Shown here piece by piece: positions 1 to 57,262 of a stretch of 57,262 nucleotides of DNA. The first letter of the stretch is position 1. Each line of letters starts with the position of its first letter. The stretch is taken from NCBI GenBank assembly GCA_030262895.1, contig JAJSZW010000007.1, positions 1 through 57,262 of the forward strand, in the 5' to 3' direction. The notes below the pieces were generated by a model, which saw only the letters and a list, made by a program, of their open reading frames with translations, was not told where the DNA came from and did no database searches. Both the position numbers and the translations under genes were made by a program. This DNA is from Deltaproteobacteria bacterium. GTDB lineage: Bacteria; Desulfobacterota; Desulfobacteria; Desulfobacterales; ETH-SRB1.

Positions 1-543
1 CAATCCCAGTAAAGTGAGATCAGGTAATGGTACCAACCGGTCCTTATGTCCTTTTCCACGACGGATATGAACCCGTTTGAGCCCGGCATCAATATCACCA
101 ACTTGAAGAGATAATGCTTCTCCTAAACGAAGTCCCATTGAGTAGGTGGTTAATAAAAAAACACGATAGCGTAGTTTTCGTGTTGTCCCAATGAGTTGCT
201 CTATTTCAACAGGGGTAAGAATATCAGGTATTGTATGGATCTTTGGAGGCTTTATAATATTAACCCATTGCCAATCAAGTTTAAGCACATACCGCCAATA
301 GAATTGCAGGCCATTTCGATCTATTTTGACTGTGCTCCATGAGTGGGTCTCAACCAGTCTGGCAAAATAGATTTCTAATTGTTCCGGGGTCAATTTGTCG
401 GGACAGCAATCAAAATATTCACCGACTCGACGGACAGCCCGAGAGTATGCATCAATGGTTTTCTGACTTTTGCCCTGAAGTTTGAGTAATCTCAGGTGAC
501 GTTGATAGAGTTCATTAAATTGTTTTACTTCTGTTTGATTCAT
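1..543 (-). CDS. Tyrosine recombinase/phage integrase, partial (runs off left edge); resembles the accessory integrase of IS91-type elements
   Basis: Reverse-strand translation from ATG at 543: MNQTEVKQFNELYQRHLRLLKLQGKSQKTIDAYSRAVRRVGEYFDCCPDKLTPEQLEIYF...SMGLRLGEALSLQVGDIDAGLKRVHIRRGKGHKDRLVPLP; GLRxGEaLxL and GKGxKdRxvPLP box features. Confidence 0.85.
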   Translation of the reverse strand, partial: MNQTEVKQFNELYQRHLRLLKLQGKSQKTIDAYSRAVRRVGEYFDCCPDKLTPEQLEIYFARLVETHSWSTVKIDRNGLQFYWRYVLKLDWQWVNIIKPPKIHTIPDILTPVEIEQLIGTTRKLRYRVFLLTTYSMGLRLGEALSLQVGDIDAGLKRVHIRRGKGHKDRLVPLPDLTLLGL

Positions 544-575
544 GGTGTATACTCCTTTTTTAAAAGTGCCCGAAA

Positions 576-2231
576 TTGGACAAGTATAGGAGTTATACAC
601 TATTTTTGATTTTTTTTCCGCCGCGTAGCGGCTTCGTCCAACAATTCAAGGAAGGAGAAAACCTTCTACCGGGAACCGGCGGCGAAGCATGGCGAGAGCT
701 TTTCGACGCTACTCGCAAGTTTGCACTCGAATCCCACCCCGACAAGGCATTCCCTAATCTAGGTGTGGATGCACCCTGCCCACTGTGCCAGCAACCCCTC
801 GCCGAGGGTGCCGAGCGCTTACTGCGTTTCGAAGCCTTCATCCAACAGGAAGCGGAGAAGACCGTTCAGGCCCGTCGTGCCGCACTTGCCGCGGAGTACA
901 AGCCATTCGCTGCACAAGCCTTAACTCTGAACTTGAATGATGTGACCTACAGCGAAATCGAGTCGCTGGACTCGCAGCTTGCAGTCGACACACGTGCTTT
1001 CGAACAGGCATTGACTGCTCGTCAAGAGTCGATCAAAACTGCGGTGATATCGCATAAGTGGGACGGCACTGACCAAGCTTTGGCTACTACCCCAGCGGCA
1101 CGACTTCAGGCTCTGGCAGACAAGCTGAACGCTGAAGCTGAAACTTTGGAGAAGGCGTCCGACAAAAAAGAGCGTGCCGCGCTGCAGAAACAGTTCAATG
1201 AACTAGATGCACGTGTTCGGCTGAATCAGGTTAAGGAAGCCGTCCTCACGGCAGTATCTCGGCTCAGTCACCAGGGCAAGCTCAAGAACTGCTTGCCAGC
1301 AGTAAGAACCAACGCCATCTCATTAAAATCGTCTGAGTTGGCAGAACAGGTAGTTTCAAAGGAACTTGCCGAAGCACTCAACCGAGAGTTTAAGGCACTT
1401 GGTGTTAGCTCACTTCGCGTTTCTTTACAGAGTCGTGCGTCAAAGGGTAAAGCCTTGCACAAGCTGAAGCTTGAACTGCCGCAAAACCGTAGACCCGTCG
1501 ACATCCTGAGCGAGGGTGAGCAAAGCGCCATCGCAATCGGTTCCTTCCTCGCTGAAGTTGGTCTCAATGGTGGAAAGGGCGGTATCATTTTCGATGACCC
1601 GGTTTCGTCGCTTGACCACCGACGACGTGAACGAGTAGCAAAGCGCTTGGCAGCAGAGTCATCAGAGCGACAGGTCATCGTCTTCACCCACGACATTTAT
1701 TTTCTTTGCATCCTTGCAGAGGAAGCTGAGTCGGCTGACGTTCCAATTACAACCCAGAGCTTGATCCGGCGCACCGAAGGTTTCGGCGTATCCGATCCCG
1801 AGTTGCCGTTTGAGGGCAAGAACACTTCCAAGCGAATTGGTGCGCTGAAAGTCCAGCAACAGCTCATTGCAAAGCTATACAGAAATGGCGACGAACAGGA
1901 GCACCAGCGTCAGACTGTCGATGCTTATTTTCGGTTGCGCATGTCCTGGGAGCGTGCCGTTGAAGAGGTTCTGTTGCGAAAGGTTGTTTTACGTTTCCGC
2001 AAAGGCATAGAAACACAACGCTTGGCCGAGGTCACTGTTGATGATGGTGGCTACTCCCAAGTCTATGCAGGCATGACGAAGTGTTCTAATTATGCTCACG
2101 ATAAAGCAGTGATGGGTGGGGTAGCCGTTCCTGAACCCGATGAGTTGCTTGAAGACATAATGGCATTGGAACAGTGGCGCACTAAGCTGGAAAAGAAAAG
2201 TAAAGAAATCGTAAAGAGGCGAAAGGGATGA
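576..2231 (+). pseudogene. 5'-truncated AAA/SMC-like ATPase (AAA_13 / RloC-like), C-terminal part
   Basis: CPLCQQPL zinc-hook-like CXXC, LSEGEQSAIAIGSFL signature motif, GGIIFDDPVSSLDHRRR Walker B/D-loop, VIVFTHD H-loop; no Walker A; first ~20 codons look like junction sequence next to the integrase-bearing element. Confidence 0.75.
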
Positions 2232-2262
2232 GTGAGTACATCTTAAGAATCTTGCCAAGAAC

Positions 2263-2347
2263 AGCTAACAAGGCAAATGCACTCGGGCGCCAAAAATCGT
2301 TGCTCGTTCCTCGCTCTGCTTTTTGCCGCCGGTTTGTGGGTTATGTC
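2263..2347 (+). other. Integron-type attC recombination site
   Basis: R'' AGCTAAC at 2263-2269, imperfect stem ggcgccaaaaa/tttttgccgcc, R' GTTATGTC from 2340. Confidence 0.75.
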
Positions 2348-2382
2348 TCTTTTATTCATGAAAACTTATTCGAGCAAGACTA

Positions 2383-3654
2383 ATGCTTAAATTCGAACCA
2401 GAAAAAATAATGGAGGATATAAAACATGCAATTTCCATTATCGAAGGTTACAATTGCGAACTGGCTGACTGGTATGAAATAACTATCCCTGACTTCAATC
2501 CTTCCGAATATGATGACGAAATTATTACATACGATACAGAAATAAGTTTATGGCTTCCTGAATCAGATGATTCTCCAACTGTTACTATAAATGAACTCAT
2601 TGGATTATCGTGCGAGCTTGAATCTGCAAAGTTAGAAAACAACACAAGATATATTTCAAATAAAAGAATATTGCAGCTCGTTGAGCCTGTTGGGAACACT
2701 CAGGTGGCAATACTTGGTATAGAAGGATCTTGGCCGAATTGCCGTTTATTTGAACAAACTATTAAAATCAAAGGAACAAAAATCAAAGTTGGAATTGTGA
2801 ATGGTTTTACACCATTTGCTTTTCTTTTAGCAAAAAATGGGGACTATGGGGACTTTTGGCCAGTTTTTCATGAAGAAGACTATTTTGTCGAGATAGAATT
2901 TGATGGAAAACAAGATCCAGATAACATAAAGACTATTTTGGAATCGTACTTATTTGAGTTGAACTCAAGTTCTGGATTGATTTTTAGACCCCATGTGCGC
3001 CCAATATATGATGATGCATTTGATTATGAGGACCAACAAAATAAAGCACAACGACTTAATGAAAAATGTAGATTTAGACCTTTACTTTCAGGGAAGGGCC
3101 TTCCTGGAGTGTGCTGTTTATTTAATAGGGCTATGTCAATAGAGGATGTTGAACTTCGCCTATTTTCTTTAGTCAAGACGTTAGAGTTCATTACACCAAC
3201 GGTATTGAGAAAAAGATCTAACGAGGAAATAAGACAGAGACTTTTGAGTCCGGACGCATTAGATCCAGATGCAGAATTTATTAAATCATTAATCGACCTG
3301 TTAGAATCACACCGTGAAAGCAGAAAGGATTCAGTTGCGCTTAAACTTACAATCATTGAATGCTGTGACCCTAACCCCATTGCTAAAGTATCTCCAGAAA
3401 TATTAAAAAAGACATGCAATTTGGTCAATATGACGGGCAAAGCGGAGAACAAAGCGGCATTGGAGGAGTTGGCAAATTGCCTATCTGCTACAAGAAATCA
3501 CATAGCACATGCAAAAAGTAATTTTGTCCCAACAGGTCGAGAGTGTCCGCAGGAGCAATTGCCGGCTCTGGTTGAATGTGTTCGTATTGCAACGATTCAA
3601 GCGATCCGATGGTTTTCAACCTGCTCGGAGGCACTACGAATAGTCGGCAATTGA
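2383..3654 (+). CDS. Cassette-borne hypothetical protein with C-terminal HEPN-like motif (RNHIAH)
   Basis: 423-aa ORF filling the cassette between two attC sites; LSATRNHIAHAKSNF fits RNxxxH. Confidence 0.7.
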   Translation: MLKFEPEKIMEDIKHAISIIEGYNCELADWYEITIPDFNPSEYDDEIITYDTEISLWLPESDDSPTVTINELIGLSCELESAKLENNTRYISNKRILQLVEPVGNTQVAILGIEGSWPNCRLFEQTIKIKGTKIKVGIVNGFTPFAFLLAKNGDYGDFWPVFHEEDYFVEIEFDGKQDPDNIKTILESYLFELNSSSGLIFRPHVRPIYDDAFDYEDQQNKAQRLNEKCRFRPLLSGKGLPGVCCLFNRAMSIEDVELRLFSLVKTLEFITPTVLRKRSNEEIRQRLLSPDALDPDAEFIKSLIDLLESHRESRKDSVALKLTIIECCDPNPIAKVSPEILKKTCNLVNMTGKAENKAALEELANCLSATRNHIAHAKSNFVPTGRECPQEQLPALVECVRIATIQAIRWFSTCSEALRIVGN

Positions 3655-3660
3655 AAGAAA

Positions 3661-3732
3661 GACATAACATGCGCATTCACAACCGACTCGCAGGGCTGGC
3701 GCCCAGCTCACTTGTGATGCGCGGCGTTAACA
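3661..3732 (+). other. Integron-type attC recombination site
   Basis: R'' GACATAAC (3661-3668) is the exact complement of cassette-start R' GTTATGTC (2340-2347); stem gcgcattcacaa / ttgtgatgcgc with one extrahelical base; R' GTTAACA at 3726-3732. Confidence 0.85.
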
Positions 3733-3750
3733 AAAAAAATAGAGCATAAA

Positions 3751-3975
3751 ATGACAGTCAGCCTTTTTTATATTTTCTTTTTACTGATACTTTTTTCTAA
3801 ATTTTTATCAATGTATGAAAACAGTATAAAGATAGAAAATCGTTCTTCGATAAAGAAGACATTTGACAAGAAAAGTTTAAAAATTTTCAAGTATACAAGA
3901 ATGCGGGACATCCATAAACAAGTAAATAAATCATGCTCAAAAGATAGTTATTTACTTATTTATGGATGTCCCTGA
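3751..3975 (+). CDS. Small hypothetical membrane protein of a third (truncated) cassette; 3' part lies in a hairpin repeat
   Basis: ORF begins right after attC; N-terminal hydrophobic stretch LFYIFFLLILFSKFL. Confidence 0.35.
   Translation: MTVSLFYIFFLLILFSKFLSMYENSIKIENRSSIKKTFDKKSLKIFKYTRMRDIHKQVNKSCSKDSYLLIYGCP
3905..3972. repeat. Near-perfect inverted repeat (25-bp arms, 18-nt loop), REP/MITE-like
   Basis: gggacatccataaacaagtaaataa ... ttatttacttatttatggatgtccc, one mismatch. Confidence 0.85.
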
Positions 3976-4223
3976 TATTTCCAAACACTGAGAACTGTAT
4001 TCCGGAAGAACTCTTAATGAAAGTTAAAAATGAATCATCGCGACTAAAAACAGGCTTTACCGACGAAAAGCTGTTGCGGTTCTGTTCTATCCGAAGTGAA
4101 GCTGTCTCGCCCTAAATTTGAAGATCGTATCGATCATCAAAAAAACCCATGCTGAGTTAAGCGCTTTCTGTGCAAACATCCCCATACTTTTCCGACGGTC
4201 ATGCAGAACATGACGGAGCGCAA

Positions 4224-5489
4224 TTATTCCATTTTTTGATAGAGCCTCCAAGGTTTGCCATGTTTTCCAGGTACAAAAACTTCATCGGCTCCCATATCAT
4301 AGCCATCCCCCTGAGGTCTGATATCACCGTCAATGTCGTAATCGGGAGCACCAACATCCGTTCCAGCATCAATACAGCAGGAGGACTCCGTCAGGTGATA
4401 ATCGCCATTCCCTACAAAGGCTGGGTCGCAGAGGATGTTGTCTGTACCGGGATAGGGTGAACCAGGATTATCGGGGTCGCCCCCCTGAATATCCGAGTAG
4501 GTGATATCGATAGAGGCGTCCTCACTGACACTGATCTCATCCGGATTTCCATCAGCCGTATTCCCCCACAAGATGGTGTTGAACACCTTCGGAAAGGCGT
4601 AAACAGAAGAACGAATTCCACCGCCAAAACCGGTGGTAGAATTGTCGCTTATGGTGCAATTGATGATCGTTGGCGCCGTACCGCCGCAATAGATTCCTCC
4701 ACCGGCTTCGCTAGACTCGTTGTCGGTGATGAGGCAGTTGATAATCGTCGCCGCTGCGACTCCTCCGGTCCAATCACAAAGAAAAATTCCACCGCCAAAA
4801 CCGGCAGTGTTGCCGGTGATGATACAATTGGAGATTGTGGGTTCGGAAGCATAGCAATAAATCCCTCCGCCAAAACCGCCAGTGTTGCCGGTGATGATAC
4901 AATTGGAGATTGTGGGTTCGGAAGCATTGCAAGAAATCCCTCCGCCAAAGAAACCGATGCCATTGGTGATGCCATTGGTGATGGTAAACCCATCCAGCAT
5001 CGAGTCCGCACCCTCCGATTTCCAAAAGGTGACTATGGCTATGTTTTCAACTACTTCTGGATCCCCACTAATAGTGGTGCGAAACGGCCCATGCTCACTG
5101 CACACCGTGATTTTTTTGCCCAAAAAATTAATATGTTCAGGATAGGTTCCATCCCCCACAATGATCTCATCCCCATCCGTCGCTGCATCGATCGCTTCCT
5201 GAATGGTATCGAAATTGTCAGGGACGTAATAGGTGGTTGATGATAGCTGATCCAACCCAACCGAGGATGCATTGTCAACCGTCTTACCTAAGAACACATT
5301 ATGAACCTTTTGGTCATCAACACCCGCACATTTTTCTGCCCCAGCGGTCGTGATGCCGCTGCTTACGTGGCAGTCCATACATTCCAGACCCAAAGCCACG
5401 CCGCCACTCATTACAGTGACGAAGACGGCGACCAAAACCGCCACCAGTTGTAAATTGACTAATTTTACCGCCATTCTTGCCTTCTCCAT
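4224..5489 (-). CDS. Secreted right-handed parallel beta-helix repeat protein with N-terminal CXXCH motif
   Basis: Signal peptide, LECMDCH, TIQEAIDAATDGDEIIVGDGTYPEHI, repeats SEPTISNCIITGNTxGFGGGI. Confidence 0.8.
   Translation of the reverse strand: MEKARMAVKLVNLQLVAVLVAVFVTVMSGGVALGLECMDCHVSSGITTAGAEKCAGVDDQKVHNVFLGKTVDNASSVGLDQLSSTTYYVPDNFDTIQEAIDAATDGDEIIVGDGTYPEHINFLGKKITVCSEHGPFRTTISGDPEVVENIAIVTFWKSEGADSMLDGFTITNGITNGIGFFGGGISCNASEPTISNCIITGNTGGFGGGIYCYASEPTISNCIITGNTAGFGGGIFLCDWTGGVAAATIINCLITDNESSEAGGGIYCGGTAPTIINCTISDNSTTGFGGGIRSSVYAFPKVFNTILWGNTADGNPDEISVSEDASIDITYSDIQGGDPDNPGSPYPGTDNILCDPAFVGNGDYHLTESSCCIDAGTDVGAPDYDIDGDIRPQGDGYDMGADEVFVPGKHGKPWRLYQKME
4792..4941 (-). repeat. 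Two near-identical tandem 75-bp units inside the beta-helix gene
   Basis: ccgccaaaaccgScagtgttgccggtgatgatacaattggagattgtgggttcggaagcat repeated with period 75 (from 4792 and 4867). Confidence 0.85.
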
Positions 5490-5773
5490 TTTTGTCCTCC
5501 TTTCCTTCTTTTCTCGAAGCCGTTTGAAATAAAGAATCCGGTGGTATTAAGTTTACCCCTAAAAGGGGGTAAATCTGCCTTGTGCCCCCCGAGGAGGCAA
5601 GTTTCTTTGTAAAGGTAGCAACTCTGAGATCCAAGGGTCAATCGGCATAAGCATGTATTTATATATACGTATGAAGTGGACAAGGGTTACAAGGTTTTAT
5701 CGATACGAAATTTTTCTTTTGACTAATGGCTATTAATTTCTACATTTTTGTAGAAACATATTGGAGGTATTTT

Positions 5774-5857
5774 ATGGCTCAAGCTCATACACAGAAAGAG
5801 CTTGAGAAACCAGTTGAACCTACCGATTCCATGAAAGAGCTGTTTGAGGATGTTTGA
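5774..5857 (+). CDS. Possible 27-aa small ORF MAQAHTQKELEKPVEPTDSMKELFEDV
   Basis: Strong RBS ggagg 7 nt upstream of ATG; short. Confidence 0.3.
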   Translation: MAQAHTQKELEKPVEPTDSMKELFEDV

Positions 5858-6051
5858 GATTCGGATCCTCAAACCATCGGATGATCGAACCAGCTTCCGG
5901 TCAGGCAATACCGATCCGGTAAAACCATGGAGATAGTCTGGGCCGCTTGATGAGGGTGTTATTTTGACGCTTGTACCTACTGTGAAAATCGGTGTTAAAT
6001 GATAATTTGTAAAGATAGGGGTCAACTCGGATTATTCATTATGCAAGGGCT

Positions 6052-7137
6052 CTAATGCCTGTGGCATTTGGCACAGAACAAATACCGTTCTGCCGAAAAA
6101 AGAAATGGGAAATCGGCTGAGTGGGGATTGTGGCAACTGCGGCAGCTTAATTCCCTTTCCGGTTGAAGCGGGTCCTGTTTGCCGCTTACAGGATGTCCTT
6201 TTATTGGATGATTTATGGTTATTTTTGCAAATTTTGGATGACACCTGGGGTCGGCGCACAATGTCTGTTCGTCCTGCAAGAGATGAGATGTATGATTCGA
6301 TGAATGAGGATCGTGGCAAAAAACACATCCCCTGCGTTTTACCGGTTTGTGGACTATTCTTTTCCCAACTATCCTCTTTTTATCATGGCAAAGATAACAA
6401 ATATCTCTTTCCGCTGCCACCAGTTGATACTTAAAGGATGATGAATGGGGATTGTGACATACCGTGCATTGATTTACTCCAACCGGTCCGTGAAGGAATC
6501 TGTTGTTTGAATATTTGTTTTTGCTTTCCTGATGACAGCTAAAACAGAGTTCCCCTTCCCCGCCGAACCTCGCGGTAAATTTTGACGGAACGCTTTCTGG
6601 GTCGTGGCAGGCAAGGCATTCACCACTTCCAAGGGGACCGTGAAGATATTCTGACGCGGCAACCTCTTTATGGCACTTCAAACAATCTGATTGAGATCTG
6701 TCAATTTTGTGGCATTTCAAGCATAGCACCTCTTTGCCCTCTGTATGAAACAGGTAAGGAGAGTATTTGTTTTGTAAAGCCTTGTTTTTTGCCGATGCTG
6801 ACTTTGGCGACCTGTATCTTGGCGTGTAAAAGATGGAAATTGCTTTGCTGCCGATAATTACTTTATTTAGCCCTTCCTCCAGATATAACAGCGTATGGAC
6901 AACAAAAGAACCCCCTTTCCTGATAACTTTTTTCCCATTAATTTTATTTTTTTTAGAGCCCTTATTTTGCAATATAACGGGTATATTTTCAGCGTTGGTC
7001 TTTGTTGACATTACAAGCCATACTGTTTGATTGGTAACCCGCGATTTATCATCCGGCGTAAAAATATTTATTTGATTATCAGCATGTGCCGGAGTCAGGG
7101 TAATGAAAGTTAATAATGTCAGCAGCGCCCGGCTCAA
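6052..7137 (-). CDS. Multiheme c-type cytochrome (9 CXXCH plus one CX4CH)
   Basis: Signal peptide; CLKCH, CLKCH, CLACH, CFSCH, CTVCH, CYLCH, CVFCH, CADPRCH, CRSCH, CAKCH counted by eye; doubled-CXXCH-type spacing with CHNPHSS. Confidence 0.93.
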   Translation of the reverse strand: MSRALLTLLTFITLTPAHADNQINIFTPDDKSRVTNQTVWLVMSTKTNAENIPVILQNKGSKKNKINGKKVIRKGGSFVVHTLLYLEEGLNKVIIGSKAISIFYTPRYRSPKSASAKNKALQNKYSPYLFHTEGKEVLCLKCHKIDRSQSDCLKCHKEVAASEYLHGPLGSGECLACHDPESVPSKFTARFGGEGELCFSCHQESKNKYSNNRFLHGPVGVNQCTVCHNPHSSSFKYQLVAAERDICYLCHDKKRIVGKRIVHKPVKRRGCVFCHDPHSSNHTSHLLQDEQTLCADPRCHPKFAKITINHPIKGHPVSGKQDPLQPERELSCRSCHNPHSADFPFLFSAERYLFCAKCHRH

Positions 7138-8132
7138 CGTCTCAATGCCTCCTTTTGCAGCAACTCAAATGCCTTTTTATATTGTTTTACGGCATTTTTA
7201 TAATCACCTTTCTTTTCGTAGGCAAGACCTAAAGTGTAACGCACCGAGTAGTTTCCGGGAGCCCTGAATGTAAGCGCATTCAATTCCTGAATGACCTCTT
7301 CGAACTTACCTTTTTCAATGCATAACTTTGCATAAGCAATTTTGCCGATAAGCAAATCGGCATCTATGGATAGACCTTCATTGATATCCTTTTCCGCCTC
7401 TTTAATATCTCCTTCTTCGAGATATATCAGGCCTAACCTGATATATGCTTCGGCTGATTTAAAAAGCTCAACAGCCTTTATGTATTCTTTCTTTGCCTTA
7501 TCCGGCATCCCCATATTGTCCATTCTCAAACCTGTTGTGAGGTGCTGCAGCGCTTTTTCTTCGTTTGTGGTTTTCGTTGCAACGTGAAGTTTGTGATTTT
7601 CCACGGCTTCCTGCTCGCTCATCTTCCCGAGCAGGACAGATACCTGTGTTTCGATTTTGTCCCGAATGTTGTTTGAATATCCAAACCCTGTTAATATACC
7701 GCCCTGTCCATTCACTATCAGAATGCTCGGCATGACAAATACCCCGAACGCGTTGTAAGCGTTGCGCTCCTGGTCTAATAAGAACGGATAGACAGGTTTT
7801 ACCATGCCTGCGATTTGATCGACAACCTCCGCTTTGCAGTCCTGAGCGTTGATCGCCGCCACCTTTATCTCCTGGTTGCTTTTAGCCACATCGTTTAATA
7901 TTTCCATGATTTCTATTGTCCTCCTTTTTTTTGCCTCTGAGTCAGCTCCCCAAAAAAGGAGGATTAACCCTTTCCCCTTAATAGCGTCAGGTGAAAGAAA
8001 AAAATTTGTTCCATCGGTCTTTTTAAGCTGAACCGAGGGCATTGTCTTTCCCGGCTCTACACTTCTGAATGGAAAAGCATAGGCAAGCAAGGGCAATATC
8101 AATAGAATAAGCATTAAGGTATATTTCTTCAT
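7134..8132 (-). CDS. Exported redoxin/thioredoxin-fold protein with C-terminal TPR repeats
   Basis: Signal peptide; GLILLFWGADSEAKKRR, VMPSILIVNGQG; TPR-like LGLIYLEEGDIKEAEKDINEGLSID; 4-bp overlap with the next gene. Confidence 0.8.
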   Translation of the reverse strand: MKKYTLMLILLILPLLAYAFPFRSVEPGKTMPSVQLKKTDGTNFFLSPDAIKGKGLILLFWGADSEAKKRRTIEIMEILNDVAKSNQEIKVAAINAQDCKAEVVDQIAGMVKPVYPFLLDQERNAYNAFGVFVMPSILIVNGQGGILTGFGYSNNIRDKIETQVSVLLGKMSEQEAVENHKLHVATKTTNEEKALQHLTTGLRMDNMGMPDKAKKEYIKAVELFKSAEAYIRLGLIYLEEGDIKEAEKDINEGLSIDADLLIGKIAYAKLCIEKGKFEEVIQELNALTFRAPGNYSVRYTLGLAYEKKGDYKNAVKQYKKAFELLQKEALRR

Positions 8133-8149
8133 CGATTATCTCCTTACTG

Positions 8150-9817
8150 TTATTTTACCATTTTTACCCTGTTGTATGAACTGGGTTTGTGACATCCCAC
8201 AACGCAGGTGCCTCCGTTTTTCTTTGAGGTGAATTGAATCGGATAACTCCACATTCCAAAAGGAACCTCGGAGCGCACATGTTTTGCCTGATCTCCGGCA
8301 TGCACTTCATGACATGCCTTGCAGCTTCTCCCCTTCTTTCTGTTGACATGAAGAAAATGGAGGTTAACGGAACCGTTTCTGAAGTTTGTCAGATCATGAG
8401 TCATTTCATCCTTGCAGATATCAGGATTGTGGCATTCAAAGCACATTGCATATTTTTCAGGCGAGTAAGCGGTATAAAATTCTGTTGGAAAATACTTCTT
8501 AAGAAGATCGGCATATGCCGCTCCATGCGATTTGTGACACGCGTTGCAGTTGCTTTCCTTTACCGCTCCATGCATATATTTACTGGAGACAACCTGTTCT
8601 TGAAGCTCTTTGTGGCAGGCAAAGCAGATGTCCTTTAAAGGCGCCTTTAACTGTTTTTCGAAATCGGTTGAATGAACTGTGTGACAAGAGGAGCATTTCC
8701 CTTCGACCACAGAACGATGTTGCACCTTGGCCTTCTTTATTTCCTTTATTAGTTCCGGATGAGTCTTTTGATGACATGAATAGCAAAGCTTCGGTTCGCT
8801 CTCCTTTAGCTGAAACCCAACGTTAGAGCCATGGGCTGTATGACAACTGTTGCAATCCTCCTTAATAGGCTTGTGGCTGTGTTTTCTTGTAAACTCTTCC
8901 AGCCGTTTCTTATGACAGGTTAAACAGAACTGCTCTTTTTTTTCCGTTAAAAGCCCCTTATAGGGCGCTGAATGAGGAAGATGGCAAGCAATGCATTCTC
9001 CCTGTTTCACAGGACCGTGCAAGGTTGTTTTGTTTTTCATTTGCTTGTCGTGGCAGCTAAAACAGAGATCCTCCAGAGAGTTCCCTACAAGCTGAAATTT
9101 TTGAGATGATTGATGCGGGTTGTGACAAGCAACGCAGTTTCCTTCATTTACCGGAGGCATAATTACCTTTTCGCGATATATCCTCTTTTCTTCCTCATGG
9201 CATGACAGGCACAAATCCTTGCCCGACCTGGAAACTGTTTTGGGGATAGATGATCCATGCGGATTATGGCAAAACACACAGATCTTGGCGCCGATTGGGC
9301 CGTGTATGAATTTATCATTTCCAATATTGGTATGACACTTGCCTGTGGTGCAATTGGCTGTTGTCGGAATAATTTTTTTATATGAAGGGGATTTGCCGGT
9401 TATCTGATGGCAGGTGTCGCATGACGACTTTTCAACGGCCGGATGAATATAGTAAGGTTTGAGACCTTCCGGAATCTCTTTTTTGGAAGCAGCAAAAAAT
9501 ATTTTTCTTTCAGCCTTTGATTTTCCGCTGTTAATAATAATCCTGTTCTTTCCCTTTTTCAGTTTTACCGCGGCGCTAAATGCCCCCTTTATTATCGGGC
9601 TTTTATCGCTTCCCAGCAATTTGCCCTTCTTTACTCTGACCTTGACAAAGGTGTCATCCTCCCCTTCTAGAACTCCTATAATATCCACGGTATCTGATGA
9701 GACCCATACATCCTCATCTGGAAAGATAATCCTTATTGCTGCGTTCGCCGGAAAACTAAAAGATATTAAGGTGAAAATAAAGATACATGTAACGATAGAT
9801 GTAATCCTGAGTCTCAT
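8150..9817 (-). CDS. Multiheme c-type cytochrome (14 CXXCH plus one CX4CH and one CX3CH)
   Basis: CDTCH, CTTGKCH, CVFCH, CLSCH, CVACH, CFSCH, CIACH, CLTCH, CNSCH, CYSCH, CSSCH, CFACH, CNACH, CFECH, CKACH, CVVGCH counted by eye; signal peptide. Confidence 0.93.
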   Translation of the reverse strand: MRLRITSIVTCIFIFTLISFSFPANAAIRIIFPDEDVWVSSDTVDIIGVLEGEDDTFVKVRVKKGKLLGSDKSPIIKGAFSAAVKLKKGKNRIIINSGKSKAERKIFFAASKKEIPEGLKPYYIHPAVEKSSCDTCHQITGKSPSYKKIIPTTANCTTGKCHTNIGNDKFIHGPIGAKICVFCHNPHGSSIPKTVSRSGKDLCLSCHEEEKRIYREKVIMPPVNEGNCVACHNPHQSSQKFQLVGNSLEDLCFSCHDKQMKNKTTLHGPVKQGECIACHLPHSAPYKGLLTEKKEQFCLTCHKKRLEEFTRKHSHKPIKEDCNSCHTAHGSNVGFQLKESEPKLCYSCHQKTHPELIKEIKKAKVQHRSVVEGKCSSCHTVHSTDFEKQLKAPLKDICFACHKELQEQVVSSKYMHGAVKESNCNACHKSHGAAYADLLKKYFPTEFYTAYSPEKYAMCFECHNPDICKDEMTHDLTNFRNGSVNLHFLHVNRKKGRSCKACHEVHAGDQAKHVRSEVPFGMWSYPIQFTSKKNGGTCVVGCHKPSSYNRVKMVK

Positions 9818-9849
9818 AATATCCTCCCGAAGTTTAAGTAAACCCCGTT

Positions 9850-9932
9850 AGAAAGGACAGGGCTTTATACCCCGTCCTTTCTATAAGGAATTAAATCTTT
9901 ATTTATTTCATCCCCGCCATAAAGGACGGGGC
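9850..9932 (-). promoter_or_regulatory. Tandem hairpins with mutually complementary arms upstream of the cytochrome operon (attenuator-like, or IS200/IS605 end remnant)
   Basis: agaaaggacagggctttataccccgtcctttct and ccccgccataaaggacggggc; ccccgtccttt (first) is complementary to aaaggacgggg (second). Confidence 0.4.
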
Positions 9933-10126
9933 TTTCTTGCGGAGTAAAAACGTTACTTAAATTATTATAAGATAATATAAATGTCAACCAATCATCAGGG
10001 AACAAGCGGTTATTGTCTTTTCAAGGGAATAACAAGAATACTGCTTTAATCTTGGTGTCTTTGTGGCTGAAACTATTACCTCCAAAGAGGGGGACCTTAA
10101 ATAGTTAAATAAAGCGAGAAAGGGTT

Positions 10127-10425
10127 ATGTATCCTATATTAAAAAAGGCATTGCCTTGGGGAGGCGGTCTGGGCTATGATTTTGAAAAGGTTGTAGAGAG
10201 GGTGTCCATATTATTCCAGGTGGAAAAGGATTACATAACCGAAAGAGGGAGGCAAAAGGACCGAGTCTGGGCCAGGGATTTACTCTGCTATTGGACTGTG
10301 TTGAATTGGGAATGCCTATGGTGGATTTGGCGAGGAAATTTGACATAACGCCTGCCGCTATCAGTTATGCAGTTCAGCGAGGAGAGAAAATGGCAAAGGA
10401 GCAAGGTTACCAACTGGAAACTTGA
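10127..10425 (+). pseudogene. Remnant of a REP-associated tyrosine transposase (Y1/IS200-like) C-terminal region, frameshifted
   Basis: VWARDLLCYW in one frame then ELGMPMVDLARKFDITPAAISYAVQRGEKMA in another; matches the layout of the ORF at 52012-52254. Confidence 0.65.
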
Positions 10426-10694
10426 GTTGTTTGAATATTTAAGGTACCCCTTTTTCCTGAAATTTTGGGGTATTTTGTTTTTGACCAATAAAGCGTCGAA
10501 CTATGCATTTAGGGCGGCGGGAATCTTTCTCATTGCGTTTATCCATATACGTCTATCTTCATTTATTTAGTGTTAAGCGGTTAGATAAAAACATAAGTAA
10601 TAATATTTTTGTTGTCGATCTTTTTTATTATTGGTATTTAAGCGGTCAATCGTATAATTACTTGTTGGGCTACAAAAAAATTGGAGAAAAATAC

Positions 10695-11060
10695 ATGAAA
10701 TTGTACTGGGTTACAACGGAGGATCATGACGAAGACTGGTTCATCGTTGCTTCATCTTCAGAAGAGGCGTCTAAATATCACGAAGATATGGAAGGCTATG
10801 AATCAGGTGACGCAAAGGCAGAAGAAATACTGGATATTCCGGAAAATGTTCCTGATGAAACGGGTTGGCCTTCTGATGAACTTCTGCTTGCGGTGGGTGC
10901 TAATTTTCTACTCAATGATCAATCAAGAGTCGTTGAAATTGCAGGAAGGAAGTTTTGTGAGGGTATGTTGGAAGCTACTCTTAATGAAATTTACGATGAT
11001 GCATTCGAGGAACGTGGTGACGAGCGGCTGAACAAAACGAAAAAGCTCCATCTTCATTAA
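10695..11060 (+). CDS. Cassette-borne acidic hypothetical protein (MKLYWVTTEDHDEDWFIVASS...)
   Basis: ORF lies between R' GTTGGGC (10664-10670) and attC R'' GCCCAAC (11079-11085). Confidence 0.6.
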   Translation: MKLYWVTTEDHDEDWFIVASSSEEASKYHEDMEGYESGDAKAEEILDIPENVPDETGWPSDELLLAVGANFLLNDQSRVVEIAGRKFCEGMLEATLNEIYDDAFEERGDERLNKTKKLHLH

Positions 11061-11078
11061 CGTTAAAGAAGCAGTTCG

Positions 11079-11171
11079 GCCCAACAAGTCCGTTGAAGTC
11101 TGAAAGTCTATACATTTATTTTGCGAAAACTGCGACGCTTACTCGTCGCCCGCTTAACGGCAGCATTAGAA
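11079..11171 (+). other. Integron-type attC site (degenerate R')
   Basis: R'' GCCCAAC complements cassette-start GTTGGGC; ccgttgaag/cttaacgg pairing with extrahelical base; inner stem gcgacg..cgtcgc; R' is ATTAGAA rather than GTTAGAA. Confidence 0.65.
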
Positions 11172-11175
11172 GTAA

Positions 11176-11928
11176 ATGGAAAAGTACAAAGATATGGAAA
11201 GCACTGACAAGTTAGCAGTTCTTATAGACGCGGATAATGCTCAACCAAGCATTGTGGATAGTTTACTGAGAGAGATAGCAAATTACGGGATAGCCAGCGT
11301 CAAGAGAATCTATGGCGATTGGACTGCGCCTGGCCTGAAAGGTTGGAAAGAGGTTCTATTGCAACATTCTATTCAACCGATGCAGCAATTTGCGTACACA
11401 AAAGGAAAAAACGCAACTGATAGTGCAATGATTATTGACGCAATGGACTTATTGTACACCAGTAACTTTAATGGATTCTGTATAGTATCTAGTGATAGTG
11501 ACTTTACCAAGCTGGCGTCAAGAATTAGAGAGTCAGGATTATTAGTGTATGGTTTTGGAGAGCAAAAGACGCCTTCCGCTTTTGTTTCAGCTTGTGACAA
11601 ATTTATTTACACAGAGGTCCTTCGAGCTAAGGCTGATGAAAGTGAAGCGATTGTCAAAAAATCCAGCAATGAATTAAAACAAGATACCAAGCTGGTAAGC
11701 CTGTTACGCAATGCAGTGGAAGCGTCCTCCGATGAAAGTGGGTGGGCTCAACTTGGGCCTGTCGGCAGTAATATAGCGAAACAATCATCTGAGTTTGATC
11801 CGCGCAATTACGGATATGGAAAACTGGGCGAACTGGTTTCTGCAACAAAGCTTTTTGACATAGAAGGAAGGCAAATAGGAACCACCAATTCAAAAGCCCT
11901 TTATGTTCGTGATAAGCGGAAGAAATAG
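11176..11928 (+). CDS. NYN (LabA/DUF88-like PIN-fold) nuclease with C-terminal OST-HTH/LOTUS-like domain; start may be 11194
   Basis: LAVLIDADNAQPSIVDSLL, KGKNATDSAMIIDAMDLL, FCIVSSDSDFTKLASRIRESG, YGKLGELVSATKLFDIE. Confidence 0.85.
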   Translation: MEKYKDMESTDKLAVLIDADNAQPSIVDSLLREIANYGIASVKRIYGDWTAPGLKGWKEVLLQHSIQPMQQFAYTKGKNATDSAMIIDAMDLLYTSNFNGFCIVSSDSDFTKLASRIRESGLLVYGFGEQKTPSAFVSACDKFIYTEVLRAKADESEAIVKKSSNELKQDTKLVSLLRNAVEASSDESGWAQLGPVGSNIAKQSSEFDPRNYGYGKLGELVSATKLFDIEGRQIGTTNSKALYVRDKRKK

Positions 11929-11934
11929 ATGGAC

Positions 11935-12170
11935 TATTCCCCATACTTCGGGTTCGGCCCTTCGGCGGGATGAGACCTCCCAGCTTTTCTATTCACCGGA
12001 CTCGTTTCCAGCCACCACGCCACCATGAGTGGTAGTTTCCTTCGCCTACTATGGCCTCTACACTACAGAACCTCACGATTCCGCCCTTGCCGGGCGTACA
12101 CAACCGCTTCGAGTCGAACCTGAAAAGGCCGTCGTCTTTTCACGCCGCTCAAGCGGAGTGTTCAAAAGAG
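11935..12170 (-). other. Possible degenerate group II intron (class C-like) or other structured RNA remnant
   Basis: Reverse strand GTGTACGCCCGGCAAGGGCGG... and GGGAGGTCTCATCCCGCCGAAGGG; no coding content; abuts where the NYN cassette attC would be expected. Confidence 0.3.
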
Positions 12171-12208
12171 GCTTGCATATTACCATATAGAGTGATATTA
12201 TATATTAT

Positions 12209-12475
12209 ATGAAATATAAAGTACGGATAAAGAAAAAAATAGCAAAAGGGCTAAAAAAGCTGCCCAACGAGGTCAAACAATTGCTGTTTTTGCTTATCAC
12301 GGACTTACAGACCAAAGGACCGATTCAAAAAAGTTGGCACAACTTCTCTCCCCTCGGGCAAGAAAAATATCACTGTCACTTGAATTACAGATATGTAGCC
12401 TGTTGGTCTTGCGCAAAAGATGAAATACAAATTGAGGTATATTATGTTGGCTCTCGTGAAAAAGCCCCATATTGA
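12209..12475 (+). CDS. RelE/HigB-type toxin
   Basis: MKYKVRIKKKIAKGLKKLPNEVKQLLFLLITDLQTKGP...YRYVACWSCAKDEIQIEVYYVGSREKAPY. Confidence 0.8.
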   Translation: MKYKVRIKKKIAKGLKKLPNEVKQLLFLLITDLQTKGPIQKSWHNFSPLGQEKYHCHLNYRYVACWSCAKDEIQIEVYYVGSREKAPY

Positions 12476-12815
12476 ATTGTCTATTCAAGGTGACCAGATT
12501 GATGAATTAATATCTTGGATAAAAAAAAAATATGACGTCACTATTCTGACGGATGCATACTCAGAAGATAGCATTCCTATTGAAGAAACCGATTTTTGGA
12601 AAGAAATGCAATCAAACCGAGTGGGCAACCTTCTTGCTGCGGCACGTCTAAAAGCTGGACTAACTCAGAAAAAACTTGCGAATATTGTTGGTATTCGTCA
12701 AAGTATGATCAGCGAATATGAACGTGGTAAACGTCGTTTAACTTCAGATATGGGTAAAAAGCTCGGTTCCGCTTTGAAGATAGAACATTCTCACTTGCGG
12801 GACATCCATTTGTAA
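12444..12815 (+). CDS. XRE-family HTH antitoxin (toxin-first, HigBA-like order)
   Basis: Overlaps toxin; NLLAAARLKAGLTQKKLANIVGIRQSMISEYERGKRRL. Confidence 0.85.
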   Translation: MLALVKKPHIELSIQGDQIDELISWIKKKYDVTILTDAYSEDSIPIEETDFWKEMQSNRVGNLLAAARLKAGLTQKKLANIVGIRQSMISEYERGKRRLTSDMGKKLGSALKIEHSHLRDIHL

Positions 12816-13019
12816 ATTATCTATATTGCTTAGGTTCGATCCGATACTTCTTTAATCTGAGCCCGACGATTCTCTCAGATGTATCGAGAAGCCTTGCTGC
12901 TGCGGTTATATTCCCTCGGGCGCTCTTTAGTGCATCAATAATTATATCTCTTTCAAATGTAGATATAGCTGCCTCTAATGAGCCGGAAGAAACTGTACCC
13001 GATTCTTCGGCTGTCTGGG
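12814..13019 (-). pseudogene. Duplicated 3' end of the NifA-like activator gene (Fis-type HTH)
   Basis: ~206 bp nearly identical to 15368-15573; encodes [65 protein letters not shown]. Confidence 0.9.
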
Positions 13020-13164
13020 CAAAAATTCTGACCGCACTTATTCCAAAAGTTGCAAGCAAGCTGGAGTTTATTGAAAATTGACATTATTTAGGCCTAATCC
13101 GGATAGACAGAAGATGGGGGGACATGGCTCGGTTAGCTTTCCTTTCAAAAAGACCGGAAAGCTA

Positions 13165-15150
13165 TTATTTATCCATAATTTGTCTTATGTATTGAGACAG
13201 TTTTTTCATGGTGAACGGCTTTTGAATGAAGGCATCACAACCTCGTTCCATTATCCTCTTCGCCTGGCCGTCTATGCTGTATCCACTTGAAAGAAGTACC
13301 TTCACGTCAGGATTGATTTCCTTCATCCTGTCGTAAGCCTCGCTACCGCCCATCTCCGGCATAATCATATCCAGGATGACCATGTCAATTTTGTCTTTAT
13401 TGCTTTTGTACACCTCAACGGCATCTCTACCCCCATTGGCCTCAAGCACAGAGTAGCCCAAGCTCTTGAGCAGTTTAACGCCTATGTCCAAATTCATAGG
13501 TTCGTCGTCTACGAACAGAATGGTACCGGTTCTCTTAATGATTTGCTTGGCTGACTCAACAGTCTTTTCGACATTTTTTTTTGACTCCGGCAAATAAATG
13601 GTAAAAGTGGTTCCACGGCCCTTCTGAGATTCAACATCAATATATCCCCTGTGGCTCTTGATAATGCCGTAGGCAGAGGCTAACCCAAGTCCAGTGCCTC
13701 TACCCCCCATCTCCTTGGTGGTAAAGAACGGATCAAAGACGCACTTCACGGTCTTTTCGTGCATGCCTGTGCCTGTGTCAGTAACCTTTAACAGGACATA
13801 GTTGCCTGGTTTTGGATCATGAAGCTTGCCCTTCATATCCTCGTGGGTAGTATTCATAGTCTTCAAGATAAGATCTCCACCACCAGGCATAGCATCCCCG
13901 GCATTTATAAGGAGATTCAAAAGCATCTGCTCGATCTGCCCTTGGTCTGCCTCTATGGAAAATAAGTTTTCGGCAAGTTCTCGATAAATCGTAATATCCT
14001 TTCTGATCTTGCTAAAGGTGTTTGAGGTCTCTGACACTGCTTGGTTCAGGTTGATGGACTTGACCCAATATTTTCCTTTCCTAGCATATCCAAGAAGCTG
14101 TGAGGTTAATCTGGTTGCGCTTTTAACCTGCTTTTCGATCTTTTTTAACTTTTCATAATGGGGGTGCGTGGAATCCATATCCATAAGCATTAAGGAAGCG
14201 TTTCCCTGGATACCCATGAGCAGGTTATTAAAGTCATGGGCAATGCCGCCGGCTAATGTGCCGATGGCCTCCATCTTGTGGGCCTGCTGGAGTTGGGCTG
14301 CAAGTTTCTTTTTTTCTTCCTCCGCCCGTTTACGCTCGGTAATCTCCAGTACGACCTCGACTGCACCAGTAATGTCGTCATTTTCATCCCGAACCGGATA
14401 GCCTCTGACGACCCACAGTCGCCCATCAGGGGTAGTCATTTTTGCTTCCTCTGGTTGTCCTGTTTCATAGGTTTTCACAACAGGACAACCAGGACAGGAT
14501 TTGCTACGCTGGTGACACATTTCGTAACAATGACGTCCCACCAATTCCTCAGGAGTCACGCCAGCCGATCTACTCGCCACTCTGTTTGCCCACATGATCC
14601 GGTGTTCCGTGTCTTGATACACCACAGCCTCTGACATACTGTTCAGAATGGCCTCTTTCTCCTGTTCGCTCTTTCTCAGAGCCTTCTCTGTGCGCTTCCA
14701 TTCGGTAATGTCGGTGGCGATGTGGATGATTCGCTGGAGACAACCTGTTTCATCAACGACTGGGGTGCAGGAAACCAAAAATATACCACCAAGTGCTTCC
14801 ACTTCCATCTCGCTTGTCTCAAGATGACCGGACGTCAGCATCTTCTCCATGGGACAGCCTTCAGGAGGTGAGCTGGTGAGGTGAAAGACCTCGTAACATT
14901 TTTTGCGCTGCAGTTCTTCTTCCGACAATCCAGTTGCTTTTACTGAGGCACGGTTGGCTGCTATCACTCGGTTTTCAGGATCCAGAATGAAGGCTGGATG
15001 ACCAATGGCCTGGAAAATGCTTTCCTCAGATAGTTGCATGGAGTAAAGATGCCCCTCCGTTCGCCTGCGCCCAATAGCTTCTCTCCCTAACTCCTGGCCC
15101 CTTTTTTTTAATTCTTCAGTAGGTTTTCGAGCCATAGGAACATACTCCAA
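13165..15150 (-). CDS. Hybrid sensor histidine kinase: PAS-PAS-HisKA-HATPase-REC
   Basis: [34 protein letters not shown] domain [14 protein letters not shown]...[13 protein letters not shown]. Confidence 0.92.
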
Positions 15151-15367
15151 GTGCCTTTAAAACAAAAAAGCCCATCGCATAAATGCTGATTAGGTTTTAT
15201 ATGAAATGGATGCCCTCCGGGGCGTAGACCTCTCAGAGCTGTAGGCCCTACGAGCCGGAAGCCTATGTTCAGATGTTCCCCTTGCTCTACGTAGCAACGC
15301 AATAGAGACTATGGGGAGATTTCCCGAACTTTTTGAGATGTTACGTCATTTTGACCTAAATGGTTAC

Positions 15368-15573
15368 AAATTATCTATATTGCTTAGGTTCAATCCGATA
15401 TTTCTTTAACCTGAGCCCGACAATTCTTTCAGATGTATCGAGAAGCCTTGCTGCTGCGGTTATATTCCCTCTATTGCTCTTTAGTGCATCAATAATTATA
15501 TCTCTTTCAAATGTAGATATAGCTGCCTCTAAAGAGCCGGAGGAAACTGTACCCGATTCTTCGGCTGTCTGGG
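15368..15573 (-). repeat. Right copy of ~206-bp direct repeat (3' end of the nifA-like gene)
   Basis: Same sequence as 12814-13019 with scattered substitutions. Confidence 0.9.
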
Positions 15574-16921
15574 TAGTGGGTGGTAAGTGGTAGCTGTGAA
15601 TTACGTGGTCATTACAAAGAAGTACTGCCCGTTCCATACAGTTTTCAAGCTCCCGCACATTACCAGGCCAGTGATAGCGCATGAGCATATCAATGGCGGG
15701 CGTGGAAATCCTTCTTATGTCTTTTTTATACTTTTTGCTGTACTTTTTAAGAAAATAATCTGCCAAAAGAAGAATGTCTGTCTTTCTTTCCTTCAATGGC
15801 GGCAGATAAATTGGAAATATATTGAGACGGTAATATAGATCTTCTCTGAAGCTACCATCCTCCAGGGCCTTTTCCAGCGGCTTATTGGTAGCTGTTATAA
15901 TCCGAACATCGATCTTGATGGCATTAGCTCCACCCACCCGATCCACCTCTTTTTCCTGTAAAGCTCTCAAAAGCTTGGCCTGAGCAGTGGAGTTTAGAGT
16001 ACCAATTTCATCCAGAAAGAGAGTGCCCTCGTTAGCGCATTCAAATTTACCGATCCTTCTTTCTGTCGCACCGGTAAAAGCACCTTTTTCATGTCCGAAC
16101 AACTCACTTTCTATCAAAGTTTCGGGCAAAGCAGCGCAGTTTACCTTGATAAACGCCTTTTCCACCCTCATGCTATTGTAATGGATTGCATTGGCCACAA
16201 GCTCCTTGCCTGTACCGCTTTCCCCTCTGATGAGCACGGTGGCATCGCTGGCGGCAACATGATCGATCATTTCAAAGACCTCTCGCATTTTATTGCTGCT
16301 GCCCACGATGTTGTGAAAGCTGTATCGTTCTTTGAGCTTTTCTCGAAAGGTTAAATTTTCGTCCTTAAGGCGGTTTCTTTCATCCTCCATCATTCTACTG
16401 ATTCTTATAGCCTGCGCTACATTAGAAGCAATAATTGTCAACAATCTCAGATCTTCTTCAAAAGAAATTTCCTCGCTAAAAAGCCGATCTACACTCAGGG
16501 CTCCGCAAGCAAAGGTCTCTATCTTAATGGGTACACAGATGAATGAAATATTGTTTTTCCGGATGTCTCTGCGTGCTCCGGTCCGATTTAAGAATAACGG
16601 TTCCTCGCCTACTCTTAATACAATAATCGGATCTCCATCTTCCACTACTTTTCCTGTAATCCCCTCACCCACGTGATACTGCCCTCTTCTCATTTCTTCA
16701 TCCGTAAGACCATGTGCCGCCTTAATGGTCAATTCCTCGGTTGATGGATCCAAAAGAGTGATAGTACCTCGCTCCATACCCATTCTGGAATGAAGTATGT
16801 TAAGGATAGACCCTAAATTTTCCTTTGGATCAGAAGTTGATACAAGGAGCTGGCTGATTTCATAAAGAACAGTTAACTCCTGTACCTTTCTTTCTAAAGC
16901 TGAACGGCTGGAAGATTGCAT
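15371..16921 (-). CDS. nifA: NifA-like sigma54-dependent transcriptional activator (GAF-AAA+-Fis)
   Basis: [57 protein letters not shown]; likely start at [14 protein letters not shown]. Confidence 0.85.
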
Positions 16922-16970
16922 CTTACCTCTATAATAGACGGAAAAAAAGAAATTAGAGCCGCGTCTGTCC

Positions 16971-17039
16971 GAAACGCCGTTGTAACTGACAAACACGACC
17001 CTAAATCTCGTGCGCATCTGAAACGCCGTTGTAACAGAC
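16971..17039. repeat. Direct repeat gaaacgccgttgtaac upstream of the nifA-like gene, 49-bp spacing
   Basis: gaaacgccgttgtaactgac (16971) and gaaacgccgttgtaacagac (17020). Confidence 0.7.
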
Positions 17040-17064
17040 GGGCACGATAAATCAACGAGACTTT

Positions 17065-17227
17065 AACCTAAGTTGAGCGATTTTTTGCGAAGAAATGTGC
17101 TAAGATCTTGATGCAGCAAGGTTCGCGAAAAGCGTAGGCATACCAATGGATATGTTGAGACTTTTCGCAAACCCTTGATGCGCAAGAGATTGGTACAGGT
17201 CGAGTAAAAAATCGCTCAATTTAGGTT
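17065..17227. mobile_element. 163-bp MITE-like element, copy 1
   Basis: Termini aacctaagttgagcgatttttt / aaaaaatcgctcaatttaggtt; nearly identical to 20275-20437. Confidence 0.9.
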
Positions 17228-17237
17228 TAATTTAAGT

Positions 17238-18035
17238 TTAAAAAGCAATAGATACAGTAGCCCCGCCATACACATAATCAGAATCATCGCTATAAAGATT
17301 AACCGCAGCAATATGATTGTCTGCATCGCCTGTTAACGGGAATGAATAAGACACCACAGGACTTAAGGTCATATATTCCGTAACCGGAATTGTCAGACCG
17401 ATGGAAACAAGGCCATCATGAAAACTGCGATATGGATCGTTGGAAGCTTCGAGCTGGCTGTTATATTCAGCAAAATCATCCGCATTGTCAGCATAATAGT
17501 AACCAACTGAACCTGCCAGATCCAGGGTTATGTCCTTAGGCAGCTCAAATGAATGAGAAAGGCTAAAGGAAAGATACCATGACGGAAGGTGAGCTATTTC
17601 ACGGTAAGCAGTAAGCGTTGGAGATAATATCATATCAATACCAATGCTTAAATAAATTTCCTCAGAATCGTTTATACCATCAAGACCGTAATAAATATAG
17701 CCTGCTCCCAGACAAACCGGCCCGAATTCTTTATCATATGAGAGGGTCATATCTGTCTCGTTAAACTGGTTCGAATGAGTAGTGTCATCCGCCGTTGTAT
17801 CCATCCTTGTGTCAAGGTTGCCCCAAAGGTTTAAGCTAAAATCCTTGTAAGACATCGTGATTGATGGCTGAATTACTACACTGTCGTCACTCAGCTCATA
17901 ACCACGCCATACGTATTTATCAAAGACTCCTACATCAGCAGACGCCGTTGGTTTATCTTCTTCAGCCATAACAATAGAACTACCTACGATTAATACTAAA
18001 ATCAATGTTGCGAGTCTTAAGATTACCTTCTTCAT
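17238..18035 (-). CDS. TorF-family putative outer-membrane porin
   Basis: Signal peptide; ASADVGVFDKYVWRGYELSDDSVVIQPSI; beta-barrel-like, C-terminal VSIAF. Confidence 0.8.
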   Translation of the reverse strand: MKKVILRLATLILVLIVGSSIVMAEEDKPTASADVGVFDKYVWRGYELSDDSVVIQPSITMSYKDFSLNLWGNLDTRMDTTADDTTHSNQFNETDMTLSYDKEFGPVCLGAGYIYYGLDGINDSEEIYLSIGIDMILSPTLTAYREIAHLPSWYLSFSLSHSFELPKDITLDLAGSVGYYYADNADDFAEYNSQLEASNDPYRSFHDGLVSIGLTIPVTEYMTLSPVVSYSFPLTGDADNHIAAVNLYSDDSDYVYGGATVSIAF

Positions 18036-18122
18036 TTTTTAATTCCTTTCGATTTTTAAATTTAAAGTTCAAACTGCTAAAAGAGTCATACCCGCACATA
18101 AGCAGGTATGACTCATCAATTA

Positions 18123-19454
18123 TTATTTCTGCGAATATGCTGAAACCTCAAAGTCAGGATAGGCATTGCCGGCATGCTCCGATAGATCCAGACCTTTAGC
18201 TTCTTCTTCAGCAGAGACTCTCAGGCCTATGGTCATGTCAATTATTTTGAACAAGATATAGGCTGCTGTAAATGTCCATACAAAACAGGCTGCAATCCCC
18301 AGAAGCTGCACACCTATAATTTTTGCTGAAGTACCGCCCATATTGAAGATACCGGCTGCCAGCGTTCCCCATGCCCCATTTACACCATGGACTGATATAG
18401 CGCCAACCGGGTCATCCACCTTAATCCTGTCAAACATGATGACTGCAAAGACAACAATAATCCCTGCAACAGCCCCGATAATGACCGAGCTTGTTGGTGA
18501 TACGTTCGCGCATCCAGCGGTAATCGCCACCAGACCGGCAAGTGCCCCGTTTAAACTCATGCCCACATCAGGCTTGCCGAACTTAATCCATGATGTGATC
18601 ATCGCCAGAACAGCTCCTGCTGCCGCAGCCAGGTTTGTATTTACAAAAATCATGGCAATGTCTTTTGATGCTGCAGTGGTGGAGCCAGGGTTAAAACCAA
18701 ACCATCCTAGCCACAGGATAAAAACTCCCAGCGCTGCTAATGGTATATTATGCCCCAGAATCGGTTTTATCCCTCCGTCTTTTGTGTATTTGCCCAAGCG
18801 CGGCCCAAGGACAATGGTACCTGCCAGAGCAGCCCATCCGCCTACAGAGTGAACTACTGTGGACCCTGCAAAATCAATAAATCCTATCCCTTCAAGCCAG
18901 CCACTACCGTTATACAGGCTCCCCCATGCCCAGCTTCCGAAGATGGGATAAATCAAAGCGCTGATAAAGATGCTATAAAGCAAATATCCGGTAAACTTCG
19001 TTCTTTCAGCCATTGCTCCAGATACAATAGTTGCCGCTGTAGCAGCAAAAACTACCTGAAACATCCAGAATGCCAGAACCCAGGGATCACCATCCGGCGA
19101 AAAGTCGCTTAAGAAAAATCCGGATGTTCCAAGCCAGCCTGATTTAGACACGCCAAACATCAGGCCAAACCCGATAGCCCAGAACGCCAGTGATCCAACA
19201 GAAAAATCCATGAGATTTTTCATCATTATGTTAACAGCGTTTTTAGCTCGCGTAAATCCTGCCTCAACCAGGGCAAAACCAGCCTGCATGAAAAAGACAA
19301 GCGCCGCTGCAACCATTGTCCACACGTAATCAGCGTGGGCCTGCACCAAATCAATAGCTGTTTTATTTGATTCCGGTGTAACTGCCCCATCCCCGGCCCA
19401 GGCAATGGAAAGGTTGCTCACTGTTAAAAGTAAACTCAGTATAAGAGTTTTCAT
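18123..19454 (-). CDS. amtB: Ammonium transporter AmtB
   Basis: DYVWTMVAAALVFFMQAGFALVEAGFTRAKNAVNIMMKN, DFAGSTVVHSVGGWAALAG, VHGVNGAWGTLAAGIF. Confidence 0.96.
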   Translation of the reverse strand: MKTLILSLLLTVSNLSIAWAGDGAVTPESNKTAIDLVQAHADYVWTMVAAALVFFMQAGFALVEAGFTRAKNAVNIMMKNLMDFSVGSLAFWAIGFGLMFGVSKSGWLGTSGFFLSDFSPDGDPWVLAFWMFQVVFAATAATIVSGAMAERTKFTGYLLYSIFISALIYPIFGSWAWGSLYNGSGWLEGIGFIDFAGSTVVHSVGGWAALAGTIVLGPRLGKYTKDGGIKPILGHNIPLAALGVFILWLGWFGFNPGSTTAASKDIAMIFVNTNLAAAAGAVLAMITSWIKFGKPDVGMSLNGALAGLVAITAGCANVSPTSSVIIGAVAGIIVVFAVIMFDRIKVDDPVGAISVHGVNGAWGTLAAGIFNMGGTSAKIIGVQLLGIAACFVWTFTAAYILFKIIDMTIGLRVSAEEEAKGLDLSEHAGNAYPDFEVSAYSQK

Positions 19455-19477
19455 AATTGTTAACCTCCTTAGTAATA

Positions 19478-19816
<339 letters not shown>

Positions 19817-19865
19817 TTAGCACTCTCCTTTTGGTCAAACTTGTAATTGTTTGCATAAATGATAA

Positions 19866-19881
19866 AGCAAAGGACGTGCCA
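19866..19881 (-). promoter_or_regulatory. Sigma54 (-24/-12) promoter of glnK-amtB
   Basis: Reverse strand TGGCACGtcctTTGCT, close to consensus TGGCACG-N4-TTGCW, ~50 bp upstream of glnK ATG. Confidence 0.85.
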
Positions 19882-20274
19882 CTTCGCCGATAACGGCACT
19901 ATTTTGGGTTAACTATCCTTAATAACTAAATATTTATACCTAAGATAGAATAAGAATAGTTATTATTTTGTTACAAATATGTTGGGTTGATGTATATATA
20001 TTACAAAATTGTATTTAGGATGGGCTGAAATGACATGTTTGTATATTTTGCGAATGCCTTTTTCTCCAAGTCCCCAAAATCGGCAAAATAAAGCATTCAC
20101 CAAAACTTTTCAACCTGTGCGGTTAGGTAATTGCTGAGCCATTCCGAATGATCAAATAGGACTTAAGACTTAAAACTACTCTTGACGCTGACCACCATTT
20201 GATGTTATTTAATAAATATAAATAACTCACAAAAGTTATTGCGAACCGGTATGTAATAACTTTCTTATCCCTTA

Positions 20275-20437
20275 AACCTAAGTTGAGCGATTTTTTGCGA
20301 AGAAATGTGCCAAGATCTTGATGCAGCAAGGTTTGCGAAAATCGTAGGCATACCAATGGATATGTCGAGACTTTTCGCAAGTCCTTGATGCGCAAGAGAT
20401 TAGTGCAGGTCGAGTAAAAAATCGCTCAATTTAGGTT
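20275..20437. mobile_element. 163-bp MITE-like element, copy 2
   Basis: Same length, orientation and termini as 17065-17227; ends ~20 bp before the ATG at 20458. Confidence 0.9.
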
Positions 20438-20457
20438 AAAACTATGGAGATACGACA

Positions 20458-20778
20458 ATGAAAAAAACCAAACTATTACTTGTATGTATGCTTTTAGGTC
20501 TCTTTTTTACCTCATACGCTTTTGCACACACACCCTTTTGTTCGTGTTTGGATAATGGGGATGGAACTATTCTTTGCGAGGGTGGATTTCTTGATGGTTC
20601 CTCGGCTGTTGGTGTAAGAATACAAGTGGTAGATGCCAATGGAAAAATACTAGTTGAAGGATATATGGATAAAAAAAGCGAATTCAGATTCAATAAGCCT
20701 TCAGGCGAATATACGGTTATCCTTGATGCAGGCTTTGAGCATACCGTGTCAGTACCAGGCTCAGAGATTACGGAGTAG
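20458..20778 (+). CDS. Small exported protein with carboxypeptidase-regulatory-like fold, paralog of 24572-24901
   Basis: Signal peptide; GVRIQVVDANGKILVEGYMDKKSEFRF compared with AQIQVFDNYGKLIVSGKTDKKGIFAF. Confidence 0.7.
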   Translation: MKKTKLLLVCMLLGLFFTSYAFAHTPFCSCLDNGDGTILCEGGFLDGSSAVGVRIQVVDANGKILVEGYMDKKSEFRFNKPSGEYTVILDAGFEHTVSVPGSEITE

Positions 20779-20789
20779 TAGTAAAAACA

Positions 20790-21098
20790 ATGTACCATCC
20801 CTATACACCATCAAGGCAGGATCCCGGCTTTTTGGAAAGAACGGCAACGGGTCGTGACAAGCTCTTCTCAGCCCTGCTCGCCGGTATTGAACAAGAATCA
20901 CGAAAACCTAAGCGCTGGCTTTTGATCGGTCCTCGGGGTATCGGGAAGAGTCACATCATTGCATTACTTCACCACAAGATAAAAAGCTCCTCGCGTTTAA
21001 TGGCAAAATGGTTGCCTGTCTCTTTTCCTGAGGAGGCAGCAGGAATTATTAAAATCAATCCGGAATATCCTTCGATTCTGATATGCATACACAAGTAG
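20790..21098 (+). pseudogene. N-terminal fragment of an ATP-binding (AAA) protein
   Basis: RWLLIGPRGIGKSHIIALLHHKI Walker A then abrupt end; overlaps the next ORF. Confidence 0.55.
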
Positions 21099-21715
21099 TA
21101 AAACCGGCCGGTTCAAGTCGTGAGGGCCTGTATTTTGTTTTGACCACTGCTGTAGTTATTGCAGTGGCAGCAATCTGCATTATGCACAGAACCAGAGCTG
21201 AACCTGAAAGGGTTCTGCTCGAATACCAGATAAGCGGGTACAAAGATCTTAACAGTTTCAAGCAGGGGACGTTTGTCGCCCTCTATACCGCAGCCATGGA
21301 GATTGATGCTGCCCACGACAATAATGAGGGAACGTGGCTCTCAGTGAAAGACCTGCAAGAACGATTTATGCCTCCATTTGCTCATGATCGTGCATGGGCC
21401 ATGAGCGGAAAGCTTATCTGGACACAAAAGATATTAAACAAAGATATGATACATGCAACAGCGTATCTTGGGAAACCGTCCATTTCTGATATCTCAGGCT
21501 CTTTTTTGCTTGTCCTGCTGCATGACCACAGCACAGAAGGAGACTACCAGATCAGGGAGCCGGAACACGATGAGGGGCCATTTAAGATATGGTATTCTGG
21601 CGAAACTGATGTGGATTTCCCGGAAAGATTGAGCGTGCGTAGTCTGGCTATAATGGGATGGAAAGAGGTTATCCCGTATACAGGTGATAATGAGATGAAA
21701 CGGATAAAAGGATAG
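21083..21715 (+). CDS. Membrane-anchored protein of metal ABC operon (DUF6162-like)
   Basis: Single N-terminal TM; position directly upstream of the ZnuA-like gene. Confidence 0.55.
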   Translation: MHTQVVKPAGSSREGLYFVLTTAVVIAVAAICIMHRTRAEPERVLLEYQISGYKDLNSFKQGTFVALYTAAMEIDAAHDNNEGTWLSVKDLQERFMPPFAHDRAWAMSGKLIWTQKILNKDMIHATAYLGKPSISDISGSFLLVLLHDHSTEGDYQIREPEHDEGPFKIWYSGETDVDFPERLSVRSLAIMGWKEVIPYTGDNEMKRIKG

Positions 21716-21781
21716 ATAGACTTTCAGATAAATAATTTCACTGCGTTCTATCCTTGTGAAATGAATTATCTAAAAGTCTAT
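21714..21781. repeat. Inverted-repeat element, family atagactttcagataaataatttcac
   Basis: atagactttcagataaataatttcac ... gtgaaatgaattatctaaaagtctat. Confidence 0.8.
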
Positions 21782-22708
21782 AAGGATGGTACTATGCAAA
21801 GACTATTGTTAATCACGTTATTGATGCTGGCTATGGTTTCAGGTGGAACTAATCCCGCAATTGCGGAAAAAAGACTCTGTATAGGAATTACTTTGCATCC
21901 ATATTACAGCTTTGTGAAAAATATAGTGGGCGATAGGGCGGATGTAGTGCCGCTGATAGGGGCCGGATTCAACCCCCACAGCTACGAGCCTAAACCGGAT
22001 GATATAAAAAAAGTAATGAAAATGGATGCAATCGTGATAAACGGAATCGGTCACGATGAATTTGTCTTCGAGATTATCGAGGCAGCCAGGATAAAGGACA
22101 AACTCAATATTATTTACGCAAATAAGGGAGTTGCCCTTATCCCCATACCTGGAACCGACCCCGCCGACAAGATAGTCGATTCCCACACTTTTGTTTCCAT
22201 AACCACCTCAATACAACAAATATATAATATTTGCGCCGAATTGACAAAGCTTGATCCGGAAAACGCTCAAACCTATCGGGAAAATACCCGCAACTATGCA
22301 TCAAGGTTGCGTCGGATGAAGGCTGAGTATATGAAAAGGGTGGCTGATATGCTGGATATTGATTTTCGTTGCGCTACTATACATGGCGGCTATAGCTACC
22401 TTTTGCAGGAATTCGGCCTGGAAGTTACAGTGGTAATAGAACCAAGGCACGGGTTAAAACCGACTGCCAGTCAGTTGCGGGCTACTATTGATCTCATTGA
22501 AAAATCAGGTGTGGATGTGGTTTTTTCTGAGATGCACTTTACTGACAAATATGTGGACACAATTAAGGAAGCAACCGGTGTAAGACTTTACTCATTCTCT
22601 CATATCACCGGAGGAGATTATACAGTTGAAAAATTCGAAAAAGAGATGAAATTCAACCTTGACATTTTGACCATTGCCTTGATGGATGCCTGCAGGCAAC
22701 TTGATTAA
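21761..22708 (+). CDS. Metal ABC transporter substrate-binding protein (ZnuA/TroA family); start may be 21794
   Basis: GITLHPYYSFVKNIVGDRADVVPLIGAGFNPHSYEPKPDDIKKVMKMDAIVINGIGHDEF. Confidence 0.92.
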   Translation: MNYLKVYKDGTMQRLLLITLLMLAMVSGGTNPAIAEKRLCIGITLHPYYSFVKNIVGDRADVVPLIGAGFNPHSYEPKPDDIKKVMKMDAIVINGIGHDEFVFEIIEAARIKDKLNIIYANKGVALIPIPGTDPADKIVDSHTFVSITTSIQQIYNICAELTKLDPENAQTYRENTRNYASRLRRMKAEYMKRVADMLDIDFRCATIHGGYSYLLQEFGLEVTVVIEPRHGLKPTASQLRATIDLIEKSGVDVVFSEMHFTDKYVDTIKEATGVRLYSFSHITGGDYTVEKFEKEMKFNLDILTIALMDACRQLD

Positions 22709-22740
22709 GAAATCTCAAAACCAAAAGAAAGAGATGTGAA

Positions 22741-23472
22741 ATGCTTACAAAAAATGAGGACCCGCCTCACGGTCCGTCCATATGCTTTGAGATGGTCGGT
22801 CTCTGCCTGAATAATATCACTATCCTGCAAGACGTAAGTTTTACCGTAAAGGCAGGAAACATGCATTGCCTTATCGGGCCAAACGGCGGGGGGAAAACCA
22901 GCCTTATCCTTTCACTACTCGGGCAAACGCCTCATACCGGCCGCATCACGATCAATTGGATAGGTGGAACAACAATCGGATATGTGCCCCAGGTGCTCGA
23001 TTTTGATCGGACACTTCCGATTACGGTAAATAACTTCATGACAATGATTTGCCAAAATATGCCTGCATTTATCCGTACAAGGAAAAAATATAAGGATATC
23101 ATAAATAATGCCCTTCGGCTGGTCAGTATGGATACCAAAGGAGAACGGAGACTGGGAGAGTTATCGGGTGGTGAGATGCAACGGGTCTTATTTGCTCAGG
23201 CGCTTATTCCGTTTCCCGATCTCTTGATCCTTGATGAACCAGGCGCAGGAATAGACAGGGGCGGGGCGAAAGTCATTGAGGAGATTATGCTTGTTTTGAA
23301 AAAACAAAAAGTTACTATGGTCTGGACAAATCACGACTTGAAGCAGGTCAGACAGATGGCTGATGCTGTTACGTGTATTCATAAAGAGGTGCTTTTCTCA
23401 GGAACTCCGGATGAAGTTCTGACTACGGAAAGAGTCTTTCAGGCCTTTGGTGCTACCAGCTCAGGGCCATGA
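22741..23472 (+). CDS. Metal ABC transporter ATP-binding protein (ZnuC-like)
   Basis: LIGPNGGGKTSLILSLLG, LSGGEMQRVLFAQALIPFPDLLILDEP. Confidence 0.95.
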   Translation: MLTKNEDPPHGPSICFEMVGLCLNNITILQDVSFTVKAGNMHCLIGPNGGGKTSLILSLLGQTPHTGRITINWIGGTTIGYVPQVLDFDRTLPITVNNFMTMICQNMPAFIRTRKKYKDIINNALRLVSMDTKGERRLGELSGGEMQRVLFAQALIPFPDLLILDEPGAGIDRGGAKVIEEIMLVLKKQKVTMVWTNHDLKQVRQMADAVTCIHKEVLFSGTPDEVLTTERVFQAFGATSSGP

Positions 23473-23499
23473 AGTGAGGCGTACTGATTTGTACGTCGT

Positions 23500-23605
23500 A
23501 TAGACTTTCAGATAATTAATTTCACAAGGCCAGAAGGAGGAAGGCGTATTAGTTATACGTCGACGACTGATAACACAGTGAAATTATTTATCTGAAAGTC
23601 TATAG
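23500..23605. repeat. Inverted-repeat element, second copy of the agactttcagata family
   Basis: tatagactttcagataattaatttcac ... gtgaaattatttatctgaaagtctata. Confidence 0.85.
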
Positions 23606-23617
23606 AAAATCAAAAAG

Positions 23618-24526
23618 GTGGTTAATATCTACAATTCTATAATGCCGGTTGTGCAGCGCCTGGCAGAGTCCGGCTGGCTGCCGGAGTCGCTCAAATACGC
23701 ATTTGTGTTCAATTCTCTTGTAGCTGCCCTTATCCTGGGGCCGGTGCTCGGCGGTATCGGCACACTGGTTGTCACAAAGAGACTTGCTTTCTTTTCCCAG
23801 GCGATCGGAAATGCCGCGCTTACAGGTGTTGCTATCGGAATCATACTGGGAGAGCCTTATACCTCTCCATACGTTTCATTGTTCAGTTTTTGCATCATTT
23901 TTGGAATGGCCATGGTATTCACCAAGAATAGAACAAAAATGACTACTGACACCTTGATTGCCGTATTCCTCTGTATCTCATTGGCGATCGGTGCCTGTAT
24001 CCTGCTCTATGTGACTGCCAAGGTAAATGTTCACGTCCTGGATAATGTCCTTTTTGGCTCGATCCTCACTGTAAACGAGCTTGATCTGAATGTCCTTTTT
24101 GTAATTTCTTTTATCTGTATATTCTGCGGATTGCGCTTTTATAACCGGATGGTTCTTTCCAGTTTTAATCCTAACCTTGCCCGTGTACGAGGGATAAAGG
24201 TAATCTTTCTCGAGTATCTCTTTATCCTCATGGTTACCATAATCACTGTAGCTTCAGTAAAGATCATCGGAGCGATCCTGGTGGAAGCACTGCTTGTTAT
24301 ACCCGCGGCCTCAGCCCGCAACTTGAGCAGGTCAATGAGAGGTTTTTTCTTTTACAGCGCTACCTTTTCCACATTAAGTTGTGTTATCGGGATTGTTGTC
24401 CCGATGGAATTGGAGATACCGGTTCCATCAGGTGGAGCCATTATACTGGTTGCAGCCTTTTTCTTTGCTGTCACAACTGCAATAAGGTGGTTGAGACGGG
24501 CCTATCCAGCGCTTGGGAAAATATGA
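23618..24526 (+). CDS. Metal ABC transporter permease (ZnuB/ABC-3 family)
   Basis: NSLVAALILGPVLGGIGTLVVTKRLAFFSQAIGNAALTGVAIG; polytopic. Confidence 0.93.
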   Translation: MVNIYNSIMPVVQRLAESGWLPESLKYAFVFNSLVAALILGPVLGGIGTLVVTKRLAFFSQAIGNAALTGVAIGIILGEPYTSPYVSLFSFCIIFGMAMVFTKNRTKMTTDTLIAVFLCISLAIGACILLYVTAKVNVHVLDNVLFGSILTVNELDLNVLFVISFICIFCGLRFYNRMVLSSFNPNLARVRGIKVIFLEYLFILMVTIITVASVKIIGAILVEALLVIPAASARNLSRSMRGFFFYSATFSTLSCVIGIVVPMELEIPVPSGGAIILVAAFFFAVTTAIRWLRRAYPALGKI

Positions 24527-24571
24527 TTCAGCTTGAGGTGTTTCCTTTTGAAAAATCTTGGGGAGGATATC

Positions 24572-24901
24572 ATGAAGATTGAAAGATTGTTTTTTATCGG
24601 AGTTGTTTTAGTTTTTTGTCTGTTAACGGCAAGTTCAGCGTGGGGTCACAAGGTGCACGTATTTGCCTGGGTAGAAGGAGGTACAGTGCATAGCGAAAGC
24701 TACTTTTCGAACGGAAACAAAGTTGTTAATGCTCAAATACAGGTCTTTGACAACTACGGAAAGTTAATCGTGTCCGGTAAAACCGATAAAAAAGGCATAT
24801 TCGCTTTTAAATTGCCGGCGTGCACGGCCCTGAGAATAGTTCTCAATGCGTCGGAAGGTCATAATGCAGAATTCGATCTCGCAGTTGACCAGGTCGATTG
24901 A
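24572..24901 (+). CDS. Small exported carboxypeptidase-regulatory-like protein
   Basis: Signal peptide; RBS gggagg; paralog of 20458-20778. Confidence 0.75.
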   Translation: MKIERLFFIGVVLVFCLLTASSAWGHKVHVFAWVEGGTVHSESYFSNGNKVVNAQIQVFDNYGKLIVSGKTDKKGIFAFKLPACTALRIVLNASEGHNAEFDLAVDQVD

Positions 24902-24936
24902 GACTCGGCAACCCCTGAACCCTGAACCCTGAACCT

Positions 24937-25944
24937 ATGAACCCTGAGAGGAGATATAAATTGAAACAGATTGGTATTGTGCTTTCTCTGTTTGTTTTTA
25001 ATATGTTTGTCCTTTTTGGAGCATCCGGCCATGCAGCTCAGAAAAACCCGCTTGTGCTTACCTGTCTTCAATCTACTTATTCCTTTACAACTATTCTGAC
25101 CAAAGGCACATCAATAAAAGTCAGCAACCTGGGTCCGGCAGGATACCCCATGGGAAGACTTGAACGCTATCTTAAAAAGCATGAAAAAGAAGTTAAAGAT
25201 CATGCTGCAAGGGCTGATGCGGTTATTACGATCAGGAGTGTATGGAAACATGACCCACTTTATATCTATGCAAGAAAATGGAATATCAGGATTATTGAAA
25301 TAGATGCATCTATGCCGTTTGACCCCGCCCTCACGGGTGTTTCCATTCTTGAAATTCCGGATAGCTGCCCTCTTTTGCCGGGTACACAAACAGGTAACTC
25401 TCTCCGTAAAGATCATCGGACCATCTCTCCCTATATCTGGCTCAGCCTCTCAAATGCCTCAAAAATGCTCAGCATCATTGCCGGAGACCTGAAACGCCTC
25501 AGCCCAAAAGATGCCGCGGTGATTGACAAAAATCTGGTTAGTTTCAAAAAAGAGCTTTTCAGGCTCAGACTCAAATATGAAAATATGTTTGCAGAACTGA
25601 AATCGCTTGAAGTATTTGGCCTGACAGATGTCTTTCCCTACTTTACAAACGACCTGAACCTCCATGTAGCAGGCTATTTCTTAAAAGATGATTTCCACTG
25701 GACAGAAGAAGATCTATCCAATCTGAAGACAAGACTTCAACAGGACAAGATTAAAGTTGTAATTCACAAATGGGAACCAAAGCCTGAAATAATCCGGGCT
25801 GTAATGGATGCTGGAGCAAAATTGGTAGTGCTCAATTCGATGGATCCGGCTTCAGACAAGAAGGGCAGGATTGACCCTGATGGGTATTTAAAAAGCATAC
25901 GCAACAATCTTGAAATTATTGCTAAGAGCTTGCTTGAAAAATAG
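24937..25944 (+). CDS. Second ZnuA/TroA-like metal-binding protein
   Basis: Signal peptide; two-lobe pattern with LEVFGLTDVFPYFTNDLNLHVAG, VIHKWEPKPEIIRAVMDAGAKLVVL. Confidence 0.65.
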   Translation: MNPERRYKLKQIGIVLSLFVFNMFVLFGASGHAAQKNPLVLTCLQSTYSFTTILTKGTSIKVSNLGPAGYPMGRLERYLKKHEKEVKDHAARADAVITIRSVWKHDPLYIYARKWNIRIIEIDASMPFDPALTGVSILEIPDSCPLLPGTQTGNSLRKDHRTISPYIWLSLSNASKMLSIIAGDLKRLSPKDAAVIDKNLVSFKKELFRLRLKYENMFAELKSLEVFGLTDVFPYFTNDLNLHVAGYFLKDDFHWTEEDLSNLKTRLQQDKIKVVIHKWEPKPEIIRAVMDAGAKLVVLNSMDPASDKKGRIDPDGYLKSIRNNLEIIAKSLLEK

Positions 25945-26152
25945 GGAATCGAAGTCAATTCATCAAGCGAAACCCAACAAATTATATGGAAGGGGTTTTC
26001 GTTCAGACACTAGTTATATGTACCCGTTCACGGTTCCAGGCTTCAAGGTTAGAGAACAATGAAGAAATCAAGGCAATCAACCTTGAACCGTTAACTGTAA
26101 ACCGACAACCGTGAACTGTTACTGTTATATTTTGTAAAAAGAGGAGAATAAA

Positions 26153-27274
26153 ATGATGAAGAAATTTGCCGGTAGTTTACTTGTTGGATGTATGGTCTTT
26201 TTGTTAATGGAGCTTAATCTCTTTGCCTGTGGATTTGAAGAATACAGAGAAATAAACTATAATAAGGAAATGATCCAGGCCATGAATGCGGTTTTTAATG
26301 CCCGTAACAAGATAGGTCTTGAAAAAGGCGATGAAAAGCTTCTCGCTTTAACCAATGCAGGATACGGCACAATAAACGGAAAAACTACAGAGGCTTTCCT
26401 CGACATAGTGTCAAATGTTACCGCCTGTACTATGGGTACAAAAAGTCTTTTGACAGTTCATACCCCGTTTGCTGAGCCGTTGTGGTGTGCACTATACAGA
26501 AAGGATAACGGCAAACTGATTTTTATCAAATGGAGTGAAAAAGGATTCACACAACAGCAGATTGATATTTCTCAGGAAAAAATTTTTAAATCCCAGGACT
26601 GGAAAAAAGCAGCCTCAGGGATAATCGGCAGTAAAACCCTTTTTTCCGTTGTAACGATTTCTCATTGCTGGGCGGCAGATGTTTCCTGGTCTTTACTGAA
26701 AACAGCCGAATTCCATAATCACATCTGCCCCGGCCTTAATACCGGTTTTATTATAGGGGAATATTTGCAGAAAAAATACCCGCTGCGCAAGGGGGAAAAA
26801 TACATGTTCATAGGCGCACCTCCAGGTTGCTTACTTGATGCCCTCCAAATTATATTCGATACCACAGCCGGAAAATCGGCTGCTTTTTCCAAGGCTGTCA
26901 GTAAACAAAAAATAGAAAAATATTCGCAAGACCTGTGGTTTAAGGATGCCCCTATATCTCCCCTGGCAGTCATAGTCATGCGAGTCAATAAAAAAAGCAA
27001 TTCTTGCGAAGGAGTGGTTCTGGGTGTAGACTGGAAAAGTATATTTGCAGATGCAGGCCGGAATTATCAGGATTTTGCTCCACCTGGAGGAAAAGCAAAC
27101 CCTGTTTATTTCATTTCCAGGGCAAAACTGTCTGTCAAAATGGCCTCTATCAGTATGGCCAAAAAACTGACATACGTAAAAGAGATAAAAAAGTTTTTTG
27201 GGCAGGCAGCTTTGGCCCAAAAGCTTGCAATGGAAGGAACAGACCCCTACGCGGTCATCCAAAGTCTTCAGTAG
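26153..27274 (+). CDS. Exported FmdE-family protein
   Basis: Signal peptide; FHNHICPGLNTGFIIGEYL...IGAPPGCLLDALQIIFDTTAGK. Confidence 0.85.
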   Translation: MMKKFAGSLLVGCMVFLLMELNLFACGFEEYREINYNKEMIQAMNAVFNARNKIGLEKGDEKLLALTNAGYGTINGKTTEAFLDIVSNVTACTMGTKSLLTVHTPFAEPLWCALYRKDNGKLIFIKWSEKGFTQQQIDISQEKIFKSQDWKKAASGIIGSKTLFSVVTISHCWAADVSWSLLKTAEFHNHICPGLNTGFIIGEYLQKKYPLRKGEKYMFIGAPPGCLLDALQIIFDTTAGKSAAFSKAVSKQKIEKYSQDLWFKDAPISPLAVIVMRVNKKSNSCEGVVLGVDWKSIFADAGRNYQDFAPPGGKANPVYFISRAKLSVKMASISMAKKLTYVKEIKKFFGQAALAQKLAMEGTDPYAVIQSLQ

Positions 27275-27348
27275 AGCAAGGATAGGTGTCAGGAGTCAGG
27301 AGTCAGAATTTATAACCACGATATATTCTGACCCCTGACGTCTTTTCA

Positions 27349-36803: not shown

Positions 36804-38296
36804 TTTTGTTCTCCTTTTAACCTCACAGTTTCATCAAATATCTTCTTTCTATCAAGTTCAAGCCAGTAATCTATTGACAACTTACGGATATGTGCAAAAT
36901 ATTCCCGGTTCAATCCCCCATATGTTTTAAGTGCAGCATTAATATCTTTTTTGATTTTGTTGAGCACATCTTTCTTGATCTCTAAGGTCAGTTTTTTGTT
37001 GCCGTAGATGAAGATAGCCGCTGCTTTCGGATTTTGTTCTAAAACCTCAATAGCGCCCCGGCCAAGACTCGCGCCGGTTGCTGCCTGGAGCCCGTCATTC
37101 ATACAGCTCAAGGGAGGCGATTTTCCTGTAATCGAAATGACATTGAGTTCGTCAAAAGGAGCTTCCAGAATCTCCCGAGCCCTTATTCCCATCTTGGCTC
37201 CAACGATTGAATATATCCCAAGGTGACGGTGAAACTCGTTGGTCAAAAGGCAGGCCTTCCACTCCTCAAGGCCATGTCTTTCAATGATTCTTTTCACATA
37301 CGGCCTGACATCTTCTTTAAACATGGATGGATCAACAGGAAAGTTATTCAGAACCACTGCCGTCCGTCGGTTCAGGTGAAGGTCGGCAGAATAATCCAAA
37401 AGCTTCAAATACGCTTGCTCAACAAGATCGGTTTTGAAATCTGCAAGAACCATAACACGAGCGCTCTCTTCCTCTGGCGCGAGCTTGAACAAAGATGGGT
37501 AATTCAGATAGATTATCGTCATTTCATCCCACACGCGAAAATGATTATTATCCAAAAGACCTGATATCACCGGTGTATCGTGAAGAGTAGTTACGATATG
37601 CGCTGCACGCGTATGCATAGTCTTTATCCTGTCGTAGAAATTTTGATCAAACAATAATGATTTCTCTTGAGGAATATGGAGTGAGTGGATATTCAGGCCG
37701 GATTTGAAAACAAGATCGGCTGATTCGCGATCTCGTGTATAGTTCCAATCAGGATCCAGGGCGCCGGGAGGAGTTCCGTAGAATATGACTCTTGAGATCT
37801 TTTCTTTTACAGTTGGATCCAGGCGGATTGCATCAGCCAGATTTGTTAAAGGCCCAAGGCAAAGATAGATTACCTGTTCCGCTGATCCGTTGAGGGTTTT
37901 CAGAATTGCATCTGTCGCTGATGGAATTTTCGTTGTCTCGATAGTGATTGTGGATGACTCAGGCCAGTTCAGGTTTTCAGACCACGACCTCCAGGGAGGG
38001 GCGGGTTTTCCCAATGTCCTTCCAGCAACAATATCTGTATCCCTTTTTTCAAAATATTCCAGAAGTATCCTCAGGTTGCGATACCCGGTCTGCGGTGAGA
38101 CAGCGCCGTCAGAGCAAACAATCAAAGGAACGTCAACCCAATCGGAATTTAAGACCATAGTAAGCGCCCGAATATCATCCAGAGCCATGTCTGTATCAAT
38201 CAGGAGTGAAATTCTGTGCGTATGTGCTCCTGACTGAGAAGCAAAAAAAATGATCAGACCAAGCGCCAATATGGATACAAATCGCGTTTTCCTCAT
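36800..38296 (-). CDS. Exported fusion: nucleoside-hydrolase (IUNH-like) domain plus C-terminal FmdE-like domain
   Basis: ISLLIDTDMALDDIRAL, VIYLCLGPLTNLADAI; C-terminal FHRHLGIYSIVGAKMGIRAREIL...PPLSCMNDGLQAATGASLGRGAI. Confidence 0.75.
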   Translation of the reverse strand: MRKTRFVSILALGLIIFFASQSGAHTHRISLLIDTDMALDDIRALTMVLNSDWVDVPLIVCSDGAVSPQTGYRNLRILLEYFEKRDTDIVAGRTLGKPAPPWRSWSENLNWPESSTITIETTKIPSATDAILKTLNGSAEQVIYLCLGPLTNLADAIRLDPTVKEKISRVIFYGTPPGALDPDWNYTRDRESADLVFKSGLNIHSLHIPQEKSLLFDQNFYDRIKTMHTRAAHIVTTLHDTPVISGLLDNNHFRVWDEMTIIYLNYPSLFKLAPEEESARVMVLADFKTDLVEQAYLKLLDYSADLHLNRRTAVVLNNFPVDPSMFKEDVRPYVKRIIERHGLEEWKACLLTNEFHRHLGIYSIVGAKMGIRAREILEAPFDELNVISITGKSPPLSCMNDGLQAATGASLGRGAIEVLEQNPKAAAIFIYGNKKLTLEIKKDVLNKIKKDINAALKTYGGLNREYFAHIRKLSIDYWLELDRKKIFDETVRLKGEQK

Positions 38297-38336
38297 TTTA
38301 TTTTATCCTCCTTTAAAGAACGGCAAATAAGGGAAA

Positions 38337-39230
38337 TCATGGCTTTACAGCCGCCGCATATGGTTTTCCTTCTAAGAAACGCCCGATAAACAAAAGCCCC
38401 ATGAACCTTTCCTCATCATTTGAAAGTTTTTCTCCCATATCAGCTACTGTCCCTCGTATAATACGCTGCCTGTCAGGGTGCCCTGCCCAGAAAACCACCG
38501 CGCACGGCATATCAGACGGAAACGTCTCCCCCAGTACGGCAAAAAGCTTCTTTGGATTCCGTAGCGCCATATACAGGATCATGGTGGGCTGATACTTTCC
38601 GAGATCTTTTAAAATTTCGGCATCTTTCGTGCCCTGATCCATTAAAAACATGGGCGCTGTCTGCATGACAAAGCGGGCGTCGTATGCGGGAATGGTACTC
38701 TTCCCAAGAGCAGCCATTGCCGCCGCATCACACCCCATTCCAGGAATAATGACCAGATCGGCAGAGTCAAACTCCTCAATATACCAGTGGCTCGGACCAA
38801 AAAGACAAGGATTGCCGAAGTCAAGGATGCCAACATTCTTCCCCTCTTTCAGAAGACGTTTGATCTGTTTGACTCTTTCATCTCGCAGCTGGATACGCTC
38901 AACTTTAAACATGGCTATTTCCTTGTCGGTTAGTTCCCTGTAGCCTTTTCCCTTGTAATCCCAAAAACCCTTCCACGGATCAAACAGGACAGGTTTGTCC
39001 CCTATGTATTCGGCAAAGAGCTTTATATGTTGTTCAGGAGCTACAACAACATCCATTTGTTTGATTGTATTTAAGGCCTGTAGGGTGGCTGTCTGAGGTC
39101 CGGCAGGACCGGTCCCGATAATATAAAAGTGACCACGGCCCCAGGCTGCAATGATCTGAAATGGAAAAACAAAACCAACAACAACCCCAACAATTATCGC
39201 AATAAAGAAAATTCGCTCTATTCTTTTCAC
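38337..39230 (-). CDS. Second tetrapyrrole methylase-family protein with signal peptide/anchor
   Basis: FYIIGTGPAGPQTATLQAL, VGILDFGNPCLFGPSHW, VIPGMGCDAAAMAAL; N-terminal hydrophobic segment. Confidence 0.83.
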   Translation of the reverse strand: MKRIERIFFIAIIVGVVVGFVFPFQIIAAWGRGHFYIIGTGPAGPQTATLQALNTIKQMDVVVAPEQHIKLFAEYIGDKPVLFDPWKGFWDYKGKGYRELTDKEIAMFKVERIQLRDERVKQIKRLLKEGKNVGILDFGNPCLFGPSHWYIEEFDSADLVIIPGMGCDAAAMAALGKSTIPAYDARFVMQTAPMFLMDQGTKDAEILKDLGKYQPTMILYMALRNPKKLFAVLGETFPSDMPCAVVFWAGHPDRQRIIRGTVADMGEKLSNDEERFMGLLFIGRFLEGKPYAAAVKP

Positions 39231-39347
39231 TGACTTACCTCCTTATGGCTCGCTCATAAGCAAACAGGCAGAAAATTTTAATTCTCCACCGGCTATGGGA
39301 GATACAAAAAATCCTGCCTGTCCACAATGCTGTAATCGTGCAAACTC

Positions 39348-41432
39348 TTAATAGCTTAACTTAACAAGAATGCCGGCAGTAACTCCAGGCATTGGATAAC
39401 CGGAACGTAGTTCATATTCCTGATCAGTGACATTATTCACATAGCCTTTTAGTGTAAAATCGTAATGCGCAAGCTTGAAGATATGTTGCGCGCCTATGTC
39501 AACGGTTATCACATCATCCAATATTCTATCTTTTTTGCTCTGACGTTTATCCAGATACCGTGAGTTAAGCGTTACTACGCCGCCCTCCCAGAGCTTGTAA
39601 TTAAGCCCGAGACCTACCTTGTTTCTTGGTTGATTCTCCATAAAATAGTGAGTTCCATCAGTATCAAAAGGATGATCTTCAGCAGACCAGTTTTGCCATG
39701 TATAGGTAAGGTAGCCGCTCAGATCATGGGTAAAGCTTCTTGTCAGTTCCAGTTCAATACCGTAAAGTTGCGCATCAATGTTATATGCTTGAGCGCTTGG
39801 AACATCACTGATATAATTGTGTTGTTGATAATCAGTAATGTCAGTGTAATAAACAGCTCCTCTTAATTTTGTATCAAACCAAACTTTTTTTAATAAGCCC
39901 AGCTCGTATGTCCAGGATGTTTCAGTTGCCAATTCGGGGTTTGCCGCCATGTAGTATGCATCGGACGCAGCCTGCGCCCATCTCCAGAGATCTCAAATTC
40001 AAGGAGTACGCATTTCACGGCTTACAGTAGCATACAGAGTAAGATCCGGATCAACTTCATAGTCAAGCCGAGCCTTTGGACACCACTCGTTTTCTTTCCT
40101 GCGATATTCGAATTTTTTCTGTTCCGATTCACTTGCTCCCCATCCCGGGAATCCAGCTCTGTAAGCGTCGCTATGGAATTCATAGTAACGGGTACCCCAG
40201 GTAAGAGTCAGGGGTGAGGTTATGGACCAAACGTCCTGGAAAAATCCGGAGAAAATTTCGTAAAAGTCCTTGTTATCCTTATCCCCCTGAGTCCGGTATT
40301 CGCCTCCAATGGAAAAGGCATGATTTGTGATAAGTTCAAAATCCAAATATTCCAGGTTGTACCCCATGTTGTATTCTTCTTGATCAAACTCTTCTTTTTG
40401 AGTTCCGGTTGAGAGGTAAGACAATCTGTCCCTCACAGACTTATGTTTATAAACCTGAGCCCGGAGTTCTCCCAAACCAAGGGGCTGCTCAAAAAGAATA
40501 TTATATTCATTGGTCGTCTTCTTCCAGTAAGAATCTCCGCCAAAATAAGACTTCCCTTCGTTATCGTGTGTAAACGTATCAACATTTTCTGCCAGGACAA
40601 TCGGGTAATCCGGGTCATAATCATTCCTTGATGGATCATTTATAACCGCATATCCTGTTTTATTTTCCACGTGGTCCCACCCAAAACTCAAAATTCCATC
40701 TGTCGGAAGATAAAGAGAGATCCGGGCATTGAAATTACCTGTATCGTAATAATTGTTTCTCAGGTATCCGTCACCACTCCTGCGAGCGCCGGAAAAGGAG
40801 TAACCGATTGTATTGAACAGGCCTCCCAACAGGCTGGCACTGTAACTCTCTGCCCCGTATGAACCAAATCCGGTTGTTATTGATATATCCGGTTTAACCT
40901 CATCGGTTTTCTTTCCTTTTTTAGTGATGATATTAATAGCGCCACCCATAGAAAAAGGATAAAGAAGTGAATGGCTCCCGCGGACAACCTCAATTGTTTC
41001 GACATTATCAAGAGGCATAGTGGTCCAATCTACCTTATAGTATCCCTTTCTTCCCATAAGCCTCATTGGCTTGCCGTCCAGAAATATCTGAATGCGTGAT
41101 TGATCCATTCCTCTGATATAGACGGTTTCTGATGGACTCGGTGTAATATTTGAGCTAAGCACACTCACACCAAGTATCTCGCTCAAGACATCCTGGATAT
41201 TGTGTACGTTGCCGGCTTTCTGAAATTTCTCCACATTAATTACTGTAACATCAGGTGTTACGACCATAGACTCATCCTTGAGGGGATGATCTCTGACAAT
41301 TACTTTGTCAAGTCTATAGACCTGATCTCCTCCATCTTTCCCTTCATCTACCTGTGCCGGACAATACTCCACAGCACAAAAGATAAAGACAAAGCTGATC
41401 ATCATAACAAAAAAAATCTTTGTCATCTTCAT
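39348..41432 (-). pseudogene. TonB-dependent receptor interrupted by two in-frame TGA codons (~39993-40001)
   Basis: ORFs 39999..41432 and 39348..39950 are in the same frame; junction reads ...VSREMRTP-TGA-I-TGA-DLWRWAQAASDAYYMAANPELA... Confidence 0.85.
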
Positions 41433-41542
41433 TGATTCTCTCCTTCTTTTCTACGATTTTTTGTTTGTGAACTCTTTCCTGTTACTATTCTTCACCTCCT
41501 TTTTTATGATTTCCGTTCAAAGTATATCCCAAGATGGGTTTC

Positions 41543-43585
41543 TCAAAAGGTAACATCCAACTTAACAGTAAAGGTTCTCCCTGTGCGGAAATTACCCTCA
41601 TCACCTTTGTCTGAGTCAAAGATGTTGTCTGCCTCAAAGGACAGCTTGGCCTTGTCGGAAAGGTTTTTGTAAATTTTTGCATCTACTACCGTATGCGCAT
41701 CAATCTCGTCGGTGTTATCCGAGTTTGTGTATTGTTTGCCAATATAAGAAACGGTCGCGCTTGTGCCCAAACCGTATTTTTCCAGTTCGTATGAAGGCAA
41801 AATACTAAGAACGTGTTTGGGAGTATAGGTCAGTTCTTTGCCGGTTTCCTTATTTTCCGAATCAGTGTAGGTGTAGGACAAGGAGGCGGAGAATTCTTCA
41901 GCAAAATATGTCCTGCACATGAACTCAATGCCCTGTGTCCAGGCTTCTTCCACATTCCTATATTCTTTAAGCGGCAAGTTTGGGTCGATCTGGACGTTTA
42001 CTGGATAATATTTGCCTGTATCTTCCCTGATAACCATATCGTCCACATCATTACGGAAATACCCCAGGTTGATCATAATGCTCTGGTCAAACAGCCATTG
42101 TTCTACGCTTGCGGAATAACCGACAGCCTTCTCCGGTTTTAAATCCGGATTTGACTTGCAGTAATAACCGCCATGCCTGTATGGAGTATCGTAATAGAGT
42201 TGACGAAGGGTGGGTGATTTGAATGCCTTGCCTGCTGAAGCCCGAAAAGTTGTATCTTTGAAAAGCTTGTACATGAGGCTTAATTTGGGATTTACTTCAC
42301 TCCCGAACGTTGAATGGTCATCATAACGGAGACCTGCGACCAGGGTAAAATCCTCAAACAGAGTAATCTCATCCTGAACATACAAACTGGAGGTATCCAC
42401 ATCTTCTTTAACATTAACCATACTACCATCCGCGTTTTCTATAACGTAATCAATACCCTGTTCTTGAACTTCTCCACCCAGGGTAAGAGCATTCCAGTCG
42501 CCAAAATACCGAGTGTACTGAATTTCAAACTGATCATAACCTACATCACCATATTTATGGCCATACGTTTTATCAATATAGCCGTGGTTGAAATCCCAGG
42601 TGTATGTATATCCCTTGAAAGAAAAGAAATCGTCATCAGTCGGACGAAAATCAATTCCGGCTGAAATGCGGTAGCTGTCCTCCTGTCGATTATCAATCTT
42701 TTCATAGTCACTCAGTTCGCATTTCAGGTAAAGGTCAATGCTCTTGCTGAGTTCTCCATCCAATTTACCCATAAAAGAGTGGCGATCAGCTTTGACCGGT
42801 TCTTTTTCTATATCTTCCGCGCTATCATAGTTGTAATGTAGCAAATAGCCAAAACTGTCAGAGATCTTGTCACCATAAGAAACATAAGTTTTAGAGATGT
42901 TTCGGCTATGGCCATCATCAGAGGGTTTTGTTTCCCCCTCTTCTTTGACTTTGTACCAGCCATACGACACACCCGCGCTTCCTGTTGCCTTTTTCGGTAT
43001 TTTTTTAGTGATAATATTAATAACACCGGCTACGGCATCACTTCCGTATAGTGCAGAGCTGGGGCCTTTGACCACTTCGATTCGTTCGATCATATCCACA
43101 GGAATCTGGTTAAGTCCGCTACCATATTCTCCCATGCCGCCACTTTGACCACATCCCATAGCTCTTTGCCCGTCAATGAGGATCAGGCCATAACCAGCAT
43201 CAAAATCCAACCCTCGCATTTTAGCCCGCCATGTGTATGTTCCAAAGACATCATCATGCACGGATGTATCAATTCCAGGAATATTTTTCAAAATATCCAT
43301 GGCGTTTTGCGCATTTGTTTTCTCAATATCCTCCCTGTTGATCAGCACAGTCTCAACTGGAACATCTTTTAAGGCATGAGGAGTTTTCGTGCCGGTTACC
43401 ACGATATCTTTGAGACGCGTTGTTCCTTTTTTTTCAGCCTCATCATCCCCTGCAAACGCAACCGATGCAGCCAGAGATAGGACTATAACCGCAACAATTG
43501 TTGAAATCCCTTTTCCCATATACTCAAAAATGCCGGCAATCATTGATGATTGTTGATGTTTAGCGCTTGTTGTTTGCTTTATCAT
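41543..43585 (-). CDS. TonB-dependent outer-membrane receptor
   Basis: IVVTGTKTPHALKDVPVETVLINREDIEKTNAQNAMDILKNIPGI; VVKGPSSALYGSDAVAGVINIITKK; ends KLDVTF. Confidence 0.95.
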   Translation of the reverse strand: MIKQTTSAKHQQSSMIAGIFEYMGKGISTIVAVIVLSLAASVAFAGDDEAEKKGTTRLKDIVVTGTKTPHALKDVPVETVLINREDIEKTNAQNAMDILKNIPGIDTSVHDDVFGTYTWRAKMRGLDFDAGYGLILIDGQRAMGCGQSGGMGEYGSGLNQIPVDMIERIEVVKGPSSALYGSDAVAGVINIITKKIPKKATGSAGVSYGWYKVKEEGETKPSDDGHSRNISKTYVSYGDKISDSFGYLLHYNYDSAEDIEKEPVKADRHSFMGKLDGELSKSIDLYLKCELSDYEKIDNRQEDSYRISAGIDFRPTDDDFFSFKGYTYTWDFNHGYIDKTYGHKYGDVGYDQFEIQYTRYFGDWNALTLGGEVQEQGIDYVIENADGSMVNVKEDVDTSSLYVQDEITLFEDFTLVAGLRYDDHSTFGSEVNPKLSLMYKLFKDTTFRASAGKAFKSPTLRQLYYDTPYRHGGYYCKSNPDLKPEKAVGYSASVEQWLFDQSIMINLGYFRNDVDDMVIREDTGKYYPVNVQIDPNLPLKEYRNVEEAWTQGIEFMCRTYFAEEFSASLSYTYTDSENKETGKELTYTPKHVLSILPSYELEKYGLGTSATVSYIGKQYTNSDNTDEIDAHTVVDAKIYKNLSDKAKLSFEADNIFDSDKGDEGNFRTGRTFTVKLDVTF

Positions 43586-43664
43586 TGTTATCTCTGTTCC
43601 TTTCCTGGTTTAACCACATCTCCCTCTTCCCCAAAACATGGGGAAGAGGGTTGTAGTAAAAGTT

Positions 43665-44456
43665 TTATTTTACCTCAAAGGTCAAAGTGGCAGAATACGA
43701 ATACTGATCGCATTCCTCAGGATCAGGATATGGCACCGTATGACCAGCCTTGATCAACCAGATACCTGATTTGAGCATCTTTATTTTGCCCATGCCCTCT
43801 TTATTCGTTTTTGTGGTATAAGCCCATGCGTTTTCTGTAGAAAATCCGACGTAGGTGGCATAGAGTTCTGTCTTAAGAGGTTCGTTGTTATACAGAACCT
43901 TTACAGGCATGTAGTCTCCTTCCCTCAGGCCGGCCGGATCTTCCAGGGGAACTATCTCAAGCGTATGGCCGACCGGTTTGGTGAGGTTCTTTCCCCCGCC
44001 TTCGTCTACATCAACCACCGCCTTTGCATACATCCCGCAGTAACTGCATTGAATAACATCCTTCAAACCTTTTTTGGATTGGAGGTTGTGCGCATTGGCA
44101 GTCTTGGTATAGAAACTTTGCTTTCTCATAACTACGGCCAGATAGGCACCAGCCTTTTTCAATGGTTTTTCCACGCTGAACTCAATCTCGTCGATGGGCT
44201 TTATCTTCAGTTCATTACCATCCGGGTCGAGCATATATATCTTCTCAAGACCTTTCTGTTTATACATGACATTGCCTACAGGACTGGCAAAGTTATGCCC
44301 CCATCCGATGGTAAACCTTACAGGCGTCTTTATTGGTGGTGTATAATCACCAGCATTGATCCATATAAAATGAGCGCTGACAGGCATAGAGAATACACCC
44401 AGCATCAAAGCAAAACCCAGAATAGATACTCCCAACGTTTTTCCAAAAATCTTCAT
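43665..44456 (-). CDS. DUF4198-family periplasmic protein (paralog of 36003-36803)
   Basis: AHFIWINAGDYTPPIKTPVRFTIGWGHNFASP...YATYVGFSTENAWAYTTKTNKEGMGKIKM. Confidence 0.88.
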   Translation of the reverse strand: MKIFGKTLGVSILGFALMLGVFSMPVSAHFIWINAGDYTPPIKTPVRFTIGWGHNFASPVGNVMYKQKGLEKIYMLDPDGNELKIKPIDEIEFSVEKPLKKAGAYLAVVMRKQSFYTKTANAHNLQSKKGLKDVIQCSYCGMYAKAVVDVDEGGGKNLTKPVGHTLEIVPLEDPAGLREGDYMPVKVLYNNEPLKTELYATYVGFSTENAWAYTTKTNKEGMGKIKMLKSGIWLIKAGHTVPYPDPEECDQYSYSATLTFEVK

Positions 44457-44687
44457 TTTTTTCTCCTTATGATTAGTAAGTTAGACTGCCCGTTTAAGCT
44501 TAAGGAACGGGCACGAAAGACAGTTATAGAATAGCTTCACGTAAAAATTTCTATTTTGACAACTTGTGAAACAAAATAAAGCTGAGTCAAGGTTTGGAAT
44601 GTTGAAGATGTCCCTCGGAGGATGGTTACTCTAAATTTGTTTGACGAAGGAATGCTCCGATGATATAAAAAAATAGAGGTGTCCCTC

Positions 44688-44762
44688 ACCCCGAGGGGGC
44701 TTCACGGGGAAGGCAGCTCGCAAACCCTAGCCGGTGCCGCTGTCTTCCCTTACATTTTGGTC
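44688..44762 (-). promoter_or_regulatory. Candidate structured leader upstream of the DUF4198/TBDR genes
   Basis: Reverse strand gggaagacagcggcaccggctagggtttgcgagctgccttcccc (outer stem gggaag/cttccc, inner cagc/gctg) followed by ccccctcggggtgaggg. Confidence 0.3.
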
Positions 44763-44967
44763 TTCTTATGTACCTCGACTTCCTTTTTTGTCGTTTCCGC
44801 GTTGATAACGCTATTCAGATAGAGGGCTTAACAAGCAGAACGATTGCAGCCCAAAATGAAACACAAAACAATATGCACTTGTTCTTCTTCATTTGGTTCC
44901 TCCAAAACTGAACCAAGAAAAGTCTTCATTATCCAAATCCTCCTTTGCTTTATTTATGGATTTGCTA

Positions 44968-45693
44968 TCACATCAGCTCAAAAGCAATCGTAAGCTCCAA
45001 TGGAATCTCACCTTTGAAAAGATGCCGGGGCGGTCTTGGAAACGGGGCCGCGGCATGAATGGCCTTGAGCGCTGCTTTGTCCAGGGACTTTTGTCTGGAA
45101 CTCTTTATAATCTCAACATTCAGGATATCTCCCTGGGGAGTGATCACAAAGCGTACGGTTACGAATCCCTCTATCTGCCTGGCCTTGGCGGTTTCAGGAT
45201 ATTTCTTATGTCTTTCTATTTTGAGCCTAACCATCTCAAGGTAGGTAGCCTCGGGGTCGCCGGAATCTGTTAATTCTCCGGGGTTCCAGTTAGCAACATT
45301 AAGGCCTGGGGTGTCCGGAATATCCGGCATGCCTATTCCTTCTACAAGACTATCTGGCAGGTCTTTTTCAACAGGTTCTACTTTTATCGGCCTGAGAGGA
45401 GGAGAGCAGCGCTTAGTTATCTTGAATCTTTTTACGTCTTCCGGCTTTATCTCCTTTGGCCTGTGACGAGGTCTGGGAATAGATCTTGCGGACGGTTTGG
45501 ATATGCTCTGCATGGTCAGCTCAATATAGCTCAATGCATTTGACCTGTATATCCCAGATACATGCATGAGTATAAAGATATGGATGACGAGAGAAACGCC
45601 CACCAAACCGCGCAAGAGCCGGTTGGGTTTTGTTTTAAACACGGATTTCATAGAGTTCACGGATATTAAAACTCCTTCTCCGTCGCCAGACAA
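44968..45693 (-). CDS. tonB: TonB-family energy transducer
   Basis: TM anchor; C-terminal ARQIEGFVTVRFVITPQGDILNVEIIKSSRQKSLDKAALKAIHAAAPFPRPP. Confidence 0.92.
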   Translation of the reverse strand: MSGDGEGVLISVNSMKSVFKTKPNRLLRGLVGVSLVIHIFILMHVSGIYRSNALSYIELTMQSISKPSARSIPRPRHRPKEIKPEDVKRFKITKRCSPPLRPIKVEPVEKDLPDSLVEGIGMPDIPDTPGLNVANWNPGELTDSGDPEATYLEMVRLKIERHKKYPETAKARQIEGFVTVRFVITPQGDILNVEIIKSSRQKSLDKAALKAIHAAAPFPRPPRHLFKGEIPLELTIAFELM

Positions 45694-46073
45694 AGCCTCG
45701 CTGCTCCCGCTGCCTTGGCCACGTCCATAACCTTCACGGCCTTGTTCAGGATTACTGCCCGGTCTGCTCTGATAACGACAAGCTTGTTCTGGTTTTGCCC
45801 GATCATTTTTTTAATCCCGTTAAAGAGTTCGGCAAGAGAAACTTCCTCGGTTCCGAGAAATGTTCTTCCTTGCTGATCCACAAAGACGGTAATTACTTTC
45901 TCGGTTTGAGGAGCTGCTGCCTTAGCCTGGGGAAGTTTGATCTTGATCCCTTCATCAACCATAAAATTGGTTGTAAGGAGAAAATAAATTAAAAGAAGAA
46001 ACACGATATCAATCAGCGGTGTCAAAGGCATTTGCACTTGGTAGCTCGACTTTTTTTTGCGGTGAACCAACAT
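45666..46073 (-). CDS. exbD: ExbD/TolR biopolymer transport protein
   Basis: MPLTPLIDIVFLLLIYFLLTTNFMVDEGIKIKLPQAKAA. Confidence 0.95.
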   Translation of the reverse strand: MLVHRKKKSSYQVQMPLTPLIDIVFLLLIYFLLTTNFMVDEGIKIKLPQAKAAAPQTEKVITVFVDQQGRTFLGTEEVSLAELFNGIKKMIGQNQNKLVVIRADRAVILNKAVKVMDVAKAAGAARLCLATEKEF

Positions 46074-46110
46074 GATAACATTCCTTACTTTATAAATTTC
46101 AGACGGTTAA

Positions 46111-46734
46111 CTATTCGGTTTTGTGCCCTCTCCTTTTTCCCACGGCCTTGATAAAAGTGACGGTCCCGTCCTGGAGTTGGGCCTCATACTCATCTACCCG
46201 GGAAACAAGATAGCTGTGAGCTACCATGGCGGGAAGCGCTACTGACAGGCCCAGGGCTGTTGTCAGCATGGCCTCCCAGATGCCTCCGGCGAGAACAGCG
46301 GCATTTACCTTGCCACCCATTTGTTGAATCACCATGAATGCCTTAATCATGCCGACAACCGTTCCGAGCAGACCGAGCAACGGGGCGATATTCGCGATAG
46401 TAGCAAGCGTCTGGAGATATCGGGAAAGTTCCCTGACCTCTCCCCCTGTTGAGTTAATAATAACCGTCTCTAAAGTCTCGGGCTCTTGATCTACAACCTC
46501 AATAGCATCAGCAAGAACCCTGCCCATAGGCGATTCGTTTCCTCTTACCAGCTCAAGCGCTTTGGCAGATTTACCGTTTCTTACATGCAGGGCTATCTCT
46601 TTTACCAACCCATAACCGCGAATGCGCACCCGTGCAAAACAGATGACCCTTTCCACAAAAATAGCCACGGCCACCACCGAGCAAAGGATAATGGGGTATA
46701 CTAAGATGCCTCCCTTTGCAAAAAAATCAAACAC
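46111..46734 (-). CDS. exbB: ExbB/TolQ (MotA family) proton channel
   Basis: GGILVYPIILCSVVAVAIFVERVI, TIANIAPLLGLLGTVVGMIKAFM, AGGIWEAMLTTALGLSVALPAM. Confidence 0.95.
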   Translation of the reverse strand: MFDFFAKGGILVYPIILCSVVAVAIFVERVICFARVRIRGYGLVKEIALHVRNGKSAKALELVRGNESPMGRVLADAIEVVDQEPETLETVIINSTGGEVRELSRYLQTLATIANIAPLLGLLGTVVGMIKAFMVIQQMGGKVNAAVLAGGIWEAMLTTALGLSVALPAMVAHSYLVSRVDEYEAQLQDGTVTFIKAVGKRRGHKTE

Positions 46735-46791
46735 GTTATTACCTCCTGTTTTACCTTCTTATCTTCTTCACTTTCTCACCTTCCAATTTTC

Positions 46792-48657
46792 TTACCTTAC
46801 CACCTGCTCCTGCTCACTTTCCCCCCGCTCACTTTCCACTTCCCAAATATCCGCTTCTCCATCAAAATTCAGATCCTTAGCACGCATCACCAGAGCCTCG
46901 GATTCATCGTACTCTTCCCACAAATCCGGTTTTCCGTCGGCATTTGTGTCTTCCTCGACTCTGGTGAGATTACCTTTTTCATAGTAGAACCAGGTGTCTA
47001 TACAATTGTCGTGATTATTGTCTTTTTCCGCCCGGATCGCCTCTTCGGCATCATTGTAGAACCAGGTGATTGTAAAATTGCCGGCGCCTTCTTCGTCCTC
47101 TTCGCTTTTAATAAGTTTTCCTTCAACGTTATAGTGCTCTTTCAGGTCCGGCTTTCCATCACCATCTTCATCAATCTCCTTAACTCTTAAGACACCTTCT
47201 TTATAGCAGTAGCGCCCCTCTGGTTTTCCGTTAAGATCTGCATCCAGTTCCATGACCATGGACCACGGGGATTTGTTAAACCACTGTGTGATTTCAAATC
47301 GGCCGTCATTGTCTTTATCCCTGATGAGCTTCTGCTTTTTTCCATTTTTAAAGAAGATCTTTAAACCGATTGTTCCGTCTCCTTCGTCGTCCTTTTCTAT
47401 TCTAAAAAGCTTGCCGTTTCGATAGTATTCCCAGGTATCAAGCTTTCCGTTCAAATTGGTGTCACTTTCCACCTTCTCCTTTTCTTCCCTGTCATTGAAA
47501 TAGATCGTAACATCGGCCTTTCCATCTTTGTTGCAGTCCTGAGTTTGAACGAAAACCTTTCCCTGTTTGAAAAAAGTCATAGTCTCTTTGAATCCGTCCC
47601 CATCTGCATCATAGATTTCTTTTGCAGGCACACCGTTGCAATATGTTCTGATCCTGTCGATCCGGCCGGTATATTTTGTGTCTTCTTCAGTTTTTTCAAC
47701 AAATCCTTTGGCATCAAAGTAAACAAAGACATCTTCTTTCTCATCAAAGTTTGTGTCCTTTTCCTGATAGTGCGGTTTTCCATTTTTAAACCATGTTATG
47801 ATGTCAAACCGGTCGTCTGCATTGGCGTCTTTTTGCTGTTTAACCGGTTCATTGTTTTCGAATTGTGTTACAATTTCAAATTTGCCATCCTGATCCAGAT
47901 CTTTTTTCTGTTCACACAATATACCTTCGCGATACGTCCGGACCACTTCCATGTTGCCGTCCCGGTCAAGATCATGCAGACTCTTTTTGGGAAGACCCTG
48001 GGTATCAAAAAAGGTCATCCTTTCAATTTGACCATCTCCGTCTTGATCCGTGCGCCTTTCAAGCGGTTTATCATCCCGATACGTCTGCCAGACATTGATC
48101 TTGCCGTCGCCGTTCGTATCCCTGGTACAACGGGAAAGCTTTCCCTGCTCAAAATAATAAATGCTGTCAAACTGACCGTCTGCTGAGGTGTCCTTTTGCA
48201 TCTTCAACGGCCTTTCCTCAGAATCAAACTGAACAATCTGGTTGAGACGGCCAGTGTCTGTTGAAGCCCTTTCATGTCGAATCCTTTTTCCTGCCTCAAA
48301 ATAGTCCCAGATGTCGATTTTTTGGTCATAATTCGTGTCTCTTTCAACCCGCTTGATCTGTTCATCCTCATAGTACTGAAATCGATCCATGATTTCGTCC
48401 GCATTGCTGTCAGACTCCAGCCTGACAAGCTTGCCCCGCTTGTCAAAAAAGGCAATCTGATCAATCTTGCCGTCCTCATCAGTGTCCCGCCTGACAATAT
48501 CTTCCTTTGCCCATATCTGTCCGGGCAGGAACATTATGCAAAAAACAGGAATGATAAGCATGATAAGAAAAAGGATAAAATAGTGTGTAATCAAACGACT
48601 CGTAATTTGCATAATTTTGTAGACCTTATTCCTAAAAAAAGAACAAAAAAAAGCCAC
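46792..48657 (-). CDS. Exported protein built of tandem D-x-D-x-D-G-type repeats (~23-25 aa), putative Ca2+-binding
   Basis: Recurring DTNxDGKxDxWxYY/DxDGDGxIE units through most of the protein. Confidence 0.8.
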   Translation of the reverse strand: MAFFCSFFRNKVYKIMQITSRLITHYFILFLIMLIIPVFCIMFLPGQIWAKEDIVRRDTDEDGKIDQIAFFDKRGKLVRLESDSNADEIMDRFQYYEDEQIKRVERDTNYDQKIDIWDYFEAGKRIRHERASTDTGRLNQIVQFDSEERPLKMQKDTSADGQFDSIYYFEQGKLSRCTRDTNGDGKINVWQTYRDDKPLERRTDQDGDGQIERMTFFDTQGLPKKSLHDLDRDGNMEVVRTYREGILCEQKKDLDQDGKFEIVTQFENNEPVKQQKDANADDRFDIITWFKNGKPHYQEKDTNFDEKEDVFVYFDAKGFVEKTEEDTKYTGRIDRIRTYCNGVPAKEIYDADGDGFKETMTFFKQGKVFVQTQDCNKDGKADVTIYFNDREEKEKVESDTNLNGKLDTWEYYRNGKLFRIEKDDEGDGTIGLKIFFKNGKKQKLIRDKDNDGRFEITQWFNKSPWSMVMELDADLNGKPEGRYCYKEGVLRVKEIDEDGDGKPDLKEHYNVEGKLIKSEEDEEGAGNFTITWFYNDAEEAIRAEKDNNHDNCIDTWFYYEKGNLTRVEEDTNADGKPDLWEEYDESEALVMRAKDLNFDGEADIWEVESERGESEQEQVVR

Positions 48658-48737
48658 AAAGACACCAAAAAAGCTTTTTGCTTTTAAGGGCCTTCATGGC
48701 CTTGTTTTATTTGATACTACAGAATCTACCCGAAATA

Positions 48738-48835
48738 TGATCTATAGATTTTCAGATAAATAATTTCACCCTGCCCTCTCCCATGAGGAGAATGGGGAAT
48801 AAACTATATAAAATTATTTACCTAAAAAACTATAG
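48738..48835. repeat. Inverted-repeat element, divergent third copy of the agactttcagata family
   Basis: ctatagattttcagataaataatttcac ... aaaattatttacctaaaaaactatag. Confidence 0.65.
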
Positions 48836-49147
48836 ATAGCAGCTATAAATCAGCTCTGGTTTTATTTCAGGTTTTTGTTGATTCTACTTTGTCGTATTTT
48901 TTCCTGGAACGGTCGATCCTTTAGGAATTCTTTCCTATTATTGGGGCCTTCGTGACCTCAGTATTAACTATTACCGCAACCGGATTTAATGACACTTCCA
49001 ACTAAAAAAAAATAATAAGCCTCCCCTCAATAAAGTTTAATGGTTTTTTAGGCATCCTTCATTTGCCGGTTTAAAAAAACAATATTAACGGAAGAATGTG
49101 CAATGATTATCTTTTTTAGATAAGCACAAAAGGGTTTAAAAGTCAAC

Positions 49148-50977
49148 TCAAATCACTACAAGAACAGACTTTATAACCATAAAAAGTCCTATCCCAATGA
49201 TAATAGAGCAACTGAGAGCGGGGAGAACACGTAGAACATTGCTTCCGGAAAAACGCTCCAGAAACGGCCGCGCAGTCACTATGAAAATACCGATTGTTAT
49301 CAGGACAAATGCCAGGCCAAAACTAAATGCGACCAGGATAAGAAGACCAAAAGTTATCCTGTTAATAGCAATCGCAAGCAAAAGCAGAATCAAGGCATCA
49401 GGACATGGGACCATCCCGCCTGAAAATCCAAGGGAAATCAGGGTCGCAAGACTGGTTTTTTTCTTCCCGGTTTCAACGCCCAATTCTCTTGTTTCATCGT
49501 TATGATGTGTATGAGCATGGTTTTGGTCGGGATGATGGTCATGGGAATGAGGGTGAGGATGGGAAGGTGTGTCATCATGGTGGTGGAAATGAGTTCGCTC
49601 ACTGGTGTGGTGATGTGAATCATGAGAATGCTCATGAACGTGGTGATATGAATCATGGTTATGGTTATGAGGATGCTTATGCCTGTCAGTATCATGCCGG
49701 GCATGTTCATGCGAGTGATAGTATTTCTTGCCATCCGGTCCTGTATGAGCATGTTTGCCGCCATGAGTTTCAAAACCTGTGGGGGATTTTATTCTTTTCA
49801 CCATCAGCCATGTTCCTATTCCTACAATAAGCAGCCCGGAAAAAAGCTGTAAAAACGGAAGCAATTGTTGAGGAAGAATGTATTTGCTTGCAAAGAGAGT
49901 GATTAATCCCAAAATTATCACAGAGAAGGTATGTGTAAAGGTCGTGACAATTCCTAATATAACGGCATCCGCAATCCTCCCCTGTGTTCCTATCAGATAG
50001 GCGGCCACAAGAGTCTTGCCATGCCCCGGTGTCAATGCGTGCAAGCCGCCGTATATCATTGCCATGATAATTGCAATCAGGATAATCTGGCCGCCGACCT
50101 TTTCGCTGAGTATAATCTTTTTAAGCTTTTCGATGCCCGAAACCGGTTCAAACGGCATCTGTCCTGGAAATGTTTTCTGTTCTTCACCTGCTAATGCCTT
50201 GCAAACAAGAACAGGCTTCTTATAACAGGTTCCTTTCTCGTCTGCTCCTGTATTGAAATCAATCTTTAATATCGGAGGATCATGGAGCACCCTTCCTTTG
50301 ACAGGCAATACAGCGCCGGACAGATCCATATTGAGAACACGAACAGAATCCATGGTCTGTATGTAATAAAGGAAGTTCTCATCTTCGCTGCATGGAAATC
50401 CGTTCCTGACGATCAACTCATAAGGTCTTTTTATTCCATTTGGAATATCCGCCCTGTAATAAAATGTTCTTGTCTGGGCATTACTGCAAAACATGCTCAT
50501 CAGTTCAAAATCAAGGGGGGTATTATTGAGGGTAATATTGAGGTGATTAAACAGGTCGGATGCCTTTTTGCGAAAAAACTTATCTTTTTCCTCTTCGGTT
50601 ATATTGGAATCACGATCTGCATTCATAGTCAGTATTTCATGTGTATCTGCAAGCTCGGTCTGAATCAGCGTATAATCTATAGCTACAAACCCCGAACTCA
50701 AACGAACAAATATATGATGTCCCATTGATTCCGGTTGAACATCATGCGCGCACGATAAATCAGTTCCAAGGATTAGAAGTATAGTAATAAAACAACAAGA
50801 CAGGATTGCTTTTCGAAATAATTGATTAACTGAAAATAATTTCACTGGCTGTCTCCTTCTTCTGAAGGTTTTCAAGTCACCATTTTTCTCACAAAAAAGC
50901 CACAAGAACAGCTCATTATAGATTTTTGATGACAAAAGCCTTCGTGGCTTGATTAAATTTACCTCTGTTTTTTCCAA
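49148..50977 (-). CDS. NicO/RcnA-type nickel/cobalt transporter with very His-rich loop; true start probably ~50845 or downstream
   Basis: GGLHALTPGHGKTLVAAYLIG; long loop HSHEHARHDTDRHKHPHNHNHDSYHHVHEHSHDSHHHTSERTHFHHHDD; SLGFSGGMVPCPDALILLLLAIA. Confidence 0.92.
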   Translation of the reverse strand: MEKTEVNLIKPRRLLSSKIYNELFLWLFCEKNGDLKTFRRRRQPVKLFSVNQLFRKAILSCCFITILLILGTDLSCAHDVQPESMGHHIFVRLSSGFVAIDYTLIQTELADTHEILTMNADRDSNITEEEKDKFFRKKASDLFNHLNITLNNTPLDFELMSMFCSNAQTRTFYYRADIPNGIKRPYELIVRNGFPCSEDENFLYYIQTMDSVRVLNMDLSGAVLPVKGRVLHDPPILKIDFNTGADEKGTCYKKPVLVCKALAGEEQKTFPGQMPFEPVSGIEKLKKIILSEKVGGQIILIAIIMAMIYGGLHALTPGHGKTLVAAYLIGTQGRIADAVILGIVTTFTHTFSVIILGLITLFASKYILPQQLLPFLQLFSGLLIVGIGTWLMVKRIKSPTGFETHGGKHAHTGPDGKKYYHSHEHARHDTDRHKHPHNHNHDSYHHVHEHSHDSHHHTSERTHFHHHDDTPSHPHPHSHDHHPDQNHAHTHHNDETRELGVETGKKKTSLATLISLGFSGGMVPCPDALILLLLAIAINRITFGLLILVAFSFGLAFVLITIGIFIVTARPFLERFSGSNVLRVLPALSCSIIIGIGLFMVIKSVLVVI

Positions 50978-51028
50978 TTAAGGAAATCTTCTGATTTCCT
51001 GAATAATGAAAACTCGCCACAGTCAAAC

Positions 51029-51170
51029 TTCTTTCCCGGCACGAAGCGTTATGAGATACTCGGATTGCAATGTCTCAATAATGGCAGAACGCAGGATTCG
51101 AGTGGTATAGGCTGTCAATGCCGTGCCAAGGGTTATGGCAGGCATCACGATATGGCGACTAGTCACCATA
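51029..51170 (-). pseudogene. Fragment of a DppB/NikB-type (peptide/nickel) ABC permease
   Basis: Reverse translation LVTSRHIVMPAITLGTALTAYTTRILRSAIIETLQSEYLITLRAGKE matches the EAA-type permease core. Confidence 0.7.
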
Positions 51171-51171
51171 C

Positions 51172-51238
51172 CCAAAAACAGGAATGATAAGCATAATAAG
51201 AAAGAGGATAAGATAGTGTGTAATCAAACGACTTGTAG
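51172..51238 (-). repeat. ~60-bp duplicate of the 5' end of the repeat-protein gene (48545-48605)
   Basis: aaaacaggaatgataagcataataagaaagaggataagatagtgtgtaatcaaacgacttgta vs aaaacaggaatgataagcatgataagaaaaaggataaaatagtgtgtaatcaaacgactcgta. Confidence 0.8.
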
Positions 51239-52011
51239 GCGTGTTGGTAAATCTTGAATTGTGAATGAATTTAATCAAATTTTTCTTACAAAAGTGTGTC
51301 ATAGAAAAAATCCATGTGCTCATTTCCTTAGGGTATATTATGTGCTTTTACTATAGAAATTATTTTTATTTGTCAATAGTCAATCCCCTTTCCTTAAGGA
51401 AATAAATAGAGTTTTTTCTTGTAAATTTAGCTTATTGTGATATAAATAAGAGTAAAGCAATTCAATAATAAGCAACTAAAAGTAAGGAAAAAAATGTCCG
51501 AAAAAAGTGAATAGTTAGTGGTTGGACGAAAACTCAAAACACCTGAAATTATAGTCAGTTGGATGCTATTCTCAAATCGAAGATTTTTAGCAGTTAGCTT
51601 TTAGCAATTAGCCTTTAGCTTAAAAAATCAAACAGATAACACATTCAGCTAAGAGCTAACAGCTAAGGGCTAAGGGAATCTGTTAGCCATGCCGGCTAAC
51701 AGAGTTTTTGATTTTGAAGCGAAAAGAAGGCTAAAATGAAGGTGTCTTTGGTGAGGCTTTGGTGAAACTTAGGATCTGTTATCCGGTCAATATCCTTTTT
51801 CTTTTCAGCCGGCTTTTCAACCACTTCATTCTTCTCTTATCCGGCGTCAGTGTAGATTGAGCTTTTTTATACATTTCAACAGACAATCTTTTATACTCAT
51901 TGTCCGGTAAATCGACACCGTCCAAGGATTCGTTGAGATGCAGGAGACCATAACATCGGGAACGTCTTTCGGGACGGTCTTTCGGGACGTACATTAGTTT
52001 ATAAGTTACTG

Positions 52012-52254
52012 TTAAGCTTTTAACGAGTAATTGTGGCGTATAACCAATTGCTCTCCGCGTTTAACTGCTAAAGTGACTGCGGGTTGCGAAATCTTCAGCT
52101 TTTGCCCTAATTCGCTTTGACTCATTCCCAACTCACTCGTTGCCCAGAAACAGATCAAACTGCGAGCCGCAACCGTCTTTTTATATTTCCCGACAGCCAA
52201 TACCTGCTCCTGAATCGTCCTATTCCGAAGTATTCCTGACCTTACGCGCTCCAT
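52012..52254 (-). pseudogene. C-terminal fragment of a REP-associated tyrosine transposase (RAYT)
   Basis: AARSLICFWATSELGMSQSELGQKLKISQPAVTLAVKRGEQLV. Confidence 0.7.
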
Positions 52255-52255
52255 A

Positions 52256-52514
52256 TCGCCCTATGCAGTATTCCACAACCCTTTCCGAGATCATTGCCCG
52301 ACGCATGCGCGCTGCCGGTATTTCAGCGCCAACATACGGTGCCCATGCTTTCAGGCATAGATTCGCTTCGCGCATGCTCGAACATGGCCATTCCCTTAAA
52401 TCTATAGCCGACATGATCGGTCATCGCTGCATCCAGACCACCTTTATTTACACCAAAGTGGATTTTCAAGCGCTCAATCAAGTGGCCCTTGACTGGCCGG
52501 AGGAGGAACTATGA
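52256..52514 (+). pseudogene. C-terminal fragment of a tyrosine recombinase (RIT-like trio member)
   Basis: YSTTLSEIIARRMRAAGISAPTYGAHAFRHRFASRMLEHGHSLKSIADMIGHRCIQTTFIYTKVD contains HxFRHxFAS and catalytic Y; N-terminus missing. Confidence 0.8.
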
Positions 52515-53323
52515 CAACTTTTGCTTTTTGCAGCAATATGGCACAACGATTTGAAAGATTTGTCGCCCTTCGACGTTTGTCAGGCACTGACTATCAAAGC
52601 CAAAATAGGCTCCTTGTGTACTTTGACAACTTCCTGGCAAAGGAACATTTTAATGAGCCATGCTTGAACCGTGAGATCGTGCAGCGTTATTTGCACACCC
52701 TCTCACATCTGCATCCGCGCACACGATACAATCGGTTCTCGGTCATAAGCCAATTTTGTCGTTACTTATCCAGGTTTGAGCCATTTTGTTATACGCCTGA
52801 GCCCATTGTCTCGGCTAAATCGGAAACTTCGCGGATACCGTATATATTTACTAAAACGCAAATCCTGGATTTGCTTGCTGAAACGGCTAATTTACAGCCA
52901 CAACACTCCCTCCGCCCTCATACCTATCGCACTCTCTTTGGCTTGCTTTACACCACAGGTCTACGAATCGGTGAAGCACTGGCCTTAAACATCAAAGATT
53001 TCTATCCCCAATCAACACGCCTGCATATACGCGAAGGTAAGTTGCATAAATCGCGCTGGGTGCCTTTATCATCATCAACATGTGCAACACTTGAAAACTA
53101 TATCCATAAGCGCCAAAACCTCATGCCTTCTGCAGATAATGCCCCACTTTTTATCAGTCTGAGACATAGCCGTCTACACCGTAGCACCGTATATCAGGCA
53201 TTCTGCGTTCTCCTCAAAAAATGCGGTATCCATAAAAGCAAAGGACATGGACCACGTATTCACGATTTACGGCACACTTTTGCCGTTCATCGCCTTCTTA
53301 ACTGGTGCGCTATATCCATTTAA
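52511..53323 (+). pseudogene. Tyrosine recombinase (RIT-like trio member), 3'-truncated before the catalytic Tyr
   Basis: ATGA overlap with previous gene; LLYTTGLRIGEALALNIKDF, IHDLRHTFAVHRLLNW then stop. Confidence 0.8.
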
Positions 53324-53429
53324 ATCCGATTCGGGCCGGGATTGTAAAATGTTTAAAGTCGCTTGACAGGTATGCCTACACCGGTCACAGCATTATTATG
53401 TGAAAACGCAAAAATCCTTGGCAAGATAC

Positions 53430-53512
53430 CGATTCGGTGTTGCAACTCTTTGGTAAAAGCCAATATGCGGCACGAAATCGGTGCCAAAAGCTTGAATTGT
53501 GAATTAAACTTT
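53430..53512 (+). pseudogene. Another RAYT remnant
   Basis: Frame gives DTDSVLQLFGKSQYAARNRCQKLEL, like the post-catalytic region of Y1 REP transposases. Confidence 0.55.
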
Positions 53513-53802
53513 CCTTTGACACCATAGTTTACATCTTATCAAGCCACTGGGATTCTTCTCCACATTCCCATATCAGACGAAATAAGATGCCTCAATCTTT
53601 CTACCGCTGTAGGAATAGCGCTGTATGAAAGTCTTCGCTTTAAGGCACTTCAGATTTCGCCCTGCCCCCATAAACCTTTGAACCATGAACCCGTGAACGG
53701 TTACGCCGGATCATTACGAGCTTGGTTCTTGTCTTCTGAAAGCCTTTCTTGTATAATATAAATGTTTCCAGAAAAAAACATCAGCCCAAAAAGGAGACAT
53801 AT

Positions 53803-54687
53803 ATGATGATGAAAAAGTTGAGTGACGGGTTAATAATTGGTGCTTTTTTTATGTGCCTCTCTGTTGTTGCAAGCTATGCTGAGGAGGCAAAAAAGCCTAT
53901 TACGATAGCTATGTTTCCTTGTGCCGACGTGGTAATGAGCCTTAAGAAGTTCCACTCGTTGGTCACATATCTAAAACAAGAGACCGGATTTGACATAGAG
54001 TTTATAGTCAAAAAGGATCTCGCCGAATTTGAGAGAGCGATCAAAAACAAAGAAATAGAGTTCGTTTTCCTGGACCCCCATATCTATGTAAAGTCAGCCG
54101 ACTTGTATGACAAAGATACCCTTATTAGCGCTCTAACCGACAAAGGATCAACCTCCCAGTCCGGCGTGGTCATTGCCAGGAAAGGCGAGGGTATAAACAA
54201 ACTGGAGGACTTAAAAGGAAAGGCTGTAATGTTTGGGCCCAAGCTTTCGGCAGCAAGATGGGTGGCAGCAAAAGTGCTGTTTGAAGAAAGCGGCATAAAC
54301 ATCGATAAAAACCTGAAGGCTTATTCAAATGGAGAGTGTTGCGAAGATGTAGCCTTTAATATCTACCTTAAAGCAGTTGATGCCGGGGTGGTATGCGACC
54401 ACTTTCTCAAGGAACATTCAAAAAGGCAGCAGGCACTTGGTATGGATGCTAAGCAGATTGTTGCCGTCTGCAGAACCATATCAGTTCCAATGAGGGTGTT
54501 TGCTGCCCGCCAAGAGGTAAGTGACGACATTGTTACCAAGGTGAATCAAGCATTAATCAGGCTCGACAAAAACAAGCCTGCACATGCAAAGATACTGCAC
54601 CGTGCTGAGTTAGGCGGATTTCAGAGTTCAAAGGATAAAGATTATGACGGCATAAGGATGCTGATAGGCGTAAAAACAGCAGAGTAA
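53803..54687 (+). CDS. PhnD-like phosphate/phosphonate ABC transporter substrate-binding protein
   Basis: RBS aaggaga; signal peptide; KPITIAMFPCADVVMSLKKFHSLVTYLKQETGFDIEFIVKKDLAEFERAIKNKEIEFVFLDPHIYVK. Confidence 0.85.
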   Translation: MMMKKLSDGLIIGAFFMCLSVVASYAEEAKKPITIAMFPCADVVMSLKKFHSLVTYLKQETGFDIEFIVKKDLAEFERAIKNKEIEFVFLDPHIYVKSADLYDKDTLISALTDKGSTSQSGVVIARKGEGINKLEDLKGKAVMFGPKLSAARWVAAKVLFEESGINIDKNLKAYSNGECCEDVAFNIYLKAVDAGVVCDHFLKEHSKRQQALGMDAKQIVAVCRTISVPMRVFAARQEVSDDIVTKVNQALIRLDKNKPAHAKILHRAELGGFQSSKDKDYDGIRMLIGVKTAE

Positions 54688-54695
54688 GGGCAGGG

Positions 54696-56213
54696 TTGCG
54701 CATGAGAATATTCCGGCAATGGACAAGATTTAGATTAAGGGCTAAGCTGACATTGTTGATTGAAAGCCTGGTGATATTTATTGTACTGATTACGGGAATC
54801 ATCTCAACGATGCGTGAAAAAGAAGCCTTGGAAAGCGAGCTTCACAAAAGGGGGCTTGCTTTAGCTGCCGACTTAGCCAGATTCACGGCCAGGCCATTAA
54901 TAAGACCGGACCTGGCCACTCTCCGCCGGTTTGTTAACCACTCCATGGAACAAGACTACGTTCGTTATGTTATCATATTAGACCCTCACGGCAAGGTGGT
55001 TATGCACAGTGACCTGGCTGAAGTTGGTAAGGCCTATATGGATAGTTTGAGTATTGCTGCCGTGAACTCTAAGGTGCCGGGTTGTTCCTATGCATCTCTG
55101 TCAGAAAAAGAAGAATCGCTTTTTGATATATTTGCTCCGGTCCAGGTTTCAGACGTCAGATTAGGAACGGTTAGGTTAGGATACTCCTATCTGGCCGTTG
55201 AAAAGGAAATTGCAGAGGCTCGACAGCAGATTCTCATTATAGGCATAGTGACCACAATAACAGGAGGAGTAGTTGCCTATCTCCTGGCTAGTTTTATTTC
55301 TTCCCCGATTAGGCGAATAACCGATGCAACAGAGAAAGTGGCCAACGGCGATCTAAATACTCCGCTTACAATCAAAAGAAATGATGAGATAGGCACTTTA
55401 GCCACCTCTTTCAACAAAATGGCCCAGGACCTGGGAAGACACCGCAAGCATCTTGAGGAGTTGGTGGAAGGACGTACAGCCGAACTGGAAACCGCCAATG
55501 AACAACTCCGACGGAAAATCGCCGAGCACAAGAAGTCGGAGGAGGAATTAAAGCAATCACGCGAACGGTTACGTGACCTTGCCTCACATTTGCAATCCAT
55601 AAGGGAGGAAGAGAGTAGTCGAATTGCACGAGAGATTCACGACGAGTTGGGACAGGCACTAACAGCCTTGAAAATGGACACACACTGGGTAGGTCAAAGA
55701 TTATCCAGGGATCAACAACTCCTGCTTGAGAAGGCAAAATCAATGTCAAAACTCATTGATACAACCATTCATTCTGTACAAAGGATTTCTTCAGAATTGA
55801 GACCGGGGTTGCTTGACGACCTAGGTCTATCGGCGGCAATTGAGTGGCAGGCAAAGGAATTTCGAAGCAGGACAAACATTCAGTGTAAAATTATATCGGA
55901 TCATGAAGATATTATTTTAGATAAAGATAGTTCTACAGCAATTTTCCGAATCTTTCAGGAGACGCTGACAAACATTGCCCGCCATGCAAATGCAACGAGA
56001 GTTGAAGTTACGCTTAAGAGAAAATCAGATGCCGTTGAGCTGACTGTTCATGATAATGGCAAAGGTATTTCAGAAAAGGAAATTTCAAATCCAGGTTCAT
56101 TTGGCTTAATAGGAATGCGAGAACGAGTAAATTCGTTAGGAGGTTCTTTAACAATAAGGGGCATCCAAAATAAAGGCACTACCGTAAAAGTGTTTATTCC
56201 AACCAGCATATAA
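54696..56213 (+). CDS. NarX/DegS-type sensor histidine kinase with HAMP domain
   Basis: HAMP RRITDATEKVANGDLNTPLTIKRNDEIGTLATSFNKM; SRIAREIHDELGQALTALKMD; HATPase NIARHANATRVEV, GSFGLIGMRERV. Confidence 0.92.
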   Translation: MRMRIFRQWTRFRLRAKLTLLIESLVIFIVLITGIISTMREKEALESELHKRGLALAADLARFTARPLIRPDLATLRRFVNHSMEQDYVRYVIILDPHGKVVMHSDLAEVGKAYMDSLSIAAVNSKVPGCSYASLSEKEESLFDIFAPVQVSDVRLGTVRLGYSYLAVEKEIAEARQQILIIGIVTTITGGVVAYLLASFISSPIRRITDATEKVANGDLNTPLTIKRNDEIGTLATSFNKMAQDLGRHRKHLEELVEGRTAELETANEQLRRKIAEHKKSEEELKQSRERLRDLASHLQSIREEESSRIAREIHDELGQALTALKMDTHWVGQRLSRDQQLLLEKAKSMSKLIDTTIHSVQRISSELRPGLLDDLGLSAAIEWQAKEFRSRTNIQCKIISDHEDIILDKDSSTAIFRIFQETLTNIARHANATRVEVTLKRKSDAVELTVHDNGKGISEKEISNPGSFGLIGMRERVNSLGGSLTIRGIQNKGTTVKVFIPTSI

Positions 56214-56223
56214 AGAAGAAACG

Positions 56224-57262: not shown

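Follow-up and report, generated by a model that had tools for sequence, protein, structure and literature searches.

The window analysed here is the whole 57,262-nucleotide stretch of contig JAJSZW010000007.1 from a Deltaproteobacteria bacterium, and it comes from a draft assembly of 257 contigs that is 85% complete. Near its start lies what a sequence-only reading had described as an intact integron cassette with a HEPN-motif protein as possible phage-defence cargo. The locus raises the question of what such a cassette offers its host, i.e., whether the protein is a HEPN ribonuclease, whether the gene travels as a cassette, and whether its role is defence, addiction or something else.

Structure of the gene cassette

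The cassette is made up of the following parts:

2340..2347 (+): R' core GTTATGTC, the cassette start, read from the sequence
2341..3726 (+): integron gene cassette, crossover G^TT to G^TT (exact R'/R'' complement, attC fold)
2383..3654 (+): gene for the 423-aa HEPN protein, ATG start, in agreement with the N-terminus of the Desulfovibrio homologue
3661..3732 (+): the cassette's own attC (R'' GACATAAC at 3661-3668, L'' at 3671-3682, L' at 3712-3722, R' GTTAACA at 3726-3732)

The boundaries first proposed, an R' at 2340 and its exact complement at 3661, were correctly placed: the R'' GACATAAC is the exact reverse complement of the R' GTTATGTC. Within the attC, L'' GCGCATTCACAA (3671-3682) pairs with L' TTGTGATGCGC (3712-3722), and the one extra T in L'' forms an extrahelical base, as is typical of attC sites. 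The bottom strand of an attC is the one used by the integron integrase, and its folding, proposed earlier as a check, bears the site out. Folded as single-stranded DNA, the bottom strand has a z of -3.62 (0 of 200 shuffles equally stable) and the top strand a z of -2.22. Of the window's 81 ORFs that reach 100 aa, the HEPN ORF is the only one with a GTT+5 word on its 5' side and the exact reverse complement just 3', and because the arrangement is unique among the 81, the R'/R'' pairing is not a product of chance. The same flank test applied to 342 ORFs of other loci gave 7 cases, namely three relatives of the HEPN family, two other cassettes of a Xanthomarina array, and two unrelated ORFs.

As had been read, a single 423-aa ORF (2383-3654, ATG) lies between R' and R''. 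It fills the cassette, with no antitoxin-sized second ORF either here or in the other cassette copies described below. The chosen start gives an N-terminus (MTLKFEPE) close to that of the Desulfovibrio homologue (MLKFEPE). A 15-codon ORF (2343-2390, +) runs from within the R' core to a stop that overlaps the ATG of the HEPN gene; it is possibly a leader for translation coupling of that gene.

Domains of the encoded protein

Four features of the protein bear on its function:

2383..3072 (+): N-terminal beta-rich domain, residues 1-230, candidate sensor (AlphaFold2, low to medium confidence)
3100..3618 (+): C-terminal domain assigned to HEPN, residues 240-412 (AlphaFold2 pLDDT 87 for the domain; ApeA profile match)
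3175..3186 (+): K265 and E268, within the long helix that precedes the motif; counterpart of the acidic residue conserved in HEPN helix 2
3493..3510 (+): RNxxxH motif LSATRNHIAHAKSN, R371 N372 x3 H376 (TRN kept in 24/24 sequences)

The window protein has no sequence match in Pfam, NCBIfam or the PDB, and searches of plasmids, phages and IMG/VR returned no match or matches at chance level. A match of G052 to an HsdR protein was likewise rejected as chance. The N-terminal part, unrecognised at first reading, is modelled as a beta-rich domain, and no Pfam match, including ApeA_NTD, was found for that half of the protein. The C-terminal domain modelled alone is a helical bundle (AlphaFold2; pLDDT 87, pTM 0.82) in which R371 ends the predicted helix 353-375 and H376 lies just beyond it, in the loop. 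The survey of the HEPN superfamily describes an Rx4-6H motif at the end of a helix and a conserved acid in the preceding helix (PMC3710099); the present family has the Rx4-6H motif, its position at the end of helix 3 in a predicted all-alpha bundle, and the helix-2 acid.

Pfam similarities among family members (HEPN_Apea, HEPN_RiboL-PSP, HEPN_Swt1 and MauJ) all fall below the cut-offs. The gathering score of ApeA (PF18739) was missed by the best member (18.1 bits versus 24.4; best E 0.004), and MauJ (PF17419), the best Pfam similarity in 19 of 20 members, reached 27.7 bits at best versus a gathering score of 28; the window protein itself has no MauJ match. Compared with a profile of 11 ApeA proteins, the family profile aligns over the whole domain (~137 columns) with a score of 32.1, which none of 200 column-permuted controls reached (mean 14.0, sd 2.4, maximum 20.7); a control with the alignment reversed scored 17.7. 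Both HEPN signatures are in register in this alignment, with E268 opposite ALE of ApeA and TRNHIAH opposite TRNYLTH.

Foldseek searches of the PDB with the full-length and domain models found no HEPN structure and nothing at E <0.001, and a search of BFVD gave no usable match. Because Foldseek found nothing significant, the assignment of the HEPN fold draws on the sequence profile together with the predicted topology, and on these a HEPN domain in the C-terminal ~170 aa is supported. The motif claimed at first reading holds up, given TRN in 24 of 24 sequences, the ApeA profile match above every control and the weak Pfam matches. The fold check proposed with it came out in part: the predicted helical bundle carries the motif at a helix end, whereas no HEPN structure was recovered.

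A scattered and previously unnamed family

No relative of the window protein was found in 397 other genomes sampled from the same phylum. A second family copy, 28% identical to the window protein, lies on contig C70 of the same assembly and supplied a search motif, HAKSN[FY]xxTGxE, with which 85,488 genomes were scanned. The scan returned 24 stretches, 23 of which encode true relatives, most of them ~390-420 aa long; the remaining match, in Thermosynechococcus (L022), was rejected as a frame of 48 aa. The relatives are nearly all from Bacteroidota, and the nearest to the window protein is that of Desulfovibrio sp. A2 (L008), at 33% identity. The family was not found in 72,556 plasmids except for a decayed, frameshifted and unannotated copy on the Photobacterium damselae plasmid pPHDP70 (L005, 619-1000). 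Judged from these searches, the family is previously unnamed, taxonomically scattered and without a Pfam or NCBIfam match.

Seven residues outside the search pattern (T370, R371, N372, K265, E268, D316 and D329) do not vary among the 20 aligned members, and the T, R and N of the motif are kept throughout the C-terminal alignment of 24 sequences. Both H376 and HAKSN..TG.E belong to the pattern, so that the invariance of its H, A, K, N, T, G and E is partly a result of selection. Conservation of the motif's T, R, N and H and of the helix-2 acid spans 20-33% identity.

Comparison with known systems shows partial likenesses. ApeA, a single-gene anti-phage protein, also combines a beta-rich N-terminal region with a C-terminal HEPN domain bearing TRNxxxH, and both families occur in restriction-modification (R-M) neighbourhoods. 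The present family differs in its shorter N-terminal domain (~230 aa versus ~300 aa) without an ApeA_NTD match, in its own HAKSN[FY]xxTGxE signature and in its weak matches to PF18739. By sequence, the nearest named defence protein is DzbB of Dazbog (PADLOC PDLC03836). Six of the 20 members match it, with a best E of 1.4e-8, along the HEPN part and a portion of the N-terminal domain, although the window protein itself reaches only E 0.0014. Assignment to Dazbog was rejected because the cassette lacks a DUF262 partner (DzbA), as do the neighbourhoods of relatives that were inspected. Integron cassettes with HEPN proteins were already described in 2013 (PMC3710099), one of the proteins being of known structure (PDB 3jrt), but no PDB chain is matched in sequence by phmmer or profile, and the window family, at 423 aa, has an extra domain. 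Phage defence carried by integron cassettes was reported in 2025 (review: PMC12409362). As represented in that review, the cassettes of Darracq 2025, Kieffer 2025 and Getz 2025 resemble the present one in being single-gene, promoter-poor and likely defence cargo, and the window protein belongs to a different family from theirs. What is new is therefore the family; cassette-borne HEPN proteins and defence cassettes were already known.

Relatives as mobile cassettes

Several relatives are also bounded by cassette flanks: GTTAGCCAC...GTGGCTAAC in L017, GTTGGCAATA...TATTGCCAAC in both L019 and L023, and TTAGCAACA...TGTTGCTAA in L018. The copy on contig C70 (L050, G000:C70, 318-1571) is near-identical to one in a Bacteroidetes MAG (L025). 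The two sequences become alike precisely at TTATATGA, the G^TT crossover, and differ upstream of it, from which it follows that the family gene moves as a cassette. Upstream of the L025 copy lies another cassette, with a HEPN_Toprim_N/OLD-TOPRIM gene. Given how close the two copies are, contig C70 may have been assigned to the wrong bin, or a recent transfer of the cassette may have occurred. The state of single-gene cassette occurs in at least three separated lineages of the family tree: the window protein, L017, and the group formed by C70, L025, L018, L019 and L023.

The integron platform of the source genome

Sequence upstream of the HEPN cassette includes a second cassette and its attC:

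664..2231 (+): truncated AAA_13 ATPase gene (PADLOC candidate family PDC-S06), the preceding cassette, with ~340 N-terminal residues missing
2263..2346 (+): preceding attC, R'' AGCTAAC ... R' GTTATGT, read from the sequence, with weak fold support

The fold of the preceding attC (z -0.93) is weaker than that of the HEPN cassette's own site. At the junction ~600-664, 5' of the truncated ATPase gene, a sequence GTCCAACAATTC resembles an attC half-site. Downstream of the HEPN cassette, 3726-3975 (+) may be the start of a next cassette, with a 74-aa ORF and behind it an apparently perfect inverted repeat, gggacatccataaa...tttatggatgtccc.

The genome has two true intI genes, on contigs C37 (466 bits) and C16 (423 bits; cut-off of the integron integrase model, 265), whose products share ~50% identity. 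Both genes thus stand apart from the contig of the window, on which the array breaks off at the contig end. The incomplete tyrosine recombinase at the edge of the contig (1-540, - strand; listed as 1-600 in a side entry) was considered as the IntI of the array and rejected, as it scores 77 bits against the cut-off of 265, is 92% identical to an element on contig C119, and is 29% identical to the C16 IntI, the real intI genes being on C16 and C37. By its sequence it is best described as a mobile-element recombinase and not an IntI.

Cassette arrays of Flavobacteriaceae

One relative, from Xanthomarina (L023), belongs to a series of four consecutive cassettes in which R' and its own R'' match at 10, 10, 9 and 10 of 10 bases. 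Flavobacterial attC-like sites, ~135 bp long, were gathered by BLAST and an nhmmer profile; by BLAST, the Xanthomarina genome has at least 34 similar sites and Winogradskyella at least 41. On Xanthomarina contig C71 (L100, C71:1-20000), a 375-aa tyrosine recombinase heads an array of at least 18 co-directional sites. Their own R'/R'' pairs match at 9-10 of 10 bases where readable, a level reached by none of 96 non-partner pairs. About 45 bp past the recombinase stop, behind an inverted repeat, stands GTTGTGGTGC, which matches the R'' of the first cassette at 9 of 10 bases. A similar hairpin and GTT follow the recombinase in Winogradskyella (L105) and Maribacter (L102/L103), and in Altibacter (L104, L106) ~20 sites form a co-directional array near a related recombinase. 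The array recombinase (~375 aa) is of the Xer/XerA type, extended at its N-terminus and lacking the IntI insertion, and no IntI above the cut-off was found in the flavobacterial array genomes.

We lean towards the view that one HEPN defence gene serves as cargo of two mechanistically different systems, i.e., IntI/attC integrons (the window, C70 and L025) and Xer-headed, integron-like arrays of Flavobacteriaceae with an attI-like site after the recombinase stop. IntegronFinder 2.0 reported In0 elements and one complete integron in Bacteroidetes proper (PMC9024848), and no paper describing the flavobacterial arrays was found in the open-access literature. The long Xer-headed arrays lie in a phylum where canonical integrons have been reported as very rare; if the two-system view is true, they would represent a separate integron lineage, expected to be missed by current integron finders.

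Defence neighbourhoods of relatives

Outside cassettes, relatives occur beside a variety of defence genes. In gut Bacteroidales, two loci (L016, L024) have an operon of helicase, Eco57I methylase, HEPN and TIR genes; a third (L014) has the same first three genes with a Fic-like_C protein in place of TIR, its methylase and HEPN genes overlapping by 4 bp, start over stop; and a fourth locus (L026) has a HEPN-TIR pair. The four-gene operons possibly represent a multi-gene defence system. Elsewhere the HEPN gene follows a SNF2/ResIII helicase and a DUF4391 gene (L009, L020) or stands beside Fic and ORF6N genes (L027) or a STAND NTPase gene (L010). No defence genes were found in the immediate neighbourhood of the nearest relative (L008, Desulfovibrio), and no constant partner or trigger gene was found across the neighbourhoods of relatives. 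The suggestion of phage-defence cargo gains support from these neighbourhoods and from the recurrent single-gene cassettes, while the role itself is still putative.

Proposed function and alternative explanations

Taken from sequence and structural models, the cassette probably carries a stand-alone HEPN endoribonuclease that acts as a one-gene abortive-infection or dormancy system. The N-terminal domain would sense infection or hold the enzyme off, HEPN domains would pair so that R371 and H376 build a composite active site, and activation would lead to cleavage of host or phage RNA, stopping growth before phage release. An IntI encoded on another contig of the genome could mobilise the cassette by excision. 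Because the ORF leaves no space in the cassette for a promoter or antitoxin, expression should depend on position in the array, and with the array cut by the contig end and the neighbouring gene truncated, the HEPN cassette may be silent.

Integrons often carry toxin-antitoxin cassettes, and the HEPN protein could instead be the toxin of such a unit, an addiction module that stabilises the array and not an anti-phage effector. The HEPN superfamily survey proposed a role in stress dormancy for integron-cassette HEPNs (PMC3710099), which would fit this explanation. A toxin-antitoxin pair is nevertheless made unlikely by the presence of one gene in the cassette, with no antitoxin-sized partner in the window or the other copies and no constant partner elsewhere; the conserved second domain of ~230 aa, unlike the small HEPNs of toxin-antitoxin systems, and the relatives in R-M/TIR operons also argue against it.

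An equally improbable alternative is that the protein is an auxiliary subunit of an R-M type defence and a passenger or orphan in cassettes. The 4-base overlap of methylase and HEPN genes and the adjacent TIR gene in Bacteroidales speak for such a subunit, as does the report of ApeA within R-M operons (PMC3710099), but the cassette copies in at least three lineages carry no R-M gene with them, suggesting that the HEPN gene functions on its own. Quite improbable is a HEPN-like domain that is non-catalytic or has some other role, as in MauJ-type proteins, to which the sub-threshold MauJ similarity of 19 of 20 relatives and the lack of HEPN structures in the Foldseek results might point, since at 20-33% identity no aligned member departs from T, R, N, H or the helix-2 acid, and a MauJ-type protein in L060 itself has TRNALMH, so that similarity to MauJ also points to HEPN.

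The stand-alone endoribonuclease accordingly remains the preferred reading, and a review gives ~10% as the share of Vibrio cholerae integron cassettes that protect against phage when expressed (PMC12409362). The putative defence family described here adds to the growing list of likely integron-cassette defence genes, with R371, H376 and E268 as candidate residues. Standing alone in cassettes and within R-M/TIR operons elsewhere, it offers a clean case for the question of a minimal one-gene HEPN defence.
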